DNA of 64,000 nucleotides from Ruminococcus sp. GTDB taxonomy: Bacteria > Bacillota > Clostridia > Oscillospirales > Ruminococcaceae. Both the position numbers and the translations under genes were made by a program. The notes beneath the pieces were generated by a model. That model did no database searches. It was given only the letters and a program-made list of their open reading frames with translations, and was not told where the DNA came from. Shown here piece after piece: positions 1 to 64,000 of this stretch. Location: positions 1 to 64,000 of the forward strand of contig JAFXDK010000068.1 in the NCBI GenBank assembly GCA_017521805.1. The letters run 5' to 3'. Numbering within the stretch: the first letter of the stretch is position 1; every line of letters begins with the position of its first letter.

Positions 1-552
1 AGTGGTAAGGGTAAAATCGTCAAGAATCCCTGTACAAAGTGCCGTGGTGTCGGCAGACTTCGCGTGCAGAAGAATATATCCGTTGATATCCCTGCCGGTA
101 TTGACAACGGACAGACAATCCGTCTCAACGGACAGGGCGACTGCGGCATAAACAACGGACCTTCCGGCGATCTCCTGCTCAATGTTTCTGTAAAGAGCCA
201 CCCTCTTTTCAGCCGCGACGGAGCAGATATTCACTGTGAAATTCCTGTTACTTATATGGACGCTGTAATGGGCGCAGAAATTGTCGTACCAACCATTGAC
301 GGCGATGTAAAATTCAACATATCCGCAGGAACTCAGAACGGCACTGTATTCAATCTGAAAGGCAAGGGCGTAAAGAGAATTAACAGAAACGACCGCGGAA
401 ATCAGTTTGTAAAGATATTCGTTGAAGTTCCCAAGAATCTCAATAAAAAGCAGAAAGACCTGCTGAAAGCATTTGAGGAATCACTTACAGACAAGAACTA
501 TGCAAAGCGCCAGAGCTTTTTTGACAAGTTAAAGGATAAGCTGAATTTTTAA
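1..552 (+). CDS. dnaJ: Chaperone DnaJ, C-terminal part (5' end outside window)
   Basis: The reading frame is open from base 1, so this is the 3' end of a longer gene. The first codons encode the last zinc-finger motif of DnaJ (CTKCRGVG), followed by the two beta-sandwich client-binding domains typical of the Hsp40 C-terminus (GDLLLNVSVKSHPLF, then the DAVMGAEIVVPTIDG region) and a Lys-rich end. DnaJ delivers unfolded proteins to DnaK and stimulates its ATPase in the cytoplasm. The J-domain, Gly/Phe linker and the other zinc motifs must lie upstream. A GTG at 64 could be taken for a start but lies inside the protein. A 16-bp hairpin follows about 50 nt after the stop. Confidence 0.95.
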   Translation, partial: SGKGKIVKNPCTKCRGVGRLRVQKNISVDIPAGIDNGQTIRLNGQGDCGINNGPSGDLLLNVSVKSHPLFSRDGADIHCEIPVTYMDAVMGAEIVVPTIDGDVKFNISAGTQNGTVFNLKGKGVKRINRNDRGNQFVKIFVEVPKNLNKKQKDLLKAFEESLTDKNYAKRQSFFDKLKDKLNF

Positions 553-605
553 TACAAAAAGAAACAGGCGGTCAGATAAAGGCTGCGCTGATATAGAAGT
601 TTTAT

Positions 606-644
606 GCCATAGTATTTCTGATATTCAGTCAGAAGTACTATGGC
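606..644. terminator. Long hairpin after dnaJ, possible terminator
   Basis: A 16-bp stem (606-621 with 629-644, one G-T pair, 7-nt loop) lies between dnaJ and the next promoter. It has no clear U-tract, so intrinsic termination is inferred only from strength and position. Confidence 0.5.
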
Positions 645-652
645 GTATCTAT

Positions 653-680
653 TGACAGACCTTCAATACTGTGCTATAAT
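653..680 (+). promoter_or_regulatory. Sigma-A type promoter of the membrane protein gene
   Basis: TTGACA at 653-658 and TATAAT at 675-680 with 16 nt between. Both hexamers match the consensus and lie 40 nt before the start codon at 721. Confidence 0.85.
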
Positions 681-720
681 TGTTACTAACAAAAATCGGA
701 ATTTGCGGAGGAAATCATTT

Positions 721-1320
721 ATGAGCAGATTCAGGAAAAGAATACCTGTTGTCTCGGGAATATTATTTTTGCTGGCAAATATAATTTGTGTTTCAAGTGC
801 TTGGATACTGGGAATTCATCAGTATGATTTTGGCATATCTTTTTCAGCATATGTCGGACTGTTTCGGGTGACCTCTGTTTTGTATTTCATCATAGCGACG
901 CTCTTTGTTCCGATGCTTGCTTATTACATTACGAAAACAAAAATTAACCTGCTAAAAAGAATAGTTTATGTGCTGATTTTGATCTGTATACTTGCGACAG
1001 CTTTTTTTCCGTTTAATACATTCAGTGATACACCGACGGCTATGACAATTAATCTGCATAACAGCTTTGCGATCGTTCTGATGCTTTTGACAACACTCTC
1101 ATTCATTCTGACTTGTATTTTCACCAGAATACAGAAACGGAGAACTGTATCTGCGTTCTCGATTTTCTATGCGATCATGTTCGTTTTATTCTACTTTATC
1201 GGATTTACTCCTTTGTTTCAGACATTCTTCATTTGGGAAAATCTTTTTGTGGTTCTTCTGCTGATAGAATTGCATATGGAACAATATGAGGATAATATGG
1301 ATTCATCATCTCAAAGTTAA
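721..1320 (+). CDS. Six-helix integral membrane protein, unknown function (DUF998-like architecture)
   Basis: A 199-residue, very hydrophobic protein with about six membrane segments (roughly residues 9-30, 52-70, 80-97, 114-134, 143-162 and 167-184) and a short acidic, Ser-rich cytoplasmic tail. The ATG at 721 is chosen because GGAGG precedes it by about 8 nt and the consensus promoter lies upstream; an in-frame start at 640 would overlap the promoter. Size and helix pattern recall small DUF998-type membrane proteins, but no diagnostic motif is visible. It is a single-gene unit between two hairpins and is more AT-rich than the flanking housekeeping genes. Confidence 0.75.
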   Translation: MSRFRKRIPVVSGILFLLANIICVSSAWILGIHQYDFGISFSAYVGLFRVTSVLYFIIATLFVPMLAYYITKTKINLLKRIVYVLILICILATAFFPFNTFSDTPTAMTINLHNSFAIVLMLLTTLSFILTCIFTRIQKRRTVSAFSIFYAIMFVLFYFIGFTPLFQTFFIWENLFVVLLLIELHMEQYEDNMDSSSQS

Positions 1321-1350
1321 ATTCTGATTTAGCTTAGTAACAATAAGTAC

Positions 1351-1386
1351 TATGCCCCTGAGCACTTTGAAATGCTCAGGGGCATA
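1351..1386. terminator. Perfect 14-bp hairpin after the membrane protein gene
   Basis: Arms 1351-1364 and 1373-1386 are exact reverse complements around an 8-nt loop. It lies 30 nt after the stop codon at 1320 in a convergent gap. The following sequence (CCTTCTATAT) is only partly U-rich. Confidence 0.6.
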
Positions 1387-1469
1387 CCTTCTATATGAGT
1401 ACCCGCCATAATGACCGCCATTTTAATTGGGATTCTGTATTCTTCATTTCAGATAATTCTGAATAATAT

Positions 1470-1543
1470 GGGACGCTGTCCCACACCCTGCATGATGCTC
1501 GCGGAGGCTCTCCGCCTAAAGGGCTTCGCCCTTTAAAATCCCA
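1470..1543. repeat. Cluster of three short palindromes; dispersed intergenic repeat
   Basis: Three hairpins follow each other: GGGAC-gct-GTCCC (1470-1482), GCGGAG-gct-CTCCGC (1501-1515) and TAAAGGGC-ttc-GCCCTTTA (1517-1535), then AATCCC and a T-run. The last module recurs at 61377-61397 with a compensating base-pair change (C-G to T-A), so the stem is conserved rather than the sequence. It lies in the convergent gap directly downstream of nifU and may also act as a 3' end. Confidence 0.7.
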
Positions 1544-1546
1544 TTT

Positions 1547-1963
1547 TTATTCCTCAGGCATATGAATCTCGCCAACGATTGGCAGCGGATCGATACCCTG
1601 TCTTGTGTAGTAATCTGAAAGTGCTGAGCGAACAGCCTGCTCAGCAAGAACGGAGCAGTGAACCTTAACAGCAGGAAGTCCGTCAAGAGCCTCAACAACA
1701 GCGTCATTTGTAAGCTTTAAAGCCTCGTCGATAGTCTTACCCTTGATAAGCTCAGTAGCCATAGAAGATGTAGCAATAGCCGCACCGCAGCCGAAAGTCT
1801 TGAATTTAGCGTCTGTAATTGTACCGTTATCGATTTTCAGGTACATCTTCATAATATCGCCGCACTTAGCATTACCGATTTCACCGATACCGTCAGCGTT
1901 CTCGATTTCTCCCACATTTCTGGGATTTGAAAAATGGTCCATAACCTTTTCACTGTACATCAT
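1547..1963 (-). CDS. nifU: NifU/IscU-type iron-sulfur cluster scaffold protein
   Basis: A 138-residue scaffold on which Fe-S clusters are assembled from sulfur delivered by NifS. The three cluster-ligand cysteines of the IscU/NifU-N fold are present: Cys34 (AKCGD), Cys59 (FGCGAA) and Cys103 (VHCSV). The protein stops after the scaffold domain, so it lacks the ferredoxin and Nfu domains of full-length NifU. AAGGAG lies about 10 nt before the first of two adjacent ATG codons. It is the last gene of rnhA-nifS-nifU; pairing with the desulfurase is typical of Clostridia and implies the general Fe-S assembly system rather than nitrogenase-specific maturation. Confidence 0.95.
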   Translation of the reverse strand: MMYSEKVMDHFSNPRNVGEIENADGIGEIGNAKCGDIMKMYLKIDNGTITDAKFKTFGCGAAIATSSMATELIKGKTIDEALKLTNDAVVEALDGLPAVKVHCSVLAEQAVRSALSDYYTRQGIDPLPIVGEIHMPEE

Positions 1964-2019
1964 AATCTATCTTCTCCTTAAATTTATACTATTATATTCA
2001 GAATCCGCGGATTACGCTA

Positions 2020-3210
2020 TTATTCGTAGGATTCGCCTTTCATCATCTTCTCCCACACAGGAGACATTGCGCGGAGTTTTTCCGCAACAACGGGAACTGT
2101 TTCAAGAATATAATCAACGTCCTCATCTGTGAGATTCTCCTCAATTGACAGACGGAGCGAACCGTGAGCAATTTCGTGCTTCAAGCCAATAGAAAGAAGC
2201 ACATGAGAGGGGTCAAGCGAGCCCGATGTGCAGGCAGAACCCGACGAAGCGCAAATGCCGTACATATCAAGCATAAGGAGCAGTGATTCACCCTCAATAC
2301 CCTCAAAAGAAATGTTTACATTTCCCGGGAGGCGCTTGTCTCTGTCGCCGTTGAGACGGGTATAGGGAATTGTAAGAAGTCCGTCAATAATGCGGTTTCT
2401 CTTTTCGGTAACGATTTCAGCCTTTTCAGCGATATTACTGCAAGCGATTTCCATAGCAGCACCAAGACCAACAATAGCAGGAACATTTTCCGTACCTGCG
2501 CGCTTTCTTCTCTCCTGACCGCCGCCGTGAATGAGATTTGGAAGAACTACGCCCTTTCTGATATAAAGTGCGCCGATACCCTTCTGAGCGTGGATTTTAT
2601 GACCTGAAAGGGAAAGCATATCAATTCCCTGCTTGTGAACGTCAATTTCAACGTGTCCCACAGCCTGTACAGCGTCAGTGTGGAAAAGCACCTTATTTTC
2701 CTTGCAGATAGCGGCGATTTCATCAATAGGCTGAATTGTGCCGATTTCGTTGTTAGCGTACATAATTGTAACAAGAGCAGTATCCTCGCGGATAGCCTTG
2801 CGCACATCCTCAGGGTTGATAAGTCCCTTATCATCAACGGGGATATATGTTACCTCAAAGCCCTGTTTTTCGAGATATTCCGTAGTATGCAGAACAGCGT
2901 GATGCTCAATTACAGATGTAATGATGTGCTTTTTACCCTTTTTCGCCATTTGCTCAGCTGTGCCCTTGATTGCCCAGTTATCAGACTCCGAGCCACAGCT
3001 TGTGAAGATAATTTCGATAGGATCAGCACCGATAGCCTTTGCCACTTTTTCGCGAGCAAGCTCAATATCGCGCTGAGCGTTTCGTCCCATTTCGTAGATA
3101 CTTGAAGCGTTTCCGAAAGCAGTCTGGAAGTGTGGCATCATAGCCGCAAGAACTTCATCGGAAACAGCAGTAGTAGCCGCATTATCGGCATAAATAAATC
3201 TTCTTTCCAT
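2020..3210 (-). CDS. nifS: Cysteine desulfurase NifS
   Basis: A 397-residue PLP enzyme of aminotransferase class V that removes sulfur from cysteine as a persulfide for Fe-S assembly. Visible signatures: the N-terminal [17 protein letters not shown] of the cofactor site, SGHK with the PLP lysine Lys205, and [11 protein letters not shown] with the catalytic Cys327 on a short mobile loop. The ATG at 3210 (MERRF) is chosen because AGAGGT precedes it and conserved sequence begins there; an upstream in-frame start would add 26 residues lying inside rnhA. The rnhA stop lies 10 nt upstream and nifU follows after about 56 nt. Confidence 0.96.
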
Positions 3211-3220
3211 ATTAAACCTC

Positions 3221-3658
3221 TTATGAATGTATATCTCTTTGTGCAACTGCAAGGCGGTCGCAGCGTTCATTTTCGGGATGACCTGCATGTCCCTTTACCC
3301 AGTTAAAAGTTACGTCATGTCGTGCAAGGAGGGGCAGAAGCTGTTCCCACAAATCGACGTTAAGAGCAGGCTTGCCGTCGGATTTTTTCCAGCCTTTTTT
3401 CTGCCAGCCGTAAACCCAGCCTTTAGTTATGCTGTCAACCACATATTTGCTGTCGGTAGTGAGTATTACTTTGCAGGGCTCTTTCAGCGCAGAAAGACCT
3501 GCAATAACGCCCATAAGCTCCATACGATTGTTAGTTGTATGGGATTCGCCGCCTGAAAGCTCTTTTTCAATTGAGCCGAAGCGGAGAATAGTGCCATAAC
3601 CGCCGGGCCCGGGATTACCGCTGCAAGCTCCGTCGGAGAATATTTCAACAGTTTTCAC
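3221..3658 (-). CDS. rnhA: Ribonuclease HI
   Basis: A 145-residue endonuclease cutting the RNA strand of RNA-DNA hybrids. The acidic metal-binding residues are present: Asp9 ([11 protein letters not shown]), Glu47 (NRMELMG), Asp69 (TTDSKYVV) and Asp134 (ENERCD), plus the basic handle region ([13 protein letters not shown]). The start is GTG at 3656-3658, with GGGGAGGTG just upstream. It heads the rnhA-nifS-nifU operon. The 422-bp AT-rich divergent gap upstream carries a TATAAT-like element on this strand (3706-3711) without a clear -35. Confidence 0.95.
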
Positions 3659-4080
3659 ACAGCACCTCCCCGTTTGTTATTTTTATCACAATAAGTCACA
3701 ATAATATTATATCAGAAATATTTGAAAATAGTGGGAATGTTTACTTGCGGAAACGAAATTGTTGTTAGCACCCACTTACAACATAATTAAAATAAAAAAA
3801 TATATATTTTTACTGCGAGATTTAACTTCTGAAATAGTATAATACATGAGAGGAAAAATATAAATCCGTGATTCTATACAAATCACTATCAATAAATTTA
3901 CTATATCTCACAAAATTTACGTTGCATATACTATTCATTGCAATATACACTTGACACATTACTATAGTTGGTATATAATGTAATTAAGAAAGCACGTAAT
4001 TCCAATTAAGGAAAGGTGAGACCGATGAATTAAAAATGTTTCATATACATAATTGATATAATTATAAAGGAGGAAATTTT
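3659..4080. other. AT-rich divergent intergenic region
   Basis: A gap of about 420 bp between the divergent rnhA and dockerin genes. It holds the strong plus-strand promoter at 3951-3979, poly-A/T runs near 3790-3815, and a possible minus-strand -10 element at 3706-3711. No convincing gene was seen. Confidence 0.6.
3951..3979 (+). promoter_or_regulatory. Consensus promoter of the AT-rich dockerin gene
   Basis: TTGACA (3951-3956), 17-nt spacer, TATAAT (3974-3979). The leader to the ATG at 4081 is about 95 nt. Confidence 0.88.
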
Positions 4081-5139
4081 ATGAAATTAAAAAGATTATT
4101 TGCCACGGTTTTAGCCACAGTTATGACATTTTCATCAATCACCGCAATAAACAGCAGTTCGACATCTACTTTTCCTACAATAAATGATTCGGAAGAATAT
4201 CAAGGCAGAATTAAAGGTTATGAAAGAAAACAGCTTTTAACAGAACAGGAAACAGAATACTTTAAGAATATTTTATCAAGGGAAAATATAACAAAAGTAT
4301 GGCGTTGGAACAAACCAACAACTGATACATCTGATAACTATTTTCTTTTTGACGAATACACATATGAAATTCAGCTAAAGGACTATTTAAAAGTAAAGTT
4401 GGATTTACCAAGAGAATATAGTGAAACAATCATTAATGAATTAGAGAATACTTTAGGTTATAATAACTATATAAAAGAAATAAAAGATACAGACACCTAT
4501 GATTGTGCCGATATTTCAATTAGTTTCGAAAGCTCAGACCATAAAATGAATTATATGATTGCGGAAAAAGCTATGTCTATACTAAGCGAAAAATATCCCA
4601 TTAGTGATAAAATGTTACAGATTGACGCCGTAAATCATATTCCTCATATCCAATTACAGAGTTGCTTCACATATATTGACGGAAAATCTCATATGGATTT
4701 GACAGAACAGGAATTCAAAGAATTCTACGATTCCATTGACCACGATTATATTGCTGAAAATTTCAGAGCAACCTACAATCCCGAAATACACAGAATTGAA
4801 TTCCCCGATGATTACACACAGGAAGAAAAACTTGGATGTTTCAGCTATTTTATAGATAATCACAATACAGTAATTCATCAATATTCCAACGCATTACGTA
4901 TGAGCCCTATCTCCGCAATTGCCGAATTTGACACAGAAATAAACTATTTAAACGGCGACGCAAACTGCGACCAAAAATACACAATCGCCGATTCTACAGC
5001 AATATTGCAGGCATTGGGAAATCCTGACAAATACGGCTTATCAACGCAGGGACTTTTCAACGCCGATTCCACAGGCGACGGCTTAACTGTTGAAGATGCA
5101 GTTGCAATAAAAACATCACTTGCAAAGGGAATAGAATAA
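4081..5139 (+). CDS. Secreted protein with C-terminal dockerin-like module
   Basis: A 352-residue protein. Residues 1-28 form a signal peptide (MKLKRLF, then a hydrophobic Ala/Val/Thr stretch). Residues 40-285 are a domain I do not recognise, rich in Lys, Glu, Tyr and Asn. Residues 293-352 resemble a type I dockerin: two EF-hand-like loops (GDANCDQKYTIAD and NADSTGDGLTVED), each followed by a helix. Dockerins bind cohesins, so cell-surface or complex attachment is inferred. The Asp pattern of the first loop is imperfect (CDQKYT). AAAGGAGG lies 8 nt before the ATG. Codon use is strongly AT-rich (many TTA, AAA, AAT) compared with the neighbouring genes, suggesting separate ancestry. Confidence 0.8.
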   Translation: MKLKRLFATVLATVMTFSSITAINSSSTSTFPTINDSEEYQGRIKGYERKQLLTEQETEYFKNILSRENITKVWRWNKPTTDTSDNYFLFDEYTYEIQLKDYLKVKLDLPREYSETIINELENTLGYNNYIKEIKDTDTYDCADISISFESSDHKMNYMIAEKAMSILSEKYPISDKMLQIDAVNHIPHIQLQSCFTYIDGKSHMDLTEQEFKEFYDSIDHDYIAENFRATYNPEIHRIEFPDDYTQEEKLGCFSYFIDNHNTVIHQYSNALRMSPISAIAEFDTEINYLNGDANCDQKYTIADSTAILQALGNPDKYGLSTQGLFNADSTGDGLTVEDAVAIKTSLAKGIE

Positions 5140-5156
5140 ACAAATAAAATAATACC

Positions 5157-5183
5157 AAAGGGAGCAAAATTGCTCCCTTTTTC
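5157..5183 (+). terminator. Intrinsic terminator of the dockerin gene
   Basis: AAAGGGAGCAA (5157-5167) pairs with TTGCTCCCTTT (5170-5180), continuing into a T-run. It is also the left end of the 200-bp dispersed repeat. Confidence 0.85.
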
Positions 5184-5363
5184 ATTTGTTATAATAAAAT
5201 GGATTTACAATATCTGTATAAATTTATAACAGTAAATTTTATATTATATGCACAATTTCGCCTGTTTGCAATTAGTGAAAAAGTAGAAAATAAAAATTAT
5301 TTTTCAAAATGCAACGTTTTTCCGTTGCAAAAAGCCTCATTTCAGCCCATTAGTGAGAGGGGT
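5157..5363 (+). repeat. Dispersed 200-bp element, copy A
   Basis: The segment matches 48355-48558 over its full length with scattered substitutions. Shared parts in order: a GGGAGC hairpin with T-run, an AT-rich centre (ATAACAGTAAATTT), GCAATTAGTGAAAAA, the hairpin GCAACG-ttttt-CGTTGC (5311-5328), and CATTTCAGCCCATTAGTGA at the end. Both copies lie in a gap between convergent genes in the same orientation relative to the upstream plus gene. A 66-codon reading frame can be drawn through it, but the copies differ like a structured RNA or DNA element rather than a protein. Confidence 0.85.
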
Positions 5364-5365
5364 TG

Positions 5366-6394
5366 TTATTTCACAGAGATAATTTCGCAGTCGTTATAGT
5401 AATGCTCCAGTATGTTTTTCCAGCCCTTGCCTTCCTTAGCCATATGGTTTGCACCGTACTGAGACATACCAACGCCGTGACCGTAACCGCGAGTGGTAAA
5501 TATAAAATTATTGTCCTTAAAATCCACAGTAAAATCAGCGGAGCGCAGACCGAAAGCCTCACGGATATCATTACCCGATGCCTTTACGTCACCAACTGTC
5601 ACCTCCAGAACCGTTCCCGAATCGGATTTTGCCCCTGTTTTAATCCAATTTTCAGGAGAATCCCCCAACTGAACACCCTCAAACACCTTTTCCAGCCTTG
5701 CCCTGACAAAATCAACAGATATTTCTGTTTCGTCGATATAATTCGGAGCGTCCTTGTCCGATTTACTGTTTACAGGCACAAGATAATCCACCGCCGTCCC
5801 CCACATATTTTCCGCGCTTTCGGTTTTTCCCGAAGACATGGAGTGAAAAGCAGCAATTATCGGCTCATCGTCATATGTTATGATATAGGGCAGAACTTCA
5901 TCAACTGCGGCGGCTATCTTGTTGTAGTGGATATCATAGTTATCCCCGAAATAGTGGCGTATTTTCTCATTGGTAAAAAATCCCTGATATTTATTTGGGT
6001 CATCGGAAAAATCGGCATTTCCAAGTGCCTTATCAGGAGCTTTCCTTTGCAGATTCCGCTGTCTCTCCGCATAAGTGTGAGCCGCAACAGCCTGAGCTTT
6101 CAAAGCCTCCTCCTCAAAAGATGCAGGCATTTCCGCGGCAACCGCGCCTATAACGTAATCTCTGACGCTTACTTCTGTAATTTCCCCTGTGGAGCAGTTC
6201 AGCACGCGGTAAGGCTCATTGGAAACCTCCATATCCGCCACGTTTTCTTCCATTTCCTCAAAAATGTATTCGCTTATTTCAGGCTTGCCCTTTTCAACAG
6301 TGGAAATCAGCGGTTTACCGCCCATTAAAGCAGGCATAGCAGGCATAAAAGTGGCTGATACGAGAAACAAAGCAGACATAATAATCTTATTCAT
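5366..6394 (-). CDS. spoIID: SpoIID/LytB-type peptidoglycan lytic protein
   Basis: A 342-residue secreted or membrane-anchored protein; residues 1-20 are a signal or anchor helix. The SpoIID domain is clear: DYVIGAVAAEMPASF, KAQAVAAHTYA, HSMSSGKTESAENMWG and the terminal GYGHGVGMSQYGA. In sporulating Firmicutes SpoIID is a lytic transglycosylase acting with SpoIIM/SpoIIP during engulfment, so endospore capacity is suggested; LytB-type homologues also occur in non-sporulators. The ATG at 6394 has AGGA 7 nt upstream and is preferred to a TTG six codons earlier. It converges with the dockerin gene and is divergent from citrate synthase. Confidence 0.9.
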   Translation of the reverse strand: MNKIIMSALFLVSATFMPAMPALMGGKPLISTVEKGKPEISEYIFEEMEENVADMEVSNEPYRVLNCSTGEITEVSVRDYVIGAVAAEMPASFEEEALKAQAVAAHTYAERQRNLQRKAPDKALGNADFSDDPNKYQGFFTNEKIRHYFGDNYDIHYNKIAAAVDEVLPYIITYDDEPIIAAFHSMSSGKTESAENMWGTAVDYLVPVNSKSDKDAPNYIDETEISVDFVRARLEKVFEGVQLGDSPENWIKTGAKSDSGTVLEVTVGDVKASGNDIREAFGLRSADFTVDFKDNNFIFTTRGYGHGVGMSQYGANHMAKEGKGWKNILEHYYNDCEIISVK

Positions 6395-6470
6395 AAAAAC
6401 ATCCTTTCGCAATCCATAAAATATTTCACGCCATTATCACACTTCTTTCACATTCATCACCAAAACCCGA

Positions 6471-6499
6471 TTGACATAGACTTTTAAATGATGTATAAT
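6471..6499 (+). promoter_or_regulatory. Consensus promoter of citrate synthase
   Basis: TTGACA (6471-6476), 17-nt spacer, TATAAT (6494-6499). It lies 31 nt before the TTG start at 6530 in the divergent gap with spoIID. Confidence 0.9.
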
Positions 6500-6529
6500 T
6501 AATATGAAAACGTTTAAGGAGTGATTTTT

Positions 6530-7894
6530 TTGAAGTTATCAGATAAGAAAACCAATATTAAAAATTTATGCAGAGAGCTTGCAGAAAATACCATTATTGA
6601 CCCCGCTCTCTATCAGAAATATCACGTTAAAAGAGGCCTCCGCAGAAGCGACGGTACAGGCGTTGTTGCAGGTATTACAAACATATGCAACGTTCACGGC
6701 TATGTGCTTAACGAGGGCGAGGTTGAAGCTATCCCCGGACAGCTTATCTACCGCGGCTATAATATAAACGACCTTGTAAACAACGTCGAGGAGGAAAATC
6801 GCTACGGTTTCGAGGAAACTGTATATCTTCTCCTTTTCGGCAGACTTCCCGATAAAGAGGAACTCAGCGATTTCAACACTCTCCTTGCTCTTTCAAGAGA
6901 GCTTCCCAACGGCTTTATTGAGGATATGATACTCAAAGCCCCCTCTAAGAATATTATGAACAAGCTTTCCCGTTCAGTACTTGCTCTTTATTCTTATGAT
7001 GAGGAATGCGAATTAAAATCAATTGAAAACGAAATGAAAATAGCAGTAAGCCTTATTGCAAAGCTCCCTGTTATTATGACAACAGCTTATCAGGTAAAAC
7101 GCCGTGTATTCGATAATCAGAGTATGATTATGCACCCCCTCAGATATGAGGAAAATACGGCTCAGACTATCCTTTCTCTCCTCCGTCCCAACAGACAGTA
7201 CACCGAGGAAGAGGCTCAGATGCTTGACCGTCTCCTTATGTTACAGGCTGAACACGGCGGCGGAAACAACTCCACATTTACCTGCCGCGTACTTACATCA
7301 TCGGGAACTGACCCCTATTCTGCATATTCAGGCGCAATATGCTCCCTTAAAGGACCCCGTCACGGCGGCGCAAATATACAGGTTATAAATATGCTTGACA
7401 ACTTCAAGGCAAATATAAAGAACTGGGAGGACGAGGGCGAAATCGCTGATTATATGCGCCGTACTATCAGAAAAGAAACCAATGATAAATCAGGTCTTAT
7501 CTATGGTATGGGCCACGCGGTATACACCATCTCCGACCCCCGTGCAGTTATCCTCAAAAAGAAAGCCTTTGAGCTTGCAAAGGGCAAGGAAATCGAGGCG
7601 GAATTCAGGCTTCTTGAAACAATAGAACGTCTCACTCCCGAAATTTTCAAGGAAGTCAAGGGCAGTGACAAGTCCATGTGCGCCAACGTTGATATGTATT
7701 CGGGACTTGTTTACCGTATGCTCGGCATACCTGAGGACCTTTTCACGCCTCTCTTTGCAGTTGCAAGAATGGCAGGCTGGTCTGCTCATCGTATGGAGGA
7801 GGTTCTCACAGGAAACCGCATAATCCGTCCTGCATACAAGGCTATTGCAAAGGAACTGGATTACGTAAAACTCAGTGAAAGAAATAATGGATAA
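6530..7894 (+). CDS. gltA: Citrate synthase
   Basis: A 454-residue enzyme condensing oxaloacetate and acetyl-CoA to citrate, first step of the TCA branch toward 2-oxoglutarate and glutamate. Family signatures: HGGGNNSTFTCR, SLKGPRHGGANIQV with an active-site His, GMGHAVYTISDPRA with the second His, and CANVDMYSGLVYRMLG with the catalytic Asp. The TTG at 6530 is chosen because AAGGAG ends 8 nt before it; a GTG at 6521 overlaps that ribosome-binding site. The last 8 nt overlap the next gene, a lipoprotein, so the two are probably co-transcribed. Confidence 0.93.
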   Translation: MKLSDKKTNIKNLCRELAENTIIDPALYQKYHVKRGLRRSDGTGVVAGITNICNVHGYVLNEGEVEAIPGQLIYRGYNINDLVNNVEEENRYGFEETVYLLLFGRLPDKEELSDFNTLLALSRELPNGFIEDMILKAPSKNIMNKLSRSVLALYSYDEECELKSIENEMKIAVSLIAKLPVIMTTAYQVKRRVFDNQSMIMHPLRYEENTAQTILSLLRPNRQYTEEEAQMLDRLLMLQAEHGGGNNSTFTCRVLTSSGTDPYSAYSGAICSLKGPRHGGANIQVINMLDNFKANIKNWEDEGEIADYMRRTIRKETNDKSGLIYGMGHAVYTISDPRAVILKKKAFELAKGKEIEAEFRLLETIERLTPEIFKEVKGSDKSMCANVDMYSGLVYRMLGIPEDLFTPLFAVARMAGWSAHRMEEVLTGNRIIRPAYKAIAKELDYVKLSERNNG

Positions 7895-9197
7895 GCTGAA
7901 AAAGATTATTGCAGCGGCTGTAATGCTGTCGCTGACAGGCTGTACCTTTGGTACAAGTATTGACAATCTCCTTGCGCCGCCCAAGCTCAGTATTGAGCAG
8001 GAGCAGATATACAGCGCTCTGACCAACGCGGCAGGGGATTCCATAAGCCTGAAATATCCAAAGGCAGGCAAGTATCTTTCAGCTTTTATCGTCGAGGATA
8101 TCGACGGCGACGGAGGAAACGAGGCAATTGTTTTCTATGAGAAAACAGGTCTTGCCGCCCCCGAAAATACCCTGCGCATAAATATACTGGACAGCGGCGA
8201 AAACGGTCAGTGGCGTTCAGTGTACGATACTCCCGCAGAGGGCTCGGAGATAGAGCGCGTTATGATATCACAGCTTGGTGAAAACGACCGTGTAAACCTC
8301 ATAATCGGAAGCAGTCTCATTAACCGTTCCGAAAAAACGGCTTCAATTTACAGCTATAGCAACGGAGTACTTGAAAACACTTTTTCCGAATCTTACTCAT
8401 TTATAGATGTTAAGGACCTTGACGACGACGGAGAAAGCGAATTTCTCCTGCTGAAAGGCTCTGCAAACGATTCAGCCGCTATGGCTGAGGCTTACAAGCT
8501 GGATAAAAACGGCATATATCACCGCTACCGCAAGGATTTAAGCGGCGGATTCACAGAGTTTGACACCGTAAGCTACGGCAGTCTCAACAGCGGCGAAACT
8601 GCATTGTATATCGACGCTGTTTCGGGAAACGGCTATATTCAGACGGATATCGTATACATGAACGAAAAAGGCTTGCAGAAGGTTTTCAGCACAGCAGAAC
8701 AGTCCTCAGCTACCCTTAGACCGTCGGGCTGCCGTTCCGTTGATATTGACGGGGATATGTCCCTTGAAATACCTGTGCTGACAATTGCTCCGGGATATGA
8801 CAACGCCTCTGAGGGTGAGCTTTTATGGCTTACAAAGTGGTTTAACGTTGATATAGACGGACAAAAGGAACTGAAATACATTTCCTATCACAGCGTAGGC
8901 GACGGATATACCTTTATTTTCCCTGCAAAATGGCGGAATAAGGTTACTCTTAAGCGCGACGCTATAAACGACGAAATTGTAATATGCGCCTATGAAAAGG
9001 GCGAAATGGGCAGAGAACTTATGCGGATATACTGCGCCGAGGACGCGGCTTCCCGTGAGGACAGAATCGCTTCGGGATATATACTTCTTCAGACAAAGGG
9101 TGATTCGACATATCTTGCATATGTTCCCGAATATAACGAAACAGACGCTCTTGCCATTTCAGGGGCAGACGCGGCTATAGGATTCAGATTCAACTGA
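7887..9197 (+). CDS. Lipoprotein with DxDxDG calcium-loop-like repeats (FG-GAP/VCBS-like)
   Basis: A 436-residue lipoprotein. Residues 1-19 are a lipoprotein signal ending in LTGC, so Cys19 should be lipidated. At least three blades carry an acidic loop: DIDGDGGNEAIVFY, DLDDDGESEFLLL and DIDGDMSLEIPV, as in FG-GAP/VCBS repeat propellers; Ca binding is inferred. The ATG at 7887 overlaps the end of citrate synthase; an in-frame GTG at 7875 is possible. A response regulator follows after 14 nt and a sensor kinase after that, suggesting an extracytoplasmic partner of the two-component system, but its ligand is unknown. Confidence 0.8.
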   Translation: MDKLKKIIAAAVMLSLTGCTFGTSIDNLLAPPKLSIEQEQIYSALTNAAGDSISLKYPKAGKYLSAFIVEDIDGDGGNEAIVFYEKTGLAAPENTLRINILDSGENGQWRSVYDTPAEGSEIERVMISQLGENDRVNLIIGSSLINRSEKTASIYSYSNGVLENTFSESYSFIDVKDLDDDGESEFLLLKGSANDSAAMAEAYKLDKNGIYHRYRKDLSGGFTEFDTVSYGSLNSGETALYIDAVSGNGYIQTDIVYMNEKGLQKVFSTAEQSSATLRPSGCRSVDIDGDMSLEIPVLTIAPGYDNASEGELLWLTKWFNVDIDGQKELKYISYHSVGDGYTFIFPAKWRNKVTLKRDAINDEIVICAYEKGEMGRELMRIYCAEDAASREDRIASGYILLQTKGDSTYLAYVPEYNETDALAISGADAAIGFRFN

Positions 9198-9211
9198 AAA
9201 GGGGGAAAATT

Positions 9212-9913
9212 ATGAAACGTATATTAATATGCGAGGACGAAGATACCATAAGAGAATTTGTGGTAATCAATCTCAAACGTGCAGGCTATGAGGTTGTTGA
9301 CGTAAACTGCGGCGAGGCGGCTCTCAAAACCTTTGAGCAGGAGCATGGAAATTTCGATATCGTTCTTCTTGACATTATGATGCCCGGAATCGACGGCTTT
9401 ACGGTATGCAAGAAGATAAGAGAAAAAAGCTCCACTATCGGCATTATCATGCTGACGGCAAGAACTCAGGAAATGGACAAGGTAAGCGGACTTATGATAG
9501 GCGCTGACGACTACATAACAAAGCCATTTTCTCCCTCGGAGCTTACGGCGCGTGTTGACGCTATATACCGCCGCGTATGCATGAGCTTTATCAAGAACGA
9601 AAAGCACAGCCTCATTGAAAGCGGTCCCTTTGTGCTCAATCTGAAAAGCCGCACTGTTACGAAAAACGGCGAACCTATAGAGCTTACACAGGTTGAGTAT
9701 CAGATTCTGGAATACTTCATGAACAACAAGAATACCGCCCTTGACCGCGCAAGCATACTCAATCACATCTGGGGCGAAAGCTACTATGGTGACGATAAAA
9801 TCGTCGATGTAAATATAAGACGTATCCGTATGAAAATCGAGGAAGAGCCCTCAAGCCCTAAGTATATCATAACTATCTGGGGCTACGGCTACAAGTGGAA
9901 TGACGTTCAGTAA
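9212..9913 (+). CDS. OmpR/PhoB-family response regulator
   Basis: A 233-residue regulator. The receiver domain (1-120) has the acidic pair in CEDED, the phospho-acceptor Asp54 (VLLDIMMPG), the conserved Thr in MLTAR and Lys104 (ITKPF). The C-terminal winged helix (about 135-230) shows LTQVEYQILEYF, HIWGE and VDVNIRRIRMKIE, ending in GYGYKW. It binds DNA when phosphorylated by the kinase encoded directly downstream, whose start overlaps this stop (TAATG). GGGGG lies about 6 nt before the ATG. The target genes are not visible; its linkage to citrate synthase and the lipoprotein hints at envelope or metabolic sensing. Confidence 0.95.
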   Translation: MKRILICEDEDTIREFVVINLKRAGYEVVDVNCGEAALKTFEQEHGNFDIVLLDIMMPGIDGFTVCKKIREKSSTIGIIMLTARTQEMDKVSGLMIGADDYITKPFSPSELTARVDAIYRRVCMSFIKNEKHSLIESGPFVLNLKSRTVTKNGEPIELTQVEYQILEYFMNNKNTALDRASILNHIWGESYYGDDKIVDVNIRRIRMKIEEEPSSPKYIITIWGYGYKWNDVQ

Positions 9914-11316
9914 TGGCAAGAAAAAGTATTACTAAACGCTGGATTGTCAATAACCTCGGCGTTATCGTCCTTGCACTTATTGTTATCGAGCTTGTTGTAA
10001 TTTATGCCATTCAAAGCTATTATTACAGCTCTGCGAAACAGTATCTGGTATCTAAGATAAACGCGGTAACAAGTGTGCTGAGTATTCACTCACAGGACAG
10101 CTCCGCTAACTTTTCCGCGGAGGTCCGCAATATGCTGGAGACCTTTAACGAAAAGGACAAAATCGAGCTTATGGCTATAAACTCAAAGGGACGCGTTGTG
10201 CTGACATCCTCGGGATTCTCCCCCGATGCAGACTACGTTATGCCCGACTATGAGGACGCTATGGAGCTTGGCGAGGGCAGCTATATCGGCAGATTGTCCT
10301 CCGACGGTGAAAAAGTCCTTGCGGTATCTGTTCCCCTTTCCTCTTTCAGCAGTGAGTACAGCTCTGTGCGAATGGTGACATCGCTGACGGAAATTGACAA
10401 TACAATTAAAGGGTATATTATCTTTGTAACTGCAGTATGCTCAACTATAATTCTGATTATCGTTGTTACGGGACTTTATTTCGCTGGCTCTATCGTTAAG
10501 CCTATACGTCAGATAAGCGGAATTACGCGTAAATTCGCCATGGGTGATTTCTCCGTCCGCATACAGAGCAATACCGACGATGAAATCGGCGAATTGTGTT
10601 CCTCCATAAATCATATGGCGGATGAATTATCCTCGGCAGAGGCTATGAAAAATGAGTTTATATCCTCTGTATCTCACGAATTGAGAACTCCCCTTACAGC
10701 TATTAAAGGCTGGGCGGAAACCCTTATGGTTGACGGCGGCGAAAATCCCGATACCATGAAAAAGGGCGTTGGAGTTATTGTAAACGAGACAGAACGACTT
10801 CAGCAAATGGTTGAAGAACTCCTTGACTTCTCCCGTATGCAGAACGGTCATTTTACCTTGCAGAACAGCACTATGGATATCCTTGCTGAGCTTGGCGACG
10901 CGGTGCTGATGTACTCCGACAAGGCAAGGCGCGAGCAGATAAAGATTATCTACGACGAGCCTGAAATGCTCCCCTTTGTGTTCGGCGATAAAAACCGCAT
11001 ACGACAGGTTTTTATCAACGTTATTGACAATGCGCTGAAATACTCCGAGCCGGGGGGTACTGTAACCATAAAGGCAGGCGTAAAGGACGGCAGAATCAGG
11101 GTATCTGTTAAAGATACAGGCTGTGGTATCAAGGAAAGCGACCTTGCAAAAGTCAAGACGAAATTCTATAAAGCAAATCATACACGGCGCGGTTCGGGAA
11201 TCGGACTTGCTGTGGCTGATGAAATTATCGCTATGCACGGCGGTAAACTGGAAATATACAGCGCAGGCGAGGGTAAGGGTACTAAGGTTACGATAACATT
11301 GCCAGCAAAAAATTAA
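9913..11316 (+). CDS. Membrane sensor histidine kinase
   Basis: A 467-residue kinase: TM1 at about 13-34, an extracytoplasmic sensor domain of about 130 residues, TM2 at about 167-190, HAMP (192-245), HisKA dimer domain with the phospho-acceptor His255 (SSVSHELRTPLTA), and an ATPase domain with the N box (NVIDNALKYSE), G1 box (DTGCGI) and G2 box (GSGIGLAVADEI). It belongs to the PhoR/WalK-like class. The ATG overlaps the response regulator stop, giving translational coupling. Palindromic repeats fill the gap to the next gene, so transcription may be reduced there. Confidence 0.95.
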   Translation: MARKSITKRWIVNNLGVIVLALIVIELVVIYAIQSYYYSSAKQYLVSKINAVTSVLSIHSQDSSANFSAEVRNMLETFNEKDKIELMAINSKGRVVLTSSGFSPDADYVMPDYEDAMELGEGSYIGRLSSDGEKVLAVSVPLSSFSSEYSSVRMVTSLTEIDNTIKGYIIFVTAVCSTIILIIVVTGLYFAGSIVKPIRQISGITRKFAMGDFSVRIQSNTDDEIGELCSSINHMADELSSAEAMKNEFISSVSHELRTPLTAIKGWAETLMVDGGENPDTMKKGVGVIVNETERLQQMVEELLDFSRMQNGHFTLQNSTMDILAELGDAVLMYSDKARREQIKIIYDEPEMLPFVFGDKNRIRQVFINVIDNALKYSEPGGTVTIKAGVKDGRIRVSVKDTGCGIKESDLAKVKTKFYKANHTRRGSGIGLAVADEIIAMHGGKLEIYSAGEGKGTKVTITLPAKN

Positions 11317-11482
11317 TGCGTAATTCGTAATGCGTAATGCGTAATTATTTTATTGCCTTAAATACGGACACGGCACAACCTGTCCCTATAAATAAATATT
11401 TTACGCAACACGGTGTAGGGTCACGGCGTGCCGTGACCGCAATTTCGGAACGAAATTCATCAGGGGCGGATATTATCCGTCC
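11317..11482. repeat. Variable-stem palindrome locus 1
   Basis: The stretch starts with tandem TGCGTAAT-like units (11317-11347). It then has a weak hairpin (11366-11385), the strong palindrome GGTCACGGC-gt-GCCGTGACC (11419-11438) preceded by TGTAG, the constant companion AATTTCG-gaa-CGAAATT (11441-11457), and a second variable stem GGGCGGATA-t-TATCCGTCC (11464-11482). Read on the minus strand, the order companion hairpin, GCG, variable hairpin, CCTACA is the same as at 26151-26195 and 52030-52074. Confidence 0.8.
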
Positions 11483-11519
11483 GATAAATCCCGAAACCAT
11501 GAAAATCAGGAGCAAAAAA

Positions 11520-12506
11520 ATGAGTAAGAACAATAATTCACCAAGCGGTGAAAAATTCAAATCGAAAATAGGCGGTCAGGCACTTATTGAGGGTATCATG
11601 ATGTTAGGACCGCAGAAAGGCGCTATGGCTTGCCGCCTCCCTGACGGCACTATCGACCTCGAAGTATGGGACGAAAACAACGGAAAATCAGCTCCGTGGT
11701 ATAAAAAAACTCCCCTTGTACGCGGCTGTGTGAATTTCGTAACATCGCTTAAAAAGGGTTATAAATACACCATGAAATCTGCTGAAAAGCAGATGACCGA
11801 GGACGAAAAAGCTGAGGCTGAAAGAAAAGCCGCTGAAAAAACAGGCATTAAAACAGAGGGGGACGACGAAAAACTCTCCTCCGCGGCCTTTGATGTTGTT
11901 ATGGTTATCGGTACAATTCTCGGATTTGCCGTTGCTATGGGACTTTTCTTCTTCATGCCGAAATTCCTTGTGGGACTTATCCCCGATATCGAAAATTCGG
12001 GTATTCTCCGTTCAATGCTGGAGGGTATTGTTAAAATCGCCCTTTTTGTACTCTATATGTGGCTTATAAGCCTTATGAATGACATAAAGAGACAGTATAT
12101 GTATCACGGTGCAGAGCATAAAACCATTGCCTGTCACGAGGCTGAACTGCCTCTCACCATTGAAAATATCCGCAAGCAGTCACGCTTCCACAAGCGCTGC
12201 GGCACAAGCTTTATTTTCATCGTGCTTCTTGTAGGTATCTTCGTTATGTGCTTCATGCCTAAGGGACTTATCTGGTGGCAGCGTTCACTGCTCAGCCTTG
12301 CAACTCTCCCTCTTGTTGTTGGTATTTCCTACGAGTTCATACGTCTTGCAGGAAATCACGACAACCTCTTTACGAGAATACTTTCAGCTCCCGGACTTGC
12401 AATGCAGAGAATAACTACACGCGAGCCTGACGACAGCATGATTGAAATTGCAATTGCCGCAATGACACCTTGTATTCCTGAGGATAAATCGGAGGACAAA
12501 TGGTAA
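11520..12506 (+). CDS. yqhQ: DUF1385 family membrane protein (YqhQ-like)
   Basis: A 328-residue protein with the DUF1385 opening GGQALIEGIMMLGP and later core motifs (YHGAEHKTIACHE, FHKRCGTSF, GNHDN). About four membrane helices (roughly 120-142, 155-182, 235-255, 265-285) flank the His-rich core; a metal-dependent activity has been suggested for the family but the function is not established. The ATG at 11520 has AGGAG 8 nt upstream. An upstream in-frame ATG at 11337 would add 61 residues translated from palindromic repeat DNA, so it is rejected. The 3' end overlaps prmC by 7 nt, the usual clostridial neighbourhood. Confidence 0.9.
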   Translation: MSKNNNSPSGEKFKSKIGGQALIEGIMMLGPQKGAMACRLPDGTIDLEVWDENNGKSAPWYKKTPLVRGCVNFVTSLKKGYKYTMKSAEKQMTEDEKAEAERKAAEKTGIKTEGDDEKLSSAAFDVVMVIGTILGFAVAMGLFFFMPKFLVGLIPDIENSGILRSMLEGIVKIALFVLYMWLISLMNDIKRQYMYHGAEHKTIACHEAELPLTIENIRKQSRFHKRCGTSFIFIVLLVGIFVMCFMPKGLIWWQRSLLSLATLPLVVGISYEFIRLAGNHDNLFTRILSAPGLAMQRITTREPDDSMIEIAIAAMTPCIPEDKSEDKW

Positions 12507-13351
12507 GACAGGAGCTTTACAGATATTGCGCGGAGCTTATGGATTCCGCTGATATCCCCGACAGCGAATTCGATACCCTGTGTATTTTTCAGGATATTCT
12601 TGGGGATAAAATGCCCATGATTCAGCCGAATCTGGAAGTTCCTGCGGATAAGGAATCCGCAATTCTGGACATGGTAAACAAGCGCATAAGCGGTATGCCA
12701 TTGCAGTATATTCTCGGTGAATGGGAATTCTGGGGACTGCCTTTAAAAGTGGGAGAGGGTGTACTGATACCTCGTCCCGACACGGAAACGCTTATTGAGG
12801 ATATCCTGCACATTGTCAGAGAAAAAGGCTATAAATCCCCGAAAATTGTGGATTTGTGCAGCGGAAGCGGCTGTATTGCAATTGCGCTGAAAAAGGAAAT
12901 CCCCTCTGCCGATGTTTACGCTGTGGAGCTTTCCGAAAAGGCTCTGGAATATCTCAGACATAATGTGAAGCTGAATTCCGCGGATATAAACATAATTCAC
13001 GGGGACGTTCTTTCTCCCGACTTAGCGGCGGAATTTAAGGGATTCCATATAATCGTAAGCAATCCCCCATACCTCACGGCGCAGGATATGGCGGAATTGC
13101 AGACGGAAGTGCAGAAAGAGCCTGAAGCTGCCCTTTTCGGCGGCGATGACGGTCTTGATTTCTACCGCGCTATGACGCCAATCTGGAGAAATTCCCTCGA
13201 AAACGGCGGCTGTCTATGCTATGAATTCGGCATGGGACAGGAAAAAGATATTAAACTTATACTTGAAGAAAATAATTTTGTAAATATAAAGTTCAGCCGT
13301 GACGGAGGCGGTATTATACGCACTGTCACTGCGGAGAAAACGGAGGTATAA
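12500..13351 (+). CDS. prmC: Release factor glutamine methyltransferase PrmC
   Basis: A 283-residue SAM-dependent enzyme methylating the Gln of the GGQ motif in peptide chain release factors. The N-terminal helical domain (1-75) ends in [13 protein letters not shown]; the Rossmann core has [14 protein letters not shown] for SAM binding and the catalytic NPPY motif (SNPPYLT). IPRPDTETL is the family hallmark linking the domains. Start and stop overlap the neighbours (7 nt with the DUF1385 gene; recA starts 1 nt after the stop), indicating an operon. Confidence 0.95.
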
Positions 13352-13352
13352 C

Positions 13353-14531
13353 ATGGCAAAAAAGGAACTGAAAACCAAACCCACTGTTGTAAAAGTTACC
13401 GCAAAGGACGACAAAAAAGAGGCTCTTGCAGGAGCGCTCAAACAGCTTGAAAAAAGATACGGTGCAGGTGCGGTAATGCGTCTTGGAGAGACTAAGGTGC
13501 TCAATGTTGACGCTATCCCCACAGGCTCTATGACACTGGATATGGCGCTTGGTATCGGCGGTGTGCCCCGCGGACGTATTGTTGAGATTTACGGCCCTGA
13601 AAGCTCGGGTAAAACTACTGTTGCCCTCTCCGTTATTGCTCAGGCTCAGAAGCTTGACGGTGAAGTTGCTTTCATCGACGTTGAACACGCTCTTGACCCT
13701 AACTACGCAAAGGCTCTGGGCGTAAATATCGACAATCTCCTTGTATCTCAGCCCGACAGCGGTGAACAGGCTCTTGAAATTGCTGAGGCTCTTATCCGTT
13801 CAGGTGCTATTGATGTTATCGTTCTCGACTCCATTGCCGCTATGACTACCCGTGCGGAAATCGACGGCGAAATGGGTGACCTCCACGTTGGTCAGCTGGC
13901 AAGACTTATGTCTCAGGCTATGAGAAAGCTGACTGCGGCTATATCAAAATCCAATTGCGTTGCTATCTTCATCAACCAGATTCGTGAAAAAATCGGCGTT
14001 ATGTACGGAAATCCTGAGACTACTCCCGGCGGCCGTGCGCTGAAATTCTATGCCTCTGTACGTATCGAAGTCCGCAAGGGCGAGGTTATCAAGGAGGGCG
14101 GTCAGATTATCGGTGCAAGCACTCGCTGCAAGGTTGTAAAGAACAAAGTCGCTCCGCCTTTCAAGGAGGCTGAGTTCGATATGATGTACGGCGAGGGTAT
14201 CTCACGTACCGGCGAGGTTCTTGACATTGCTACTGAACTGGATATCATCAAAAAGGGCGGCTCATGGTTCAGCTACGGCGACCGCAAGCTCGGTCAGGGA
14301 CGTGATAACGTCAAGGAGCTGCTGAAAAATGACCCCGAATTCATGGCTGAAATCGAGGAGCAGATTTTACAGCGCAAAGACGAACTTATGAACAAAAACG
14401 ACAAGAAAAAGGATAAGGGCAAGGCGGCTTCAATTGCGGCGGCTGTTGCTGAGGAAAGCGAAGATTCCGATAATTCAGGTATCCTTGACAGTATTGACGA
14501 GGATTTCGAGGAATTCACACCTGCTGAATAA
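13353..14531 (+). CDS. recA: Recombinase RecA
   Basis: A 392-residue strand-exchange ATPase central to recombinational repair and SOS. Walker A is GPESSGKT, Walker B is VIVLDSIAA, and the loop L2 region is visible ([20 protein letters not shown]). At 392 residues it is longer than many RecA proteins because of a charged tail ([13 protein letters not shown], then acidic). The ATG at 13353 has CGGAGG about 8 nt upstream; an in-frame start at 13299 lies inside prmC and is not used. It is coupled to recX by a TAATG overlap. No LexA box was recognised next to it. Confidence 0.97.
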
Positions 14532-15145
14532 TGGAAATTACGTCCCTTTCCCACTACAAAGGAAAAACCTTTGAGGTTGAAATTGATAATCAGCGAAAGC
14601 TCTATCTCCATATCGATATCATTACCGATTTCGGCATAGCGCAGGGTATGGAGATTGAGCGCGCCGAACTGAAAAAAGTTATTTATGCATCGAATTTCCG
14701 CCGTGCCTATGAATATGCCCTGTATCGCCTTGATTACAGAGACTTCTCCGCTGAGGAAATCTATGAAAAGCTCCTTGAAACCTACAAAAATGAGGCTTTA
14801 TGCCTCGAAGTCGTGAAAAAGCTTGCAAGGGCAGGTATTATCAATGATGAACGGTATGCGGAAAAGCTGGCGCGGAAGCTTGTGGAATCGAAAAAATACG
14901 GCTATCGCCGTGCTAAGCGCGAAATGATGCAGAAAGGTCTTGCTGAGAATACGGTGTGCGGCGCGCTGAAACAATACGCGGATTCCTTTGAGGAAAATCT
15001 GGCGGCGCTCCTGCGCGGAAAATACAGCCGTTATCTCACAGACGATACAGACAGAAAATCTATTGAAAAAGCGAAAAACGCTCTTGTGCGGTACGGCTAT
15101 GGCTACGACGAAATAAACCGCGCAGTTGCGGAATATTTTGAATAA
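14531..15145 (+). CDS. recX: Regulatory protein RecX
   Basis: A 204-residue helical protein that modulates RecA filaments. RecX repeats are visible: ALYRLDYRDFSAEEIYEKL, LARAGIINDERYAEKLARKLVESKKYGYRRAKREM and the C-terminal KNALVRYGYGYDEINRAV. The N-terminal 60 residues (EIDNQRKLYLHIDI) are the extension common in Firmicutes. The ATG overlaps the recA stop, so expression is tied to recA. Confidence 0.93.
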   Translation: MEITSLSHYKGKTFEVEIDNQRKLYLHIDIITDFGIAQGMEIERAELKKVIYASNFRRAYEYALYRLDYRDFSAEEIYEKLLETYKNEALCLEVVKKLARAGIINDERYAEKLARKLVESKKYGYRRAKREMMQKGLAENTVCGALKQYADSFEENLAALLRGKYSRYLTDDTDRKSIEKAKNALVRYGYGYDEINRAVAEYFE

Positions 15146-15162
15146 ATCAGAGGTGCAGAACA

Positions 15163-16491
15163 ATGCCTATTAAGGTTGGTATGGTATCACTGGGCTGCTC
15201 AAAGAATCTTGTGGATTCCGAGAGAATGCTCTATAAACTGAAACAAAACGGATATGAACTTGTAACAGAGCCGGGATTGGCTGATATTGCGGTTGTCAAT
15301 ACCTGCGGCTTTATCAAATCCGCAAAAGAAGAAGCTATTGAGACAATTCTTGAGCTTGCCGCGCTTAAAGCTGACGGTACGCTGAAAAAAATCGTTATCA
15401 CAGGCTGTCTTACCGAGCGCTACAGGGAGGAAGCTGCTGAGCTTTTCCCCGAGGCTGACGCTGTTATCGGCATCGGCAACAACAAGGATATTGTGGATAT
15501 TCTCAATGAGGTTATGGCAGGTGAGCGCGTGGTGAGATTCGGCTCTAAGCTTGACGCGGAAATGACAGGAGACAGAATTATTTCTACTCTCCCATTCTTC
15601 ACATATCTTAAAATCGCTGAGGGCTGTTCAAACTGCTGTACTTACTGCGCTATCCCCATGATTCGCGGAAAATACAGAAGCGTGCCTATGGAGGACGTTA
15701 TCGCTGAGGCGAAAAAACTGGCTGAAAACGGCATTACCGAGCTTGTGGTTATTGCACAGGATACCTCACGCTATGGCGAGGATTTATACGGCGAATCAAA
15801 GCTCCCTGAACTGCTGAGAGAGCTTTGCAAAATCGACGGTCTGAAATGGATTCGCACACTTTACTGCTATCCTGAGCGTATCACCGACGAACTTCTGGAC
15901 ACAATAGCTTCTGAGGAAAAGCTTGTAAAATATCTGGAAATTCCAATTCAGCACTGCGACGGGGATATTCTCTCCGCTATGAATAGGTGGGGCGATGAGG
16001 AAAAGCTGGAATCCCTCTTTGCACGTATCAGAAGTAAAATCCCCGATGTTGTACTTCGTACCACACTTATTACAGGCTTCCCCGGCGAGACTGAGGAGCA
16101 GTTCAATTCCCTTGCTGAATTCGTTGACCGCGTTGGATTTGACCGTCTTGGCTGTTTCCCATATTCTCCCGAGGAAGGTACAAAGGCGGCAGGATTTGAA
16201 AATCAGGTTGACGAGGACGCTGCGGCTCACCGCGCTGATATAATCATGGAACAGCAGCTTGAAAGAAGCTATGACAACAACAAAAAGCTCATGGACGCTG
16301 AGCTTGAAGCCGTTGTGGAGGGTTACGACAGATTCGGCGAGTGCTTCTTCGGACGTACTGCCCTTGACGCTCCCGATATTGACGGAAAAGTGTTCTTCAC
16401 ATCTGAAAATCCCCTTAAAATAGGCGATTACGTCACTATAAAAATTACAGATACCCTTGACTATGACCTGATAGGAGAAGTGATTGAATGA
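15163..16491 (+). CDS. rimO: Ribosomal protein uS12 methylthiotransferase RimO
   Basis: A 442-residue radical SAM enzyme of the MiaB/RimO class that methylthiolates an Asp of ribosomal protein S12. The N-terminal UPF0004 domain carries three cluster cysteines (SLGCSKN, NTCGF, TGCLTE). The radical SAM CxxxCxxC is EGCSNCCTYC, followed by AIPMIRGKYRS. A C-terminal TRAM domain (380-442) includes VVEGYDRFGECFFGRT. The opening VSLGCSKNLVDSE is typical of RimO rather than MiaB. Its last 4 nt overlap pgsA (ATGA). Confidence 0.95.
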   Translation: MPIKVGMVSLGCSKNLVDSERMLYKLKQNGYELVTEPGLADIAVVNTCGFIKSAKEEAIETILELAALKADGTLKKIVITGCLTERYREEAAELFPEADAVIGIGNNKDIVDILNEVMAGERVVRFGSKLDAEMTGDRIISTLPFFTYLKIAEGCSNCCTYCAIPMIRGKYRSVPMEDVIAEAKKLAENGITELVVIAQDTSRYGEDLYGESKLPELLRELCKIDGLKWIRTLYCYPERITDELLDTIASEEKLVKYLEIPIQHCDGDILSAMNRWGDEEKLESLFARIRSKIPDVVLRTTLITGFPGETEEQFNSLAEFVDRVGFDRLGCFPYSPEEGTKAAGFENQVDEDAAAHRADIIMEQQLERSYDNNKKLMDAELEAVVEGYDRFGECFFGRTALDAPDIDGKVFFTSENPLKIGDYVTIKITDTLDYDLIGEVIE

Positions 16492-17072
16492 ATCTGCCAA
16501 ATAAATTAACCCTGCTGAGAGTTATTCTCATTCCCTTTTTTCTCTTGTTTATCTATATCGATATTCCCTTCAAGTTCCTGTTTGCGCTGATAATATTTGC
16601 CGCCGCGTCAATTACTGACGCTCTTGACGGAAAAATCGCAAGGTCAAGAAATCTTGTAACCAACTTCGGAAAATTCCTTGACCCACTGGCTGACAAGGTG
16701 CTTGTGCTTTCGGCTCTCACAGTTTTTGTGGAGCTTGACGAGGTACACATGGGCGCGATTCCCCTTATCATCATAAGCGCAAGAGAATTTATGGTATCAG
16801 GACTTCGTCTCCTTGCCGCTGACAGCGGAATCGTTGTTGCGGCTGGTATATGGGGCAAGCTGAAAACTGCTTTTACCATGGTGACGATTGTTGCGGCTCT
16901 GATGTGGCTCAGTATATGCCACGATTTCAGTTTTGGAATCCCCACTGCTGTTATTACTGCGGTTGATTGCTGGGTTATTCCTGCGCTTATCTGGATTTCC
17001 ACTGCTCTTACTATTATTTCGGGAGCTGTTTATCTTAAAGGCTACTGGCATCTCATTGATTCTGACAAATAG
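16488..17072 (+). CDS. pgsA: CDP-diacylglycerol-glycerol-3-phosphate phosphatidyltransferase
   Basis: A 194-residue multi-helix membrane enzyme making phosphatidylglycerophosphate. The CDP-alcohol phosphotransferase signature DGx2ARx8Gx3Dx3D is seen as DALDGKIARSRN followed by GKFLDPLADK (residues about 44-67). Membrane segments match the family (about 8-45, 72-110, 120-145, 160-185). It overlaps rimO by ATGA, and the regulator gene follows after 11 nt. The rimO-pgsA pair is common in Firmicutes. Confidence 0.94.
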   Translation: MNLPNKLTLLRVILIPFFLLFIYIDIPFKFLFALIIFAAASITDALDGKIARSRNLVTNFGKFLDPLADKVLVLSALTVFVELDEVHMGAIPLIIISAREFMVSGLRLLAADSGIVVAAGIWGKLKTAFTMVTIVAALMWLSICHDFSFGIPTAVITAVDCWVIPALIWISTALTIISGAVYLKGYWHLIDSDK

Positions 17073-17083
17073 GGGGAATGAGT

Positions 17084-17485
17084 ATGAAATACTGTGCCGC
17101 ACAGGTAAAATATCTTACTGCTATACAGGAGCTTTCCGCGGCATCCGATGAAGTGAAAAGCGTGGATATAGCCCGTCATCTCGGCGTATCACGTTCAAGC
17201 GTAAGCAAAACTCTCCGCTGTCTTGCTAATTCGGGGCTTGTGTACGAGGATTATGCTATAAGCGTTGTGCTTACTCCTGAGGGGATTGATGTGGTAAGGG
17301 ATATTTTCCGCAATTTCAACGAGACTTATATTTTCTTCCGTCGTTTTCTCAAATTAAGCCACGAGGATGCACATAATCAGGCGCTTACCTTTGTAACGAC
17401 TTTCCCTGAGGAAACCTGCGACAGACTGCGGAAAGTCATCAAAAAAACATCAAGAAAAACAAATATTGATAAAAAACAGCATTAA
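17084..17485 (+). CDS. DtxR/MntR-fold transcriptional regulator lacking the usual metal ligands
   Basis: A 133-residue protein with a winged-helix domain like DtxR/MntR: SVDIARHLGVSRSSVSKTL recognition helix, GLVYEDYAISVVLTPEG wing, then a helical dimerisation part. By eye-alignment with MntR, the metal-binding Asp/Glu of the first helix, the His after the wing and the Glu/His pair of the second domain are replaced (Lys, Thr, Asn and Val/Thr here), so metal control is doubtful. The second ATG (17084) is chosen because GGGGG lies 7 nt before it and only 1 nt before the first ATG (17078). It is the last gene of the plus run and converges on a dockerin gene. Confidence 0.8.
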   Translation: MKYCAAQVKYLTAIQELSAASDEVKSVDIARHLGVSRSSVSKTLRCLANSGLVYEDYAISVVLTPEGIDVVRDIFRNFNETYIFFRRFLKLSHEDAHNQALTFVTTFPEETCDRLRKVIKKTSRKTNIDKKQH

Positions 17486-17489
17486 TTAA

Positions 17490-17512
17490 GAGGGCGACCG
17501 TTGGTCGCCCTC
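17490..17512. terminator. Hairpin between convergent genes
   Basis: GAGGGCGACC (17490-17499) pairs perfectly with GGTCGCCCTC (17503-17512). It lies 5 nt after one stop and 12 nt before the opposite stop. No strong U-tract; probably a shared 3' end. Confidence 0.65.
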
Positions 17513-17523
17513 ATTGATTATTA

Positions 17524-17904
17524 TTATCTGCCTGTAATTTCCCCAATTAATTCCTCTATGGTGATATCTTTTCCTGTTGATATTGCACTGTAATGCGCCA
17601 ATACCCACGAGGCATCCGTGGAATCTATCTGCCCGTCGCGGTTTACATCTGCCGCCTTTGCCTGTTCCTTTGTCAGAATCGATTCCTTTCCCACTGAAAT
17701 CATGGAATATTCGGCAAGTATCAATGAGGCATCACTGGAATTTATAACTCCGTCGGGAGATACGTCTCCGAGAATTAATTCCTCAGCTCCGAAATATGTC
17801 GATTTCTCTGCAAATCCATTGATAATCCGTGCCGCCGTATCGGAAACCCCTGCACAGAATACTGCCGCAGATATAATAATTATTTTTCTTAGGAGCCTGT
17901 TCAT
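17524..17904 (-). CDS. Stand-alone dockerin protein with signal peptide
   Basis: A 126-residue protein made of a signal peptide (1-24) and, after a 20-residue spacer, one complete type I-like dockerin (about 45-120). The two calcium loops are DVSPDGVINSSDAS and DVNRDGQIDSTDAS, each followed by a helix with LAEYS or LAHYS and IS(V/T)GK. There is no other domain. GGAGGCG lies 7 nt before the ATG. It could be a free cohesin ligand, a competitor for cohesin sites, or a remnant of a larger protein. Its dockerin closely resembles that of the adjacent large leucine-rich protein, suggesting local duplication. Confidence 0.85.
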   Translation of the reverse strand: MNRLLRKIIIISAAVFCAGVSDTAARIINGFAEKSTYFGAEELILGDVSPDGVINSSDASLILAEYSMISVGKESILTKEQAKAADVNRDGQIDSTDASWVLAHYSAISTGKDITIEELIGEITGR

Positions 17905-17963
17905 TTTCCGCCTCCGATATTATAGTTATAATTCAACAATTAGTTTGGTTTTTGTGTATTTAT

Positions 17964-17992
17964 ATTATATCATATGTACAAGATAATTGCAA
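17964..17992 (-). promoter_or_regulatory. Promoter of the stand-alone dockerin gene
   Basis: On the minus strand: TTGCAA (17992-17987), 17 nt, TATAAT (17969-17964). It lies about 60 nt before the start codon. Confidence 0.7.
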
Positions 17993-18022
17993 TAGACTTT
18001 TTGAAAAAATTATTGGAAATCG

Positions 18023-20890
18023 TTATTGTTCCATGCTCAGAATAAATTCCTCTATTGTATAACTTCCGCCTGTAGAAGTGTAGCCGTAATAGGCAAGAAC
18101 AAGCGACGCGTCAGAGGAATCAATTACTCCATCGCCGTTTATATCGGCTGATTCAGCCCGCTCCGCTGTGAATTCCGCTGTTTCTCCTGTGGAAATTCTT
18201 GAATATTCCGCAAGAATCATTGAAGCATCGCTTGCATCAACGGTTTCATCAGAATTAATGTCTCCCATGCCCGATTTTAAAGTAATAAACGTGAATTCCG
18301 CTGTTACGTTTCCGCCGCATTTGTAGGTGTATGTCACTGAGTTTTTAACGTTTTCAACAATGAGAATGTTATCTTCAAGCTTTGCATTTTTCCAATCGTA
18401 AGCCCTTGTTATATCAAAGCCTTTCAGCTCTCCCAGATTATAGCGGTTTCCACTCATTTTTATGTCATATCTGTTGTCAAAACAGGCAAACTCTTTCAGA
18501 TTTGTATTTACACTCAAATCAAGCGAGGTCAGTCTGTTTCCGCTGACATCAAGTTGTTTCAGGGCTGTGTTTTTGCTCAAATCAACGGAACTGATCAGGT
18601 TTTTATTAATTACCGCCTTTTCAAGCTTTGTATTTTTACTCATATCAAGCTCATTCAGCTTATTTTCACTGCATCTCAGATTTTTCAGCATTATATTTCG
18701 CGAAATATTAAGGCTTTCAAGCTTGTTTGCCTGACAATCAAGAGTTTCAAGTTCGGTGTTGTTGCTGAGGTCTATATTTTTAAATTCATTTTCACGGCAA
18801 TCCAGATACAAAAGCTGTACGCAATTGCTTAAATTGATATAATTCAACTGATTCATAAAACAACTGACGTTTTTCAGGTCTCCGTTGTTTTTAAGGTCAA
18901 GCCGTTTCAATTGATTGCTTTCGCAATATAAAGTTTTCAGCTTTGTGTTGTTTTTCAAATCAAGTTCTGTAAGAAGATTTCCGCTGCAATTCAGCTCCGT
19001 CAGATTCTTATTACTGCTGATATCAAGGGACGGAATCTGATTTCCCTCGCAGTAAAGCGTATTCAGCTCTGTATTACTGCTGACATCAAGGGAGTCAAGC
19101 TGATTTCCGTAGCACAGCAAATCTTTCAGCTTTGTATTGTTTCCTATATCAAGAGTTTTAAGCTGATTTATACCGCAGTCAATATACGTTAAAGCCGTAT
19201 TTGCACTTATATCAAGGCTTTCAAGCTTATTGCCCGAACAGTTCAGTTCTTTAAGAAAAATTAAATGTTCAACGCCCGTTAAATCGGAAATATTATGATA
19301 TCCCACGGATAATTTAACTGCATGCTCTATTTCCTCACCCGAAAGAATACCGTCGCTGTCTGTATCGCAGGATTGTGAGATACAGCCGCGGAATTTTTCA
19401 TCGGGGAAGTTTTTTTCGTCAATAGCCACACTTTCAATTACAACAAAATCGGGGGCTTTGCCCATGCTCACGAAAGTTCTGTCATATTTTTCTGCATATG
19501 CCTGCGCTGTTGAATCGTCGTAACCATGAATCTTCGCGGATTTTGGTATAGTACTCAAACTATCGAAAATTTCACAGCGAGGATTTTCAAAGATTATTGC
19601 TGTTAATGCAAGACAATCCGCAAATGCGCTTTCCCCGATACTTTCCGCTTTTGCCGGTATTACTATTTCTTTCAGACTTTCACAGCCTTTGAATTCGCTG
19701 CTGTTTATTACTCTCAGATTTTCAGGCATATCTATGGATTCCAGAGCTTTACAGCCCTTAAAAGCTCCGTTGAGATTCCTTATTTCGTCGGGTATATGAA
19801 CTTTTGTGATATTGGCGCAATCTGAAAAACAGCCTGTACCAAGTTCCTTTACGCTGTCGGGAATATTCAGTATTATCAGTCCGTCACAGGAGGCAAATGC
19901 TCTTTCCCCTATGACTTCGGCACTGTCAGGGATTATGGCGTAATTCAGACTGTCACAATTGTAAAATGTATCGTCGGGAATCTTATCGATATTCATGGGC
20001 AATTCAGCGTATATAAGATTTTTGCAATTGCGGAATGTACTGTTGCCTATACTGCTGACGTGACTGCCTATAACCGCTGATTCAAGGGAATCACATCCGC
20101 TGAATACGCTGTTTCCCATATCGGTAACAGTATCGGGAATTGTTACGGATTTTACTCCCACACAATTGAGAAAGGCATTGTCCGCAATGGCTGTTACTGT
20201 GTCGGGGACGATTACAACTCCCTGACAGGCTGTGCCGTCCATAAGAATTCCGTCCTCGATAACAAGGGGAGTATCGTCGATTTTCTGCTCAATCCATGGG
20301 GTATCCCTGAATGCGTCCAGATGTATGATGTTTACGCTGTCGGGGATTTCTATTTTGCTCAGCTTTGTACATCCCTCAAATGCCTTGAAGCCGATTTCTT
20401 CAACTCCCTCGGGAAGTGTAACTGCGGAAAGGCTTGTGCAGTGTCTGAATGTTCTCTCATCGATGTATTTCACGCCCTCGGGTATTGTTATCGATGTGAG
20501 ATTTTCGCAGTTTTCAAAGGCGGCACTGCGTATAGACATAATGCTTTCGGGGAGTGTTACGGATTCAAGCTGAGTACAGCCCGAAAATGCGTTTGCGCCG
20601 ATAGATGTTACTCCAAGCTCGATTACAACCTTTCTGAATGTCTTGTTGTCAGACCATGGAACGTGTCCCGGATTGCTCCACCACGATGCCATTGTGCCGA
20701 ATCCGCTTATTGTCAGAGTATCTCCTGTAATTTTCCATGTGAGATTTTCGCCGCATTCACCACTTGCTGATACGCTTTCCTCTGCCGCTGATACCGCTGT
20801 ATTCTGCGGAATAATCGGCGCATAGGGTATTGCTCCCGAAAATATGGCAAGTGCTGCCGCCATTGCTGTTATATGTTTTGATTTGTACAT
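18023..20890 (-). CDS. Large secreted leucine-rich-repeat protein with C-terminal dockerin
   Basis: A 955-residue protein. Signal peptide about 1-35 (MYKSKHIT then Ala-rich). Residues about 45-460 are BspA-type LRR_5 repeats of about 23 residues (pattern IGxxAFxxCxxLxxVxIPDSV). Residues about 480-545 are a linker with an EF-hand-like DTDSDGILSGEE. Residues about 545-830 are regular 21-residue repeats (LxxLDxSxNTxLxxLxCxxN), 13 or so, with Cys or Asn in the ladder. The dockerin at about 880-955 has DINSDETVDASDAS and DINGDGVIDSSDAS. Adhesion or ligand binding on the cell surface or a cohesin scaffold is inferred. AGGAGGT lies 6 nt before the ATG at 20890; an earlier start 10 codons upstream overlaps that site. 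Confidence 0.9.
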   Translation of the reverse strand: MYKSKHITAMAAALAIFSGAIPYAPIIPQNTAVSAAEESVSASGECGENLTWKITGDTLTISGFGTMASWWSNPGHVPWSDNKTFRKVVIELGVTSIGANAFSGCTQLESVTLPESIMSIRSAAFENCENLTSITIPEGVKYIDERTFRHCTSLSAVTLPEGVEEIGFKAFEGCTKLSKIEIPDSVNIIHLDAFRDTPWIEQKIDDTPLVIEDGILMDGTACQGVVIVPDTVTAIADNAFLNCVGVKSVTIPDTVTDMGNSVFSGCDSLESAVIGSHVSSIGNSTFRNCKNLIYAELPMNIDKIPDDTFYNCDSLNYAIIPDSAEVIGERAFASCDGLIILNIPDSVKELGTGCFSDCANITKVHIPDEIRNLNGAFKGCKALESIDMPENLRVINSSEFKGCESLKEIVIPAKAESIGESAFADCLALTAIIFENPRCEIFDSLSTIPKSAKIHGYDDSTAQAYAEKYDRTFVSMGKAPDFVVIESVAIDEKNFPDEKFRGCISQSCDTDSDGILSGEEIEHAVKLSVGYHNISDLTGVEHLIFLKELNCSGNKLESLDISANTALTYIDCGINQLKTLDIGNNTKLKDLLCYGNQLDSLDVSSNTELNTLYCEGNQIPSLDISSNKNLTELNCSGNLLTELDLKNNTKLKTLYCESNQLKRLDLKNNGDLKNVSCFMNQLNYINLSNCVQLLYLDCRENEFKNIDLSNNTELETLDCQANKLESLNISRNIMLKNLRCSENKLNELDMSKNTKLEKAVINKNLISSVDLSKNTALKQLDVSGNRLTSLDLSVNTNLKEFACFDNRYDIKMSGNRYNLGELKGFDITRAYDWKNAKLEDNILIVENVKNSVTYTYKCGGNVTAEFTFITLKSGMGDINSDETVDASDASMILAEYSRISTGETAEFTAERAESADINGDGVIDSSDASLVLAYYGYTSTGGSYTIEEFILSMEQ

Positions 20891-20937
20891 TTTGTAACCT
20901 CCTTTGCACGTTTTGTTCACGAATATGTATATAATAT

Positions 20938-20966
20938 ATTATAGCATATATGGAAAATTAATGCAA
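20938..20966 (-). promoter_or_regulatory. Promoter of the large LRR-dockerin gene
   Basis: On the minus strand: TTGCAT (20966-20961), 17 nt, TATAAT (20943-20938), about 48 nt before the start at 20890. Confidence 0.78.
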
Positions 20967-21014
20967 GAAGATTTTCAGATAATGTACAAAATCGGTAAAT
21001 TGTCGTAACAGGCT

Positions 21015-21040
21015 AAAAAACAGGGCGGAAATTCCGCCCT
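21015..21040 (-). terminator. Intrinsic terminator downstream of thrS
   Basis: AGGGCGGA-aat-TCCGCCCT (21022-21040) is a perfect palindrome. On the minus strand it is followed by GTTTTTT. It ends the unit that includes thrS, with the palindrome cluster 21072-21234 lying between. Confidence 0.8.
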
Positions 21041-21071
21041 CAGTCTGTAGAAAAAGTTATTATTACTATGC

Positions 21072-21234
21072 GGACCGCCAAAGGCGGTCCCTACGAATTG
21101 GCTATATACCATAATTCTGTGTAGTACCTTGTAACAACTAAAACTTGATGAAAAATGTAATCGTGTAGGGGCTGACGCCCACATCAGCCCCTAGTTGCAA
21201 TCAGATTATATCGGGGCGATGTTTACATCGCCCC
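21072..21234. repeat. Variable-stem palindrome locus 2 (three palindromes)
   Basis: GGACCGCC-aaa-GGCGGTCC (21072-21090, then CTACG), TAGGGGCTGA with TCAGCCCCTA (21165-21193), and GGGGCGATGT-tt-ACATCGCCCC (21213-21234, then CCTACAC). Stems differ in sequence but each pairs perfectly, and CCCTAC-type edges are shared with the other loci. The short phrase CTGTGTAGTACCTTGTAACA (21118-21137) also recurs near 58081 with one change. Confidence 0.8.
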
Positions 21235-21289
21235 CTACACAACATATCAATAGTAATCACGCATTAAAATGCCCGTGGGTGCTACCCAC

Positions 21290-23236
21290 TTATCTTACTT
21301 TCTTTGCAATATCATCAAGAAGCTTTGAAAGGAGCTCTCCCTGTGTCATAGAGCCTAAATCACCCTCGCGGCGTGAAGTCACAGAAACTGTATTGCCCTC
21401 AACTTCCTTGTCGCCTACAGTTATCCACACAGGCAGCTTTTCAAGACGTGCGTCGCGGATTTTCTTACCAACCTTTTCAGCTCTGTCATCAATTGAACAT
21501 CTGATATTTGCGGCTTCAAGCTTAGCTTTGAGTTCATAGCAGTAGTCAAGGTGACGGTCTGCAACGGGAACAATTCTCACCTGCTCAGGAGCAAGCCACA
21601 GCGGAAATGCGCCTGCATACTTCTCAATAAGATATGCAAGAGTTCTCTCATAGCAACCGAGAGATGTTCTGTGAATGATATAAGGACGCTTTTTTGTTCC
21701 GTCAACGTCGATATACTCCATGCCGAACTTTTCAGCAAGAAGCATATCAATCTGAATTGTAACAATAGTATCTTCCTTGCCGTATACGTTCTTGTACTGG
21801 ATATCAAGCTTAGGTCCGTAGAATGCGGCTTCGTCAATACCGATTTCGTAGTCTACGCCGAGATTATCGAGAATCTTAGCCATTGCAGCCTGTGCAGTCT
21901 CCCACTGTTCAGCAGTACCCTCGTACTTGTTCTTGGGATTTGCAGGGTCCCACTGAGAGAAGCGGAATGTACAGTCCTCAAGCATGCCAACCGTATCGAG
22001 GACATATTTTGCAAGCTCCAGACAGCCCTTGAATTCATCTTCAAGCTGTTCGGGGCGGAGTACCAGATGTCCCTCTGAGATAGTAAACTGACGTACACGG
22101 ATAAGACCGTGCATTTCGCCTGATTCCTCATTTCTGAACAGAGTTGAAGTCTCACCTAAACGCATAGGCAGGTCACGGTATGAACGCTGTCTGTTGAGGA
22201 ATACCTGATACTGGAAAGGACAAGTCATAGGACGGAGCGCGAAACATTCCTTTGTTTCATCGTCCGGATCACCGAGGATAAACATACCGTCACGGTAGTG
22301 ATCCCAGTGTCCTGAAATTTTATAAAGGTCGGACTTAGCCATAAGAGGAGTTTTTGTAAGGATATAGCCGCGCTTCTGCTCCTCGTCCTCAATCCAGCGC
22401 TGGAGAAGCTGAATAACTCTTGAACCCTTGGGGAGAAGTATAGGAAGTCCCTGACCGATGCAGTCAACAGTTGTAAAGAATTCAAGCTCACGTCCAAGCT
22501 TGTTGTGGTCACGGAGCTTAGCTTCCTCGCGCTGCTTTATATCAGCTTCAAGGTCAGCAGCCTTAGGATAAGCTGTAGCGTAGATACGGGAGAGCATCTT
22601 GTTCTTTTCAGAGCCTCTCCAGTAAGCGCCTGTGCAGGAAATAAGCTTGAATGCCTTTACGGGAGCGGTTGTCATAAGATGTGGGCCTGCGCAGAGGTCT
22701 GTGAATTCAGCCTGCTTGTAGAAAGAAATAGGCTCGCCCTTGTCAGCGTGCTCCTCGCAGAGTTCGACTTTGTAAATCTCGCCAGCCTCTTTGAGATAAG
22801 AGATAGCGTCAGCAGGGGACATTTCGTACTGCTCTAAAGCAATGCCCTCCTTGACGATTTTTTTCATTTCAGCCTCGATTTTTTCAAGTTCTTCCTGAGT
22901 GAAAGGCTTTTCAACGTCAAAGTCATAGTAGAAGCCATTGTCGATAGCAGGTCCGATAGCAAGCTTAGCTTCGGGATAAAGTCTCTTTACAGCCTGTGCA
23001 AGAATATGCGACGCTGTATGCCAGAAAGTCTTTTTACCCTCAATTGTATCAAATGTGCAAACCTCAAATTCGCAGTCGCTGTCGATTACTGTACGAAGGT
23101 CTTTAAGCTCGCCGTTGATTTTTACACAGCAAGCCGCCTTGTAAAGTCCCATGCCGATGCCTTTTACGATTTCAGCAGCAGATGATGCAGCCTCGATTTC
23201 TCTTATGCTGCCGTCTTTTAATGTTAATTTAATCAT
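21290..23236 (-). CDS. thrS: Threonyl-tRNA synthetase
   Basis: A 648-residue class II synthetase charging tRNA-Thr. Domains: TGS (1-60), the editing/second additional domain with HTASHILAQA near residue 75, the catalytic core with motif 2 (FRNEESGEMHGLIRVRQFT), TCPFQYQVF, and motif 3 near PYIIHRTSLGCYERTLAYLIE, then the anticodon-binding domain (about 545-640, VRIVPVADRHLDY). AAGGAGAG precedes the ATG. It is the second gene of an operon whose leader carries a T-box, so expression should rise when tRNA-Thr is uncharged. A palindrome terminator lies downstream at 21015-21040. Confidence 0.97.
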   Translation of the reverse strand: MIKLTLKDGSIREIEAASSAAEIVKGIGMGLYKAACCVKINGELKDLRTVIDSDCEFEVCTFDTIEGKKTFWHTASHILAQAVKRLYPEAKLAIGPAIDNGFYYDFDVEKPFTQEELEKIEAEMKKIVKEGIALEQYEMSPADAISYLKEAGEIYKVELCEEHADKGEPISFYKQAEFTDLCAGPHLMTTAPVKAFKLISCTGAYWRGSEKNKMLSRIYATAYPKAADLEADIKQREEAKLRDHNKLGRELEFFTTVDCIGQGLPILLPKGSRVIQLLQRWIEDEEQKRGYILTKTPLMAKSDLYKISGHWDHYRDGMFILGDPDDETKECFALRPMTCPFQYQVFLNRQRSYRDLPMRLGETSTLFRNEESGEMHGLIRVRQFTISEGHLVLRPEQLEDEFKGCLELAKYVLDTVGMLEDCTFRFSQWDPANPKNKYEGTAEQWETAQAAMAKILDNLGVDYEIGIDEAAFYGPKLDIQYKNVYGKEDTIVTIQIDMLLAEKFGMEYIDVDGTKKRPYIIHRTSLGCYERTLAYLIEKYAGAFPLWLAPEQVRIVPVADRHLDYCYELKAKLEAANIRCSIDDRAEKVGKKIRDARLEKLPVWITVGDKEVEGNTVSVTSRREGDLGSMTQGELLSKLLDDIAKKVR

Positions 23237-23253
23237 TGTAAATCTCTCCTTTA

Positions 23254-23628
23254 TTAATACGCATTCCCCACAATTTCAAATTCTTCATCGTACAATTCAA
23301 TTGATTGTGGTTCCATATAACCGTCCTCGCTGGACACAGTGAAACAGAACGTTATCTCGCCCTCGTCGATATCTGCATATATATCATCAATGACGATACA
23401 TTTTCTGAGAGTTTCCTCTGAACCGCGATAAATACCCTCCTCTGCAAGAATACGTGAAAGCTTGGCTTTTCCGCCGTTTATGGTTTCAAGCTTCATGGCT
23501 ATACCGCCGATATTCCCTGTAATATCTTCCTCGGATTCGGTATAAAAGCGTATAGTGACCATATTATTCCACAGCTTATAGGGGAGCTCAAAAGCTTCCT
23601 GTTCCTCGTTGTACTTTATATTGCTCAT
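23254..23628 (-). CDS. Uncharacterised 124-residue acidic protein in the T-box thrS operon
   Basis: A small soluble protein, rich in Glu, Asp and Ile, without signal or membrane segment. Visible features: LPYKLWNNMVTIRFYTE near the N-terminus, an alternating hydrophobic pattern suggesting a beta-rich fold, and an acidic C-terminus (SIELYDEEFEIVG). I do not recognise the family. AGAGGTG lies 6 nt before the ATG at 23628; longer in-frame starts would run into the T-box terminator. It sits between the T-box and thrS (17 nt upstream of thrS), so it is predicted to be induced by threonine starvation. Confidence 0.8.
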   Translation of the reverse strand: MSNIKYNEEQEAFELPYKLWNNMVTIRFYTESEEDITGNIGGIAMKLETINGGKAKLSRILAEEGIYRGSEETLRKCIVIDDIYADIDEGEITFCFTVSSEDGYMEPQSIELYDEEFEIVGNAY

Positions 23629-23677
23629 TGTATCACCTCTTTTCATTTGTAGTGCTTGCCTTTGTGATAAGGGATAC

Positions 23678-23912
23678 AAAAAGTCCCTCATACCCGAAAA
23701 GGCACAAGGGACGATAATTCAACCGTGGTTCCACCCTGATTCATGCGGATTTACCGCAACTCATTGCGACTTTGTAACGGAAGTCAGCCGTCGTTTATTA
23801 GACGCACTCAAAGGCGGTGTGCTATTATCCTTGATATACTGCCTCGCACCACACGGCAGCTCTCTGAAATATCGCGGCGGATACAGCCTTCCTCGTCATA
23901 GCTTTGGAATAT
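23678..23912 (-). promoter_or_regulatory. T-box riboswitch (Thr) controlling the thrS operon
   Basis: On the minus strand the leader has a stem I start like other T-boxes (TATGACGAGGA and CAGAGAGCTG), the T-box itself AGGGTGGAACCACGG (23737-23723), and a terminator hairpin GTCCCTTGTGCC-ttttc-GGGTATGAGGGAC (23712-23683) followed by TTTTT. Uncharged tRNA binding to the T-box bulge favours the antiterminator. A Thr codon ACC lies on the 3' side of stem I (in CACACCGCC) and is the likely specifier; this assignment is inferred, not folded. Confidence 0.93.
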
Positions 23913-23918
23913 ACATTA

Positions 23919-23947
23919 ATGATATCATATTTTCTCACAGTTGTCAA
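23919..23947 (-). promoter_or_regulatory. Promoter of the T-box leader
   Basis: On the minus strand: TTGACA (23947-23942), 17 nt, TATCAT (23924-23919), directly upstream of the T-box stem I. Confidence 0.82.
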
Positions 23948-24180
23948 GGGGGATTTTGTTTTTTTATAGGGTCCCTATTGCAAAAAAAAGACTGCATCAA
24001 GGTGATACAGCCAAGCGAGCGAAGGTTTGCTCAAATAAATATAGAAGGGGAATTGGGGGATTATTAATCCTACTTTAGTATACTTTAGAAACCTTAAAAT
24101 AACCTTAAAAAAATGTAAATTTATGGTTTCAATAATATATATTTTTCATAATGATTACATATGCGTTTAAGTGAAATTTA

Positions 24181-26070
24181 TTATCCCCTATATTTTGCCT
24201 TTACTACGGCATAGCCGTAGGGATTGAGTTTTACACAGTCATCAGAATAACTGCCGTTAAACTGTCTGAAATCAGTAAATCTGTAAAGCTTTTCTGATAA
24301 GGCAGGAATTCGCACTTCATCCCCCGATCTGTTGACGAATATAAGATAATCCTCGTCTTCGCCCTGACGGGTAAAGGCAACAACTCTTTCATCAATGGTC
24401 TGTCCGTCGTTTACAACGAAATAGGTTCTGCCGTCTTTCATATTCGGAATGGATTTTCTCACGCGGCTCAGCTCAGAAACATAGCTGATAAGCTCGTGAT
24501 CCTCATTGCCCCACGGATAACAGCGGCGGTTGAACGGGTCTTTATATCCCTGCAAGCCTGCTTCATCTCCATAGTAGATACTGGGAACACCGGGGAGGAA
24601 GAACATAAGCGTCATAGCCACTTTGAGCATATTTTTTCCCTGACGGTACTGTTCCTCAGTGAGATATCGTTCAGCCATCCAGTCCTTGCTCTTGTCGTCG
24701 CAGTAATCCCCTGCAAGACGGTTTATAGCACGTTCAATATCGTGAGTTGAAACGAAATTCATCAGCACATCAATGGACGGCTTGGGATAATTTTCAAGTA
24801 TAGTCATTACGGAATATATGAAATCTCTGGCAGGACCGCCCTTGACGAAATTGATTATAGCCTCACGGAAAGGGTAATTCATAACGGAATCAAGCTGGTC
24901 GCCAAGGAGATAGCGGCGCTTTATGCCGTAGCTTTCCTTGTTTGAAGCGTCCTCCCAGACCTCGCCGATAATTACCTTGTCCTTGCCGCAGGCTTTTACG
25001 GATTTGCGCAGATTATTGAGGAACTGGTCGGGCAGCTCGTCGGCAACATCAAGGCGGAAGCCTGCCGCGCCCTTGCTTAACCAGTAGTGGAGCACACCCT
25101 CCTCACCGCAGATGAAATCCGTGTATTCCTCGTTGTTTTCCCATATATTCGGCAGGGTATCTATGCCCCACCATGCCTCGTATTCATGGGGATAATTTAT
25201 AAAGCTGTACCAGTCGTAATATGGGCTTTCCTTGGATTGATACGCGCCTACGCTGTCCTTGTATCTGCCGAATTTGTTGAAATATCGGCTGTCTGCGCCT
25301 GTGTGGGAGAATACGCCGTCGAGAATTACGGAAATACCGTACTTTTTCGCCTCGGTGCAAAGCTCCTCAAAATCGTCGTTAGTGCCAAGCATGGGATCGG
25401 CTTTCATATAGTCGGCAGTATTATATCTGTGATTTTCGTGGGATTCAAAAATGGGATTGAGATAAATACAAGTTACTCCCAGATTGCTGAGATATTTCAG
25501 CTTTGACTGTATACCCTTGAAATCGCCGCCGAAATAGTCGTTATTCCACACATGACCGTTGTGGTCGGGCTTGTACCATGGCGTACCGTTCCAATCCTCG
25601 CGGAGAACTCTGCCCTCGGGGATATTCTCGTGAACCTCGCCGCTTTTGCAGAAACGGTCAGGGAAAATCTGATACATCACGCCACCTTTGAGGAAATCGG
25701 GAGTTTCGTAATCGTGGGCATACACCGTAAGCTGAAACAATCCGCCGTCGCCCTCAGCACCCTCATGGCAGTTGATTTTCTTGATATAATGGCGGATCCC
25801 ACCGCTTGTATATGAAAAATAGTAGTAGTGAACGTCGCTGTAACGGGGAGTGTAATCGCAGGAGTATACAAAGCAATCCTCCTCCTCTGCGGTTACGTTC
25901 ATAGTGAGGAAACGCTCCTTGAAGCCTGTACGGAAAAGCACGAGAACAGGCGGAAAATCGGGGCGGATATCCTTTGCAAGTCTTATGGAGAAGCGGCAGG
26001 TTGAAAACTGCCGTACAGCTCCGAAAATTGACTTATAGCTAAGATTCCATGTATCATATATTGGTTTCAC
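24181..26070 (-). CDS. GH13 alpha-glucan hydrolase (neopullulanase/cyclomaltodextrinase-like), cytoplasmic
   Basis: A 629-residue enzyme without a signal peptide. An N-terminal beta domain (1-125, as in CBM34-type GH13_20) precedes the (beta/alpha)8 barrel, with conserved regions DGVFSHTG, GFRLDVADE (nucleophile Asp341), IIGEVWED (acid/base Glu370) and FVSTHDIERA (Asp444). It likely cuts alpha-1,4 and possibly alpha-1,6 bonds of imported maltodextrins. The start is GTG at 26070 with AAGGAGG 10 nt upstream. It lies downstream of glgP on the same strand with a palindrome element between them, giving an alpha-glucan pair: GH13 trims, GlgP phosphorolyses. Exact substrate is uncertain. Confidence 0.9.
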   Translation of the reverse strand: MKPIYDTWNLSYKSIFGAVRQFSTCRFSIRLAKDIRPDFPPVLVLFRTGFKERFLTMNVTAEEEDCFVYSCDYTPRYSDVHYYYFSYTSGGIRHYIKKINCHEGAEGDGGLFQLTVYAHDYETPDFLKGGVMYQIFPDRFCKSGEVHENIPEGRVLREDWNGTPWYKPDHNGHVWNNDYFGGDFKGIQSKLKYLSNLGVTCIYLNPIFESHENHRYNTADYMKADPMLGTNDDFEELCTEAKKYGISVILDGVFSHTGADSRYFNKFGRYKDSVGAYQSKESPYYDWYSFINYPHEYEAWWGIDTLPNIWENNEEYTDFICGEEGVLHYWLSKGAAGFRLDVADELPDQFLNNLRKSVKACGKDKVIIGEVWEDASNKESYGIKRRYLLGDQLDSVMNYPFREAIINFVKGGPARDFIYSVMTILENYPKPSIDVLMNFVSTHDIERAINRLAGDYCDDKSKDWMAERYLTEEQYRQGKNMLKVAMTLMFFLPGVPSIYYGDEAGLQGYKDPFNRRCYPWGNEDHELISYVSELSRVRKSIPNMKDGRTYFVVNDGQTIDERVVAFTRQGEDEDYLIFVNRSGDEVRIPALSEKLYRFTDFRQFNGSYSDDCVKLNPYGYAVVKAKYRG

Positions 26071-26092
26071 CTTTATATTACCTCCTTAATAA

Positions 26093-26294
26093 TAATGCGT
26101 AATGCGTAATTACTTTATAGAAAAATAATCTCAGATTGTCGAAAAACGTAAATTTCGTACCGAAATTGCGGGCGGATAATATCCGCCCCTACACAAAATA
26201 GGCTATATTACGTTAAACTGCGGACACAGCACGCTGTGTCCCTACAAAATAATATCAGCTTTTAAAAATAATTACGAATTACGCATTACGAATT
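26093..26294. repeat. Variable-stem palindrome locus 3, MITE-like with inverted ends
   Basis: Left edge AATGCGTAATGCGTAATTAC (26093-26112) and right edge AATTACGAATTACGCATTACG (26270-26290) are inverted relative to each other. Inside are the companion hairpin AATTTCG-tac-CGAAATT (26151-26167), variable stem GGGCGGATA-a-TATCCGCCC (26170-26188, then CCTACAC) and variable stem GGACACAGC-ac-GCTGTGTCC (26222-26241, then CTACAAAA). It fills most of the glgP-GH13 gap. No coding capacity. Confidence 0.8.
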
Positions 26295-26308
26295 GGACAA
26301 GTACGACA

Positions 26309-26336
26309 ATAAGGCTGCATAAAATTACAGCCTTAT
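26309..26336 (-). terminator. Hairpin downstream of glgP
   Basis: ATAAGGCTG (26309-26317) pairs with CAGCCTTAT (26328-26336), 16 nt after the glgP stop on the minus strand. U-tract is weak. Confidence 0.55.
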
Positions 26337-26352
26337 CATCATATATTAATTA

Positions 26353-28758
26353 TTATCTGAGATGCCAGATGTTGTCTGCATATTCGGTAACAGCACGGTC
26401 AGCGGAGAAGATTCCTGCACCTGCGATATTGTTCAGGGACATCTTAGCCCACTTCGTTCTGTCGTTGTAGCACTCTGTAATATAAGCCTGAGCCTTGCGG
26501 TAGCTGTCGAAATCAGCAAGTACCATATAAGGATCACGGTCTTTAAGGGAGTTTGCAACATCATTGAAAGTACAGCCGTTAATGCCGTTGTACATACGCT
26601 GAATAGCCTCCTTGATACGCTCATCTCCGTTGTAGTAATCGTGAGGATTATAGCCTCTTGCCTTGAGAGCATTAACCTCGGGAGTTGTCATACCGAAGAT
26701 AACGATATTGTCGTCACCTGCCGCATCCTTGATTTCGATATTAGCACCGTCAAGAGTACCGAGAGTAACAGCACCGTTGAGCATGAACTTCATATTTCCT
26801 GTACCGGAAGCCTCTGTTCCTGCAAGAGAAATCTGCTCGGATATATCAGACGCAGGCATAAGTCTCTCAGAGAGAGTTACGCAGTAATTTTCAAGGAATA
26901 CAACCTGTAATTTCTGTGAAATCTTGGGATTCTTTCTGATTTCCTCAGAAATTGCCCAAATCATCTTGATAATCTGCTTTGCAAGATAGTATCCGGGAGC
27001 TGCCTTAGCCGCAAAAATATAAGTCTTTGGAGTGAAAGGTGCGTCGGGATTTGCAAGGAGATATGCATAATCCGCAAGAATATTCATAACGTTGAGGTGC
27101 TGTCTCTTGTATTCGTGGAGACGCTTAACCTGTACATCAAAAATACGCTCTGTATCAAGAATTATACCGCTTGCAGACTTAACGTGCTTAGCAAACTTTT
27201 TCTTGTTCTCCTGCTTGATTTCAAGAAGCTTTTTGAGAACGGTTTCGTCATTTTCAAATGCTCTGAATTTTTCAAGCTCTGAACCGTCTTTCTTGAACTT
27301 ATCGCCGATAGTCTCGGAGAGAAGATTTGTAAGTCCGGAATTTGACTGCATAAGCCATCTTCTGTATGCGATACCGTTTGTAACGTTTTTGAATTTATAA
27401 GGTGTAACCTCATACTCCTCGCGGAATACGGATTCCTTGATAATCTCGGAGTGAAGCTGAGATACGCCGTTTACGCTGTGAGAAGCCGCAACGCAGAGAG
27501 TAGCCATATGAATCATATTGTCCTTGATAATTGACATACGTGTTGTCTTTGCGCTGTCGCCGCCGTTTTTCTCCATAAGGGACTGACAGTAGCGGTTGTT
27601 TATCTCAACAATGATAGAGAAGATTCTGGGGATAACGTGCTTTACAAGGTTTACATCCCACTTTTCAAGAGCCTCAGCCATAACGGTATGGTTAGTGTAG
27701 GCAAAGGTCTTTGTAACGATATCCCATGCCTGATCCCAGCCGTATCCGCAGTCGTCAAGGAGTATACGCATAAGCTCGGGGATAGCGAGTGTGGGGTGTG
27801 TATCGTTGATGTGGATAGCAACCTTTTCAGCAAGATTTTCCAGTGTGCCGTAAACCATCATGTGACTATTTACGATGTCTCCCACTGAGGCTGCACAGAG
27901 GAAGTACTGCTGTCTCAGACGGAGACTCTTACCCTCAGCGTGATTATCGTTGGGATAGAGAATTTTTGAGATAGAGTTAGCTGTAGCGTTCTGTGTAAGC
28001 GCCTTAGCGTAGTTGCCCTCGTTGAAATCAGCCATATTGAAGTTGGGAGCCTTAGCAGACCACAGACGGAGAACAGAAACACCCTCGCCGCCGAAGCCTG
28101 ACACATACATATCATAAGGGGTAGCCACAACAGTGCTGTAGTTTACGTGGGAGATATAGTGGTACTGATTATCCCAGTATTCCTGCAAATCGCCCTCGAA
28201 ATGAACGTCGATTGAAAGCTCAGGCTTGGGTACAAGCCATACGCTTCCGCCGGGAAGCCAGTTGTCAGGAAGTTCTGTCTGCCAGCCATCCTCCAGCTTC
28301 TGCTGGAAAATGCCGTACTCGTAGCAGAGTGAGTAGCCCATAGCGGGGAAAGCTGTTGTTGCAAGTCCGTCGAGATAGCATGCTGCAAGTCTGCCAAGAC
28401 CGCCGTTGCCCAGACCGGCATCGGGTTCGTGGTCGAATACCTTGTCGAGATTGATTGTATGGGATTTCAGCATATCGCGGACTTCTTCTGCAATTTCAAG
28501 GTTATAAAGGCTTGTTTTGAGAGAGCGTCCCATAAGGAACTCCATGGAAAGATAGTAAATCTGCTTTCCGCCTACGGAGTGAGTATGGTTCACGAAGCTC
28601 TGTCTTTTGTTGCCGAGTATCTCAACTATAATGGAAGAAAGCACCTGATAAACCTGCTTATCTGAGGCTTCTTCGGGAGTTACGCTGTAAAGGGACTGGA
28701 GTTTTTTCGGGAAATCCACCTTGATTTTTTCGAGGATTTCAGTTTTCTTGGATATCAT
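26353..28758 (-). CDS. glgP: Glycogen/alpha-glucan phosphorylase
   Basis: An 801-residue GT35 enzyme releasing glucose-1-phosphate from alpha-1,4-glucans. Family motifs include SVGGKQIYYLSMEFLMGR, DAGLGNGGLGRLAACYLD, NDTHPTLAIPELMR and the PLP-lysine motif EASGTGNMKFMLNGA with GTLDGANIE. Length fits the family. The ATG at 28758 has AGGAG 7 nt upstream. Together with the downstream GH13 enzyme it supports intracellular maltodextrin or glycogen breakdown. No promoter of consensus quality was found in the 520-bp divergent gap on this strand. Confidence 0.96.
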   Translation of the reverse strand: MISKKTEILEKIKVDFPKKLQSLYSVTPEEASDKQVYQVLSSIIVEILGNKRQSFVNHTHSVGGKQIYYLSMEFLMGRSLKTSLYNLEIAEEVRDMLKSHTINLDKVFDHEPDAGLGNGGLGRLAACYLDGLATTAFPAMGYSLCYEYGIFQQKLEDGWQTELPDNWLPGGSVWLVPKPELSIDVHFEGDLQEYWDNQYHYISHVNYSTVVATPYDMYVSGFGGEGVSVLRLWSAKAPNFNMADFNEGNYAKALTQNATANSISKILYPNDNHAEGKSLRLRQQYFLCAASVGDIVNSHMMVYGTLENLAEKVAIHINDTHPTLAIPELMRILLDDCGYGWDQAWDIVTKTFAYTNHTVMAEALEKWDVNLVKHVIPRIFSIIVEINNRYCQSLMEKNGGDSAKTTRMSIIKDNMIHMATLCVAASHSVNGVSQLHSEIIKESVFREEYEVTPYKFKNVTNGIAYRRWLMQSNSGLTNLLSETIGDKFKKDGSELEKFRAFENDETVLKKLLEIKQENKKKFAKHVKSASGIILDTERIFDVQVKRLHEYKRQHLNVMNILADYAYLLANPDAPFTPKTYIFAAKAAPGYYLAKQIIKMIWAISEEIRKNPKISQKLQVVFLENYCVTLSERLMPASDISEQISLAGTEASGTGNMKFMLNGAVTLGTLDGANIEIKDAAGDDNIVIFGMTTPEVNALKARGYNPHDYYNGDERIKEAIQRMYNGINGCTFNDVANSLKDRDPYMVLADFDSYRKAQAYITECYNDRTKWAKMSLNNIAGAGIFSADRAVTEYADNIWHLR

Positions 28759-29278
28759 ATTATATCTCCTTTCATATCAATGTGCCGCTTAAACAACACA
28801 TTTTAAAAGCAATACCAAATGTATAATTACACAACTCGTATATTTAAATGCAAAACAAGCTGTATAATATCACATTTATTATTCTACCATATTTCCCGTT
28901 TTATTTCAATTGTATATTTTCACAAACTTTTGCCTGCGGAATTATCATATTGCTAAAAACGAATGTCATAATAGCTAAAATTCTTTAATCCGTATGTGCA
29001 AAATGTTTAAATGCCGAAATTTTACAGCGTTTTTTTGTGTATTACAACTAAAATAACATTGCTAAATCAATACTTATGGTATAATTTTTGTTCATAAGCT
29101 GTCATAGAAATTATATCACTTTCTGTGTTCGTCATATTATGACGCTCTCTGCAAAAAAAAGTTGAAAAAAAATAAAAAAAAGATTGAAATTTTAGAAAAT
29201 ATATGGTATAATATATAAGATAGCTCTTGAAGAGCAATAATGTGTGGAAATATTTATTAACAGAAAGGAACATCGGCA
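28759..29278. other. AT-rich divergent intergenic region
   Basis: About 520 bp between glgP (minus) and the signal-peptidase-like gene (plus). It contains the plus promoter at 29184-29212, A-runs at 29153-29182 and several weak TATA-like boxes on the minus strand. No gene or repeat family member was recognised. Confidence 0.6.
29184..29212 (+). promoter_or_regulatory. Promoter of the signal-peptidase-like gene
   Basis: TTGAAA (29184-29189), 17 nt, TATAAT (29207-29212). The start codon is at 29279. Confidence 0.82.
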
Positions 29279-30448
29279 ATGAAAAAAAAGAAAAGATTCT
29301 CGGTTCTGAAACTTTTGATAGTTATAATCTGTATAACCTCAGTTATAGTATCAGCTGGTATTAATATTTTATTCGCAGGAGGAAAAACTCCTGAAATTTT
29401 TGGCAGACATATCTATGTTGTCGGTGAGGATAACCCAATGGCTGGCACTATTACTACCGGCGCTGCACTTCTCTCCATGGATGCCGATAATATCAGTATC
29501 GCTACAGGAGATATTGTCCTCTGCTATCCTGCTGACGCTCCCGATAAGCTCAGCCTCAGAAGTATCAGCTTTATCGCTGAAAACGAGGAGGACACTTCTT
29601 ATTATACTATGGATTCCCTCCACGAAGATACAGCAGGCTCTATCACTAAAGATAAAATCGTTGCAATCTGCACAGGCTATAATGAAAGTCTGGAGCTCGG
29701 CCGATTTATCACTTTCGCTAAAAGCCTCAAGGGTATTATCTTCCTCCTTGGACTTCCTGCACTTCTTCTTGTTATAGTTCTCTTTGCAACTATTGCAGGT
29801 GCTCGCCGTTCAGATGACGACGATGAGGACGAATTCGGTTTCTACGAGTACGAAGAAGCTGAAAACAAGAGAGCTGCCGCAAGAAACAGTGATCCCCTCT
29901 ACGAGCCCAAGGCTGAGGCCCCTGTAAGTCCTGCTTTCGAGAGAAGAAAAATGTCTATTGCTGAAAACTTCAAGCAGAAAGAGGTTAATCCTGATTCTCC
30001 TTATCAGAAAGAAAAGGAGCGTACAGTTCAGTTCAAGGCTCAGAAGGGCGGAAATATCAACGCTTCCGGCTCTGCTGAATCTGCTTTTGCCGCAAGAAAT
30101 CCCAACAGTATGTCATCTCCTGCGCCTACCGCTGAAACTCTCAGAGAAGAAATGCTGAGAAAAACATCAGAGGTTGAACGCACAGGAACTTATAACATCA
30201 AAAAAACTGCCGAGCCTGTTTCAGATAATACTGGAATTCTCACAAGAGATCAGGTTGCAGAGCTTAGAGGCGGCGCACCTGTAAAACCTGTTGAAACAAA
30301 GGCTGCTGCTCCTGCACCTAAAAAGAACAGTTCTCCCGATATCTCCGATATTCTCGGAACAAGCCCTCGCAAATCCTCAAAGAAGCCCTCGGATATGTCC
30401 GTTGATGATCTTCTTAAAATTATTGAGGAAGAAAAGAAAAAATTCTAA
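29279..30448 (+). CDS. Signal-peptidase-like membrane protein without the active-site Ser, long disordered tail
   Basis: A 389-residue protein: TM1 at about 9-31, an extracytoplasmic segment (32-143), TM2 at about 147-170, then a 215-residue cytoplasmic tail rich in Ala, Pro, Lys and Glu (disordered by composition). The outer segment resembles SipW-type signal peptidases in layout (FGRHIYVVGEDNPMAG, then ATGDIVLCY, then TKDKIVAICTG), but the SxSMxP nucleophile motif reads EDNPMAG and no catalytic His or Lys motif is evident. It is therefore probably not a peptidase. The tail ends in KPSDMSVDDLLKIIEEEKKKF, a likely interaction helix. AGAAAGGAA precedes the ATG. It may share transcription with the GT2-ispD-ispF genes unless the hairpins at 30458-30515 stop it. 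Confidence 0.7.
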   Translation: MKKKKRFSVLKLLIVIICITSVIVSAGINILFAGGKTPEIFGRHIYVVGEDNPMAGTITTGAALLSMDADNISIATGDIVLCYPADAPDKLSLRSISFIAENEEDTSYYTMDSLHEDTAGSITKDKIVAICTGYNESLELGRFITFAKSLKGIIFLLGLPALLLVIVLFATIAGARRSDDDDEDEFGFYEYEEAENKRAAARNSDPLYEPKAEAPVSPAFERRKMSIAENFKQKEVNPDSPYQKEKERTVQFKAQKGGNINASGSAESAFAARNPNSMSSPAPTAETLREEMLRKTSEVERTGTYNIKKTAEPVSDNTGILTRDQVAELRGGAPVKPVETKAAAPAPKKNSSPDISDILGTSPRKSSKKPSDMSVDDLLKIIEEEKKKF

Positions 30449-30457
30449 AGACAATTC

Positions 30458-30515
30458 AATCGGCATTTTCCGTTTCGGAGAATGCCGATTAGATATTTAG
30501 AGGTTTCCTCTAAAT
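30458..30515 (+). terminator. Two tandem hairpins between the signal-peptidase-like gene and the glycosyltransferase
   Basis: AATCGGCATTTTCCG (30458-30472) pairs with CGGAGAATGCCGATT (30476-30490); then ATTTAGAGG-ttt-CCTCTAAAT (30495-30515) is a perfect 9-bp hairpin. No long U-tract, so attenuation rather than full termination is possible. Confidence 0.6.
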
Positions 30516-30542
30516 AACAGTACGGCAAGGAGGAATAAAAAC

Positions 30543-31526
30543 ATGAACACCAAAAAAACGCTGTATATGGTCGTTCCCTGCTATAACGAGGAGGAGGTTC
30601 TCCACGAAACAGCAAAACGTCTGAAAGAAAAATATGCGTCGCTTATAGAAAGGGAGCTTATATCCGCTGAAAGCCGCGTAGTATTCGTAAATGACGGCTC
30701 AAAGGATAAGACATGGGATATAATACAGGAGCTTCATGCGGCAAATCCTGAAACTTTCTCGGGTATAAATCTCGCTCGCAACAGCGGTCATCAGAATGCG
30801 GTGCTTGCAGGACTTATGACTGTAAAGGATATTTGCAGTATGGCAATCACAATGGACGCTGATTTGCAGGACGATATCAACGCTATTGACGCTATGGTTG
30901 AAAAGTATCATGAGGGAAATCAGGTTGTTTACGGCGTGAGAAGCGCAAGAGATACTGACACATTTTTCAAGAAATTCACCGCTGAGGGATTTTATAAATT
31001 CATGAAAGTCATGGGCGCTGACGTTGTGTACAACCACGCGGATTTCCGCCTTATGAGCGCTCGTGTATTGCAGGAGCTTGCAAATTATAAGGAAGTAAAT
31101 CTTTTCCTGCGCGGAATGGTTCCCCTTATCGGTTTCCAGAGCTGCAACGTCTACTACGAGCGCGCTGAACGCTTTGCAGGTGAGAGCAAGTATCCGCTGA
31201 AAAAAATGCTTGCTTTTGCCATAAACGGCATAACTTCATTCAGCACAAAACCGCTTAAACTCATTACAACTATGGGATTTATAATGTCTGTTGTCAGCAT
31301 ACTTGCTATGCTCTGGACTATTGTTGTTAAAATTGCAGGTGCTTCGGAGCTTGGCTGGTCAAGTACGGTCTGCTCTATATGGTTTATCGGCGGCTTACAG
31401 CTTCTTGCTTTGGGTATCATCGGCGAATATGTGGGAAAAATATATGCCGAAGTTAAACAGCGTCCGCGCTTCATAGTTGCGGAATTTATAAATAATACAG
31501 GCAAAAATACGGAGGACAAGCAATGA
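30543..31526 (+). CDS. Family 2 glycosyltransferase, membrane-anchored (GtrB/DPM1-like)
   Basis: A 327-residue protein. The GT-A domain (1-225) has VPCYNEEEVL, FVNDGSKDKTW and a metal-binding DAD motif at residues 105-107 (TMDADLQDD). Two C-terminal membrane helices (about 243-265 and 275-298) match the undecaprenyl-phosphate glycosyltransferase type that loads a sugar on a lipid carrier for later transfer outside the cell. Sugar and acceptor cannot be told from sequence. AAGGAGG precedes the ATG. Its stop overlaps ispD by ATGA. Confidence 0.9.
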   Translation: MNTKKTLYMVVPCYNEEEVLHETAKRLKEKYASLIERELISAESRVVFVNDGSKDKTWDIIQELHAANPETFSGINLARNSGHQNAVLAGLMTVKDICSMAITMDADLQDDINAIDAMVEKYHEGNQVVYGVRSARDTDTFFKKFTAEGFYKFMKVMGADVVYNHADFRLMSARVLQELANYKEVNLFLRGMVPLIGFQSCNVYYERAERFAGESKYPLKKMLAFAINGITSFSTKPLKLITTMGFIMSVVSILAMLWTIVVKIAGASELGWSSTVCSIWFIGGLQLLALGIIGEYVGKIYAEVKQRPRFIVAEFINNTGKNTEDKQ

Positions 31527-32224
31527 ACACATCTGTTGTAATTGTATGCGCAGGAAACTCCACAAGAATGGGCGGTATCAACAAAATCCTCATGCCCCTT
31601 GGAGACAGACTTGTTATCGGACAGACTTTGAAAGCCTTTGAGGATTCCCCCAGTATCAAGGAAATAATTATCGTTGCCCGTGAAAGCGATATCCCCGAAA
31701 TTGAAACGGAGGCAAAGCGGACAGGCATTACAAAGCTTGTAAAATGCGTTACGGGAGGCGCTACCCGTCAGGAGAGTGTTATTAACGGAATCCGCTGTAT
31801 ATCGCAGGAAACAGAGCTTATTGCCGTTCATGACGGAGCAAGACCTCTTGTAAAGCCTGAGCATATCGAAAAAGCTATAAAGGACGCACTTGTTTTCGGC
31901 GGTGCGGCACTTGGAGTTCCCGTAAAGGATACCATAAAATTTGTGGAGGGCGGACTTGTTACCGATACTCCGCCGCGGAGTAACCTCTATATTACGCAAA
32001 CTCCGCAGATATTCAAGAAAAAGATATACTTTGAGGGGGTTGATTTCGCCCTTGAACACGGACTTGATTTCACTGACGATTGTCAGCTTGCAGAGGCTAT
32101 CGGCTGTAAAATATATATGACGGTGGGAGATTATACAAATATCAAAATTACTACTCCCGAGGATATAAAAATTGCGGAAACTCTGCTTGCTTTGGAAAAG
32201 GAGAAAAACGTATGTTCAGAATAG
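31523..32224 (+). CDS. ispD: 2-C-methyl-D-erythritol 4-phosphate cytidylyltransferase IspD
   Basis: A 233-residue MEP-pathway enzyme transferring CMP to methylerythritol phosphate. The nucleotidyltransferase N-terminus is [16 protein letters not shown] (catalytic Arg and Lys), followed by [10 protein letters not shown] and the substrate motif [10 protein letters not shown]. It overlaps the upstream glycosyltransferase by 4 nt and ispF by 13 nt, so the three genes are translationally coupled. The linkage links polyprenyl carrier synthesis with a lipid-carrier glycosyltransferase. Confidence 0.95.
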
Positions 32225-32694
32225 GTCACGGTTATGATGTACATAAGCTGGTGGAGGGCAGAAAGCTGATACTCGGCGGTGTGGATATTCCCCACACTGT
32301 AGGACTTTTAGGCCATTCCGATGCCGATGTTCTGCTCCATGCCGTTATGGATTCCATGCTCGGCGCGCTTGCTCTTGGAGATATCGGCAAGCATTTCCCC
32401 GATACTGCGGAGGAATACCGCGGCGCTGACAGCATGAAGCTTCTTGAAAGAGTTGCGGAGATATGCCGCGAAAATGGCTATATAATTGGAAATATTGACG
32501 CTACGGTTATTGCTCAAGCGCCTAAGCTTGCACCGCATATCGTTGCTATGCGCGAAAATATTGCAAGAGTGTGCGGCTGTGATGTGTCGCAGATAAGTGT
32601 TAAAGCTACAACAGAGGAACATCTGGGATTTACAGGTGAAAAGCTTGGCATATCCGCGCATTGTGTGGCGCTTATGGTGAAGCAAAATAATTGA
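32212..32694 (+). CDS. ispF: 2-C-methyl-D-erythritol 2,4-cyclodiphosphate synthase IspF
   Basis: A 160-residue trimeric enzyme of the MEP pathway. Metal ligands Asp and His in [27 protein letters not shown], the flexible loop GDIGKHFPD, and the C-terminal [22 protein letters not shown] match the family. The start lies inside ispD (13-nt overlap). A strong intrinsic terminator follows 6 nt after the stop. Full length; no anomaly. Confidence 0.96.
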
Positions 32695-32700
32695 TACTAT

Positions 32701-32728
32701 GGCGGAGGGTTTCTTCCGCCTTTTTGTT
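32701..32728 (+). terminator. Intrinsic terminator after ispF
   Basis: GGCGGA (32701-32706) pairs with TCCGCC (32715-32720), directly followed by TTTTTGTTGTTTT. Confidence 0.88.
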
Positions 32729-32836
32729 GTTTTCGGGAGATTTCTTTGTGTAAATTGCTGTGAAATATCAGCGGTATTTGGGTAAAGTGCAGATTTTTAT
32801 AACTTTTCCACACAAAACTATTGCATTTTTTTGTTG

Positions 32837-33065
32837 TATAATAGTAAGTATCAACAGTGTTGTGTTGAAATGTTGCCTTTTTTGAAGGAATGTTTTGGCT
32901 GTTGTGGTATATGTGTATAATTGCCGGTTACTTCTATTATATAATAGGATATTGCATATATTGGGCAATCTCCACAATTATACTTAAAGTAAAAGAAAGA
33001 AAAAATGGTTCTCAGAATTCTGATAAAACTAATTAAGCTAAGGGCGGATTTCTCCGCCCTGTTTT
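32837..33065 (+). ncRNA. Candidate small RNA or orphan transcript in the ispF-guaB gap
   Basis: A TATAAT at 32837-32842 (no consensus -35), about 200 nt with no plausible coding frame, then a hairpin AGGGCGGA-tttc-TCCGCCCT (33041-33060) followed by GTTTTGCTTT. The layout promoter, non-coding stretch, terminator fits a small RNA but nothing matches a class I know. Confidence 0.3.
33041..33065 (+). terminator. Hairpin with T-rich tail
   Basis: AGGGCGGA (33041-33048) with TCCGCCCT (33053-33060), then GTTTT. The same stem recurs at 21022-21040 as the thrS terminator. Confidence 0.75.
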
Positions 33066-33088
33066 GCTTTACCACTGTCATAAACGTT

Positions 33089-33120
33089 AAAAACGGCGTA
33101 CCCGAAGATACGCCGTTTTT
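33089..33120. terminator. Bidirectional terminator downstream of guaB
   Basis: AAAAACGGCGTA (33089-33100) and TACGCCGTTTTT (33109-33120) are perfect arms around an 8-nt CCCGAAGA loop, with T-runs in both directions. It lies 7 nt after the guaB stop on the minus strand. A near-identical stem-loop in opposite orientation is at 58427-58455. Confidence 0.88.
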
Positions 33121-33127
33121 TAGTGTT

Positions 33128-34657
<1,530 letters not shown>

Positions 34658-34669
34658 TTATTAACTTTA

Positions 34670-34698
34670 ATAATAACATTTTTTCAGCCTTATGTCAA
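34670..34698 (-). promoter_or_regulatory. Promoter of guaB
   Basis: On the minus strand: TTGACA (34698-34693), 17 nt, TATTAT (34675-34670), 70 nt before the ATG. No purine riboswitch was recognised in the short leader. Confidence 0.8.
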
Positions 34699-34787
34699 TA
34701 GATACTGAAAAATGTCTTATAGAAAATATGTGTGGAATCAACATAGTGATTTGTCGAATTTAGGCATATATAAATATGATAGACCCA

Positions 34788-35648
34788 TTAGCCGCCTGTG
34801 GAATTTTTGGCATATATAGCCAGAATTTCAGAAGCGTCAGAGGAATCGACGATTTCATCACCGTTTAAATCTCCGATGATACGCTGTTTTTTTGTAAATA
34901 CAGCAGGTATACCTGTGGAAATCTTTGCATATTCCGCAAGAACGTCAGATGCGTCTGCGGAATCCGTTGTTTCATCGTTGTTTACGTCTCCTGCCATGAA
35001 ATTTTTCATATCTATAAAATCTATGCCATTTTCCAAGGCGTACTTTTCAGAGGCGCTTCCAGTTGTGCCCTTGATGAGAAAATCGTGGATAACCGTGCTT
35101 CCCTCCTCATGAGTAGCCGCCTCCATGCCGAGTGCATTTGCACCTATGGCTGTAACGCTTGACGGAATTTCCATATCCAGCGCAACACAGCCGTAAAAGG
35201 CTTCATCTCCGATAGTTTTCAGCGATGTGGGAAGCTTTACTGTTTCAAGCTTCGGGCAGGAGAAAAAGCAATCGTCGGGAATTGCTGTAATTCCCTTGCT
35301 GAATGTCACTTCTGTCAGCTCGTTACAGCTCATAAAAGCTTTTTCACCGATACTTTTTATATTCTTTCCTATTGTTATTTTTTCAACGTTGAAATTGCCT
35401 GCATAGGCTTTTTCACCTATGGCAGTTATGGTATATCCGCTTATTTCCGTGGGTACTTCCGCTTCTGCATAGCTGTGCGGGAGATACACGCTTTTCAGTT
35501 CCGCTGTTTTTCCGTCGGAATTTACGAGTATTGTGTACTCTACAGCATTTATAACTGTTGAAATCTCCTTGCGGCTGTCTGTTTCAGCTGTTGCCGATAC
35601 GGAAGATACAGCCATAATTCCGCTTATTATTGCAGATAAAAGTTTCAT
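34788..35648 (-). CDS. Secreted LRR_5 protein with C-terminal dockerin
   Basis: A 286-residue protein: signal peptide (1-22), a short N-terminal strand domain (KEISTVINAVEYTILV), about five BspA-type LRR_5 repeats (residues 65-175, IGEKAYAGNFNVEKITIGKNI pattern split by AFMSC and CFFSC), and a dockerin at about 218-286 with DVNNDETTDSADAS and DLNGDEIVDSSDAS. The repeat helices (DVLAEYAKISTG, EILAIYAKNSTG) are like the dockerins at 17.6 and 18.1 kb. AGGAA precedes the ATG. It follows the amidohydrolase by 15 nt, so a surface protein is apparently co-transcribed with shikimate and fatty-acid genes. Confidence 0.88.
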   Translation of the reverse strand: MKLLSAIISGIMAVSSVSATAETDSRKEISTVINAVEYTILVNSDGKTAELKSVYLPHSYAEAEVPTEISGYTITAIGEKAYAGNFNVEKITIGKNIKSIGEKAFMSCNELTEVTFSKGITAIPDDCFFSCPKLETVKLPTSLKTIGDEAFYGCVALDMEIPSSVTAIGANALGMEAATHEEGSTVIHDFLIKGTTGSASEKYALENGIDFIDMKNFMAGDVNNDETTDSADASDVLAEYAKISTGIPAVFTKKQRIIGDLNGDEIVDSSDASEILAIYAKNSTGG

Positions 35649-35663
35649 TACAATTCCTTTCTT

Positions 35664-36833
35664 TTAGAGAGCCCCTTTAATGATTTCACCGTCAATCATA
35701 ACCAGCACAGGCTCTGACATAAGGTCAAGGGGAGATTCGCCCTTGCGATAAAGCTGGATATCTGCATCTTTTCCTGCTGTAAGACTTCCTGTAACGTCGT
35801 CAACTCCGAGAATTTCTGCCGCGTCTATGGTGAGACTGCGGAGCGCCTTTTCCATATCAAGTCCGCCCTTTACTGCCGCCTGTGCGGATATTGGCAGATA
35901 CTGTATCGGTATAACTGTGTGGTCGGTGCATATTGCAAGCTTTACGTTGTTTTCCGCAAGTATTGCCGCATTTTTCAACTCCAGACCTTTCATTTCAGGC
36001 TTGCAGCGGTCGCATATCAGCGGGCCGCATATAACGGGAACTTCCTCCTCGCCTAAGATATCGGCGATTTTGTAGCTCTCTGTGCCGTGGATAATAACAA
36101 GCTCCAGAGAAAATTCCTTTGCTATGCGCATAGCGGTGCAGATATCGTCGGCACGATGACAGTGGAAAAATGCTTTCTGCTTGCGTTCAAGGAGAGGCAT
36201 GAGCGCCTCGCATTTTATATCGTACTCCGGCGGCTCGTAATTTTCGTTGTCGGAATAGTATATATCCATATCGTGAGCGTATCTGCGGGATTTATACAAG
36301 CCCTCACGGATTATAGCCGCTGTAGCCATACGTGTTACGGGAGTTGTACCCTTTTCGCTGTATACCCTTTTGGGATTTTCACCTAAGGCAAATTTCATGC
36401 CGCAGGTTTTGATAAGCATATCGTCAATACGTCTGCCTGCTGTCTTTATAACGGAAATTTCACCGCCGCAGGCATTGGCACTTCCGGGGCATGAAGCAAC
36501 GGTTGTTATACCTCTCATTCTCGCTTCCTCAAAACAGCGGTCAAAGGGATTTATACCGTCAATCGCTCTCATCTGAGGAGTAAAAGCGTCGGTGGATTCG
36601 TTGCAGTCGTCTCCCTCGAAATCAACGCCGTCCTCGATTATTCCAAGGTGAGTATGAGCGTCGATAAAGCCGGGGAGAATAAGTCCTCCCTGTGCGTCGA
36701 GGCTGTCCTCGGGGATATTTACAGGGTCGCCCTCACCTATGGCACCGATATTTCCGCCGTCTGTTTCAAGCCAGCCTTTTTTTATTGTTCCTGTGCCGTC
36801 CATAGTAATTATTTCAGCATTATATATAAGCAT
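35664..36833 (-). CDS. Amidohydrolase family protein (imidazolonepropionase-like)
   Basis: A 389-residue cytoplasmic metal-dependent hydrolase. Metal ligands are visible: HTH in GFIDAHTHLGI, His in FHCHRADD, His in IIHGTESY, and the late Asp in ICTDHTVIP. The C-terminal beta domain ends with GKDADIQLYRKGE, usual for the superfamily. Substrate is unknown; the domain resembles HutI/urease-alpha-type amidohydrolases without a specific signature I can assign. The ATG at 36833 has GGAGG 7 nt upstream; a start 4 codons earlier overlaps it. It lies 17 nt downstream of aroK and 15 nt upstream of the LRR-dockerin gene. Confidence 0.85.
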   Translation of the reverse strand: MLIYNAEIITMDGTGTIKKGWLETDGGNIGAIGEGDPVNIPEDSLDAQGGLILPGFIDAHTHLGIIEDGVDFEGDDCNESTDAFTPQMRAIDGINPFDRCFEEARMRGITTVASCPGSANACGGEISVIKTAGRRIDDMLIKTCGMKFALGENPKRVYSEKGTTPVTRMATAAIIREGLYKSRRYAHDMDIYYSDNENYEPPEYDIKCEALMPLLERKQKAFFHCHRADDICTAMRIAKEFSLELVIIHGTESYKIADILGEEEVPVICGPLICDRCKPEMKGLELKNAAILAENNVKLAICTDHTVIPIQYLPISAQAAVKGGLDMEKALRSLTIDAAEILGVDDVTGSLTAGKDADIQLYRKGESPLDLMSEPVLVMIDGEIIKGAL

Positions 36834-36850
36834 AAAATCCTCCAATCATA

Positions 36851-37351
36851 TCACTTCAGCATTTTAACAGCGTCAACTATAAGCTCCGCTGTACTCATAG
36901 GACTGCCGCTGCCGTCTATCTGTATTGTGGAATGTTTCTTGTATACATCATGACGGGCATTGAAGCGTTCTTCAAGCTCCTCTTTTGTGGAATTCACAAC
37001 AATGGGGCGGTTTGAATCGCCGTTTATACGGCTATAGCAGGCTTCAAAATCAAGGTCTAAGAATATAACAGCTCCTGACTTTGCCGCCGCTTTTGCAGAA
37101 TCGGGATTGAGCATTGCGCCGCCGCCGCATGCCACAACAGCCTTTTTTCCGCAGAGGGATTTTATAACCTCCGCTTCAACCTGACGGAAATATGCTTCGC
37201 CCTTTTCTGCGAAAATTTCGGGAATTGTCATGCCCTCTCTTGCCACTATAACCTCATCGGAATCGCAGAAGCTGTAACCAAGCTTCCTTGCGGCAAGCTT
37301 TCCCACAGTGGATTTTCCGCAGCCCATAAATCCGCATAAAAATACAGTCAT
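36851..37351 (-). CDS. aroK: Shikimate kinase
   Basis: A 166-residue P-loop kinase phosphorylating shikimate for aromatic amino acid synthesis. Walker A GFMGCGKST at residues 7-15, the shikimate-binding DSDEVI near 31-36 and FRQVEAEV near 56-63, CGGGAML near 75, and the lid Arg in SNRPIV. The start lies 1 nt after the aroE stop, so the genes are coupled. Confidence 0.95.
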   Translation of the reverse strand: MTVFLCGFMGCGKSTVGKLAARKLGYSFCDSDEVIVAREGMTIPEIFAEKGEAYFRQVEAEVIKSLCGKKAVVACGGGAMLNPDSAKAAAKSGAVIFLDLDFEACYSRINGDSNRPIVVNSTKEELEERFNARHDVYKKHSTIQIDGSGSPMSTAELIVDAVKMLK

Positions 37352-37352
37352 A

Positions 37353-38195
37353 TCACTTACCCCGATTCATCTTTTCAACTTCAGCTTCAACATCTTTTAT
37401 TATTGCAGATATATCCTCCGAGGCAAATTCTCCGCCATACCACAGCTCGTGAGCCTTTACAGCCTGATATACAAGCATTGCCGCGCCGCCTACTGCTGTT
37501 CGTCCAAGCTCTCTTGCCTTTTTCATAAGGAGTGTTTCAATGGGATTGTATATAACATCGAAGAAGCTGAGACAATTTTCAATTATCTCATCTGAAACGG
37601 GGCATGCGTCAATTTTCGGGTACATACCCACGGGAGTTGCATTTACAAGGAGGTCAAAGCTGCCCTCAATCTCGCTTACAAGGCAGATTTTTACAGAAGC
37701 ACCGCCGCACTTTGAAAGTATCTCCGCCATTACAAGCTGTGCTGTTTTTACAGCGTCGGGGAGAACGGCGATTGTCAGCTCTGCTCCGTGAAGCGCCGCT
37801 TCAATGGCAATCATTCTGCCTACGCCGCCGCAGCCTACAAGGAGTACTTTTCCGCCGAGGGGAAGCAGTTCTGCGGAACGGAGAAATCCGTCGCAGTCTG
37901 TATTGTATCCCGTCATAACTCCGTTGTCGTTGGACACGCAGTTGACGGAATTGTACCGCTCCGCACTCTCGCCAAGTCTGTCCGTCATGGGAATAATTGC
38001 CGTTTTGTGCGGAATAGTTATATTGAAGCCTTTCAACCGGCGGAGCATATCTTCGCTTTCCGCAAGCTTTTCAGGTGCAATGTCAATCAGCTCGTAGCTG
38101 TAGTCCTCGATTCCGCTTAAAGCAAAAAGCTTATTGTGTATAAGCGGCGACATTGAATGTCCCAGAGGATGCCCGATAAGTCCGTATTTATCCAT
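37353..38195 (-). CDS. aroE: Shikimate dehydrogenase
   Basis: A 280-residue NADP-dependent enzyme reducing 3-dehydroshikimate. GLIGHPLGHSMSP (shikimate site), FNITIPHKTAI with the catalytic Lys, NTDCDGF, and the dinucleotide motif LVGCGGVGR are present; the C-terminal YQAVKAHELWYGG is typical. The ATG at 38195 has GGGAGC upstream and overlaps the fabD 3' end by 8 nt; a longer in-frame start is rejected because it lies further inside fabD without a ribosome-binding site. Operon fabD-aroE-aroK. Confidence 0.95.
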   Translation of the reverse strand: MDKYGLIGHPLGHSMSPLIHNKLFALSGIEDYSYELIDIAPEKLAESEDMLRRLKGFNITIPHKTAIIPMTDRLGESAERYNSVNCVSNDNGVMTGYNTDCDGFLRSAELLPLGGKVLLVGCGGVGRMIAIEAALHGAELTIAVLPDAVKTAQLVMAEILSKCGGASVKICLVSEIEGSFDLLVNATPVGMYPKIDACPVSDEIIENCLSFFDVIYNPIETLLMKKARELGRTAVGGAAMLVYQAVKAHELWYGGEFASEDISAIIKDVEAEVEKMNRGK

Positions 38196-39102
38196 AAATT
38201 TCAGCTCCCTCAAGTCCTGCAAGATTTTCTATATTAAGGGCAGTTACTCCTGAAAGCGTCTTTTTAACAAGTCCTGTAAGTGTTTTTCCCGGACCGAATT
38301 CAACAAATGTATCTGCTCCTGCCGCTTGCATTGCCGCAAGCTCGGATGTAAAGCGTACAGGCGAAACGATATGCTTTGCAAGAATTGCCGCCATATCGCT
38401 GAAATCTGTCAGCTCACCGCCGGTTACGTTGGAGTAATACTTCACCTGCGGAGCGTTGAATGTGATTGTCTTTGCTGTTTCATAGAATTTATCAGCGGCA
38501 GACTGCATCAGCTTAGAATGGAATGCACCTGCAACATTAAGAGGTACAACTCTTGCCTTTAATTCTGCAAATATTTCGCTTACTTCGGCAATTCCCTCGG
38601 GTGTTCCTGCAATTACCGTCTGCTGTGGGGAGTTGTAATTTACTGCTGTGACATAGTTTGAAGCGTTAGCGCAGATTTCTTCGATTTTCTCGGGAGCAAG
38701 CTTCATAACAGCCGCCATTGCGCCCTTTTGCTCTGCTGTTGCCGCTTCCATAGCCTCTGCACGTGCCTTTATAAGTCTGAATCCGTCCTCGGCTGATACC
38801 ATACCTGAGCTTACAAGTGCGGCATATTCGCCGAGAGAATGACCTGCCACGCCGTCGAATTTATATCCCTTTTCAATTGCGGCATTGAGACATACAAGGG
38901 AAGTGAGCATAATTGCAGGCTGAGCGTTGATAGTTTTTGAAAGCTCCTCAATGGGACTTTCAAAGCAAAGCTTTTTCATATCCTTGCCGAGAATATCCGA
39001 CGCAGTGTCGTATAATTCCGCGGTTTTTGGAAATGCCTCCGCAATATCTCTGCCCATGCCCTGAGCCTGTGAACCCTGTCCTACAAACAGTGAAATAGTC
39101 AT
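38188..39102 (-). CDS. fabD: Malonyl-CoA:ACP transacylase FabD
   Basis: A 304-residue enzyme loading malonyl groups on acyl carrier protein. The active-site GHSLGEYAAL (nucleophile Ser), FVGQGSQAQGMG at the N-terminus and the catalytic His in AGAFHSKLM are present. AAGGAAC lies about 13 nt before the ATG. It is divergent from the fabH-led operon across a 305-bp gap, supplying the one activity missing from that operon. Confidence 0.96.
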   Translation of the reverse strand: MTISLFVGQGSQAQGMGRDIAEAFPKTAELYDTASDILGKDMKKLCFESPIEELSKTINAQPAIMLTSLVCLNAAIEKGYKFDGVAGHSLGEYAALVSSGMVSAEDGFRLIKARAEAMEAATAEQKGAMAAVMKLAPEKIEEICANASNYVTAVNYNSPQQTVIAGTPEGIAEVSEIFAELKARVVPLNVAGAFHSKLMQSAADKFYETAKTITFNAPQVKYYSNVTGGELTDFSDMAAILAKHIVSPVRFTSELAAMQAAGADTFVEFGPGKTLTGLVKKTLSGVTALNIENLAGLEGAEIYG

Positions 39103-39407
39103 AACTTTTATTGTTCCTTTCTGTGCAAAATGACAATCAAAACGACGATTTTACCGAATTATTCTAATAAATCCTGTCTAAAGTGACGAATTTTCATTTT
39201 CCTTACTACAAAAGGGAAAAAAATTCTTGCAAAAAGCTCGGAAATGATTTACAATATATGTATATATGTATGCTGTCAATCAGAATTTTACTCTATATCG
39301 TCGCTTAATTCCAGCATACTATTACTATAACATAAATTTGAAAATATTACAACACTTTTTTCAAAATTTTATATTGAATGGTGTTGAGTAAATAAAGGAG
39401 CTACGGA
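39103..39407. promoter_or_regulatory. Divergent fabD/fabH control region
   Basis: A 305-bp AT-rich gap that should control both fatty acid units. It contains the plus-strand promoter TTGCAA (39227-39232), 17 nt, TACAAT (39250-39255). A clear FapR-type palindrome was not found by eye. A minus-strand promoter could not be assigned with confidence. Confidence 0.65.
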
Positions 39408-40394
39408 ATGGGCATCAACTTATTGGCTATGGGAAGCTATCTTCCCGAAAAAATTATGACAAACGACGACTTTGCGGGATTCCTCGATACAAATGATGAA
39501 TGGATTCGCACGCGTACAGGTATAACTCAGCGTCATATGGCAGGCTGGGAGCCTGTTTGGTATATGGGCAAAAAAGCCGCAGAAAAGGCTATCGAAAAAG
39601 CTGGAATCTCCCCTAAGGATATCGGACTTGTTATCGTAAGCACTGTTACAAGTGATTTTGTAACACCAAGCATTGCAAGCCTGCTCCAGTATGAGCTGGG
39701 AATTGAAAATGCCGCCGCTTTTGACCTTAACGCCGCTTGCTCGGGATTCGTATTCTCCCTTGATACAGCAAGAAGATTCCTTGAAACTGACGACAGCATA
39801 AAATATGCTATTGTAATCTCAACAGAGGCAATTTCACGTATCTGTGATTTCGAGGACAGAGGCTCATGCATACTTTTCGGCGACGGTGCCGCCGCCGCTG
39901 TTATTGAAAAAAGTGATAAGCTTTATTCTTCTTTCCTCAATTCTGACGGAAGCGGAGCAAGAAAGCTCTATGCAAGAAATTGTCATCCTGCGCCTATCGT
40001 GAAGCAGGAATCGGATTTTGAGGACGGATTTGAAAAGCAGGCTGTCCACAGTCTCTATCAGGACGGCAGAGAGGTTTATAAATTCGCTGTAAAAGCGCTT
40101 CCAACAGCTTTCAAAGCCGCCGCTGAGAAAATCGGTATTACAAGTGAGGAAATCGACTGGTTTGTACCTCATCAGGCAAATGTGAGAATTATTGAAACTG
40201 CGGCAAAAAATCTGGGAGCGCCAATGGATAAATTCATTGTAACTCTCGACCACCATGGAAATACATCAAGCGCGTCAATTCCCCTTGCCCTTGATGAAGC
40301 TATTGAAAAGGGCATTGTGAAAAAAGGACAGAAACTTGCTCTCGTTGGATTCGGTGCAGGTCTTTCCTATGGCAGTGTGATATTGGAGTATTAA
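39408..40394 (+). CDS. fabH: Beta-ketoacyl-ACP synthase III FabH
   Basis: A 328-residue enzyme starting fatty acid chains from acyl-CoA and malonyl-ACP. Active-site residues: Cys111 (DLNAACSGF), His in FVPHQANVRI and Asn in HHGNTSSAS. TRTGITQRH is the usual CoA-contact stretch. GGAG lies 8 nt before the ATG. First gene of the fab/acc operon; palindromic repeats at 40451-40541 separate it from fabK. Confidence 0.96.
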   Translation: MGINLLAMGSYLPEKIMTNDDFAGFLDTNDEWIRTRTGITQRHMAGWEPVWYMGKKAAEKAIEKAGISPKDIGLVIVSTVTSDFVTPSIASLLQYELGIENAAAFDLNAACSGFVFSLDTARRFLETDDSIKYAIVISTEAISRICDFEDRGSCILFGDGAAAAVIEKSDKLYSSFLNSDGSGARKLYARNCHPAPIVKQESDFEDGFEKQAVHSLYQDGREVYKFAVKALPTAFKAAAEKIGITSEEIDWFVPHQANVRIIETAAKNLGAPMDKFIVTLDHHGNTSSASIPLALDEAIEKGIVKKGQKLALVGFGAGLSYGSVILEY

Positions 40395-40450
40395 GGGAAA
40401 ACACACGTAAGTAATATGCAAGAATAGTGTAAATTAAATATTTGTTGTAG

Positions 40451-40541
40451 GGGCTGCCTTTGGCAGTCCGCCGACAAAATCGGAATATATAAGAAATTCT
40501 GTAAATTTTTTTATTTCATTACGGACCGCCAAAGGCGGCCC
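40451..40541. repeat. Variable-stem palindrome locus 4
   Basis: GGGCTGCC-ttt-GGCAGTCC (40451-40469, preceded by TGTAG) and GGACCGCC-aaa-GGCGGCCC (40523-40541, followed by CTAC) face each other across a 50-bp AT-rich spacer in the fabH-fabK gap. Each arm pair allows one G-T pair. Confidence 0.78.
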
Positions 40542-40600
40542 CTACTAATGAGTTTACAAAAAATATATATAGATTAGTGTTGAAAAGAGGAGGAAATAAA

Positions 40601-41527
40601 ATGAAAACAAGAATTACAGAATTATTAGGCTGTCAGTACCCCATTATTCAGGGCGGTATGGCTTGGGTTGCAGAACATACTCTTGCCGCCGCTGTATCAA
40701 ATGCAGGCGGTATCGGTCTTATTGCAGGAGGTTCAGCTCCTATTGATTATCTCCGTGAGCAGATTCGTCTCTGCAAGGAGAAAACAGATAAGCCTTTCGG
40801 TGTTAATATCATGCTCATGAGTCCCAACGCTGAGGACCTTGCACAGCTTTGTATTGATGAAAAAGTTGCTGTTGTAACAACAGGCGCAGGAAATCCGGGA
40901 AAATTCATTCCTGCTTGGAAAGAGGCTGGAATCAAGGTAATTCCTGTTATCCCCTCAGTTGCTCTTGCAAAGCGTATGGAGCGTGCAGGTGCTGATGCTG
41001 TTGTTGCAGAGGGTACGGAATCAGGCGGTCATATCGGCGAAAATACAACAATGTGCCTTGTTCCGCAGGTTGTAGATGCTCTTGAAATCCCCGTAATTGC
41101 CGCAGGCGGTATTGCTGACGGCAGAGGCGTTGCGGCTTCATTTATGCTTGGTGCAGAGGGCGTACAGATTGGCACACGCTTCCTTGCTTCCGAGGAATGT
41201 CAGATTCACCCTACATTCAAGGAGCTTGTTGTTAAGGCTAAGGATACCGACAGCGTTGTTACTGGAAGATACACAGGTCACCCTTGCAGAAACATCAAGA
41301 CAAAGTTTGCAAAAATGCTTGCAAACGGTGAAAAGGACGGCTCACTCACTCCCGAACAGTTTGAGGAGGTTACTCTCGGCTCTCTCCGTAAAGCTGTTCA
41401 GGACGGTAATCTTGAGGAAGGCTCTTTCCTCTGCGGTGCTATTGCAGGTATGATTAACGATATCAAGCCTTGTGAAGCTATTGTTAAGGAAATAATGGAA
41501 CAGGCTGAGAGATTAATTAAGAATTAA
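40601..41527 (+). CDS. fabK: Enoyl-ACP reductase II FabK
   Basis: A 308-residue FMN-dependent TIM-barrel enzyme of the nitronate monooxygenase/FabK family; in this operon FabK is the natural reading, performing the last reduction of the elongation cycle. Motifs: CQYPIIQGGMAW, GGIGLIAGG, VVAEGTESGGHIG with the catalytic His, PVIAAGGIADGRG and GAEGVQIGTRFL. The ATG at 40601 has AGAGGAGG 6 nt upstream; an in-frame ATG 8 codons earlier overlaps it. No FabI or FabL was seen in the window. Confidence 0.94.
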   Translation: MKTRITELLGCQYPIIQGGMAWVAEHTLAAAVSNAGGIGLIAGGSAPIDYLREQIRLCKEKTDKPFGVNIMLMSPNAEDLAQLCIDEKVAVVTTGAGNPGKFIPAWKEAGIKVIPVIPSVALAKRMERAGADAVVAEGTESGGHIGENTTMCLVPQVVDALEIPVIAAGGIADGRGVAASFMLGAEGVQIGTRFLASEECQIHPTFKELVVKAKDTDSVVTGRYTGHPCRNIKTKFAKMLANGEKDGSLTPEQFEEVTLGSLRKAVQDGNLEEGSFLCGAIAGMINDIKPCEAIVKEIMEQAERLIKN

Positions 41528-41622
41528 GAATTATGAATTAAGAATTGTAAATAAATTCGTAATTATTTGTATGGACGATGCTCATATCGCTCCGTTAAAT
41601 TGATATAAGGATAGAGATTATT

Positions 41623-41835
41623 ATGAAAGAATATAAGTTTATAAGAATGACATACAGGATGCTAAAAGGCGGATACGTAACTGCAAAAGGGGACGGATAC
41701 CGTAACCACAGAACAGTAATCAGAGATATGGCTGAACAGGGTTGGCGGTTTGTCGGCAAACTTCCCGTTGAGGTAGGCGGTTATGGTGCAATCGCCAGCT
41801 ACGACCTTGTATTTGAAATTGATTGTGAAAATTAA
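41623..41835 (+). CDS. DUF4177 domain protein
   Basis: A 70-residue protein with the DUF4177 pattern: EYKFIRMTYRM at the start, an amphipathic helix ending MAEQGWRFVGKLP, and a final strand YDLVFEIDCE. Function of the family is unknown. AAGGATAG precedes the ATG. It is placed between fabK and fabG on the same strand, about 95 nt after fabK and 68 nt before fabG, so it is probably co-expressed with fatty acid synthesis. Confidence 0.85.
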   Translation: MKEYKFIRMTYRMLKGGYVTAKGDGYRNHRTVIRDMAEQGWRFVGKLPVEVGGYGAIASYDLVFEIDCEN

Positions 41836-41903
41836 AACAATTGCAAGATTTAAAAGCTAACAGCTTGCTTTGCAAAGAAAAGCATTTAAAATGGAGGTAA
41901 AAT

Positions 41904-42644
41904 ATGGCTACAGCAATTATCACAGGCGCATCACAGGGAATCGGCGCTTGTATTGCAAAAAGACTTGCTAAAGACGGCTTTGATGTCGTTATAAATCATT
42001 CACCAAAGGAAAGCAGTAAGGAAAAGGCTCTTGCTGTTGCGGCTGAATGTGAGGCTTTCGGCGTTAAGGCAATATGTATTGCCGCCGATGTTTCACAGTT
42101 CGACCAGTGCGAAGCCATGGTGAAGCAGACAAAGGCTGAATTCGGCACAATTGATGTTCTCGTAAACAACGCAGGCATCACAAAGGATACACTCCTTGCA
42201 CGCATGAAAGAAGAAGATTACGACGCTGTAATCGCTGTAAATCAGAAAAGCGTCTACAATATGTTAAAGCATACCTGCGCTGTAATGATGAAACAGCGTC
42301 ACGGCAGAATCATCAATATCACCTCTGTTGCAGGTCTTTACGGCAATGCAGGACAGGTGAATTATTCCGCATCAAAGGCGGCTATAATCGGTATGACTAA
42401 AACCGTAGCAAAGGAGTTCGGTTCACGCAATATCACTTGTAATGCCGTTGCTCCGGGACTTATCCGCACACCTATGACGGACGTTCTTTCCGATGAGCTT
42501 AAAGCAAAAATGCTTTCCGCAATCGCTCTCGGCAGATACGGCGAGCCTGAGGAAGTTGCTTCTGTTGTGTCATTCCTCGCATCTGAGGACGCTTCATATA
42601 TAACAGGACAGGTAATTGAAATTTCAGGCGGACTTTCAATGTAA
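41904..42644 (+). CDS. fabG: 3-oxoacyl-ACP reductase FabG
   Basis: A 246-residue short-chain dehydrogenase. NADPH motif TGASQGIG, NNAGITKDTLL, and the catalytic Ser-Tyr-Lys (SVAGLYGN then YSASKAA) are present, with the end ITGQVIEISGG. GGAGG lies 7 nt before the ATG. A hairpin (42657-42685) follows before fabF. Confidence 0.95.
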   Translation: MATAIITGASQGIGACIAKRLAKDGFDVVINHSPKESSKEKALAVAAECEAFGVKAICIAADVSQFDQCEAMVKQTKAEFGTIDVLVNNAGITKDTLLARMKEEDYDAVIAVNQKSVYNMLKHTCAVMMKQRHGRIINITSVAGLYGNAGQVNYSASKAAIIGMTKTVAKEFGSRNITCNAVAPGLIRTPMTDVLSDELKAKMLSAIALGRYGEPEEVASVVSFLASEDASYITGQVIEISGGLSM

Positions 42645-42656
42645 ATTAAGGCATCT

Positions 42657-42685
42657 CTAAAAACCGACCTCACAGCGGTTTTTAG
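42657..42685 (+). repeat. Hairpin between fabG and fabF
   Basis: CTAAAAACCG (42657-42666) pairs with CGGTTTTTAG (42676-42685). Related CTCTAAAAA/TTTTTAGAG hairpins are at 58527-58604 and, more distantly, 30495-30515, so it belongs to a second small family of intergenic stems. Confidence 0.65.
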
Positions 42686-42742
42686 CGACGCCCGGCAGAA
42701 ATATAAAATATAAGAATTGCAGAAAGGAAAATGATAAAATAT

Positions 42743-43999
42743 ATGAGCAGACGAGTTGTTATCACAGGTATGGGCGCAATTACTCCCCTCGGCACAGGTG
42801 TTGAGAAATTCTGGGAGGGAATTAAGGCAAACAAAATCGGCTTTTCCTATATCGACGCTTTCGATACGGAAAAAACAGGCGTTAAAATTGCAGGTATTGT
42901 CCGTGATTTCGATGAAACAGCTTACTACGATGTAAAGGGCTGCTTCGATAAAAAAGAGGCAAAGCGTATGGATACATTCACAAAATACGCTGTCGTTGCG
43001 GCTCACGAAGCTATGGTTGACGCAGGTACTGATTTCTCTGATATCGACTGCTACAGAGCGGGCGTTCTTGTGGGTTCGGGTATCGGCGGTATTGACCTCA
43101 CCCTTTCCGAGTATTCAAAATATCTGGAAAAAGGTCCCGGTCGCGTTTCCGCTTTCTATATCCCTATGATGATAAGTAATATGGCTTCGGGTACTATCGC
43201 TATGAAAACAGGCTTCAGAGGCGCTAATTTCGATATCTCCTCAGCTTGTGCAACTGCTACTCACGCTATCGGCGAGGCTTTCCGCAAGATTAAGGACGGC
43301 TATCTCGATGTTTGTCTTGCAGGCGGTACAGAAAGTACAAATGTTGAGTTTACTTATGCAGGCTTTGCAAATATGAAGGCTCTCACAAAGGCAGATAATC
43401 TCGAAAGAGCGTCAATTCCCTTTGATAAGGAGCGCCACGGCTTTGTACTCAGCGAGGGAAGCGGTGTTCTCGTACTTGAAGAATACGAGCATGCCAAGGC
43501 AAGAGGCGCTAAGATATACGCTGAAATCGCAGGCTATGGCGCAACTGATGACGGCTACCATATGACTTCCCCTATGCCTACAGGCGAAGCCGCAGGTATG
43601 GGTATGACTCTTGCTATGCAGGAAGCCGGACTTACCCCTGCTGATATCGACTATATCAACGCTCACGGCACTTCTACAGGTCTTAATGACAAGTATGAAA
43701 CAGCCGCTATAAAGCTTGCTTTCGGTGACGAGGCAAAGAATGTAAAGATAAATTCCACAAAGTCAATGACAGGTCATCTTCTTGGCGCGGCAGGCGCTAT
43801 TGAAGCTATCGTTGTGGCAAAGTCCATTGACGAGGGAATTATTCACGCAACTGTAGGTTATCAGGTTCCAGACGAGGAATGTGACCTTGATTACTGCGTA
43901 AACGGCAATATTAAGCAGGAGATTAATGCCGCACTTTCCAATTCCCTTGGATTCGGCGGTCATAACGGAACACTCTGCTTCAAAAAAGTTAAAGAATAA
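42743..43999 (+). CDS. fabF: Beta-ketoacyl-ACP synthase II FabF
   Basis: A 418-residue elongating condensing enzyme. Catalytic Cys169 (ISSACATATHAIG) and two His residues (INAHGTSTGLND and SMTGHLLGAAGAIE) are present, with the Gly-rich end SLGFGGHNGTL. Start choice: the family normally begins MSRRVVITG, giving 42743; an in-frame ATG at 42731 adds four residues but is only 2 nt from AAAGGA, while 42743 is about 14 nt away, so either may be used. Confidence 0.95.
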   Translation: MSRRVVITGMGAITPLGTGVEKFWEGIKANKIGFSYIDAFDTEKTGVKIAGIVRDFDETAYYDVKGCFDKKEAKRMDTFTKYAVVAAHEAMVDAGTDFSDIDCYRAGVLVGSGIGGIDLTLSEYSKYLEKGPGRVSAFYIPMMISNMASGTIAMKTGFRGANFDISSACATATHAIGEAFRKIKDGYLDVCLAGGTESTNVEFTYAGFANMKALTKADNLERASIPFDKERHGFVLSEGSGVLVLEEYEHAKARGAKIYAEIAGYGATDDGYHMTSPMPTGEAAGMGMTLAMQEAGLTPADIDYINAHGTSTGLNDKYETAAIKLAFGDEAKNVKINSTKSMTGHLLGAAGAIEAIVVAKSIDEGIIHATVGYQVPDEECDLDYCVNGNIKQEINAALSNSLGFGGHNGTLCFKKVKE

Positions 44000-44010
44000 G
44001 GAGTAAGCCT

Positions 44011-44478
44011 ATGTGTAAGATTCTTGATACAGTTGAGCTTGGAACAATTGAAAAGCTTGCAAAGATTGTTAAGGACAACGAGCTTTCGGAAATCACAATT
44101 TCAAACGACGACTGCAATATAACTATAAAGGGCAAGAAATGTCCTCCCCCTGCCCCTGTAATGCCTATGGGTATGCCTGTGGCTTCTCCTGCATCTGCTC
44201 CCGTACAGACAGCGGAAGCTCCAAAGGCTGAGGCTGTTCCCGAGGGCAATGTGGTAAAATCCCCAATTGTAGGCACTTTCTATCAGGCACCCTCTCCCGA
44301 TAAGCCGCCTTTTGTAAAGGTTGGCGATACAGTGAAAAAGGGCGATATCATTATGATTATCGAGTCAATGAAGCTTATGAATGAGGTACAGTCCGAGTTT
44401 GACGGTACTGTTGAACGTATTCTTGTAACTGACGGTCAGGCTGTTGAGTTCGACCAGCCTATTATGATAATCAAGTAA
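44011..44478 (+). CDS. accB: Biotin carboxyl carrier protein of acetyl-CoA carboxylase
   Basis: A 155-residue carrier. The biotinyl domain (80-155) holds ESMKLMNE with biotin-accepting Lys121; the linker (45-80) is rich in Pro, Ala and Met. GGAG precedes the ATG 8 nt upstream. It lies 11 nt after fabF and 11 nt before fabZ. Confidence 0.95.
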   Translation: MCKILDTVELGTIEKLAKIVKDNELSEITISNDDCNITIKGKKCPPPAPVMPMGMPVASPASAPVQTAEAPKAEAVPEGNVVKSPIVGTFYQAPSPDKPPFVKVGDTVKKGDIIMIIESMKLMNEVQSEFDGTVERILVTDGQAVEFDQPIMIIK

Positions 44479-44489
44479 GGGGGAACAAA

Positions 44490-44936
44490 ATGTCAGATAT
44501 TTTAATGAATAAAGAGCAGATAATGGAAATTATCCCCCACCGCGACCCGTTTCTCCTTATTGACGAAATCGTTGAAATGGAAGTGGGCGTTAAGGTTAAG
44601 GCAAGAAAGTACATCAAAGAGGACGATTTCTGGTTCAAGGGACACTTCCCAAATTATCCTGTAACTCCCGGTGTGCTTATGGTTGAAATGCTTGCTCAGG
44701 CAGGTGCTGTATGTATGCTTTCAAAGCCTGAATTCAAGGGCAAAATCGGACTTTTCGGCGGCATTGACAAGGCTAAGTTCCGCAGACAGGTTGTTCCCGG
44801 AGATGTTCTCGACCTTGAAGTTGAGATTATCCGCCAGAGAGGACCAATCGGCACAGGTAAGGCTCTTGCTTCCGTAGACGGCGAAAAGGCTGTTTCCTGC
44901 GAAATTACCTTTGTTGTTGCAGACGGTGATAAGTAA
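44490..44936 (+). CDS. fabZ: 3-hydroxyacyl-ACP dehydratase FabZ
   Basis: A 148-residue hot-dog fold dehydratase. IPHRDPFLLID, the catalytic His52 in FKGHFPNYPVTPGV and Glu66 (VLMVEMLAQ) are present. GGGGG precedes the ATG. It sits between accB and accC as in many Firmicute operons. Confidence 0.96.
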   Translation: MSDILMNKEQIMEIIPHRDPFLLIDEIVEMEVGVKVKARKYIKEDDFWFKGHFPNYPVTPGVLMVEMLAQAGAVCMLSKPEFKGKIGLFGGIDKAKFRRQVVPGDVLDLEVEIIRQRGPIGTGKALASVDGEKAVSCEITFVVADGDK

Positions 44937-44978
44937 ATAGATTCGGGCATAATACCCGACAATAATGGAGTACAATAA

Positions 44979-46328
44979 ATGTTTAAAAAAATATTGATTG
45001 CTAACCGCGGAGAAATTGCGGTACGTATAATCCGCGCCTGCCGTGAGCTTGGTGTGCGCTGTGTTGCTGTGTATTCCACCGCAGACAGAAACGCCCTCCA
45101 CGCGCAGATTGCCGATGAAGCGATATGTATAGGCCCTCCTGCCACCAAAGACAGCTACCTCAATATGAACGCTGTCATTCAGGCGGCTGTAAACGTAGGC
45201 GCAGAGGCTATCCACCCGGGCTTCGGATTCCTTTCCGAAAATGCCGAATTTGCAAGACTTTGCGAGAAAAACGGAATCGTTTTCATCGGTCCGTCATATA
45301 AATCTATCGAAATGCTGGGTGATAAGGCGGCGGCTAAGGAGACTATGGCGGCGGCTGGAGTTCCTGTTATCCCGGGCTCAAAGGGCGCTGTAAAGGATAT
45401 TGCAGATGCTAAGAAAATTGCCGAAAAATGCGGATATCCCGTACTGGTAAAGGCTTCCGCAGGTGGAGGCGGCAGAGGCATACGCCGCGTTGATTCCCCC
45501 GATGACCTTGAATCCCAGATTGTTGCCGCACAGCAGGAGGCTCTTGCTTTCTTCGGCGATGATACCGTATATATCGAAAAATTCCTTGTAAATCCCCACC
45601 ATGTTGAAATTCAGATTATGGCGGACAAAAAGGGAAATACAATCTATCTCGGCGAGCGTGACTGCTCCATGCAGAGGCGCAACCAGAAGATTTTAGAGGA
45701 GTGCCCCAGCCCCGTTGTAAGCCCTGAGCTCCGCGAAAAAATGGGCAAGGCGGCTGTAACAGCGGCTAAGGAGTGCGGCTATTACAACGCAGGTACTATT
45801 GAATTCCTCGTTGACGAAAACCGCGACTTCTACTTCATGGAAATGAATACGCGTATTCAGGTTGAGCACCCTATAACCGAGGAAGTTACAGGCTTTGACC
45901 TTGTAAAAGCGCAGATTGAGGTTGCGGCTGATATGCCCCTCCGCGTTTCACAAGAGGATATCAGACTGACAGGCCATGCTATAGAGTGCCGTATAAACGC
46001 TGAAAATCCCGAGCTGAACTTCCGTCCCTCACCTGGTACTATAAACGCTCTTTACGTCCCCGGAGGCCCCGGTATACGCATTGACAGCGCGGTTTATCAG
46101 GGATATACAATCACTCCCTACTACGATTCCATGATAAGCAAGCTTATCGTTCACGGCGCTGACAGAGATGAAGCTATCCGCAAGATGAGATGGGCGCTGT
46201 CGGAATTTATCGTTGACGGTGTTGATACAAATATTGATTTCCAGCTTGAAATTATAAAACAGCCCGAATTTATCGGCGGAAATTACGATAACGGATTTCT
46301 TACAAGATATATGGAATCCCGAAAGTAA
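44979..46328 (+). CDS. accC: Biotin carboxylase subunit of acetyl-CoA carboxylase
   Basis: A 449-residue ATP-grasp enzyme that carboxylates biotin on AccB. IANRGEIAVRIIRACRELG at the N-terminus, the ATP loop KASAGGGGRGIRRV, ERDCSMQRRNQKI, and EMNTRIQVEHPITEE are all present. Full length. accD follows after 14 nt. Confidence 0.97.
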   Translation: MFKKILIANRGEIAVRIIRACRELGVRCVAVYSTADRNALHAQIADEAICIGPPATKDSYLNMNAVIQAAVNVGAEAIHPGFGFLSENAEFARLCEKNGIVFIGPSYKSIEMLGDKAAAKETMAAAGVPVIPGSKGAVKDIADAKKIAEKCGYPVLVKASAGGGGRGIRRVDSPDDLESQIVAAQQEALAFFGDDTVYIEKFLVNPHHVEIQIMADKKGNTIYLGERDCSMQRRNQKILEECPSPVVSPELREKMGKAAVTAAKECGYYNAGTIEFLVDENRDFYFMEMNTRIQVEHPITEEVTGFDLVKAQIEVAADMPLRVSQEDIRLTGHAIECRINAENPELNFRPSPGTINALYVPGGPGIRIDSAVYQGYTITPYYDSMISKLIVHGADRDEAIRKMRWALSEFIVDGVDTNIDFQLEIIKQPEFIGGNYDNGFLTRYMESRK

Positions 46329-46342
46329 GGCGGTGAATACAG

Positions 46343-47188
46343 ATGTTTGAAGATTTTTTTAAGGTTGTAAAGCACCGCTTCAACGGCGGTGAGGAGGAGG
46401 AAACCGTCCCCTCATTCAAATGCCCCAGATGTCAGGGTGTTGTGTCTCTTGAACGCTACGAAGACATGATAAGAGTATGTCCAAATTGTAACTATCACGG
46501 CAGACTGACCGCAAGGGAGCGTATTGCCGTAACTTTCGACAAGGACAGCTTCGAGGAATTCGACAGCAGTATGATAAGCTGCGACCCCATAAGCTTTCCC
46601 GAATATCCCGAAAAACAGGAGGAACTGCGCGAGGCTACAGGGCTTAACGACGCCATTGTAACAGGTACTGCTCTTATAAAGGGACATAAGGCTGTTGTAG
46701 GCGTTATGGATTCCAGATACATGATGGCTTCAATGGGAAGCGTTGTAGGCGAAAAAATTGCCCGTGCCTTTGAGTATGCAACAGAGAATAATCTCCCTGT
46801 TATAATGTTTACCGCATCAGGCGGCGCACGTATGCAGGAGGGCATAGTATCTCTCATGCAAATGGCTAAGACATCGGGAGCAGTAAAGCTCCACAGCGAC
46901 AACGGCGGACTTTATATAACAGTCCTCACCGACCCCACAACAGGCGGCGTTACCGCAAGCTTTGCATCTCTGGGCGATATCATCATAGCTGAGCCGAAAA
47001 TACTCATTGGCTTTGCAGGCAGACGAGTTATAGAAAGCACCATGAAGCAGAGACTTCCCGAGGATTTCCAGCTTGCAGAGTTCATGCAGGAAAAGGGTTT
47101 TGTGGATATGATTGTTGAAAGAAAGAAAATGCGTGTTACTCTTGCATCGCTTCTTGCAATGCACACGCAGGAAGAAAAGGAGGTCTGA
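46343..47188 (+). CDS. accD: Acetyl-CoA carboxylase carboxyltransferase beta subunit
   Basis: A 281-residue subunit with the N-terminal zinc ribbon (Cys27, Cys30, Cys46, Cys49: CPRC and CPNC) and the crotonase-like core with TASGGARMQEGIVSLMQM and GGVTASFASLGD. It pairs with AccA to move the carboxyl group from biotin to acetyl-CoA. accA starts 3 nt after the stop. Confidence 0.97.
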   Translation: MFEDFFKVVKHRFNGGEEEETVPSFKCPRCQGVVSLERYEDMIRVCPNCNYHGRLTARERIAVTFDKDSFEEFDSSMISCDPISFPEYPEKQEELREATGLNDAIVTGTALIKGHKAVVGVMDSRYMMASMGSVVGEKIARAFEYATENNLPVIMFTASGGARMQEGIVSLMQMAKTSGAVKLHSDNGGLYITVLTDPTTGGVTASFASLGDIIIAEPKILIGFAGRRVIESTMKQRLPEDFQLAEFMQEKGFVDMIVERKKMRVTLASLLAMHTQEEKEV

Positions 47189-47191
47189 GCC

Positions 47192-47998
47192 TTGGAAAAC
47201 AATAAAACCGCATGGGAGCGCCTTGCTCTTGTTCACACAAAGGGCAGACCGACTGTAAGGGACTATATCCCCCTTATTTTCACAGATTTCCACGAGCTCC
47301 ACGGCGACCGCTACTACGGCGACGACCACGCAATAATCGGCGGAATTGCCCGTCTTGACGGCAGACCTGTAACAGTAATTGCGCAGGTAAAGGGCAGAGA
47401 CCTAAACGAGAACAAGGACTGCAATTTTGCAATGCCTCTCCCCGAGGGCTACAGAAAGGCTCTGAGGCTTGCTAAACAGGCTGAGAAGTTCCACAGACCT
47501 GTTATATGCTTTATAGATACCCCCGGCGCATACGCAGGCATGGCGGCTGAGGAGCGCGGTCAGGGCGAGGCTATCGCCAAGAATATAGCTGAGTTTATGA
47601 CATTGCGTACACCTGTTATATCAATCGTTCTCGGCGAGGGCGGAAGCGGCGGTGCTTTGGCTCTCGGTGTGTGCGATGAGCTTGCAATGCTGGAGAATGC
47701 ACAGTACTCTGTTGTATCTCCCAGAGGCTTTGCAAGTATTCTCTGGAAAGACGCTTCCAGAGAGGAAGAAGCCTGCAATATAATGCAGGTTACAGCCGAT
47801 GATATGGTACGTCTTGGAGTAGCAGAAACGATTATTGAAGAGCCTCTCGGAGGAGCACATAACGATTTAGACAAAATTTCCGAAAATATTAGAGAATATT
47901 TGTCACTCAAAATTGAAGAAAAATGTCAAAAAGATATTGACGAATTGCTAAAAGCAAGGTATACTAAGTACAGGAAGATTGGCGAATTCACAGAATAG
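47192..47998 (+). CDS. accA: Acetyl-CoA carboxylase carboxyltransferase alpha subunit
   Basis: A 268-residue subunit, shorter at the N-terminus than the proteobacterial form, as usual for Firmicutes. FIDTPGAYAGMAAEERGQGEAIA, LGEGGSGGALALG and the SPRGFASILWKD region mark the family. The start is TTG at 47192, with AAAGGAGGT about 9 nt upstream at the accD end. Confidence 0.95.
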   Translation: MENNKTAWERLALVHTKGRPTVRDYIPLIFTDFHELHGDRYYGDDHAIIGGIARLDGRPVTVIAQVKGRDLNENKDCNFAMPLPEGYRKALRLAKQAEKFHRPVICFIDTPGAYAGMAAEERGQGEAIAKNIAEFMTLRTPVISIVLGEGGSGGALALGVCDELAMLENAQYSVVSPRGFASILWKDASREEEACNIMQVTADDMVRLGVAETIIEEPLGGAHNDLDKISENIREYLSLKIEEKCQKDIDELLKARYTKYRKIGEFTE

Positions 47999-48060
47999 CC
48001 GATTCTAAAAAATATAAACGGGCTTAATGTCCGAAAAACAAAAATTAGGAGGAAAAAACT

Positions 48061-48294
48061 ATGGTATTTGACAAGGTTAAGGAGCTTATCGTTGATCAGC
48101 TCGGAGCAGATGAGGACGCAGTTACATCTGAGGCAAGCATTCAGGACGATCTCGGTGCAGATTCTCTTGATATCGTAGACCTTATCCAGACAATTGAGGA
48201 TGAGTACGACCTTTCTATTCCCGATGAGGCTGTTGAGAGCATCAAGACAGTAGGCGACATTGTTGCTTATATCGAGAACAACGCAGAGGTTTAA
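48061..48294 (+). CDS. acpP: Acyl carrier protein
   Basis: A 77-residue acidic carrier with the phosphopantetheine Ser35 in [17 protein letters not shown] lies about 8 nt before the ATG. It closes the fab/acc operon, 62 nt after accA, and is followed by a strong terminator. Confidence 0.97.
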
Positions 48295-48304
48295 TCCAAG
48301 CAAG

Positions 48305-48331
48305 AAAAAAATCCCTTCGGGGATTTTTTTA
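48305..48331 (+). terminator. Intrinsic terminator of the fab/acc operon
   Basis: AAAAAATCCC-ttcg-GGGATTTTTT with a T-run; 10 nt after the acpP stop. Confidence 0.93.
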
Positions 48332-48354
48332 ATGCATAATGCGTAACAATCTCA

Positions 48355-48558
48355 AGGGAGCGAAATTGCTCCCTTTTTTGCTTATTATAATAAAATGAAT
48401 TTTCAATATCAGCATAAAAATATAACAGTAAATTTCATACAACATACACAATTTCACCTGTTGGCAATTAGTGAAAAAATAGAAAATAAAAATTATTTTT
48501 TATTTTGCAACGTTTTTCCGTTGCAAAATGGCTCATTTCAGCCCATTAGTGAAGGGGG
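48355..48558 (+). repeat. Dispersed 200-bp element, copy B
   Basis: Matches 5157-5363 through its length: GGGAGC hairpin with T-run (48356-48378), AT-rich centre, GGCAATTAGTGAAAAA, the hairpin TTTTGCAACG with CGTTGCAAAA (48503-48528) and CATTTCAGCCCATTAGTGA. Again in a convergent gap, here between acpP and the oxidoreductase operon. Confidence 0.85.
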
Positions 48559-48574
48559 TATGTTTATGGACAAC

Positions 48575-48602
48575 AAAAAAAGGCGGATGAAAAACACCCG
48601 CC
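48575..48602 (-). terminator. Terminator of the 2-oxoacid oxidoreductase operon
   Basis: On the minus strand GGCGGGTG (48602-48595) pairs with CATCCGCC (48589-48582), then TTTTTTTG. It lies 26 nt after the last stop of the operon. Confidence 0.88.
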
Positions 48603-48627
48603 CTTTGAAAAAATTATGCGTTATGCA

Positions 48628-49161
48628 TCAGCTATTCATTCCCAGCTCAATAGCTCTGAAATTGTTTGCAATAAGCTGTGCCTTTGTGGGAGGTACAACC
48701 TTTTCGATACACTTCTTCATTGTATCAAGTGTAAAGATACCTGTCTCTTTCATCAGCTTGCCGAGAAGAATGATATTTGAACCGCCCTTGAGCTCGTTGG
48801 AATCTGCAAGCTCTGTGGAGGGAATTGCAAATATCTCGATATCTGTACGTGTGCACTCGCTTTCGATAAGTGTGCTGTCATAGAATACCTTACCGCCTGG
48901 CTTTACGTCATTGACAAACTTGTCAAATGAGGGCTGATTCATAGCAATAAGGATATCGGGATTCAGTACAAGAGGTGAACCGATAGGCTCATCTGAAATA
49001 CATACGGAGCAGTTAGCTGTACCGCCGCGCATTTCAGGGCCGTAAGAGGGAAGCCATGAAAGCTCCTTATTGTCAAGAAGTCCGCAGTATGCAAGGATTT
49101 TTCCGGCGAAAAGCACGCCCTGTCCGCCGAAGCCTGCAAGAAGAATTTCTGTAGCTGCCAT
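48628..49161 (-). CDS. 2-oxoacid:ferredoxin oxidoreductase, gamma subunit
   Basis: A 177-residue subunit of the POR/KOR/VOR family: [31 protein letters not shown], and the helix LGKLMKETG mark it. It helps bind CoA and completes the enzyme that oxidatively decarboxylates a 2-oxoacid to acyl-CoA, passing electrons to ferredoxin. Its start overlaps the beta-subunit stop. Substrate (2-oxoglutarate, pyruvate or branched-chain oxoacid) cannot be settled from motifs; the short alpha subunit recalls VorB-type enzymes. Confidence 0.93.
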
Positions 49162-49913
49162 TATTCATTGCCCTCCTCTGTAGTGTCCTTGTATACTCCA
49201 AGGGGATAATAGGGAATCATCTCGTCCTGAAGTCTCTTTATTGCCTCTGTGGGAGTAAGTCCCCAGTTTGTAGGACAAGTTGAGAGAACCTCAACGATAG
49301 AGAAGCCCTTCTTTGCCTTCTGTGTCTCGAAAGCCTTTCTGATAGCCTTCTTAGCGTCACGGATATGGGGTACGCTGTCAACAGCAACACGGTGAGCATA
49401 AGCAGTACCTGTGAGAGTTGAAAGCATCTCGCATACTCTTACGGGATAGCCTGCAAGCTGTGGGTCACGGCCGAAAGGTGTAGTCTGTGTAACCTGTCCG
49501 GGAAGTGTTGTGGGAGCCATCTGTCCGCCTGTCATGCCGTAGATTGTATTGTTGATAAAGATAACAACAATATTCTCGCCTCTTGTAGCAACGTGAACAG
49601 TCTCAGCAGTACCGATAGCAGCAAGGTCGCCGTCGCCCTGATATGTAAATACAAACTTATCGGGATTTGTACGCTTAACGCCTGTAGCAACAGCAGGAGC
49701 GCGTCCGTGGGGAGCTTCAATCATATCGCATCCGAAATAGTCATAAGCCATAACGGAGCATCCAACGGGGCATACGCCCACTGTATCGCCCTCGATACCC
49801 ATTTCGTCCATAACCTCAGCAACGAGTCTGTGAACGATACCATGAGTACAGCCTGGGCAGTAATGTGTAGGAACATCAAGGAGTGACTTTGGTCTTTCAA
49901 ATACAACAGCCAT
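49161..49913 (-). CDS. 2-oxoacid:ferredoxin oxidoreductase, beta (TPP) subunit
   Basis: A 250-residue thiamine-diphosphate-binding subunit. HYCPGCTHGIVHRL near the N-terminus, the TPP motif GDGDLAAIG followed by NNTIYGMTGGQMAPTT, and VLSTCPTNWG with conserved Cys are visible. It overlaps both neighbours by 1 nt, indicating translational coupling within a five-gene unit. Confidence 0.95.
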   Translation of the reverse strand: MAVVFERPKSLLDVPTHYCPGCTHGIVHRLVAEVMDEMGIEGDTVGVCPVGCSVMAYDYFGCDMIEAPHGRAPAVATGVKRTNPDKFVFTYQGDGDLAAIGTAETVHVATRGENIVVIFINNTIYGMTGGQMAPTTLPGQVTQTTPFGRDPQLAGYPVRVCEMLSTLTGTAYAHRVAVDSVPHIRDAKKAIRKAFETQKAKKGFSIVEVLSTCPTNWGLTPTEAIKRLQDEMIPYYPLGVYKDTTEEGNE

Positions 49914-50971
49914 TATTCAGCACCTCCGACTTTTTTGATTTCTGCCAGAATTTCAGCAGGATTGGGAATAACGCCGCCTGTACGTCCGTAGAACTCTACG
50001 GGCTTTGAGCAGTTGATAGCAAGCTTGATATCATCAATCATCTGTCCCATGGACATTTCAACGCTGAGAAGCTTCTTAGCGCTCTTAGCCGCCTCGTTAA
50101 GCTCTTTTACAGGGAAAGGCCACAGTGTCTTAGGACGGAAAAGTCCAGCCTTTATACCCTGTGCTCTTGCCTCGTTTACAGCGGATTTTACAACTCTTGC
50201 AGTTGCGCCGAATGCGCAGAGAAGAATATCGCAGTCCTCTGTGAGATAAAGCTCAGCGTCAGTCTCGTTAGCCTTGATAGTCTCGTATCTTGCAAAACGA
50301 TCTTCAACGGACTTTTCAAGCTCATCGGGCTTGAGGTAGAGGGAGTTGATGATGTGGTGCTCTCTCTTACCCTTGTGACCGTCAGCAGCCCAGCTGCTCT
50401 TGTCTGTGGGATTTGCGCTGATTTCGGGGAATGATACAGGCTCCATCATCTGACCGAGAAGACCGTCAGCAAGAATCATAGCGGGAACACGGTATTCATC
50501 AGCCTTATCGAAAGCCTTTACAACCATATCAACCATTTCCTGAACGGAAGCAGGAGCGAATACCATAAGGTGGAAATCGCCGTGGCCGAGAGCCTTTGTA
50601 GCCTGCCAGTAGTCAGCCTGTGAGGGCTGGATACCGCCAAGTCCGGGGCCGCCGCGCTGTACGTTGATAATTACAGCAGGAAGGTCAGAACCTGCGATGT
50701 ATGAGATACCCTCGCTCTTAAGGGAGATTCCGGGAGAAGATGATGATGTCATAGCGCGGACACCTGTGGAAGCCGCACCGAGAACCATATTTATAGCAGC
50801 GATTTCGGACTCAGCCTGTAAAAATACGCCGCCTGCCTTATTCATACGCTTAGCCATATAAGCGGCAAGCTCAGTCTGGGGAGTGATAGGGTAGCCGAAG
50901 AAGCACTTACAGCCTGCTCTGATAGCGGCCTCAGCAAGAGCTTCATTGCCCTTCATAAGATTTCTTTCCAA
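49913..50971 (-). CDS. 2-oxoacid:ferredoxin oxidoreductase, alpha subunit (VorB-like)
   Basis: A 352-residue subunit with the pyrimidine-binding domain (GNEALAEAAIRAGCKCFFGYPITPQTE split across the N-terminus), TSSSSPGISLKSEG, and the C-terminal transketolase-like domain (GLFRPKTLWPFP). It is annotated in related genomes as VorB (3-methyl-2-oxobutanoate) or KorA; the length and lack of a fused gamma domain fit both. A ferredoxin subunit gene lies 19 nt upstream. Confidence 0.93.
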   Translation of the reverse strand: MERNLMKGNEALAEAAIRAGCKCFFGYPITPQTELAAYMAKRMNKAGGVFLQAESEIAAINMVLGAASTGVRAMTSSSSPGISLKSEGISYIAGSDLPAVIINVQRGGPGLGGIQPSQADYWQATKALGHGDFHLMVFAPASVQEMVDMVVKAFDKADEYRVPAMILADGLLGQMMEPVSFPEISANPTDKSSWAADGHKGKREHHIINSLYLKPDELEKSVEDRFARYETIKANETDAELYLTEDCDILLCAFGATARVVKSAVNEARAQGIKAGLFRPKTLWPFPVKELNEAAKSAKKLLSVEMSMGQMIDDIKLAINCSKPVEFYGRTGGVIPNPAEILAEIKKVGGAE

Positions 50972-50990
50972 AGCTTTAAGCTCCTTTCAT

Positions 50991-51197
50991 TTACTTTTCA
51001 ATAGTGATTGCACAATCGGGGCACATCATAGCGCACATAGCACAGCCGATGCAAGCCTCCTGATCGGTACATACAGCGTAGAAATAGCCCTTCTTGTTAC
51101 GCTTTTCTTTCTGAAGCTCAACAATTTTCTTGGGGCAGGCAGCGGCACAGAGACCACAGCCCTTACAGCGTTCTGTAATAACAGTCATTTTTGCCAA
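50991..51197 (-). CDS. Two-cluster 4Fe-4S ferredoxin subunit of the oxidoreductase
   Basis: A 68-residue protein with two CxxCxxCxxxC clusters: Cys11/14/17/21 and Cys49/52/55/59, separated by a Lys-rich loop (KEKRNKKGYFY). It is the delta-type subunit that takes electrons from the TPP site. First oxidoreductase gene after the P-loop ATPase gene (33 nt). Confidence 0.93.
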   Translation of the reverse strand: MAKMTVITERCKGCGLCAAACPKKIVELQKEKRNKKGYFYAVCTDQEACIGCAMCAMMCPDCAITIEK

Positions 51198-51230
51198 TTT
51201 TTACACCACACTTTCATATACAGTTTTGGT

Positions 51231-51890
51231 TTATATTTCCCACAGAGGCTTTACAAAAACCTTTATGGGGAGTATATCGGAAGTTTCGGGGGATTCGCAC
51301 AAATCCTCGGGGCAGGTTGTAAAGGCAAGGGGAAGTCCCGTTTTAGCCGCTACCTCGTCTGCAAAATCCTTGGATTCAGCAATTATCTCCGCTGTAGTCT
51401 CACAGCCGAGATTGGTATTATTTACAACAGCGGTATGCTTCATACGTGAAGCTGTTTCAATCTCATACATAAGGGAAACGGCTTCATCGGCAGTTTCGGT
51501 GAGATTTCTCCGCTGATTTATAACATAGAGCATATCAAGCTCATCGCCGTAGTTATTGAGTGCCTGCGCGTGTCTGCCGAGAGCAAAAGCGCCTGCGTCA
51601 TCGCCGCCAACGTCGATAATAAGGCATCCGTCGCCTGCGGCAAGCTGCTCGATATCGAACTGCACCGAGGGGACATCAAGGTTTGTATTGGCGAAATCGG
51701 GGGCAATAAGCTTTATATCGTTTTCCTCAAACAGCTTTTTGAAATCGGCTGTACGGAAATAGGGATTGACAAGGTCAAGGTCTACAACGGTAACGGATTT
51801 CCATATTTTTGCGGCATTAAGCGCAAGATTTACGGACAGATTTGTTTTACCGCAGCCGTAATGACCGGTGATAACAGTAATTCTTTTCAT
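51231..51890 (-). CDS. P-loop ATPase of the MinD/CobQ class
   Basis: A 219-residue protein with Walker A GHYGCGKTN (residues 9-17), VDLDLVNPYFR (switch I-like) and LIIDVGGDDAGA (Walker B). It lacks the second Lys of the deviant MinD Walker A (GKGGxGKT). It heads the 2-oxoacid oxidoreductase operon and likely has a linked role (cluster insertion or enzyme activation), but this is inferred only from position. The start has RBS-like GTAAAG upstream and a TTGCAA-17-TATAAT promoter. Confidence 0.85.
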   Translation of the reverse strand: MKRITVITGHYGCGKTNLSVNLALNAAKIWKSVTVVDLDLVNPYFRTADFKKLFEENDIKLIAPDFANTNLDVPSVQFDIEQLAAGDGCLIIDVGGDDAGAFALGRHAQALNNYGDELDMLYVINQRRNLTETADEAVSLMYEIETASRMKHTAVVNNTNLGCETTAEIIAESKDFADEVAAKTGLPLAFTTCPEDLCESPETSDILPIKVFVKPLWEI

Positions 51891-51922
51891 ACTTTACCTC
51901 GCAAAATTGTTCTGCACTTTTA

Positions 51923-51951
51923 ATTATATCACTTTTCACGCTGAATTGCAA
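51923..51951 (-). promoter_or_regulatory. Promoter of the ATPase/2-oxoacid oxidoreductase operon
   Basis: On the minus strand: TTGCAA (51951-51946), 17 nt, TATAAT (51928-51923), about 33 nt before the start codon. Confidence 0.85.
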
Positions 51952-52029
51952 TAATTTTGAATTAGTACGTGCTAACGCCATTCCGTAAAAATAAGCATGG
52001 CGCGGCGTGTCTCTCAGAATTTAAAAATG

Positions 52030-52169
52030 AATTTCGTTCCGAAATTGCGGACTGCCAAAGGCAGCCCCTACACAAAACAACGTAGAATAGCCGTTTTGTA
52101 GGAGCACGGCGTGGCGTGTCCATTATGCAATACACCTTTTTCTACAGACTGAGGCGGATAATATCCGCC
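52030..52169. repeat. Variable-stem palindrome locus 5
   Basis: Companion hairpin AATTTCG-ttc-CGAAATT (52030-52046), variable stem GGACTGCC-aaa-GGCAGCCC (52049-52067, then CTACAC), an imperfect one near 52101-52121 (GGAGCACGGC/GGCGTGTCC), and GGCGGATA-a-TATCCGCC (52153-52169, then CCTACAT). The gap lies between two minus-strand genes. A further weak hairpin, GGGCG with CGCCC at 52184-52205, may end yfhO. Confidence 0.8.
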
Positions 52170-52215
52170 CCTACATACTAACAGGGCGCTCCCGAAAGAA
52201 CGCCCCGTCAATCAA

Positions 52216-55200
52216 TTATTTTTTCTTTTTCTTGTTTTTGTTCTGATTATTCTTGTTATTGTTATTTTTCTGGCTGTTGTTTTTGTTTTTGTTGTTGTTA
52301 TTCTGCTTCTTTTCCTTTTTGCTGTCGGAATTCTCACCGTAAAGCTCCTCAGCAAGTCCCTTGGAGTTCTTCTTCTCGGGCTTATTCTCGGCTGCTTCCA
52401 TCTCCTCATCTTCGTCCTCGAATTCCTCATCCTCTGAAGATGTAAACTCAACCTCTGCTACAGCACCCTTGGATTTGATAATCTTCACGGGCTTTTTTTC
52501 CTCGACAGCAGGCTCAGGAATGGTATAGATACCCTTTTTCCAGTTTGCCTTTGCCTCTGCCTTGTTGAGAAGTGCGGGATTGTTCTTTCTGTCGAAGTAC
52601 CACAGTGCAATAACAGCGGCGATTCCGAGTATAAGCAGGAGAACACCTGCCTTGAATCCGGGAGGCGCATAAGTCATCTCGATTGTATGAGTACCGGGTT
52701 CAAGTCTGAGACCAAGCATAGCGTTGAGTATACATACGCTGCCGAGCTTGTTATTAGTATTGTTTACAGCCAGATTCATACCGTCCTCTGTAATAACTTC
52801 CTCAAACTGCTGGTCAACCTTTTTGCCGTCAACCTTGATAGTCCAGCCGGGTTCATAGGGGATTGATGTATAGAGAATCTGTCCGTCCTTAGCATTTACC
52901 TCACCTACAATACGGTTTTCCTTAGTCTTGTCCATATTAAGCACAAGGGGTGATTCCTTAAGCTTCTGGATATCCTCGTGGAAAAGGTCGTAGTCGAAGT
53001 AGTAGAACTGGTAGTCCTTAATCATAATGAACTCGTTTGCACCTGTCTTATCCTGCTGGATAATTGTCATACGGAGCTCAATTTCTGTACCTACAGGGAA
53101 TGAACCGAGATTGATGATACAGTTGTCGTAGCCGTCGAAGTAAGAACCAAGACCTGTGAAATCCTCGAATTCGCCTGTCTCCTCATTCTTTGTTGTGGAA
53201 AGCCAGAGGTTGCACTGTTTCTGGTTGTCAGATTTGAGGTAGATATAGAGGTTGTCCTCGCTCTGTGAAGTGAAATGAACTCTTACAGTGGGGTCAACCG
53301 CATTGGGCAGAGCGTCATAGCAGAACTGACCGTTGTAGTCTCTTACAGTACACTCGTTAAGCTCAACATCGTTTACGGGGTCAAACTGTAAACGGTAGAA
53401 ATAAGGTCTGGGCTCAAGAGTTGTATAATCAGGTGTATTTCCTGTCATTGAGCTGAGGAAGTTGTTCATGCTGTTGAAAGGATTGTCGTTTCCGAGATAG
53501 CTGAGACGGAGAATATCATCGTCAGCCATGAAACCGATAGGCAGAGCGTCGGGGTTCTCGTAGATTTCAAGCTCCTGATCATTTCCGCCCTCTTTGGTAA
53601 TAGTTGATGTGCCAACCTTGTTGTAGTGGGGGCTGAGAAGTGTTCTTATATCTGTTTCGGGATTGAACTGTGAGGGGTCATGAATAACGTACTTGATGCC
53701 GAGAAGTGAATCGGCAAGAGGAGTATTACCGTCATATCTTGACTCGTAGCTCTTTGTTGTGTATCCCAGTGTTTCAAGGAAAGTGAGGATTCTCGCATTC
53801 ATTACAGAGCTTGAATGTGAAACACCCTTTAATCCGTAAGCCTGGTTATCATTTACGTTTCTGAAATATGTCTTTTCCGCACGATAGAAGCCGTCGTCAA
53901 TTGCCTCTAAATCCTCCATAATGTCGGGAGCGGACATGATTTCGCTGTAGGAATCCCTTGAAGAATAATAAACCTCCTGGTCTATCTTGTAGATAGTGTC
54001 GAAGATGTTATATCCTGCCTCGAAGAATACAAGGCCTGCAAGGAACACAGAAATTACAATACGTCCCTTTTCGGATTTTGTATGGCTTATGAGATATGCG
54101 AATGTGAGATAAATCGCAGAAAGGATAACACCGAAAACAAGTGTTCCGAGGAAGAGATGCTCCACGGATTCGCCGTTGATTGTTACAGTCTCCTTATAGG
54201 GATTGATTGCAACATATTTGTAATCGGTTTCGTTGTAATTGAAGGTTTCCTTCAGCGCCTCAAAGACAAATGAGAGAAGTGCGATTCCTCCGAATACGCC
54301 CATAGGAGCTTTAATGCTCATCTTGTAGCCGTCAAGCTTGGAGAATGTCTCCGCTGCCATTGATACAAGTATAAAGGATATGAGGAAGCTGTAACGGTAA
54401 GGGAGCCAGTTGGGGTCCTGTCCGCCGTGCCACATCATATTAAGGGGCTTAATCCACATGCTGAAAAACATTACAAACAGCAGCAGACCGTGTCCGATTT
54501 TACGGTTTATTGTAATCTTCTTATTGAAGAAATAGAGCACAGAAAGAACGAATGAAAGCACACCGCAGTAAATCTCGGGTCTGCCGTACATTCTTGTACC
54601 CTCGTCCACGTTTACGGAGTAGTACTGGTTGGGGAACAGCGTAGGAAGAAGCTCAATGGGATTGAACATTGTCTTCATGCTGTAGTCAGGCTCGGAGAAG
54701 TCAAACTTACCAAGAGCCAGAGCGTTGTATATCGGCACAATCATGATATAACTGCACATAAGCGCAACACCCGTTGCAAGAACCATTCTTCCGCATACAA
54801 AGGCGTAATCGCCGATACCCTTGAACTTTCTCTTTGCACCGAAGAAAAGGTAGTACACGAAGTAGAGAGCAACAAATATTGCCACCATGAAGCCGATGTA
54901 GAAGTTTGCTATAAACATTATAGCAAGGGGAATGATATAATTTATCTTTCTGCCGTCGTCGATGAGATACTCAACGCCGAGGATTATAAGCGGCAGGAAA
55001 ATAGGTCCGTCAATCCACATGGGGTCGATAAGCTGAATTGAAACGTAAGCCATAAGCGCATACATGGTTGAGAATATCACCGACTGTAAAGGCTTTACGT
55101 TTTTGGAGTTCTGAGCATATGCACAGAATGCCACACCACATGCGCCCACTTTGCAAATCTGCATTATCATCAATGCTTCGATAATGAGACTTCGGGGCAT

Positions 55201-55542
55201 CAGTATGACTATAAAGGTAAAGGGACTGGCAAGATAGTAGCCGATAACTCCCTGATAGCCGCCTGAAAGATTTCGTGCCCAGCTGTAGAGGACGCTTTCG
55301 CCCTCCCAGAAGCAGCGGCGGATATTTTCGAAATAGTAGACGTACTGACCGTTAAGGTCGAGTGTCAGTACAGAACGCTCTCCGAAGGGATAAACTCCGA
55401 AGATAACGTAAGCGATGAATGTCAGCAGAGCCGGAATCAAGAAAGCGGCAATATAGTAAAGCGGCTTGAACTTGACATAGCGTGCAGGCTCATAAGCACA
55501 CGCATAATCAGGCTTTTTGCTGGCGGAAGTTGTTTTTATCAA
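52216..55542 (-). CDS. YfhO-family large membrane protein
   Basis: A 1108-residue protein with roughly a dozen membrane helices in the first 500 residues, a large extracytoplasmic C-terminal region (about 500-960, with VTINGESVEHLF before it and IPYEPGWTIKVDGKKVD near 880), a last helix (about 963-985), and a charged cytoplasmic tail. YfhO proteins are GT-C-like and linked to lipoteichoic acid glycosylation in some Firmicutes. The last 35 residues are almost only Asn and Lys. The start is TTG at 55542 with GGAGG 7 nt upstream, downstream of a TTGAAA-17-TATAAT promoter. It is monocistronic. Confidence 0.9.
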   Translation of the reverse strand: MIKTTSASKKPDYACAYEPARYVKFKPLYYIAAFLIPALLTFIAYVIFGVYPFGERSVLTLDLNGQYVYYFENIRRCFWEGESVLYSWARNLSGGYQGVIGYYLASPFTFIVILMPRSLIIEALMIMQICKVGACGVAFCAYAQNSKNVKPLQSVIFSTMYALMAYVSIQLIDPMWIDGPIFLPLIILGVEYLIDDGRKINYIIPLAIMFIANFYIGFMVAIFVALYFVYYLFFGAKRKFKGIGDYAFVCGRMVLATGVALMCSYIMIVPIYNALALGKFDFSEPDYSMKTMFNPIELLPTLFPNQYYSVNVDEGTRMYGRPEIYCGVLSFVLSVLYFFNKKITINRKIGHGLLLFVMFFSMWIKPLNMMWHGGQDPNWLPYRYSFLISFILVSMAAETFSKLDGYKMSIKAPMGVFGGIALLSFVFEALKETFNYNETDYKYVAINPYKETVTINGESVEHLFLGTLVFGVILSAIYLTFAYLISHTKSEKGRIVISVFLAGLVFFEAGYNIFDTIYKIDQEVYYSSRDSYSEIMSAPDIMEDLEAIDDGFYRAEKTYFRNVNDNQAYGLKGVSHSSSVMNARILTFLETLGYTTKSYESRYDGNTPLADSLLGIKYVIHDPSQFNPETDIRTLLSPHYNKVGTSTITKEGGNDQELEIYENPDALPIGFMADDDILRLSYLGNDNPFNSMNNFLSSMTGNTPDYTTLEPRPYFYRLQFDPVNDVELNECTVRDYNGQFCYDALPNAVDPTVRVHFTSQSEDNLYIYLKSDNQKQCNLWLSTTKNEETGEFEDFTGLGSYFDGYDNCIINLGSFPVGTEIELRMTIIQQDKTGANEFIMIKDYQFYYFDYDLFHEDIQKLKESPLVLNMDKTKENRIVGEVNAKDGQILYTSIPYEPGWTIKVDGKKVDQQFEEVITEDGMNLAVNNTNNKLGSVCILNAMLGLRLEPGTHTIEMTYAPPGFKAGVLLLILGIAAVIALWYFDRKNNPALLNKAEAKANWKKGIYTIPEPAVEEKKPVKIIKSKGAVAEVEFTSSEDEEFEDEDEEMEAAENKPEKKNSKGLAEELYGENSDSKKEKKQNNNNKNKNNSQKNNNNKNNQNKNKKKKK

Positions 55543-55623
55543 TGTTGTTCCTCCTTTTTGGGATATGGTAAATTATTGGTGCAGCAATAAAAAGCCATAA
55601 TTCCCTATCATATTATCCTCTTA

Positions 55624-55652
55624 ATTATACTATAAAACGGGGATTTTTTCAA
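55624..55652 (-). promoter_or_regulatory. Promoter of the YfhO-family gene
   Basis: On the minus strand: TTGAAA (55652-55647), 17 nt, TATAAT (55629-55624), about 80 nt before the TTG start. Confidence 0.85.
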
Positions 55653-55771
55653 GGGTATTCGATATTTTTCGATTAAATGCACAACCTGTACAATGATATA
55701 GCGAATAATACAGCAATTTAACCAAAATTTCTGTTTATTATCTTTGTCTGATGACATTTCACAAATTCATA

Positions 55772-55800
55772 TTGAAATCTCAATAGATATATGTTATAAT
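55772..55800 (+). promoter_or_regulatory. Promoter of the radical SAM/dockerin pair
   Basis: TTGAAA (55772-55777), 17 nt, TATAAT (55795-55800), 42 nt before the start at 55843. Confidence 0.85.
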
Positions 55801-55842
55801 ATAGGTGAAATATAGAGCTTTAAGGTGAAAGGGGTGATTCTT

Positions 55843-56823
55843 TTGGATTACACAATCAGCATAACGAACAAATGCAATCTGAAATGCAGTTACTGCTATG
55901 AAAGGCACCTGAATACAGAATACGGAAATATAAACGAAGAAACAAAGGTAAAAATTGCAGATTTCATAAATCGTCAGGGCGACGCAGGTATCGTTTATCT
56001 TTTCGGCGGAGAACCCCTGCTTTATAAGGACATTGTAAAGTATTACTGCGAAAACGTCAAAGCGAAGAAATTTGTAATCACAACAAACGGAACGCTTCTT
56101 GACGAAGAATTCGTAAAGTGGTGTGTTGAGAGAAAAGTTATTATAAATATGTCCCATGACGGCATAAAATGCACTGAACGGGGCGTTGATACAGCAATTC
56201 TTGACGCAAATCTGAAAATGCTGCTGAAATATCAGCCTGAAACTCTTGTACAGCTTGTGTATACGGAAGAAACACTCCCTGAGCTTTACAATAATGTATT
56301 ATATCTGAAAAATCTCGGAGTAAAAAAGGTATCAGCGGCAATGGACGCATTCCTTAATCCCGAAAATCCCGACAGCTTCGGCGATATTTTACGGGAGCAG
56401 TGGCGTAAAATTGCTGAAATCGAAGATTTATATATGTACGAGCTTGCTGTAAAAAAGAAAAACATCAAGGAAAATATACGGGGCATCTGCGAAATCTGCA
56501 AAAAGAAAGTGTTCATAAACTGGGACGGAAACTTTTATCCCTGTGTGCAGTTTCAGAACATAGCCGAATATCGCTGCGGAGATATTTTTGTTGGTATCAA
56601 AGCGGAAGAAGCAAGAAAAGCGCATCCCGATTATTCAATGGTATCGGAGAGATGCAATGGCTGTGAAATATTGAATTACTGCCATAATTCCTGCGCTTGC
56701 AGAAAAATGGCAACAACAGGCACGGTAAGAGATATTTCAGAAGCAGCCTGCATGGAAGAACAAGTGCATATTCTTACTGCACTTGAAATAATATCTAAAG
56801 AAAACGGAGGTAAGGAATCATGA
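55843..56823 (+). CDS. Radical SAM/SPASM domain enzyme, candidate peptide or protein maturase
   Basis: A 326-residue enzyme. The radical SAM cluster is CNLKCSYC (Cys11, Cys15, Cys18) right at the N-terminus; YLFGGEPLLY is the SAM-binding GGE motif. The C-terminal SPASM domain has Cys residues in GICEICKK, the GNFYPC element (Gx4C) and CNGCEILNYCHNSC, exactly the Cx2Cx5Cx3C pattern that holds auxiliary 4Fe-4S clusters. Such enzymes modify ribosomal peptides or proteins (thioethers, C-C links, epimerisation, decarboxylation). The TTG at 55843 is chosen because AAAGGGG ends 8 nt before it; a GTG six codons earlier is possible. The stop overlaps the next gene by ATGA, so that repetitive secreted protein is the likely substrate or partner. 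No ABC exporter or peptidase is adjacent. Confidence 0.88.
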   Translation: MDYTISITNKCNLKCSYCYERHLNTEYGNINEETKVKIADFINRQGDAGIVYLFGGEPLLYKDIVKYYCENVKAKKFVITTNGTLLDEEFVKWCVERKVIINMSHDGIKCTERGVDTAILDANLKMLLKYQPETLVQLVYTEETLPELYNNVLYLKNLGVKKVSAAMDAFLNPENPDSFGDILREQWRKIAEIEDLYMYELAVKKKNIKENIRGICEICKKKVFINWDGNFYPCVQFQNIAEYRCGDIFVGIKAEEARKAHPDYSMVSERCNGCEILNYCHNSCACRKMATTGTVRDISEAACMEEQVHILTALEIISKENGGKES

Positions 56824-58055
56824 GAAAATTCACAAAAGAGATAACAGCGCTTCTGGCTGCGGCGACTGTCAGTGCATCTGCCGGTGCAATTACAGCGTCA
56901 TCGGAAGAAATCGAAGCAACTGTAGGTGATATAGTTGCTCCTACAGAAGAATATCCGGCTGTAGACGGCGGTATGATGCCTCCCGACGACTACATTGAAC
57001 AGCCAGACACCACAGCAATTGCGGGCACATACACTACCACAACCACTACAACGACAACCACAATTCCGCCCCTTATGGGCACTTATACCACAAGCAAAGC
57101 TACAACAACGGTAACAACAACAGAGAATTTAACCACAACTACCCTTGTCGGCACTTATACTACATGCACAACAACGACAACTATACCGCCAACAGCAGGA
57201 GTTGACATGCCTTCTGATGACGACATTGAATTAACAATAGGCGATATGATGCCCCCTGATGACTACATTGAGCCGCCGACGGAGGAAGAACTTCCGCCAA
57301 CAGCAGGAGTTCCAATGCCCCCTGACAGCTATATCGAAACAACCACAACGACAACTGAAGAAATTCCTCCGATTATGGGAGGATTTCCCCTGCCCGACCC
57401 AGACGGAGATATAAACCTTGATGGAAAGTTCGGTATTGCAGATGTAGTTACAATTCAGAAATGGATGCTTGGCAAAAAGGATGTTGAAATTAAATACTGG
57501 GAAAATGCCGATTTATACAAAGACGGCAAGCTTGATGTATTTGATGTTTGTCTGATGAGAGAAAAGCTGATAAAAGATAACTTTATTGATAAGAAAAATA
57601 CTTTTCTTGAATTTCAGATAACCGAGAATGTAGAGAACGTGGATTTTTCGCAGTATAACAGAATCTACGGCTTAATGGGTGGAAAAGAATACTATGGCAA
57701 GGGATATTCAGCTGTCAAGGACGAGGACGGAAACGAAGTAAAGCCCGAGCATTATGTTATGTATACAATTACAGCTTATCCCGACTATGCTGACGGCGGA
57801 CAGTATATAACAAAAATTGAAATTACCGATCCGAATGTAATGGTACACGGTCTTACTGTTAAATCCTCATTTGAGGATTTTGAAGCAGTATTCAAGGCAA
57901 TGGGCTATGAAACATCTGTAACTGAACATGGCAGATATGTGCAGTATAATGCAAAAAACAAAGACGGAATATCCTACACTATCCATATATCAAACGAAGT
58001 TATAAAATTGACAATACAGGCAGAAGTAACAAATCGGGACAATATTCAGTATTAA
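56820..58055 (+). CDS. Secreted repetitive Thr-rich protein with internal dockerin, coupled to the radical SAM enzyme
   Basis: A 411-residue protein. Signal peptide 1-27. Residues 31-193 are low-complexity repeats of two mixed motifs: an MPPDDYIE type (52-60, 130-137, 143-151, 166-173) and an MGTYTT type (69-73, 87-91, 111-115), joined by Thr runs and PP(T/L/I)(A/M)G steps (83-87, 123-127, 159-163, 183-187). Residues 196-255 resemble a dockerin (DGDINLDGKFGIAD and ADLYKDGKLDVFD). Residues 262-411 are a domain I do not recognise. Only one Cys (116) lies in the repeats. Its ATG overlaps the radical SAM stop. It may be the protein modified by that enzyme; the motif repetition looks like multiple modification sites. 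Otherwise it is a surface linker protein. Confidence 0.85.
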   Translation: MRKFTKEITALLAAATVSASAGAITASSEEIEATVGDIVAPTEEYPAVDGGMMPPDDYIEQPDTTAIAGTYTTTTTTTTTTIPPLMGTYTTSKATTTVTTTENLTTTTLVGTYTTCTTTTTIPPTAGVDMPSDDDIELTIGDMMPPDDYIEPPTEEELPPTAGVPMPPDSYIETTTTTTEEIPPIMGGFPLPDPDGDINLDGKFGIADVVTIQKWMLGKKDVEIKYWENADLYKDGKLDVFDVCLMREKLIKDNFIDKKNTFLEFQITENVENVDFSQYNRIYGLMGGKEYYGKGYSAVKDEDGNEVKPEHYVMYTITAYPDYADGGQYITKIEITDPNVMVHGLTVKSSFEDFEAVFKAMGYETSVTEHGRYVQYNAKNKDGISYTIHISNEVIKLTIQAEVTNRDNIQY

Positions 58056-58170
58056 AATTGTATAACTATATATTGCAATTCTGTGTAGTACGTTGTAACA
58101 TCTTAAACTTTACTTTTTTATTATAATAAATACAAAAGGGTAATTTATCACCAAAGAGGAACACCTACGG

Positions 58171-58295
58171 GGCAAAAGGGAGGGAAAAACAAAACTGATA
58201 CAAAAGTCGGCATTTCCCTCCCTTTTTCCCCTACGGTTTTCCTCTCTGGACTCTCTTTTCCCTTTCCCCTTTTTCCCTCCCTTTGCCGACTTTTG
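58171..58295. repeat. Inverted and mirror repeats with a long pyrimidine tract
   Basis: CAAAAGTCGGCA (58201-58212) is the reverse complement of TGCCGACTTTTG (58284-58295). GGCAAAAGGGAGGGAAAAA (58171-58189) is complementary to the segment around 58269-58286. Between them 58213-58283 is almost all pyrimidine on the plus strand, with the mirror-symmetric TTTCCCTCCCTTT twice. No gene is supported. Confidence 0.7.
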
Positions 58296-58426
58296 ACGAG
58301 GGGGATTGTTGTATAAGAAAAAGGAAAGTCTTTTCATGCGTGTCAAGTGGTCTTTTCAAATGTTGTTTATTCAATTCTTCTATCTATTAAATTTCTGTTT
58401 CTATTAAATATAAAGTTTTAGGTAGT

Positions 58427-58455
58427 AACGGCGTATCTTCGGGTGCGCCGTTTTT
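58427..58455 (+). terminator. Terminator hairpin, copy of the guaB stem
   Basis: AACGGCG (58427-58433) with CGCCGTT (58446-58452), loop around TCTTCGGG, then TTTTT. It is the inverted form of the element at 33089-33120. It may end the transcript of the repetitive secreted protein gene, 370 nt downstream of the stop. Confidence 0.75.
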
Positions 58456-58467
58456 GCTTCAACCAAA

Positions 58468-58502
58468 AAGAAACGAGCCCTTGGAGTAGGGGCTCGTTTC
58501 TT
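58468..58502. repeat. Strong 13-bp hairpin
   Basis: AAGAAACGAGCCC (58468-58480) pairs with GGGCTCGTTTCTT (58490-58502) over a 9-nt loop; flanked by A- and T-rich sequence on both strands. Confidence 0.75.
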
Positions 58503-58526
58503 GTAAGGAGGTGGAGTATATGTTTG

Positions 58527-58604
58527 CAGGGAACCTCTAAAAAACTCCCTCACGGCGAACTTTCTATGAAATTTCGCTCGTGTTCCGGTTTTTAGAGAAC
58601 CCCT
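58527..58604. repeat. Long imperfect hairpin with CTCTAAAAA arms
   Basis: CAGGG...CTCTAAAAAAC (58527-58545) faces GTTTTTAGAG...CCCTG (58588-58604) around an inner stem (CGGCGAAC/GTTCCG-like). Similar arms occur at 42657-42685. Confidence 0.6.
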
Positions 58605-58635
58605 GTAGAAAATATCATAATAATAGATTCTGTCA

Positions 58636-58660
58636 GGCTTCGGAGGATATCTCCGAAGCC
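58636..58660. terminator. Hairpin beside the SPASM/SBP convergent gap
   Basis: GGCTTCGGAG (58636-58645) pairs perfectly with CTCCGAAGCC (58651-58660). Confidence 0.6.
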
Positions 58661-58666
58661 GCTTTA

Positions 58667-58783
58667 TTGTCATACAGGCTGTCGGATAAAAAATGTCAAT
58701 CGTGATGTCTCAATAAAATGTCTGAACAAGATGTCGTACAAAGATGTCACAATAGAATGTCATACAAGGCTGTCGATATAGAA
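58667..58783. repeat. Degenerate 13-bp tandem array (TGTC iterons)
   Basis: TGTC occurs at 58668, 58680, 58694, 58706, 58719, 58732, 58745, 58758 and 58771: spacings 12, 14, 12, 13, 13, 13, 13, 13. The common unit is about TGTCnnAnAARR. Not a multiple of three, so not coding. It ends 13 nt before the stop codon of the minus-strand lipoprotein gene. Confidence 0.75.
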
Positions 58784-58795
58784 CTTAACCTGTTA

Positions 58796-61216
58796 TCAGG
58801 ACTGTTCGCTTATGAGGATAGATACGCGGTTCTGGATTGTCTCTGCTGTTGCTTCGGCTGACTTGTCGCCCTTGAAGTATGCTTCTACTTCCTCGTTGAT
58901 TATGCTGTCAATATCATCATCGTAGTAATATGCACCGGGCTTTACATTGCTTATATATTCCTCAAGGAAGTCTCTTTCTTCCTGTGTAAGAGGCTTTACT
59001 ATTATTTCCTTGCCGCCGATATAGTAAGTGTTGTCATATTCGTGTTTTACACCGTCTGCGTCAGTGTAATACGGTTTTTCCATTGATTCATCAAGCTTTT
59101 TGGTAAATGCAGACTTGGTAGCAGGAATATAAAACATATGTTCCTTAGTCTGAGTTTCCTCACTGAACGATTTCGCGATGAAGTCCCAGCACGCTTCCTT
59201 GCAGTCAGAAGTTTCAAGAATTGCATATGACATTGAAGCGAATATTCTTGCACCTGTTCCGTTAGCAGTGGGATTTCCTACAAGAGTAATTTCATCGCCG
59301 AACTGAGCATGTTTCGCACGGGCATATTCACTGAAATCAGACATATACACTTCGGTGAGAAGTGCCTTATCGTTGAGAAGCGCAACCTCTGACTCCTCAT
59401 AATATTTGTTCCATTCCTCACTTGTTGCATTCTCCCAGTCAATTTCATCTCCCTCGCCGGGATTATCGAACTGATTGCAGAATTCCAGAACCTTTATAAA
59501 GTCGGGAGAATTGAAATTACAGGTAGCTTCATCGTAATTGATGAAATCGCTGTTTCCGTAAAGGAGTCTGCCAAACATATCCTGTTTTGAGTTGCCCATT
59601 GCAAATGGCTTCATTCCCTCGGGAAGATTGTTGCAGGTCTCGATAAATTCGTCAATAGTCCAGTTCTCCTTGTCGCAGAACTTTGTCTTACATGCAAGAG
59701 TGTTGATGTAGAACGAAGGAGCTAAAGTAGTAAGCTTTCCTTCAAATTCGCCTACTGCAAGAGCTGCGGGAACAAAATCATCTCTTGAAAGGGTTTCTTC
59801 ACTGTCAAGGAACTGGTAAAGATCAACAAGAGCACCCTTTCTTGAAAGGTTGCTGAAAAGTGATGTAGAGCCGGACATACAGATAATGTCAACGTCTTTT
59901 CCTGTAGCGATATCCTGTTTCAGCTGCTTAGAGGGAGAATTCAATTGCTTTTCGTTTTCTTCGTCCCATTCATAGTATTGGTTATAATCCTCAAGCTTTA
60001 TACGATATTCGCTGTTTGTCTTGTTGAATTCCTTTACACTTTCAAGAGTTTCCTGGTCACTGTACTCAACAACCATGTTGATAATCTTTACGTTTTCAAT
60101 CTCGGAAGCGTCACGCTTTGTAAGGCGATAGAGATTAACAGAGCCGTCTGTATAATTGCGCTCAACAATAATAAATTCACCATTATCAACAGGAAGCACG
60201 CTTGTAACATAATCGCCTGAAATGTCGGAATCCACCCAGTTGATAATCTCGTCAAGTGTTCCGTCTTCCTTTAAGCCGTAAAGTAATGTTGAGGTTGAAA
60301 GGTATAAGGTATAATCGCCTGAACCTGTCATAATAAAATTGAAATAGGAAATACTATCGTCAAATGTGACAACATCAGGAGAAATCGACATTGTTGCAGC
60401 GTCAAATTTTTTCAGTACCTCTTTGCCATCTTGGTTGGATGTAAATACAAAATTGCCGTTTGTATCTGTTCCGCGAGTGAAAATATAATCCTCCTCGTCG
60501 AAATCAAGTGGCTCTGAAATATTACCCTGATTGTCAACAGTTACATATATCATCTTCTCAGAACCGTTGATAGAGATAACAGTGTTTTCACCTATGGAGA
60601 AGCTTTCACCGAGATAAACATTGCCATTGGGGTTATATTCATTATCAGCGTATTTTTCAAGTCCCTTTATTTCGTTTTTAGAAACAACAGCGCCTGTAGC
60701 GTCAATTTCGTAAATAAAATGACTGACAGTTGCCGCCGCCTCCATTGCCTCGTAATCAAAGTTTTCGTAATCAAAGTCGGGGTCTTCATAATCAGGCAAT
60801 TCAAAATCACCGTAATCTGTGAATGAAACTATAGCAAAGATTCTTCCGCTTGGAGTAACTGAAAATCTTGCATTTGGAGAGCTGTTTTCAACGTTGCCGT
60901 AATCAAGTGTTATTTCCTCAAAGGTAAGAAATTCAAAATCTGTAATATAAGTCTTGGGGATATACTGACCGCCGGTTGTATCAAAACCCAAAGCAATGAT
61001 TTTACCTGTATCGCCGATAGGAATAAGCGAGTTTGCTTCCTTAAAAGGAAGCTCTGCTTCAAGCTCAATAGCCTTATAGGATTTCTCCATTATTTCCTGT
61101 ACCTGCGCGGAGTTATTTTCTTTATTGCTGTCTTTTTCTTTTTCACTGCATGATACAGCTGAAATCATGCATGTTAATGCCATAGCGCCTGCAAGTACTC
61201 TTTTTAATTTGTTCAT
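58796..61216 (-). CDS. Large lipoprotein: sensor-like N-terminal half, solute-binding-like C-terminal half
   Basis: An 806-residue protein with a lipoprotein signal ending at Cys23 (SAVSC). Residues about 60-370 look like a beta-rich, propeller-like region with repeated acidic loops (LPDYEDPDFDYENFDYEA). Residues about 385-800 resemble extracellular solute-binding proteins of ABC transporters (EYSDQETLESVKEFNKTNSEYRI opening split here, DIICMSGSTSLFSNLSRKGALVDLYQFLDSE region, then AWDF-like CWDFIAKSF). No permease is next to it. AAGGAG lies before the ATG. The 22-residue spacer before the propeller is charged. It could sense or deliver a ligand to an envelope complex. Confidence 0.78.
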   Translation of the reverse strand: MNKLKRVLAGAMALTCMISAVSCSEKEKDSNKENNSAQVQEIMEKSYKAIELEAELPFKEANSLIPIGDTGKIIALGFDTTGGQYIPKTYITDFEFLTFEEITLDYGNVENSSPNARFSVTPSGRIFAIVSFTDYGDFELPDYEDPDFDYENFDYEAMEAAATVSHFIYEIDATGAVVSKNEIKGLEKYADNEYNPNGNVYLGESFSIGENTVISINGSEKMIYVTVDNQGNISEPLDFDEEDYIFTRGTDTNGNFVFTSNQDGKEVLKKFDAATMSISPDVVTFDDSISYFNFIMTGSGDYTLYLSTSTLLYGLKEDGTLDEIINWVDSDISGDYVTSVLPVDNGEFIIVERNYTDGSVNLYRLTKRDASEIENVKIINMVVEYSDQETLESVKEFNKTNSEYRIKLEDYNQYYEWDEENEKQLNSPSKQLKQDIATGKDVDIICMSGSTSLFSNLSRKGALVDLYQFLDSEETLSRDDFVPAALAVGEFEGKLTTLAPSFYINTLACKTKFCDKENWTIDEFIETCNNLPEGMKPFAMGNSKQDMFGRLLYGNSDFINYDEATCNFNSPDFIKVLEFCNQFDNPGEGDEIDWENATSEEWNKYYEESEVALLNDKALLTEVYMSDFSEYARAKHAQFGDEITLVGNPTANGTGARIFASMSYAILETSDCKEACWDFIAKSFSEETQTKEHMFYIPATKSAFTKKLDESMEKPYYTDADGVKHEYDNTYYIGGKEIIVKPLTQEERDFLEEYISNVKPGAYYYDDDIDSIINEEVEAYFKGDKSAEATAETIQNRVSILISEQS

Positions 61217-61298
61217 TTTAATTTTCTCCTTAAAAATAAATATATTGGTTTCAGTCTGTCGAAAAAGTCATAATAAAAGAATTTATTCAGGGGGGGGA

Positions 61299-61397
61299 CG
61301 CTCTCTCTTACAGAGCGCTTGAACGCTACGCAGGGCTTTGCCCTGCACCCACCAGAGACTCCGTCTCTGGACTCTGCTAAAGGGTTTCACCCTTTAG
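61299..61397. repeat. Cluster of four palindromes; dispersed intergenic repeat
   Basis: CGCTCT/AGAGCG (61299-61317), GCAGGGC-ttt-GCCCTGC (61330-61346), CCAGAGAC-tcc-GTCTCTGG (61352-61370) and CTAAAGGGT-ttc-ACCCTTTAG (61377-61397), then AATCCCTTTTTAT. The last element is related to 1517-1535. Confidence 0.75.
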
Positions 61398-61438
61398 AAT
61401 CCCTTTTTATATAGCTTTTTGACAATTTCATTAGTATG

Positions 61439-62575
61439 TCATTCCTTGAATTGTTTGGAGTTTTTCTGCTGTTCCTTTTGTTCTTTTTTCTGTTCCCTTA
61501 ATATACTCCGTCTGTAGAGGACTTTTGTTACACTATCCCCTAAATTTGATGTCACTTTTTTTCTCAGTCTGCCTCCTGCACGCCAACCAAGGACGATAAG
61601 GAACAATAATGTCAGTATCGGAATGATGTATGTCAGCCTGCGGAAGTAGTATACTCCTGCAAGTCTGAATTCTGTTATACGGGAAGCATTTTCCCAGTAG
61701 GGATATACCATAGGCTTATCAGATATGGCATATTCCGACAGCTTTTTGTACTTCTTCGCAAGCTTTGAGGGTTCAAATCGCTCCGTATTATTCACAAGAA
61801 CGCTTGAATAGCTGTAGCCTCCGCTGAAATATTCGTTAAGAGCATTGTATGCGAAATTTTCTACGGGATTGGGAACAATACATTCATAGCAGGTGATTTT
61901 TTTCAGAGGATTTTCTTCCTCCTCCTGCATTCCGCCGCTGATAAGCGCCAGACCGTCATAGGAGATATATACGCGGGAAAAATCCCCTGCTGTCTTTTTC
62001 TCCTGCTTTGTCTGAGGAAGCTGTATTACTCCCGATATATAGAACTTCACACCGTTAATGTAGATATTCATTCCCGAAATATCCTCAGATCCGTAAAGCT
62101 CCCATGCAAGATTCCGGTCAATAACTGCGCCGTCCTGCATTATATCCTCATCGGAAAAGAACGCACCGTCAAGAAGCTTGAAATCACGGAACATGAAGAA
62201 ATCTCCGCCCACTGCTGTAACCATAGCCTCAGAGCGCCCTGTTATGTCACATCGTATGGACATCTGCCCTGCTTCTGCGCTGTAGGCTTCGGGAATCAGC
62301 TTTTGTCCGTTTTCGGCAACAATTCCCACGTTTTTCAGCTTATCCGTAAGAGTTTGTTTCACAAAAGGCACTGTATCGGTATTGAATTCTGCATCTTCGG
62401 TAAAGAAACAGCTTAGCTGAGTATGTCCGCCCTCGGAATCCCAGCGCTGTGCGGCGTAGTTGCCGCTCTGGGAATGAGCTGAGGAGCTTCCCACGGCGGT
62501 GAGAATTCCACACGCGCCTATGGATACCACATTAGCGGCTGCAAGGGCGGCAATTAAAACCTTTTTGATTTTCAT
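61439..62575 (-). CDS. MacB-type ABC transporter permease-like protein (periplasmic core)
   Basis: A 378-residue membrane protein: TM1 at about 6-28, a large extracytoplasmic domain like the MacB_PCD core (residues 30-310; MVTAVGGDFFMFRDFKLLDG and DGAVIDRNLAWELYGSEDISG are characteristic), then one helix (about 318-340) and a Lys/Gln-rich tail. The usual multi-helix FtsX C-terminus is missing, so it has one or two helices after the core and may be a truncated or partner subunit. It follows the HlyD-type adaptor by 12 nt, consistent with a tripartite export system. Confidence 0.82.
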   Translation of the reverse strand: MKIKKVLIAALAAANVVSIGACGILTAVGSSSAHSQSGNYAAQRWDSEGGHTQLSCFFTEDAEFNTDTVPFVKQTLTDKLKNVGIVAENGQKLIPEAYSAEAGQMSIRCDITGRSEAMVTAVGGDFFMFRDFKLLDGAFFSDEDIMQDGAVIDRNLAWELYGSEDISGMNIYINGVKFYISGVIQLPQTKQEKKTAGDFSRVYISYDGLALISGGMQEEEENPLKKITCYECIVPNPVENFAYNALNEYFSGGYSYSSVLVNNTERFEPSKLAKKYKKLSEYAISDKPMVYPYWENASRITEFRLAGVYYFRRLTYIIPILTLLFLIVLGWRAGGRLRKKVTSNLGDSVTKVLYRRSILREQKKEQKEQQKNSKQFKE

Positions 62576-62587
62576 CAGCCCACCGCC

Positions 62588-64000
62588 TTATTCATCTTTC
62601 ATACGAACCTGGTCTCCGGGAGCAACCGGCTTGCTTGCGGCGATAATTACGTAATCGCCATAGTTTATACTGCCGCTTACGGCGCTGGACATTTCATCTG
62701 ATGCAATAACCTCAACGGGCACGCGCTGTGCATAGTAACGGTTGCCAAGAGGTGAGCTCTTTGACTGAACTGTAAGCACGAATGAACCCTTGTTATCGCT
62801 GTATACCGAGCTCTTGGGAACTATAGTTTCATAGTTTCCGCTTCCGCAGGGAATTGAAAGGTCAAGGTTTGTATTTGATTCAACATCACCTGTTACAGTG
62901 AAAACAAGTATACGATTCTTGGAATTGGGAGTTGTATCGTTCTTGATATTTGTGAGGACTGCTTCAACATTTCCGCTCCAGTTGTTGAGAACCTCAGCGG
63001 CAACGCCTTTTTTGATTTTCTTTGTCTTTTCGCCCTCGACAACAATTTCAACTGTATAGCCCTCGGAGGAAATATCAATTGTGATAATTTCCATATCGGG
63101 AATTGTTTCGTCTCCTGCCTTGGCATTTACAGAGCTTACAACACCGCTGTATTTTGAGATAATCTCAGTTGTTTCGTTTTCCTTTTTAAGCTTTTCAACC
63201 TTTTCCTTTGCCTTATCGATATTCTTTTTCATAGCGGCAAGGTCAAGACTTTCAAGCTTATCCTGATTTGCGTTGTCTTTCTGAGTTTTGTCAAGCTGTG
63301 CGATAAGGTCCTCAAGAGCGCGCTGTTTAGACTTTACGTCCTCATTGAGCATTTCAAGAGTCATTCCCTCACCGCTCATGCCTGATTCGTAATCCTCAAT
63401 AAGTGATGTATAGTATTCGATATTGCTTTCTGCCTCTGCAAGCTGTGAGGAATATTCGCTTCTCAACTCGGATTTTTTTGTTTCATAAGCGTCGGAAGCG
63501 GCATTTCTTGCAGTTTCAGCTTCTTCCATAGCTGTTTTTGCGGCTGAAATTTCCTCGGGAGAAACAGCGGCAGGAGCAGCATCTGTGAATTCTTCCTCTG
63601 TTTCATCCTCTTCGGAAGCGCCGAATATTGCAGTATATACCGCAAGCTTTTCCTGATATATCTTTTCAGCGTCCTCCGCGTCAGATTTAAGGCTTATAAG
63701 CTCTCCCGAATACTCAGCAGGAGCGCTCATATAATCGTCCATATCAATGGCGGAGATTATAGCGGTAAGCTTTGTCTGGAGCTTTGTGTAGTAGTTAAGC
63801 TGAGATTTGTTTTCTCTGTAAGAATCCTTTTCAGCCTGAATATTTCCCTGATTTGCGGCGGCATCATCTCTTTTTCTGATAGCCTCTGCCAAATCCTCAC
63901 GGGCATTCTTTATAGCCTGATTTTCAGCAGTATAATCAGCTCCGGGAGCAAGAAGTGCCTTGTTGTATTCAAGTTCAAGAGCTTCAAGAGCTTCTACAGC
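62588..64000 (-). CDS. HlyD-type membrane-fusion adaptor, N-terminus outside window
   Basis: The frame is open to the right edge (ending NARED before a TTG), so at least 470 residues are encoded here and the true start lies beyond 64000. The protein has long coiled coils (residues rich in Glu, Lys, Ala: KSKQRALEDLIAQLDKTQK and KAKEKVEKLKKENE), then the beta-barrel and lipoyl-like part (YSGVVSSVNAKAGDETIP, GDYVIIAASKPVAPGDQVRM at the end). Such adaptors link an inner-membrane ABC or RND pump to the outside; in a Gram-positive they serve ABC exporters. Next to the MacB-like gene this fits an efflux or export unit. Confidence 0.85.
   Translation of the reverse strand, partial: AVEALEALELEYNKALLAPGADYTAENQAIKNAREDLAEAIRKRDDAAANQGNIQAEKDSYRENKSQLNYYTKLQTKLTAIISAIDMDDYMSAPAEYSGELISLKSDAEDAEKIYQEKLAVYTAIFGASEEDETEEEFTDAAPAAVSPEEISAAKTAMEEAETARNAASDAYETKKSELRSEYSSQLAEAESNIEYYTSLIEDYESGMSGEGMTLEMLNEDVKSKQRALEDLIAQLDKTQKDNANQDKLESLDLAAMKKNIDKAKEKVEKLKKENETTEIISKYSGVVSSVNAKAGDETIPDMEIITIDISSEGYTVEIVVEGEKTKKIKKGVAAEVLNNWSGNVEAVLTNIKNDTTPNSKNRILVFTVTGDVESNTNLDLSIPCGSGNYETIVPKSSVYSDNKGSFVLTVQSKSSPLGNRYYAQRVPVEVIASDEMSSAVSGSINYGDYVIIAASKPVAPGDQVRMKDE

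Follow-up and report, generated by a model that had tools for sequence, protein, structure and literature searches.

Does the radical SAM enzyme encoded from position 55843 of the window (the whole stretch of 64,000 nucleotides of Ruminococcus sp. DNA that was analysed) act on the secreted, repetitive dockerin protein whose start codon overlaps its stop codon and, if so, at which residues and by which chemistry? A sequence-only reading had described the two genes as a coupled pair, had pointed to two repeated motifs in the partner and had named the FibroRumin maturases as the natural comparison. The enzyme gene and its surroundings have the following features.

55772..55800, + strand: promoter-like site upstream of the enzyme (TTGAAA, 17 nt, TATAAT, TG before the second hexamer; 11 of 12 matches, a consensus match only)
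55825, + strand: upstream in-frame GTG, the start of the longest open reading frame for the enzyme
55843..56823, + strand: SPASM radical SAM enzyme of 326 aa, start TTG, stop TGA at 56821-56823
55873..55896, + strand: CxxxCxxC codons (C11, C15, C18) of the radical SAM cluster, from sequence
56653..56694, + strand: SPASM Cx2Cx5Cx3C codons (C271-C274-C280-C284), from sequence
58427..58452, + strand: terminator-like hairpin downstream of the gene pair, a consensus match only

The enzyme start was placed at 55843; related loci have ATG, TTG, GTG or CTG at the equivalent place. The Pfam scan gave 60.6 bits for Radical_SAM and 22.3 bits for SPASM, the latter against a cut-off of 21.5. Both cysteine motifs named in the sequence-only reading were present, and C11/C15/C18 and C271/C274/C280/C284 were invariant across the 57 enzymes compared (39 near ones and 18 of 20 distant candidates, two being dropped by a length and edge filter). 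C216, C234, C286 and C303 were likewise invariant. With CxxxCxxC, the seven-cysteine set C216/234/271/274/280/284/303 and both Pfam domains over cut-off, the enzyme is, as predicted from its sequence, a complete SPASM radical SAM protein. Four further cysteines (C94, C110, C219, C245) were invariant only in the Ruminococcus group of enzymes. The remaining radical SAM matches to the enzyme in its own genome were weak, with the best at 28.8 bits.

The open reading frames on either side (1108 residues upstream, 806 residues downstream) are both on the opposite strand, so that the enzyme and its partner stand alone as a pair. The seven matches of an Rfam search over 55500-59000 all fell far under the gathering scores and all hit a single hairpin. 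At 58140-58310, immediately after the pair, we observed a 99-nt imperfect hairpin whose 37-nt arms are 84% complementary. Another 12 partial copies of it are scattered over the genome, at least seven of them near a contig end, and such a dispersed repeat may interrupt the assembly. The stretch that separates the pair from the next gene contains a tandem repeat of about 13 nt resembling ATGTCTCAATAAA (58705-58783), with about 4.4 copies in 58705-58761 and continuing with a 26-nt period.

Comparison with NCBIfam models placed the enzyme below the curated cut-offs of the FibroRumin, PapB, SCIFF and anSME families. The FibroRumin class was named for Fibrobacter and Ruminococcus. Membership in it was not borne out, as TIGR04136 fell outside the best 25 of 78 families, where the 25th scored 41.4 bits and the FibroRumin cut-off is 400 bits. 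The FibroRumin model has 458 positions and its matches to distant relatives start at position 97, whereas the enzyme studied here starts at the radical SAM core. No literature on FibroRumin was found among open-licence papers. GRRM/OscB-type maturases belong to secreted glycine-rich repeat systems, and the GRRM model was outside the best 25 of the 78 families listed for the enzyme. The SCIFF maturase model (CteB, TIGR03974) reached 65.9 bits against a cut-off of 425, and the anaerobic sulfatase maturase model (anSME, TIGR03942) 52.8 bits against 349.45. CteB, which forms thioethers, and anSME were the closest solved relatives of the enzyme. The match to CteB (5wgg) starts at CteB residue 94, and the preceding part has no counterpart here. 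AnSME, an oxidase of Cys/Ser, acts once per protein, at a Cys/Ser within a fixed motif, in contrast to the many x-G sites considered here. The top match, both for the enzyme and for three distant sisters scanned, was the PapB ranthipeptide maturase (NF047865), for which the enzyme reached 113.6 bits and the cut-off is 340. According to PMC9413430, PapB joins Cys to Asp/Glu. Its Cys-x3-Asp/Glu type of substrate was rejected, as only 0.6% of the residues in the repeat regions of the 39 partners are Cys.

The partner protein has the following features.

56820..58055, + strand: secreted repetitive dockerin protein of 411 aa, the proposed substrate, with its ATG at 56820-56822
56820..56823, + strand: four-base ATGA overlap of the enzyme stop and the partner start
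56820..56903, + strand: signal-peptide-like N-terminus (end set by eye), whose first residues MRKFTKEI..L(L/I)A are the proposed leader
56910..57404, + strand: repeat region, residues 31-195, with nine x-G units, the proposed modification sites
56925, 56967, 57024, 57078, 57150, 57198, 57240, 57306 and 57378, + strand: starts of the Gly codons of the x-G units
57405..57569, + strand: type I dockerin, residues 196-250
57600..58052, + strand: residues 261-411, a C-terminal domain of unknown function that not all family members have

Both reading frames (55843-56823 and 56820-58055) and their ATGA junction lay where the sequence-only reading had put them, and the dockerin-like module that it had suspected in the partner scored 25.0 bits with Dockerin_1 (cut-off 22.9). 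This module also matched the PDB dockerin chains 2mte and 1daq (E 9e-4), and Dockerin_1 was detected in 18 of 19 partners scanned. The genome itself gave 92 dockerin and 4 cohesin matches, and the partner is on these grounds predicted to be a cohesin-binding, cellulosomal protein. The C-terminal domain matched no Pfam family. Its structural model (mean pLDDT 69.7) gave no PDB match at E <= 0.001; the best was a weak one to spermine synthase (E 0.029). We rejected this domain as the functional part, because it is absent from 23 of the 38 distinct partners, two of these 23 (L016, L020) being cut by a contig end. The 15 partners that carry such a domain fell into four BLAST single-linkage groups when the dockerin end was set by a fixed length. 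The C-terminal domain of the window's partner was also seen on other secreted or membrane-anchored-looking proteins (P0020-P0028, P0039, P0061).

We then looked at the pair in other genomes, seeking the partner by M[RK]K[FLY] within 400 bases of the enzyme. A secreted MRKF-type repeat protein was found directly downstream of the enzyme in all 50 related loci read (L006-L039 and L056-L071; some genomes occur twice because two collections were used, and the distinct partner sequences number 38). The sequence-only reading had held enzyme homologues without the repetitive protein to be a sign of coincidence; none was met in the 50 loci, and its proposal of a dedicated pair with a secreted dockerin protein stood. 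Enzyme and partner genes overlap in 34 of the 50 loci, 29 by an ATGA-type overlap and 5 by another one, and are 2-19 bases apart in 14 and 93-94 bases apart in 2. As to a third component, no other gene family occurred in more than three of 20 neighbourhoods. In the clustering of neighbourhoods, the choice or filtering of open reading frames dropped the enzyme of L033 and the partner of L027, L038 and L039, although these loci contain both genes. The enzyme occurs in 34 of the 125 genomes of the genus (E <= 1e-40). The 19 loci from the scan of named genomes came from Ruminococcus records, among them R. flavefaciens ATCC 19208, MA2007, YL228 and XPD3002, and from two Oscillospiraceae-labelled MAGs and one Alistipes-labelled MAG. 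The contig of the latter (L033) carries the pair with an enzyme identity of 76%, by binning error or transfer. We consider it very probable that the two genes encode an enzyme and its substrate. Conserved linkage of this kind speaks for a partnership and says nothing of the reaction.

The N-terminus of the partner was the part most tightly kept. In 39 partners (the 38 distinct ones and the window's own) MRKFTKEIxxLLA was conserved at positions 1, 3, 4, 8 and 11 in all 39 and at positions 2, 5, 6, 7 and 13 in at least 36, positions 1-4 being partly conditioned by the selection with M[RK]K[FLY]. Over their length, 17 of 18 aligned partners were only 30-54% identical to the window's partner, and the remaining one was 75% identical. 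Among 89 partner homologues found independently of the leader rule, 70 start with M[RK]KF.[KR][EQ]I, and most of the other 19 match through their C-terminal or dockerin parts. The MRKFTKEI pattern gave one match each in 33 of the 34 enzyme-bearing genomes, adjoining the enzyme, and none in the 91 enzyme-less genomes; the exception, G158, reads MRKFTREI. With a degenerate DNA pattern of the leader, 16 of 99 relatives were matched, exactly the 16 that hold the enzyme. Linkage makes this co-occurrence partly automatic, and therefore the telling point is that no second leader copy was matched in any of the 125 genus genomes searched. A signal-peptide start that is so constant and confined to the enzyme's neighbour has the look of a recognition leader, and we propose that the enzyme reads the partner's segment MRKFTKEITALLA as such. 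A conserved leader and a core of variable copy number adjoin the enzyme, as in a RiPP-like pair. PMC12452194 describes signal peptides as rare on the modified precursors of bacterial RiPPs. According to the same paper, bufferins and other MNIO precursors have a Sec signal peptide, which preliminary results place in the recognition sequence, and some MNIO-modified precursors are very long and some are lipoproteins. The MNIO systems differ in that they use iron enzymes and mostly Cys motifs, whereas a radical SAM enzyme and x-G units are proposed here.

The repeats of the partner proved to be built differently from what had been described. The MPPDDYIE-like (four) and MGTYTT-like (three) copies both exist, but they are tails behind a shared x-G core (LMG-TYTT, TAGVP-MPPDSYIE) and not the unit itself, and as a conserved element they did not hold: PPD occurs in 16 of 39 partners, as compared to at least four x-G units in 39 of 39. 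The true repeat unit has the core L/T-x-G, in which x is mostly Ala, Val, Met, Ile or Glu. The expectation that repeat number would vary around a fixed core was confirmed, with 4-19 units per protein (354-356 in total, median spacing 17 residues). The window's partner has nine, with Gly at 36, 50, 69, 87, 111, 127, 141, 163 and 187. Its repeat region contains almost no Lys or Arg. The core motif, learnt and counted on the same 39 partners and hence not independent of them, occurred 94 times in their repeat regions in comparison to 3.7 times (sd 1.9, max 11) in 1000 composition shuffles. Two residues before Gly, Leu was enriched 6.4-fold, Phe 3.2-fold and Met 1.9-fold, and Thr was frequent there (90 of 356 units) yet not above composition. 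One before Gly, Ala was enriched 4.0-fold, Met 3.0-fold, Ile 2.1-fold and Val 1.8-fold, the counts over 356 units being Ala 107, Val 43, Met 41, Ile 39 and Glu 37; one after Gly, Val, Asp, Gly and Thr were enriched. Units of the form LGG or DGG also occur. At the DNA level the units are diverged repeats with 60-83% identity, so that the kept core is not simply the result of recent duplication.

As a control within the genome, 58 of the 92 dockerin places were sought and 55 distinct open reading frames were read. PPxxG was present in one of the 55, the window's partner, in four copies, and the leader was found in that frame alone. Thr-rich stretches occurred in 13 of the 55, the window's partner included, and we rejected the Thr runs as a modification signal since they are ordinary linkers here.

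Additionally, more distant relatives of the enzyme were followed. Besides the window's own genome, 13 of 391 genomes of the class have a related enzyme at E <= 1e-30, with 29-35% identity. These sister enzymes adjoin secreted lipoproteins, which lie upstream in 12 of the 13 (the contig of L097 contains just the end of one). In L087 the lipoprotein lies downstream instead, separated from the enzyme by one gene. In L086-L088 and L098, PapB-like enzymes stand beside lipoproteins with an HG.GRG..GC.SV.PP.FLSEEEA-like stretch, a possible further enzyme-substrate system; in L086 and L088 these lipoproteins occur as tandem paralogues. The lipoproteins of L091 and L093 do not have the HG.GRG..GC-like stretch, and that of L097 is cut. 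As the lipoprotein types beside the distant relatives differ, the wider enzyme family is not uniform.

In a second genus, with Saccharofermentans sp. (80%) and Butyrivibrio sp. AE2032 (77%) as named matches, one to three lipoproteins with a KKPLYAIG-like leader were present in 26 of 30 loci, and two of the other four loci are at contig ends. The enzyme was found in 45 of 78 genomes and the leader pattern in 40, with both in 39. The leader pattern stands without the enzyme in G598 and is absent from six enzyme genomes, and in G582 and G614 the leader match and the enzyme are on different contigs. Leader matches on contigs other than that of the enzyme were seen in G552, G555, G567, G571, G576, G582, G584, G590 and G614, which suggests unlinked extra substrates. 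The lipoproteins carry repeats such as LAGEV, LDGDV, LEGET and YAGDI. Leu (7.7-fold) and Tyr (5.9-fold) were enriched two before Gly and Ala (4.3-fold) one before. An LxG-like unit was present in 33 of 38 distinct lipoproteins, and in the other 5 [LYIVM]-[ADEGMS]-G is absent. Four sister-family lipoproteins were scanned and gave no dockerin, and none of the 38 second-genus lipoproteins has a Thr-rich stretch. Cross-enrichment of the motifs between the two groups was 9 versus 1.3 (max 8 of 1000 shuffles) and 18 versus 1.5 (max 7), where the margin of 9 over 8 is thin and the two motifs overlap in part only, with L at -2 and A at -1. The extra cysteines are confined to the Ruminococcus group, so that its chemistry may differ from that of the second group.

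Based on these data we propose that the enzyme uses the MRKFTKEI signal peptide as its leader and, before the protein is exported through Sec, oxidises every x-Gly unit. Judged from sequence, we give this reading a probability of roughly 0.5, which covers pairing, leader and site; oxidation is its weakest step. Coupled translation would deliver the partner beside the enzyme, which would hold the partner's signal peptide. Each x-G unit would then be oxidised by radical attack on a backbone carbon of the dyad, with a two-electron loss of about 2 Da per unit. Sec would export the modified chain, and the dockerin would dock the stalk on a cohesin-bearing scaffold, with the variable C-terminal domain displayed where present. 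That the partner is chemically modified, that the enzyme acts on it at all and that it does so before export we infer, the last because an enzyme with iron-sulfur clusters and no signal for its own export would be active in the cytosol. Backbone-carbon chemistry is predicted because the residue before Gly varies widely, leaving no single universal side-chain target. A close published parallel was TvgB, like the present enzyme a SPASM/anSME-group radical SAM protein with a repetitive x-Gly partner, which according to PMC9062424 converts Val to cyclopropylglycine in the TVGG repeats of TvgA, before Gly, with a loss of 2 Da per unit. Cyclopropylglycine in every unit was rejected here, since Ala is the commonest residue before Gly and Val takes that place in only 43 of 356 units, with Met, Ile, Glu and Ser among the other residues seen. 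In contrast to TvgA, which is described as part of a five-gene cluster with transporter proteins, the present partner is a secreted dockerin protein, and no third gene is conserved beside the pair.

That x-G is the site of modification we hold to be probable; Gly may instead be a residue for recognition or flexibility. It is rather improbable that the enzyme modifies the partner elsewhere, at the Thr runs, Pro-Pro or the dockerin, with x-G as a structural feature of the linker. Thr (24%) and Pro (10%) do dominate the repeat region of the 39 partners, and the dockerin is present in nearly all partners scanned. However, only one of the 13 dockerin proteins with Thr-rich stretches has the enzyme, and the sister lipoproteins, with neither dockerin in those scanned nor Thr-rich stretches, for the most part keep the LxG-like core. 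Three-residue cyclophanes (aromatic-x-x) at the Tyr-Ile-Glu and Tyr-Thr-Thr tails, with the x-G core as a spacer, are distinctly unlikely. The tails of the window's partner (DDYIE, DSYIE, GTYTT) would suit such chemistry, relatives exchange Tyr for Trp or Phe (PPDEWIE, PPDDFIV), and 33 of 39 partners contain [YWF]-x-[ED]. The stricter [YWF][IT][ED] is found in only 19 of 39, however, an aromatic residue follows within 11 residues of Gly for only 165 of 356 units, and [YWF]-x-[ED] is present in only 16 of 38 second-genus lipoproteins, as compared to 33 of 38 for the LxG-like core. The YhhB cyclophane model gave 45.1 for the enzyme against a cut-off of 445.

With x-G as the site, the reaction itself is less settled, and oxidation there is a tentative proposal. 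It is unlikely that the enzyme is an epimerase, converting the residue before Gly to its D form with unchanged mass; by analogy, the complete set of SPASM cysteines, together with CteB and anSME as relatives, would favour two-electron oxidation. It is very improbable that the two genes are merely co-regulated neighbours and that the enzyme acts on a different substrate. The reaction of the pair is deduced from sequence, which leaves room for such a substrate, but the linkage in 50 of 50 loci, the exclusive leader and the lack of another conserved neighbour in 20 neighbourhoods speak against it. Returning to modification of x-G units behind a signal-peptide leader, the two groups would, at even odds, represent an undescribed class of radical SAM maturation in at least two genera of Clostridia, in which SPASM enzymes read an export signal as leader and rewrite Leu-Ala-Gly-like units of surface stalks, the dockerin stalk in Ruminococcus and lipoproteins in the Saccharofermentans-like genus.

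Known radical SAM peptide maturases mostly produce small natural products. Among open-licence papers, none joining radical SAM, dockerin and Ruminococcus was found. Those on dockerin and radical SAM were transcriptome or stress studies of C. thermocellum and a Klebsiella genome, in which the co-mention appears incidental. Because the leader is so strictly kept and the x-G core so short, substrate, site and chemistry are directly testable. Modification before export requires that the signal peptide be kept from Sec, and how the precursor would wait until it is modified is a question that PMC12452194 also leaves open for the MNIO systems. If the proposal is true, a radical enzyme would for the first time be seen to modify a component of the cellulosome. 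Its substrate would be a protein-sized, exported part of the cellulosome, and a chemical layer would be added to fibre degradation in the rumen and gut.
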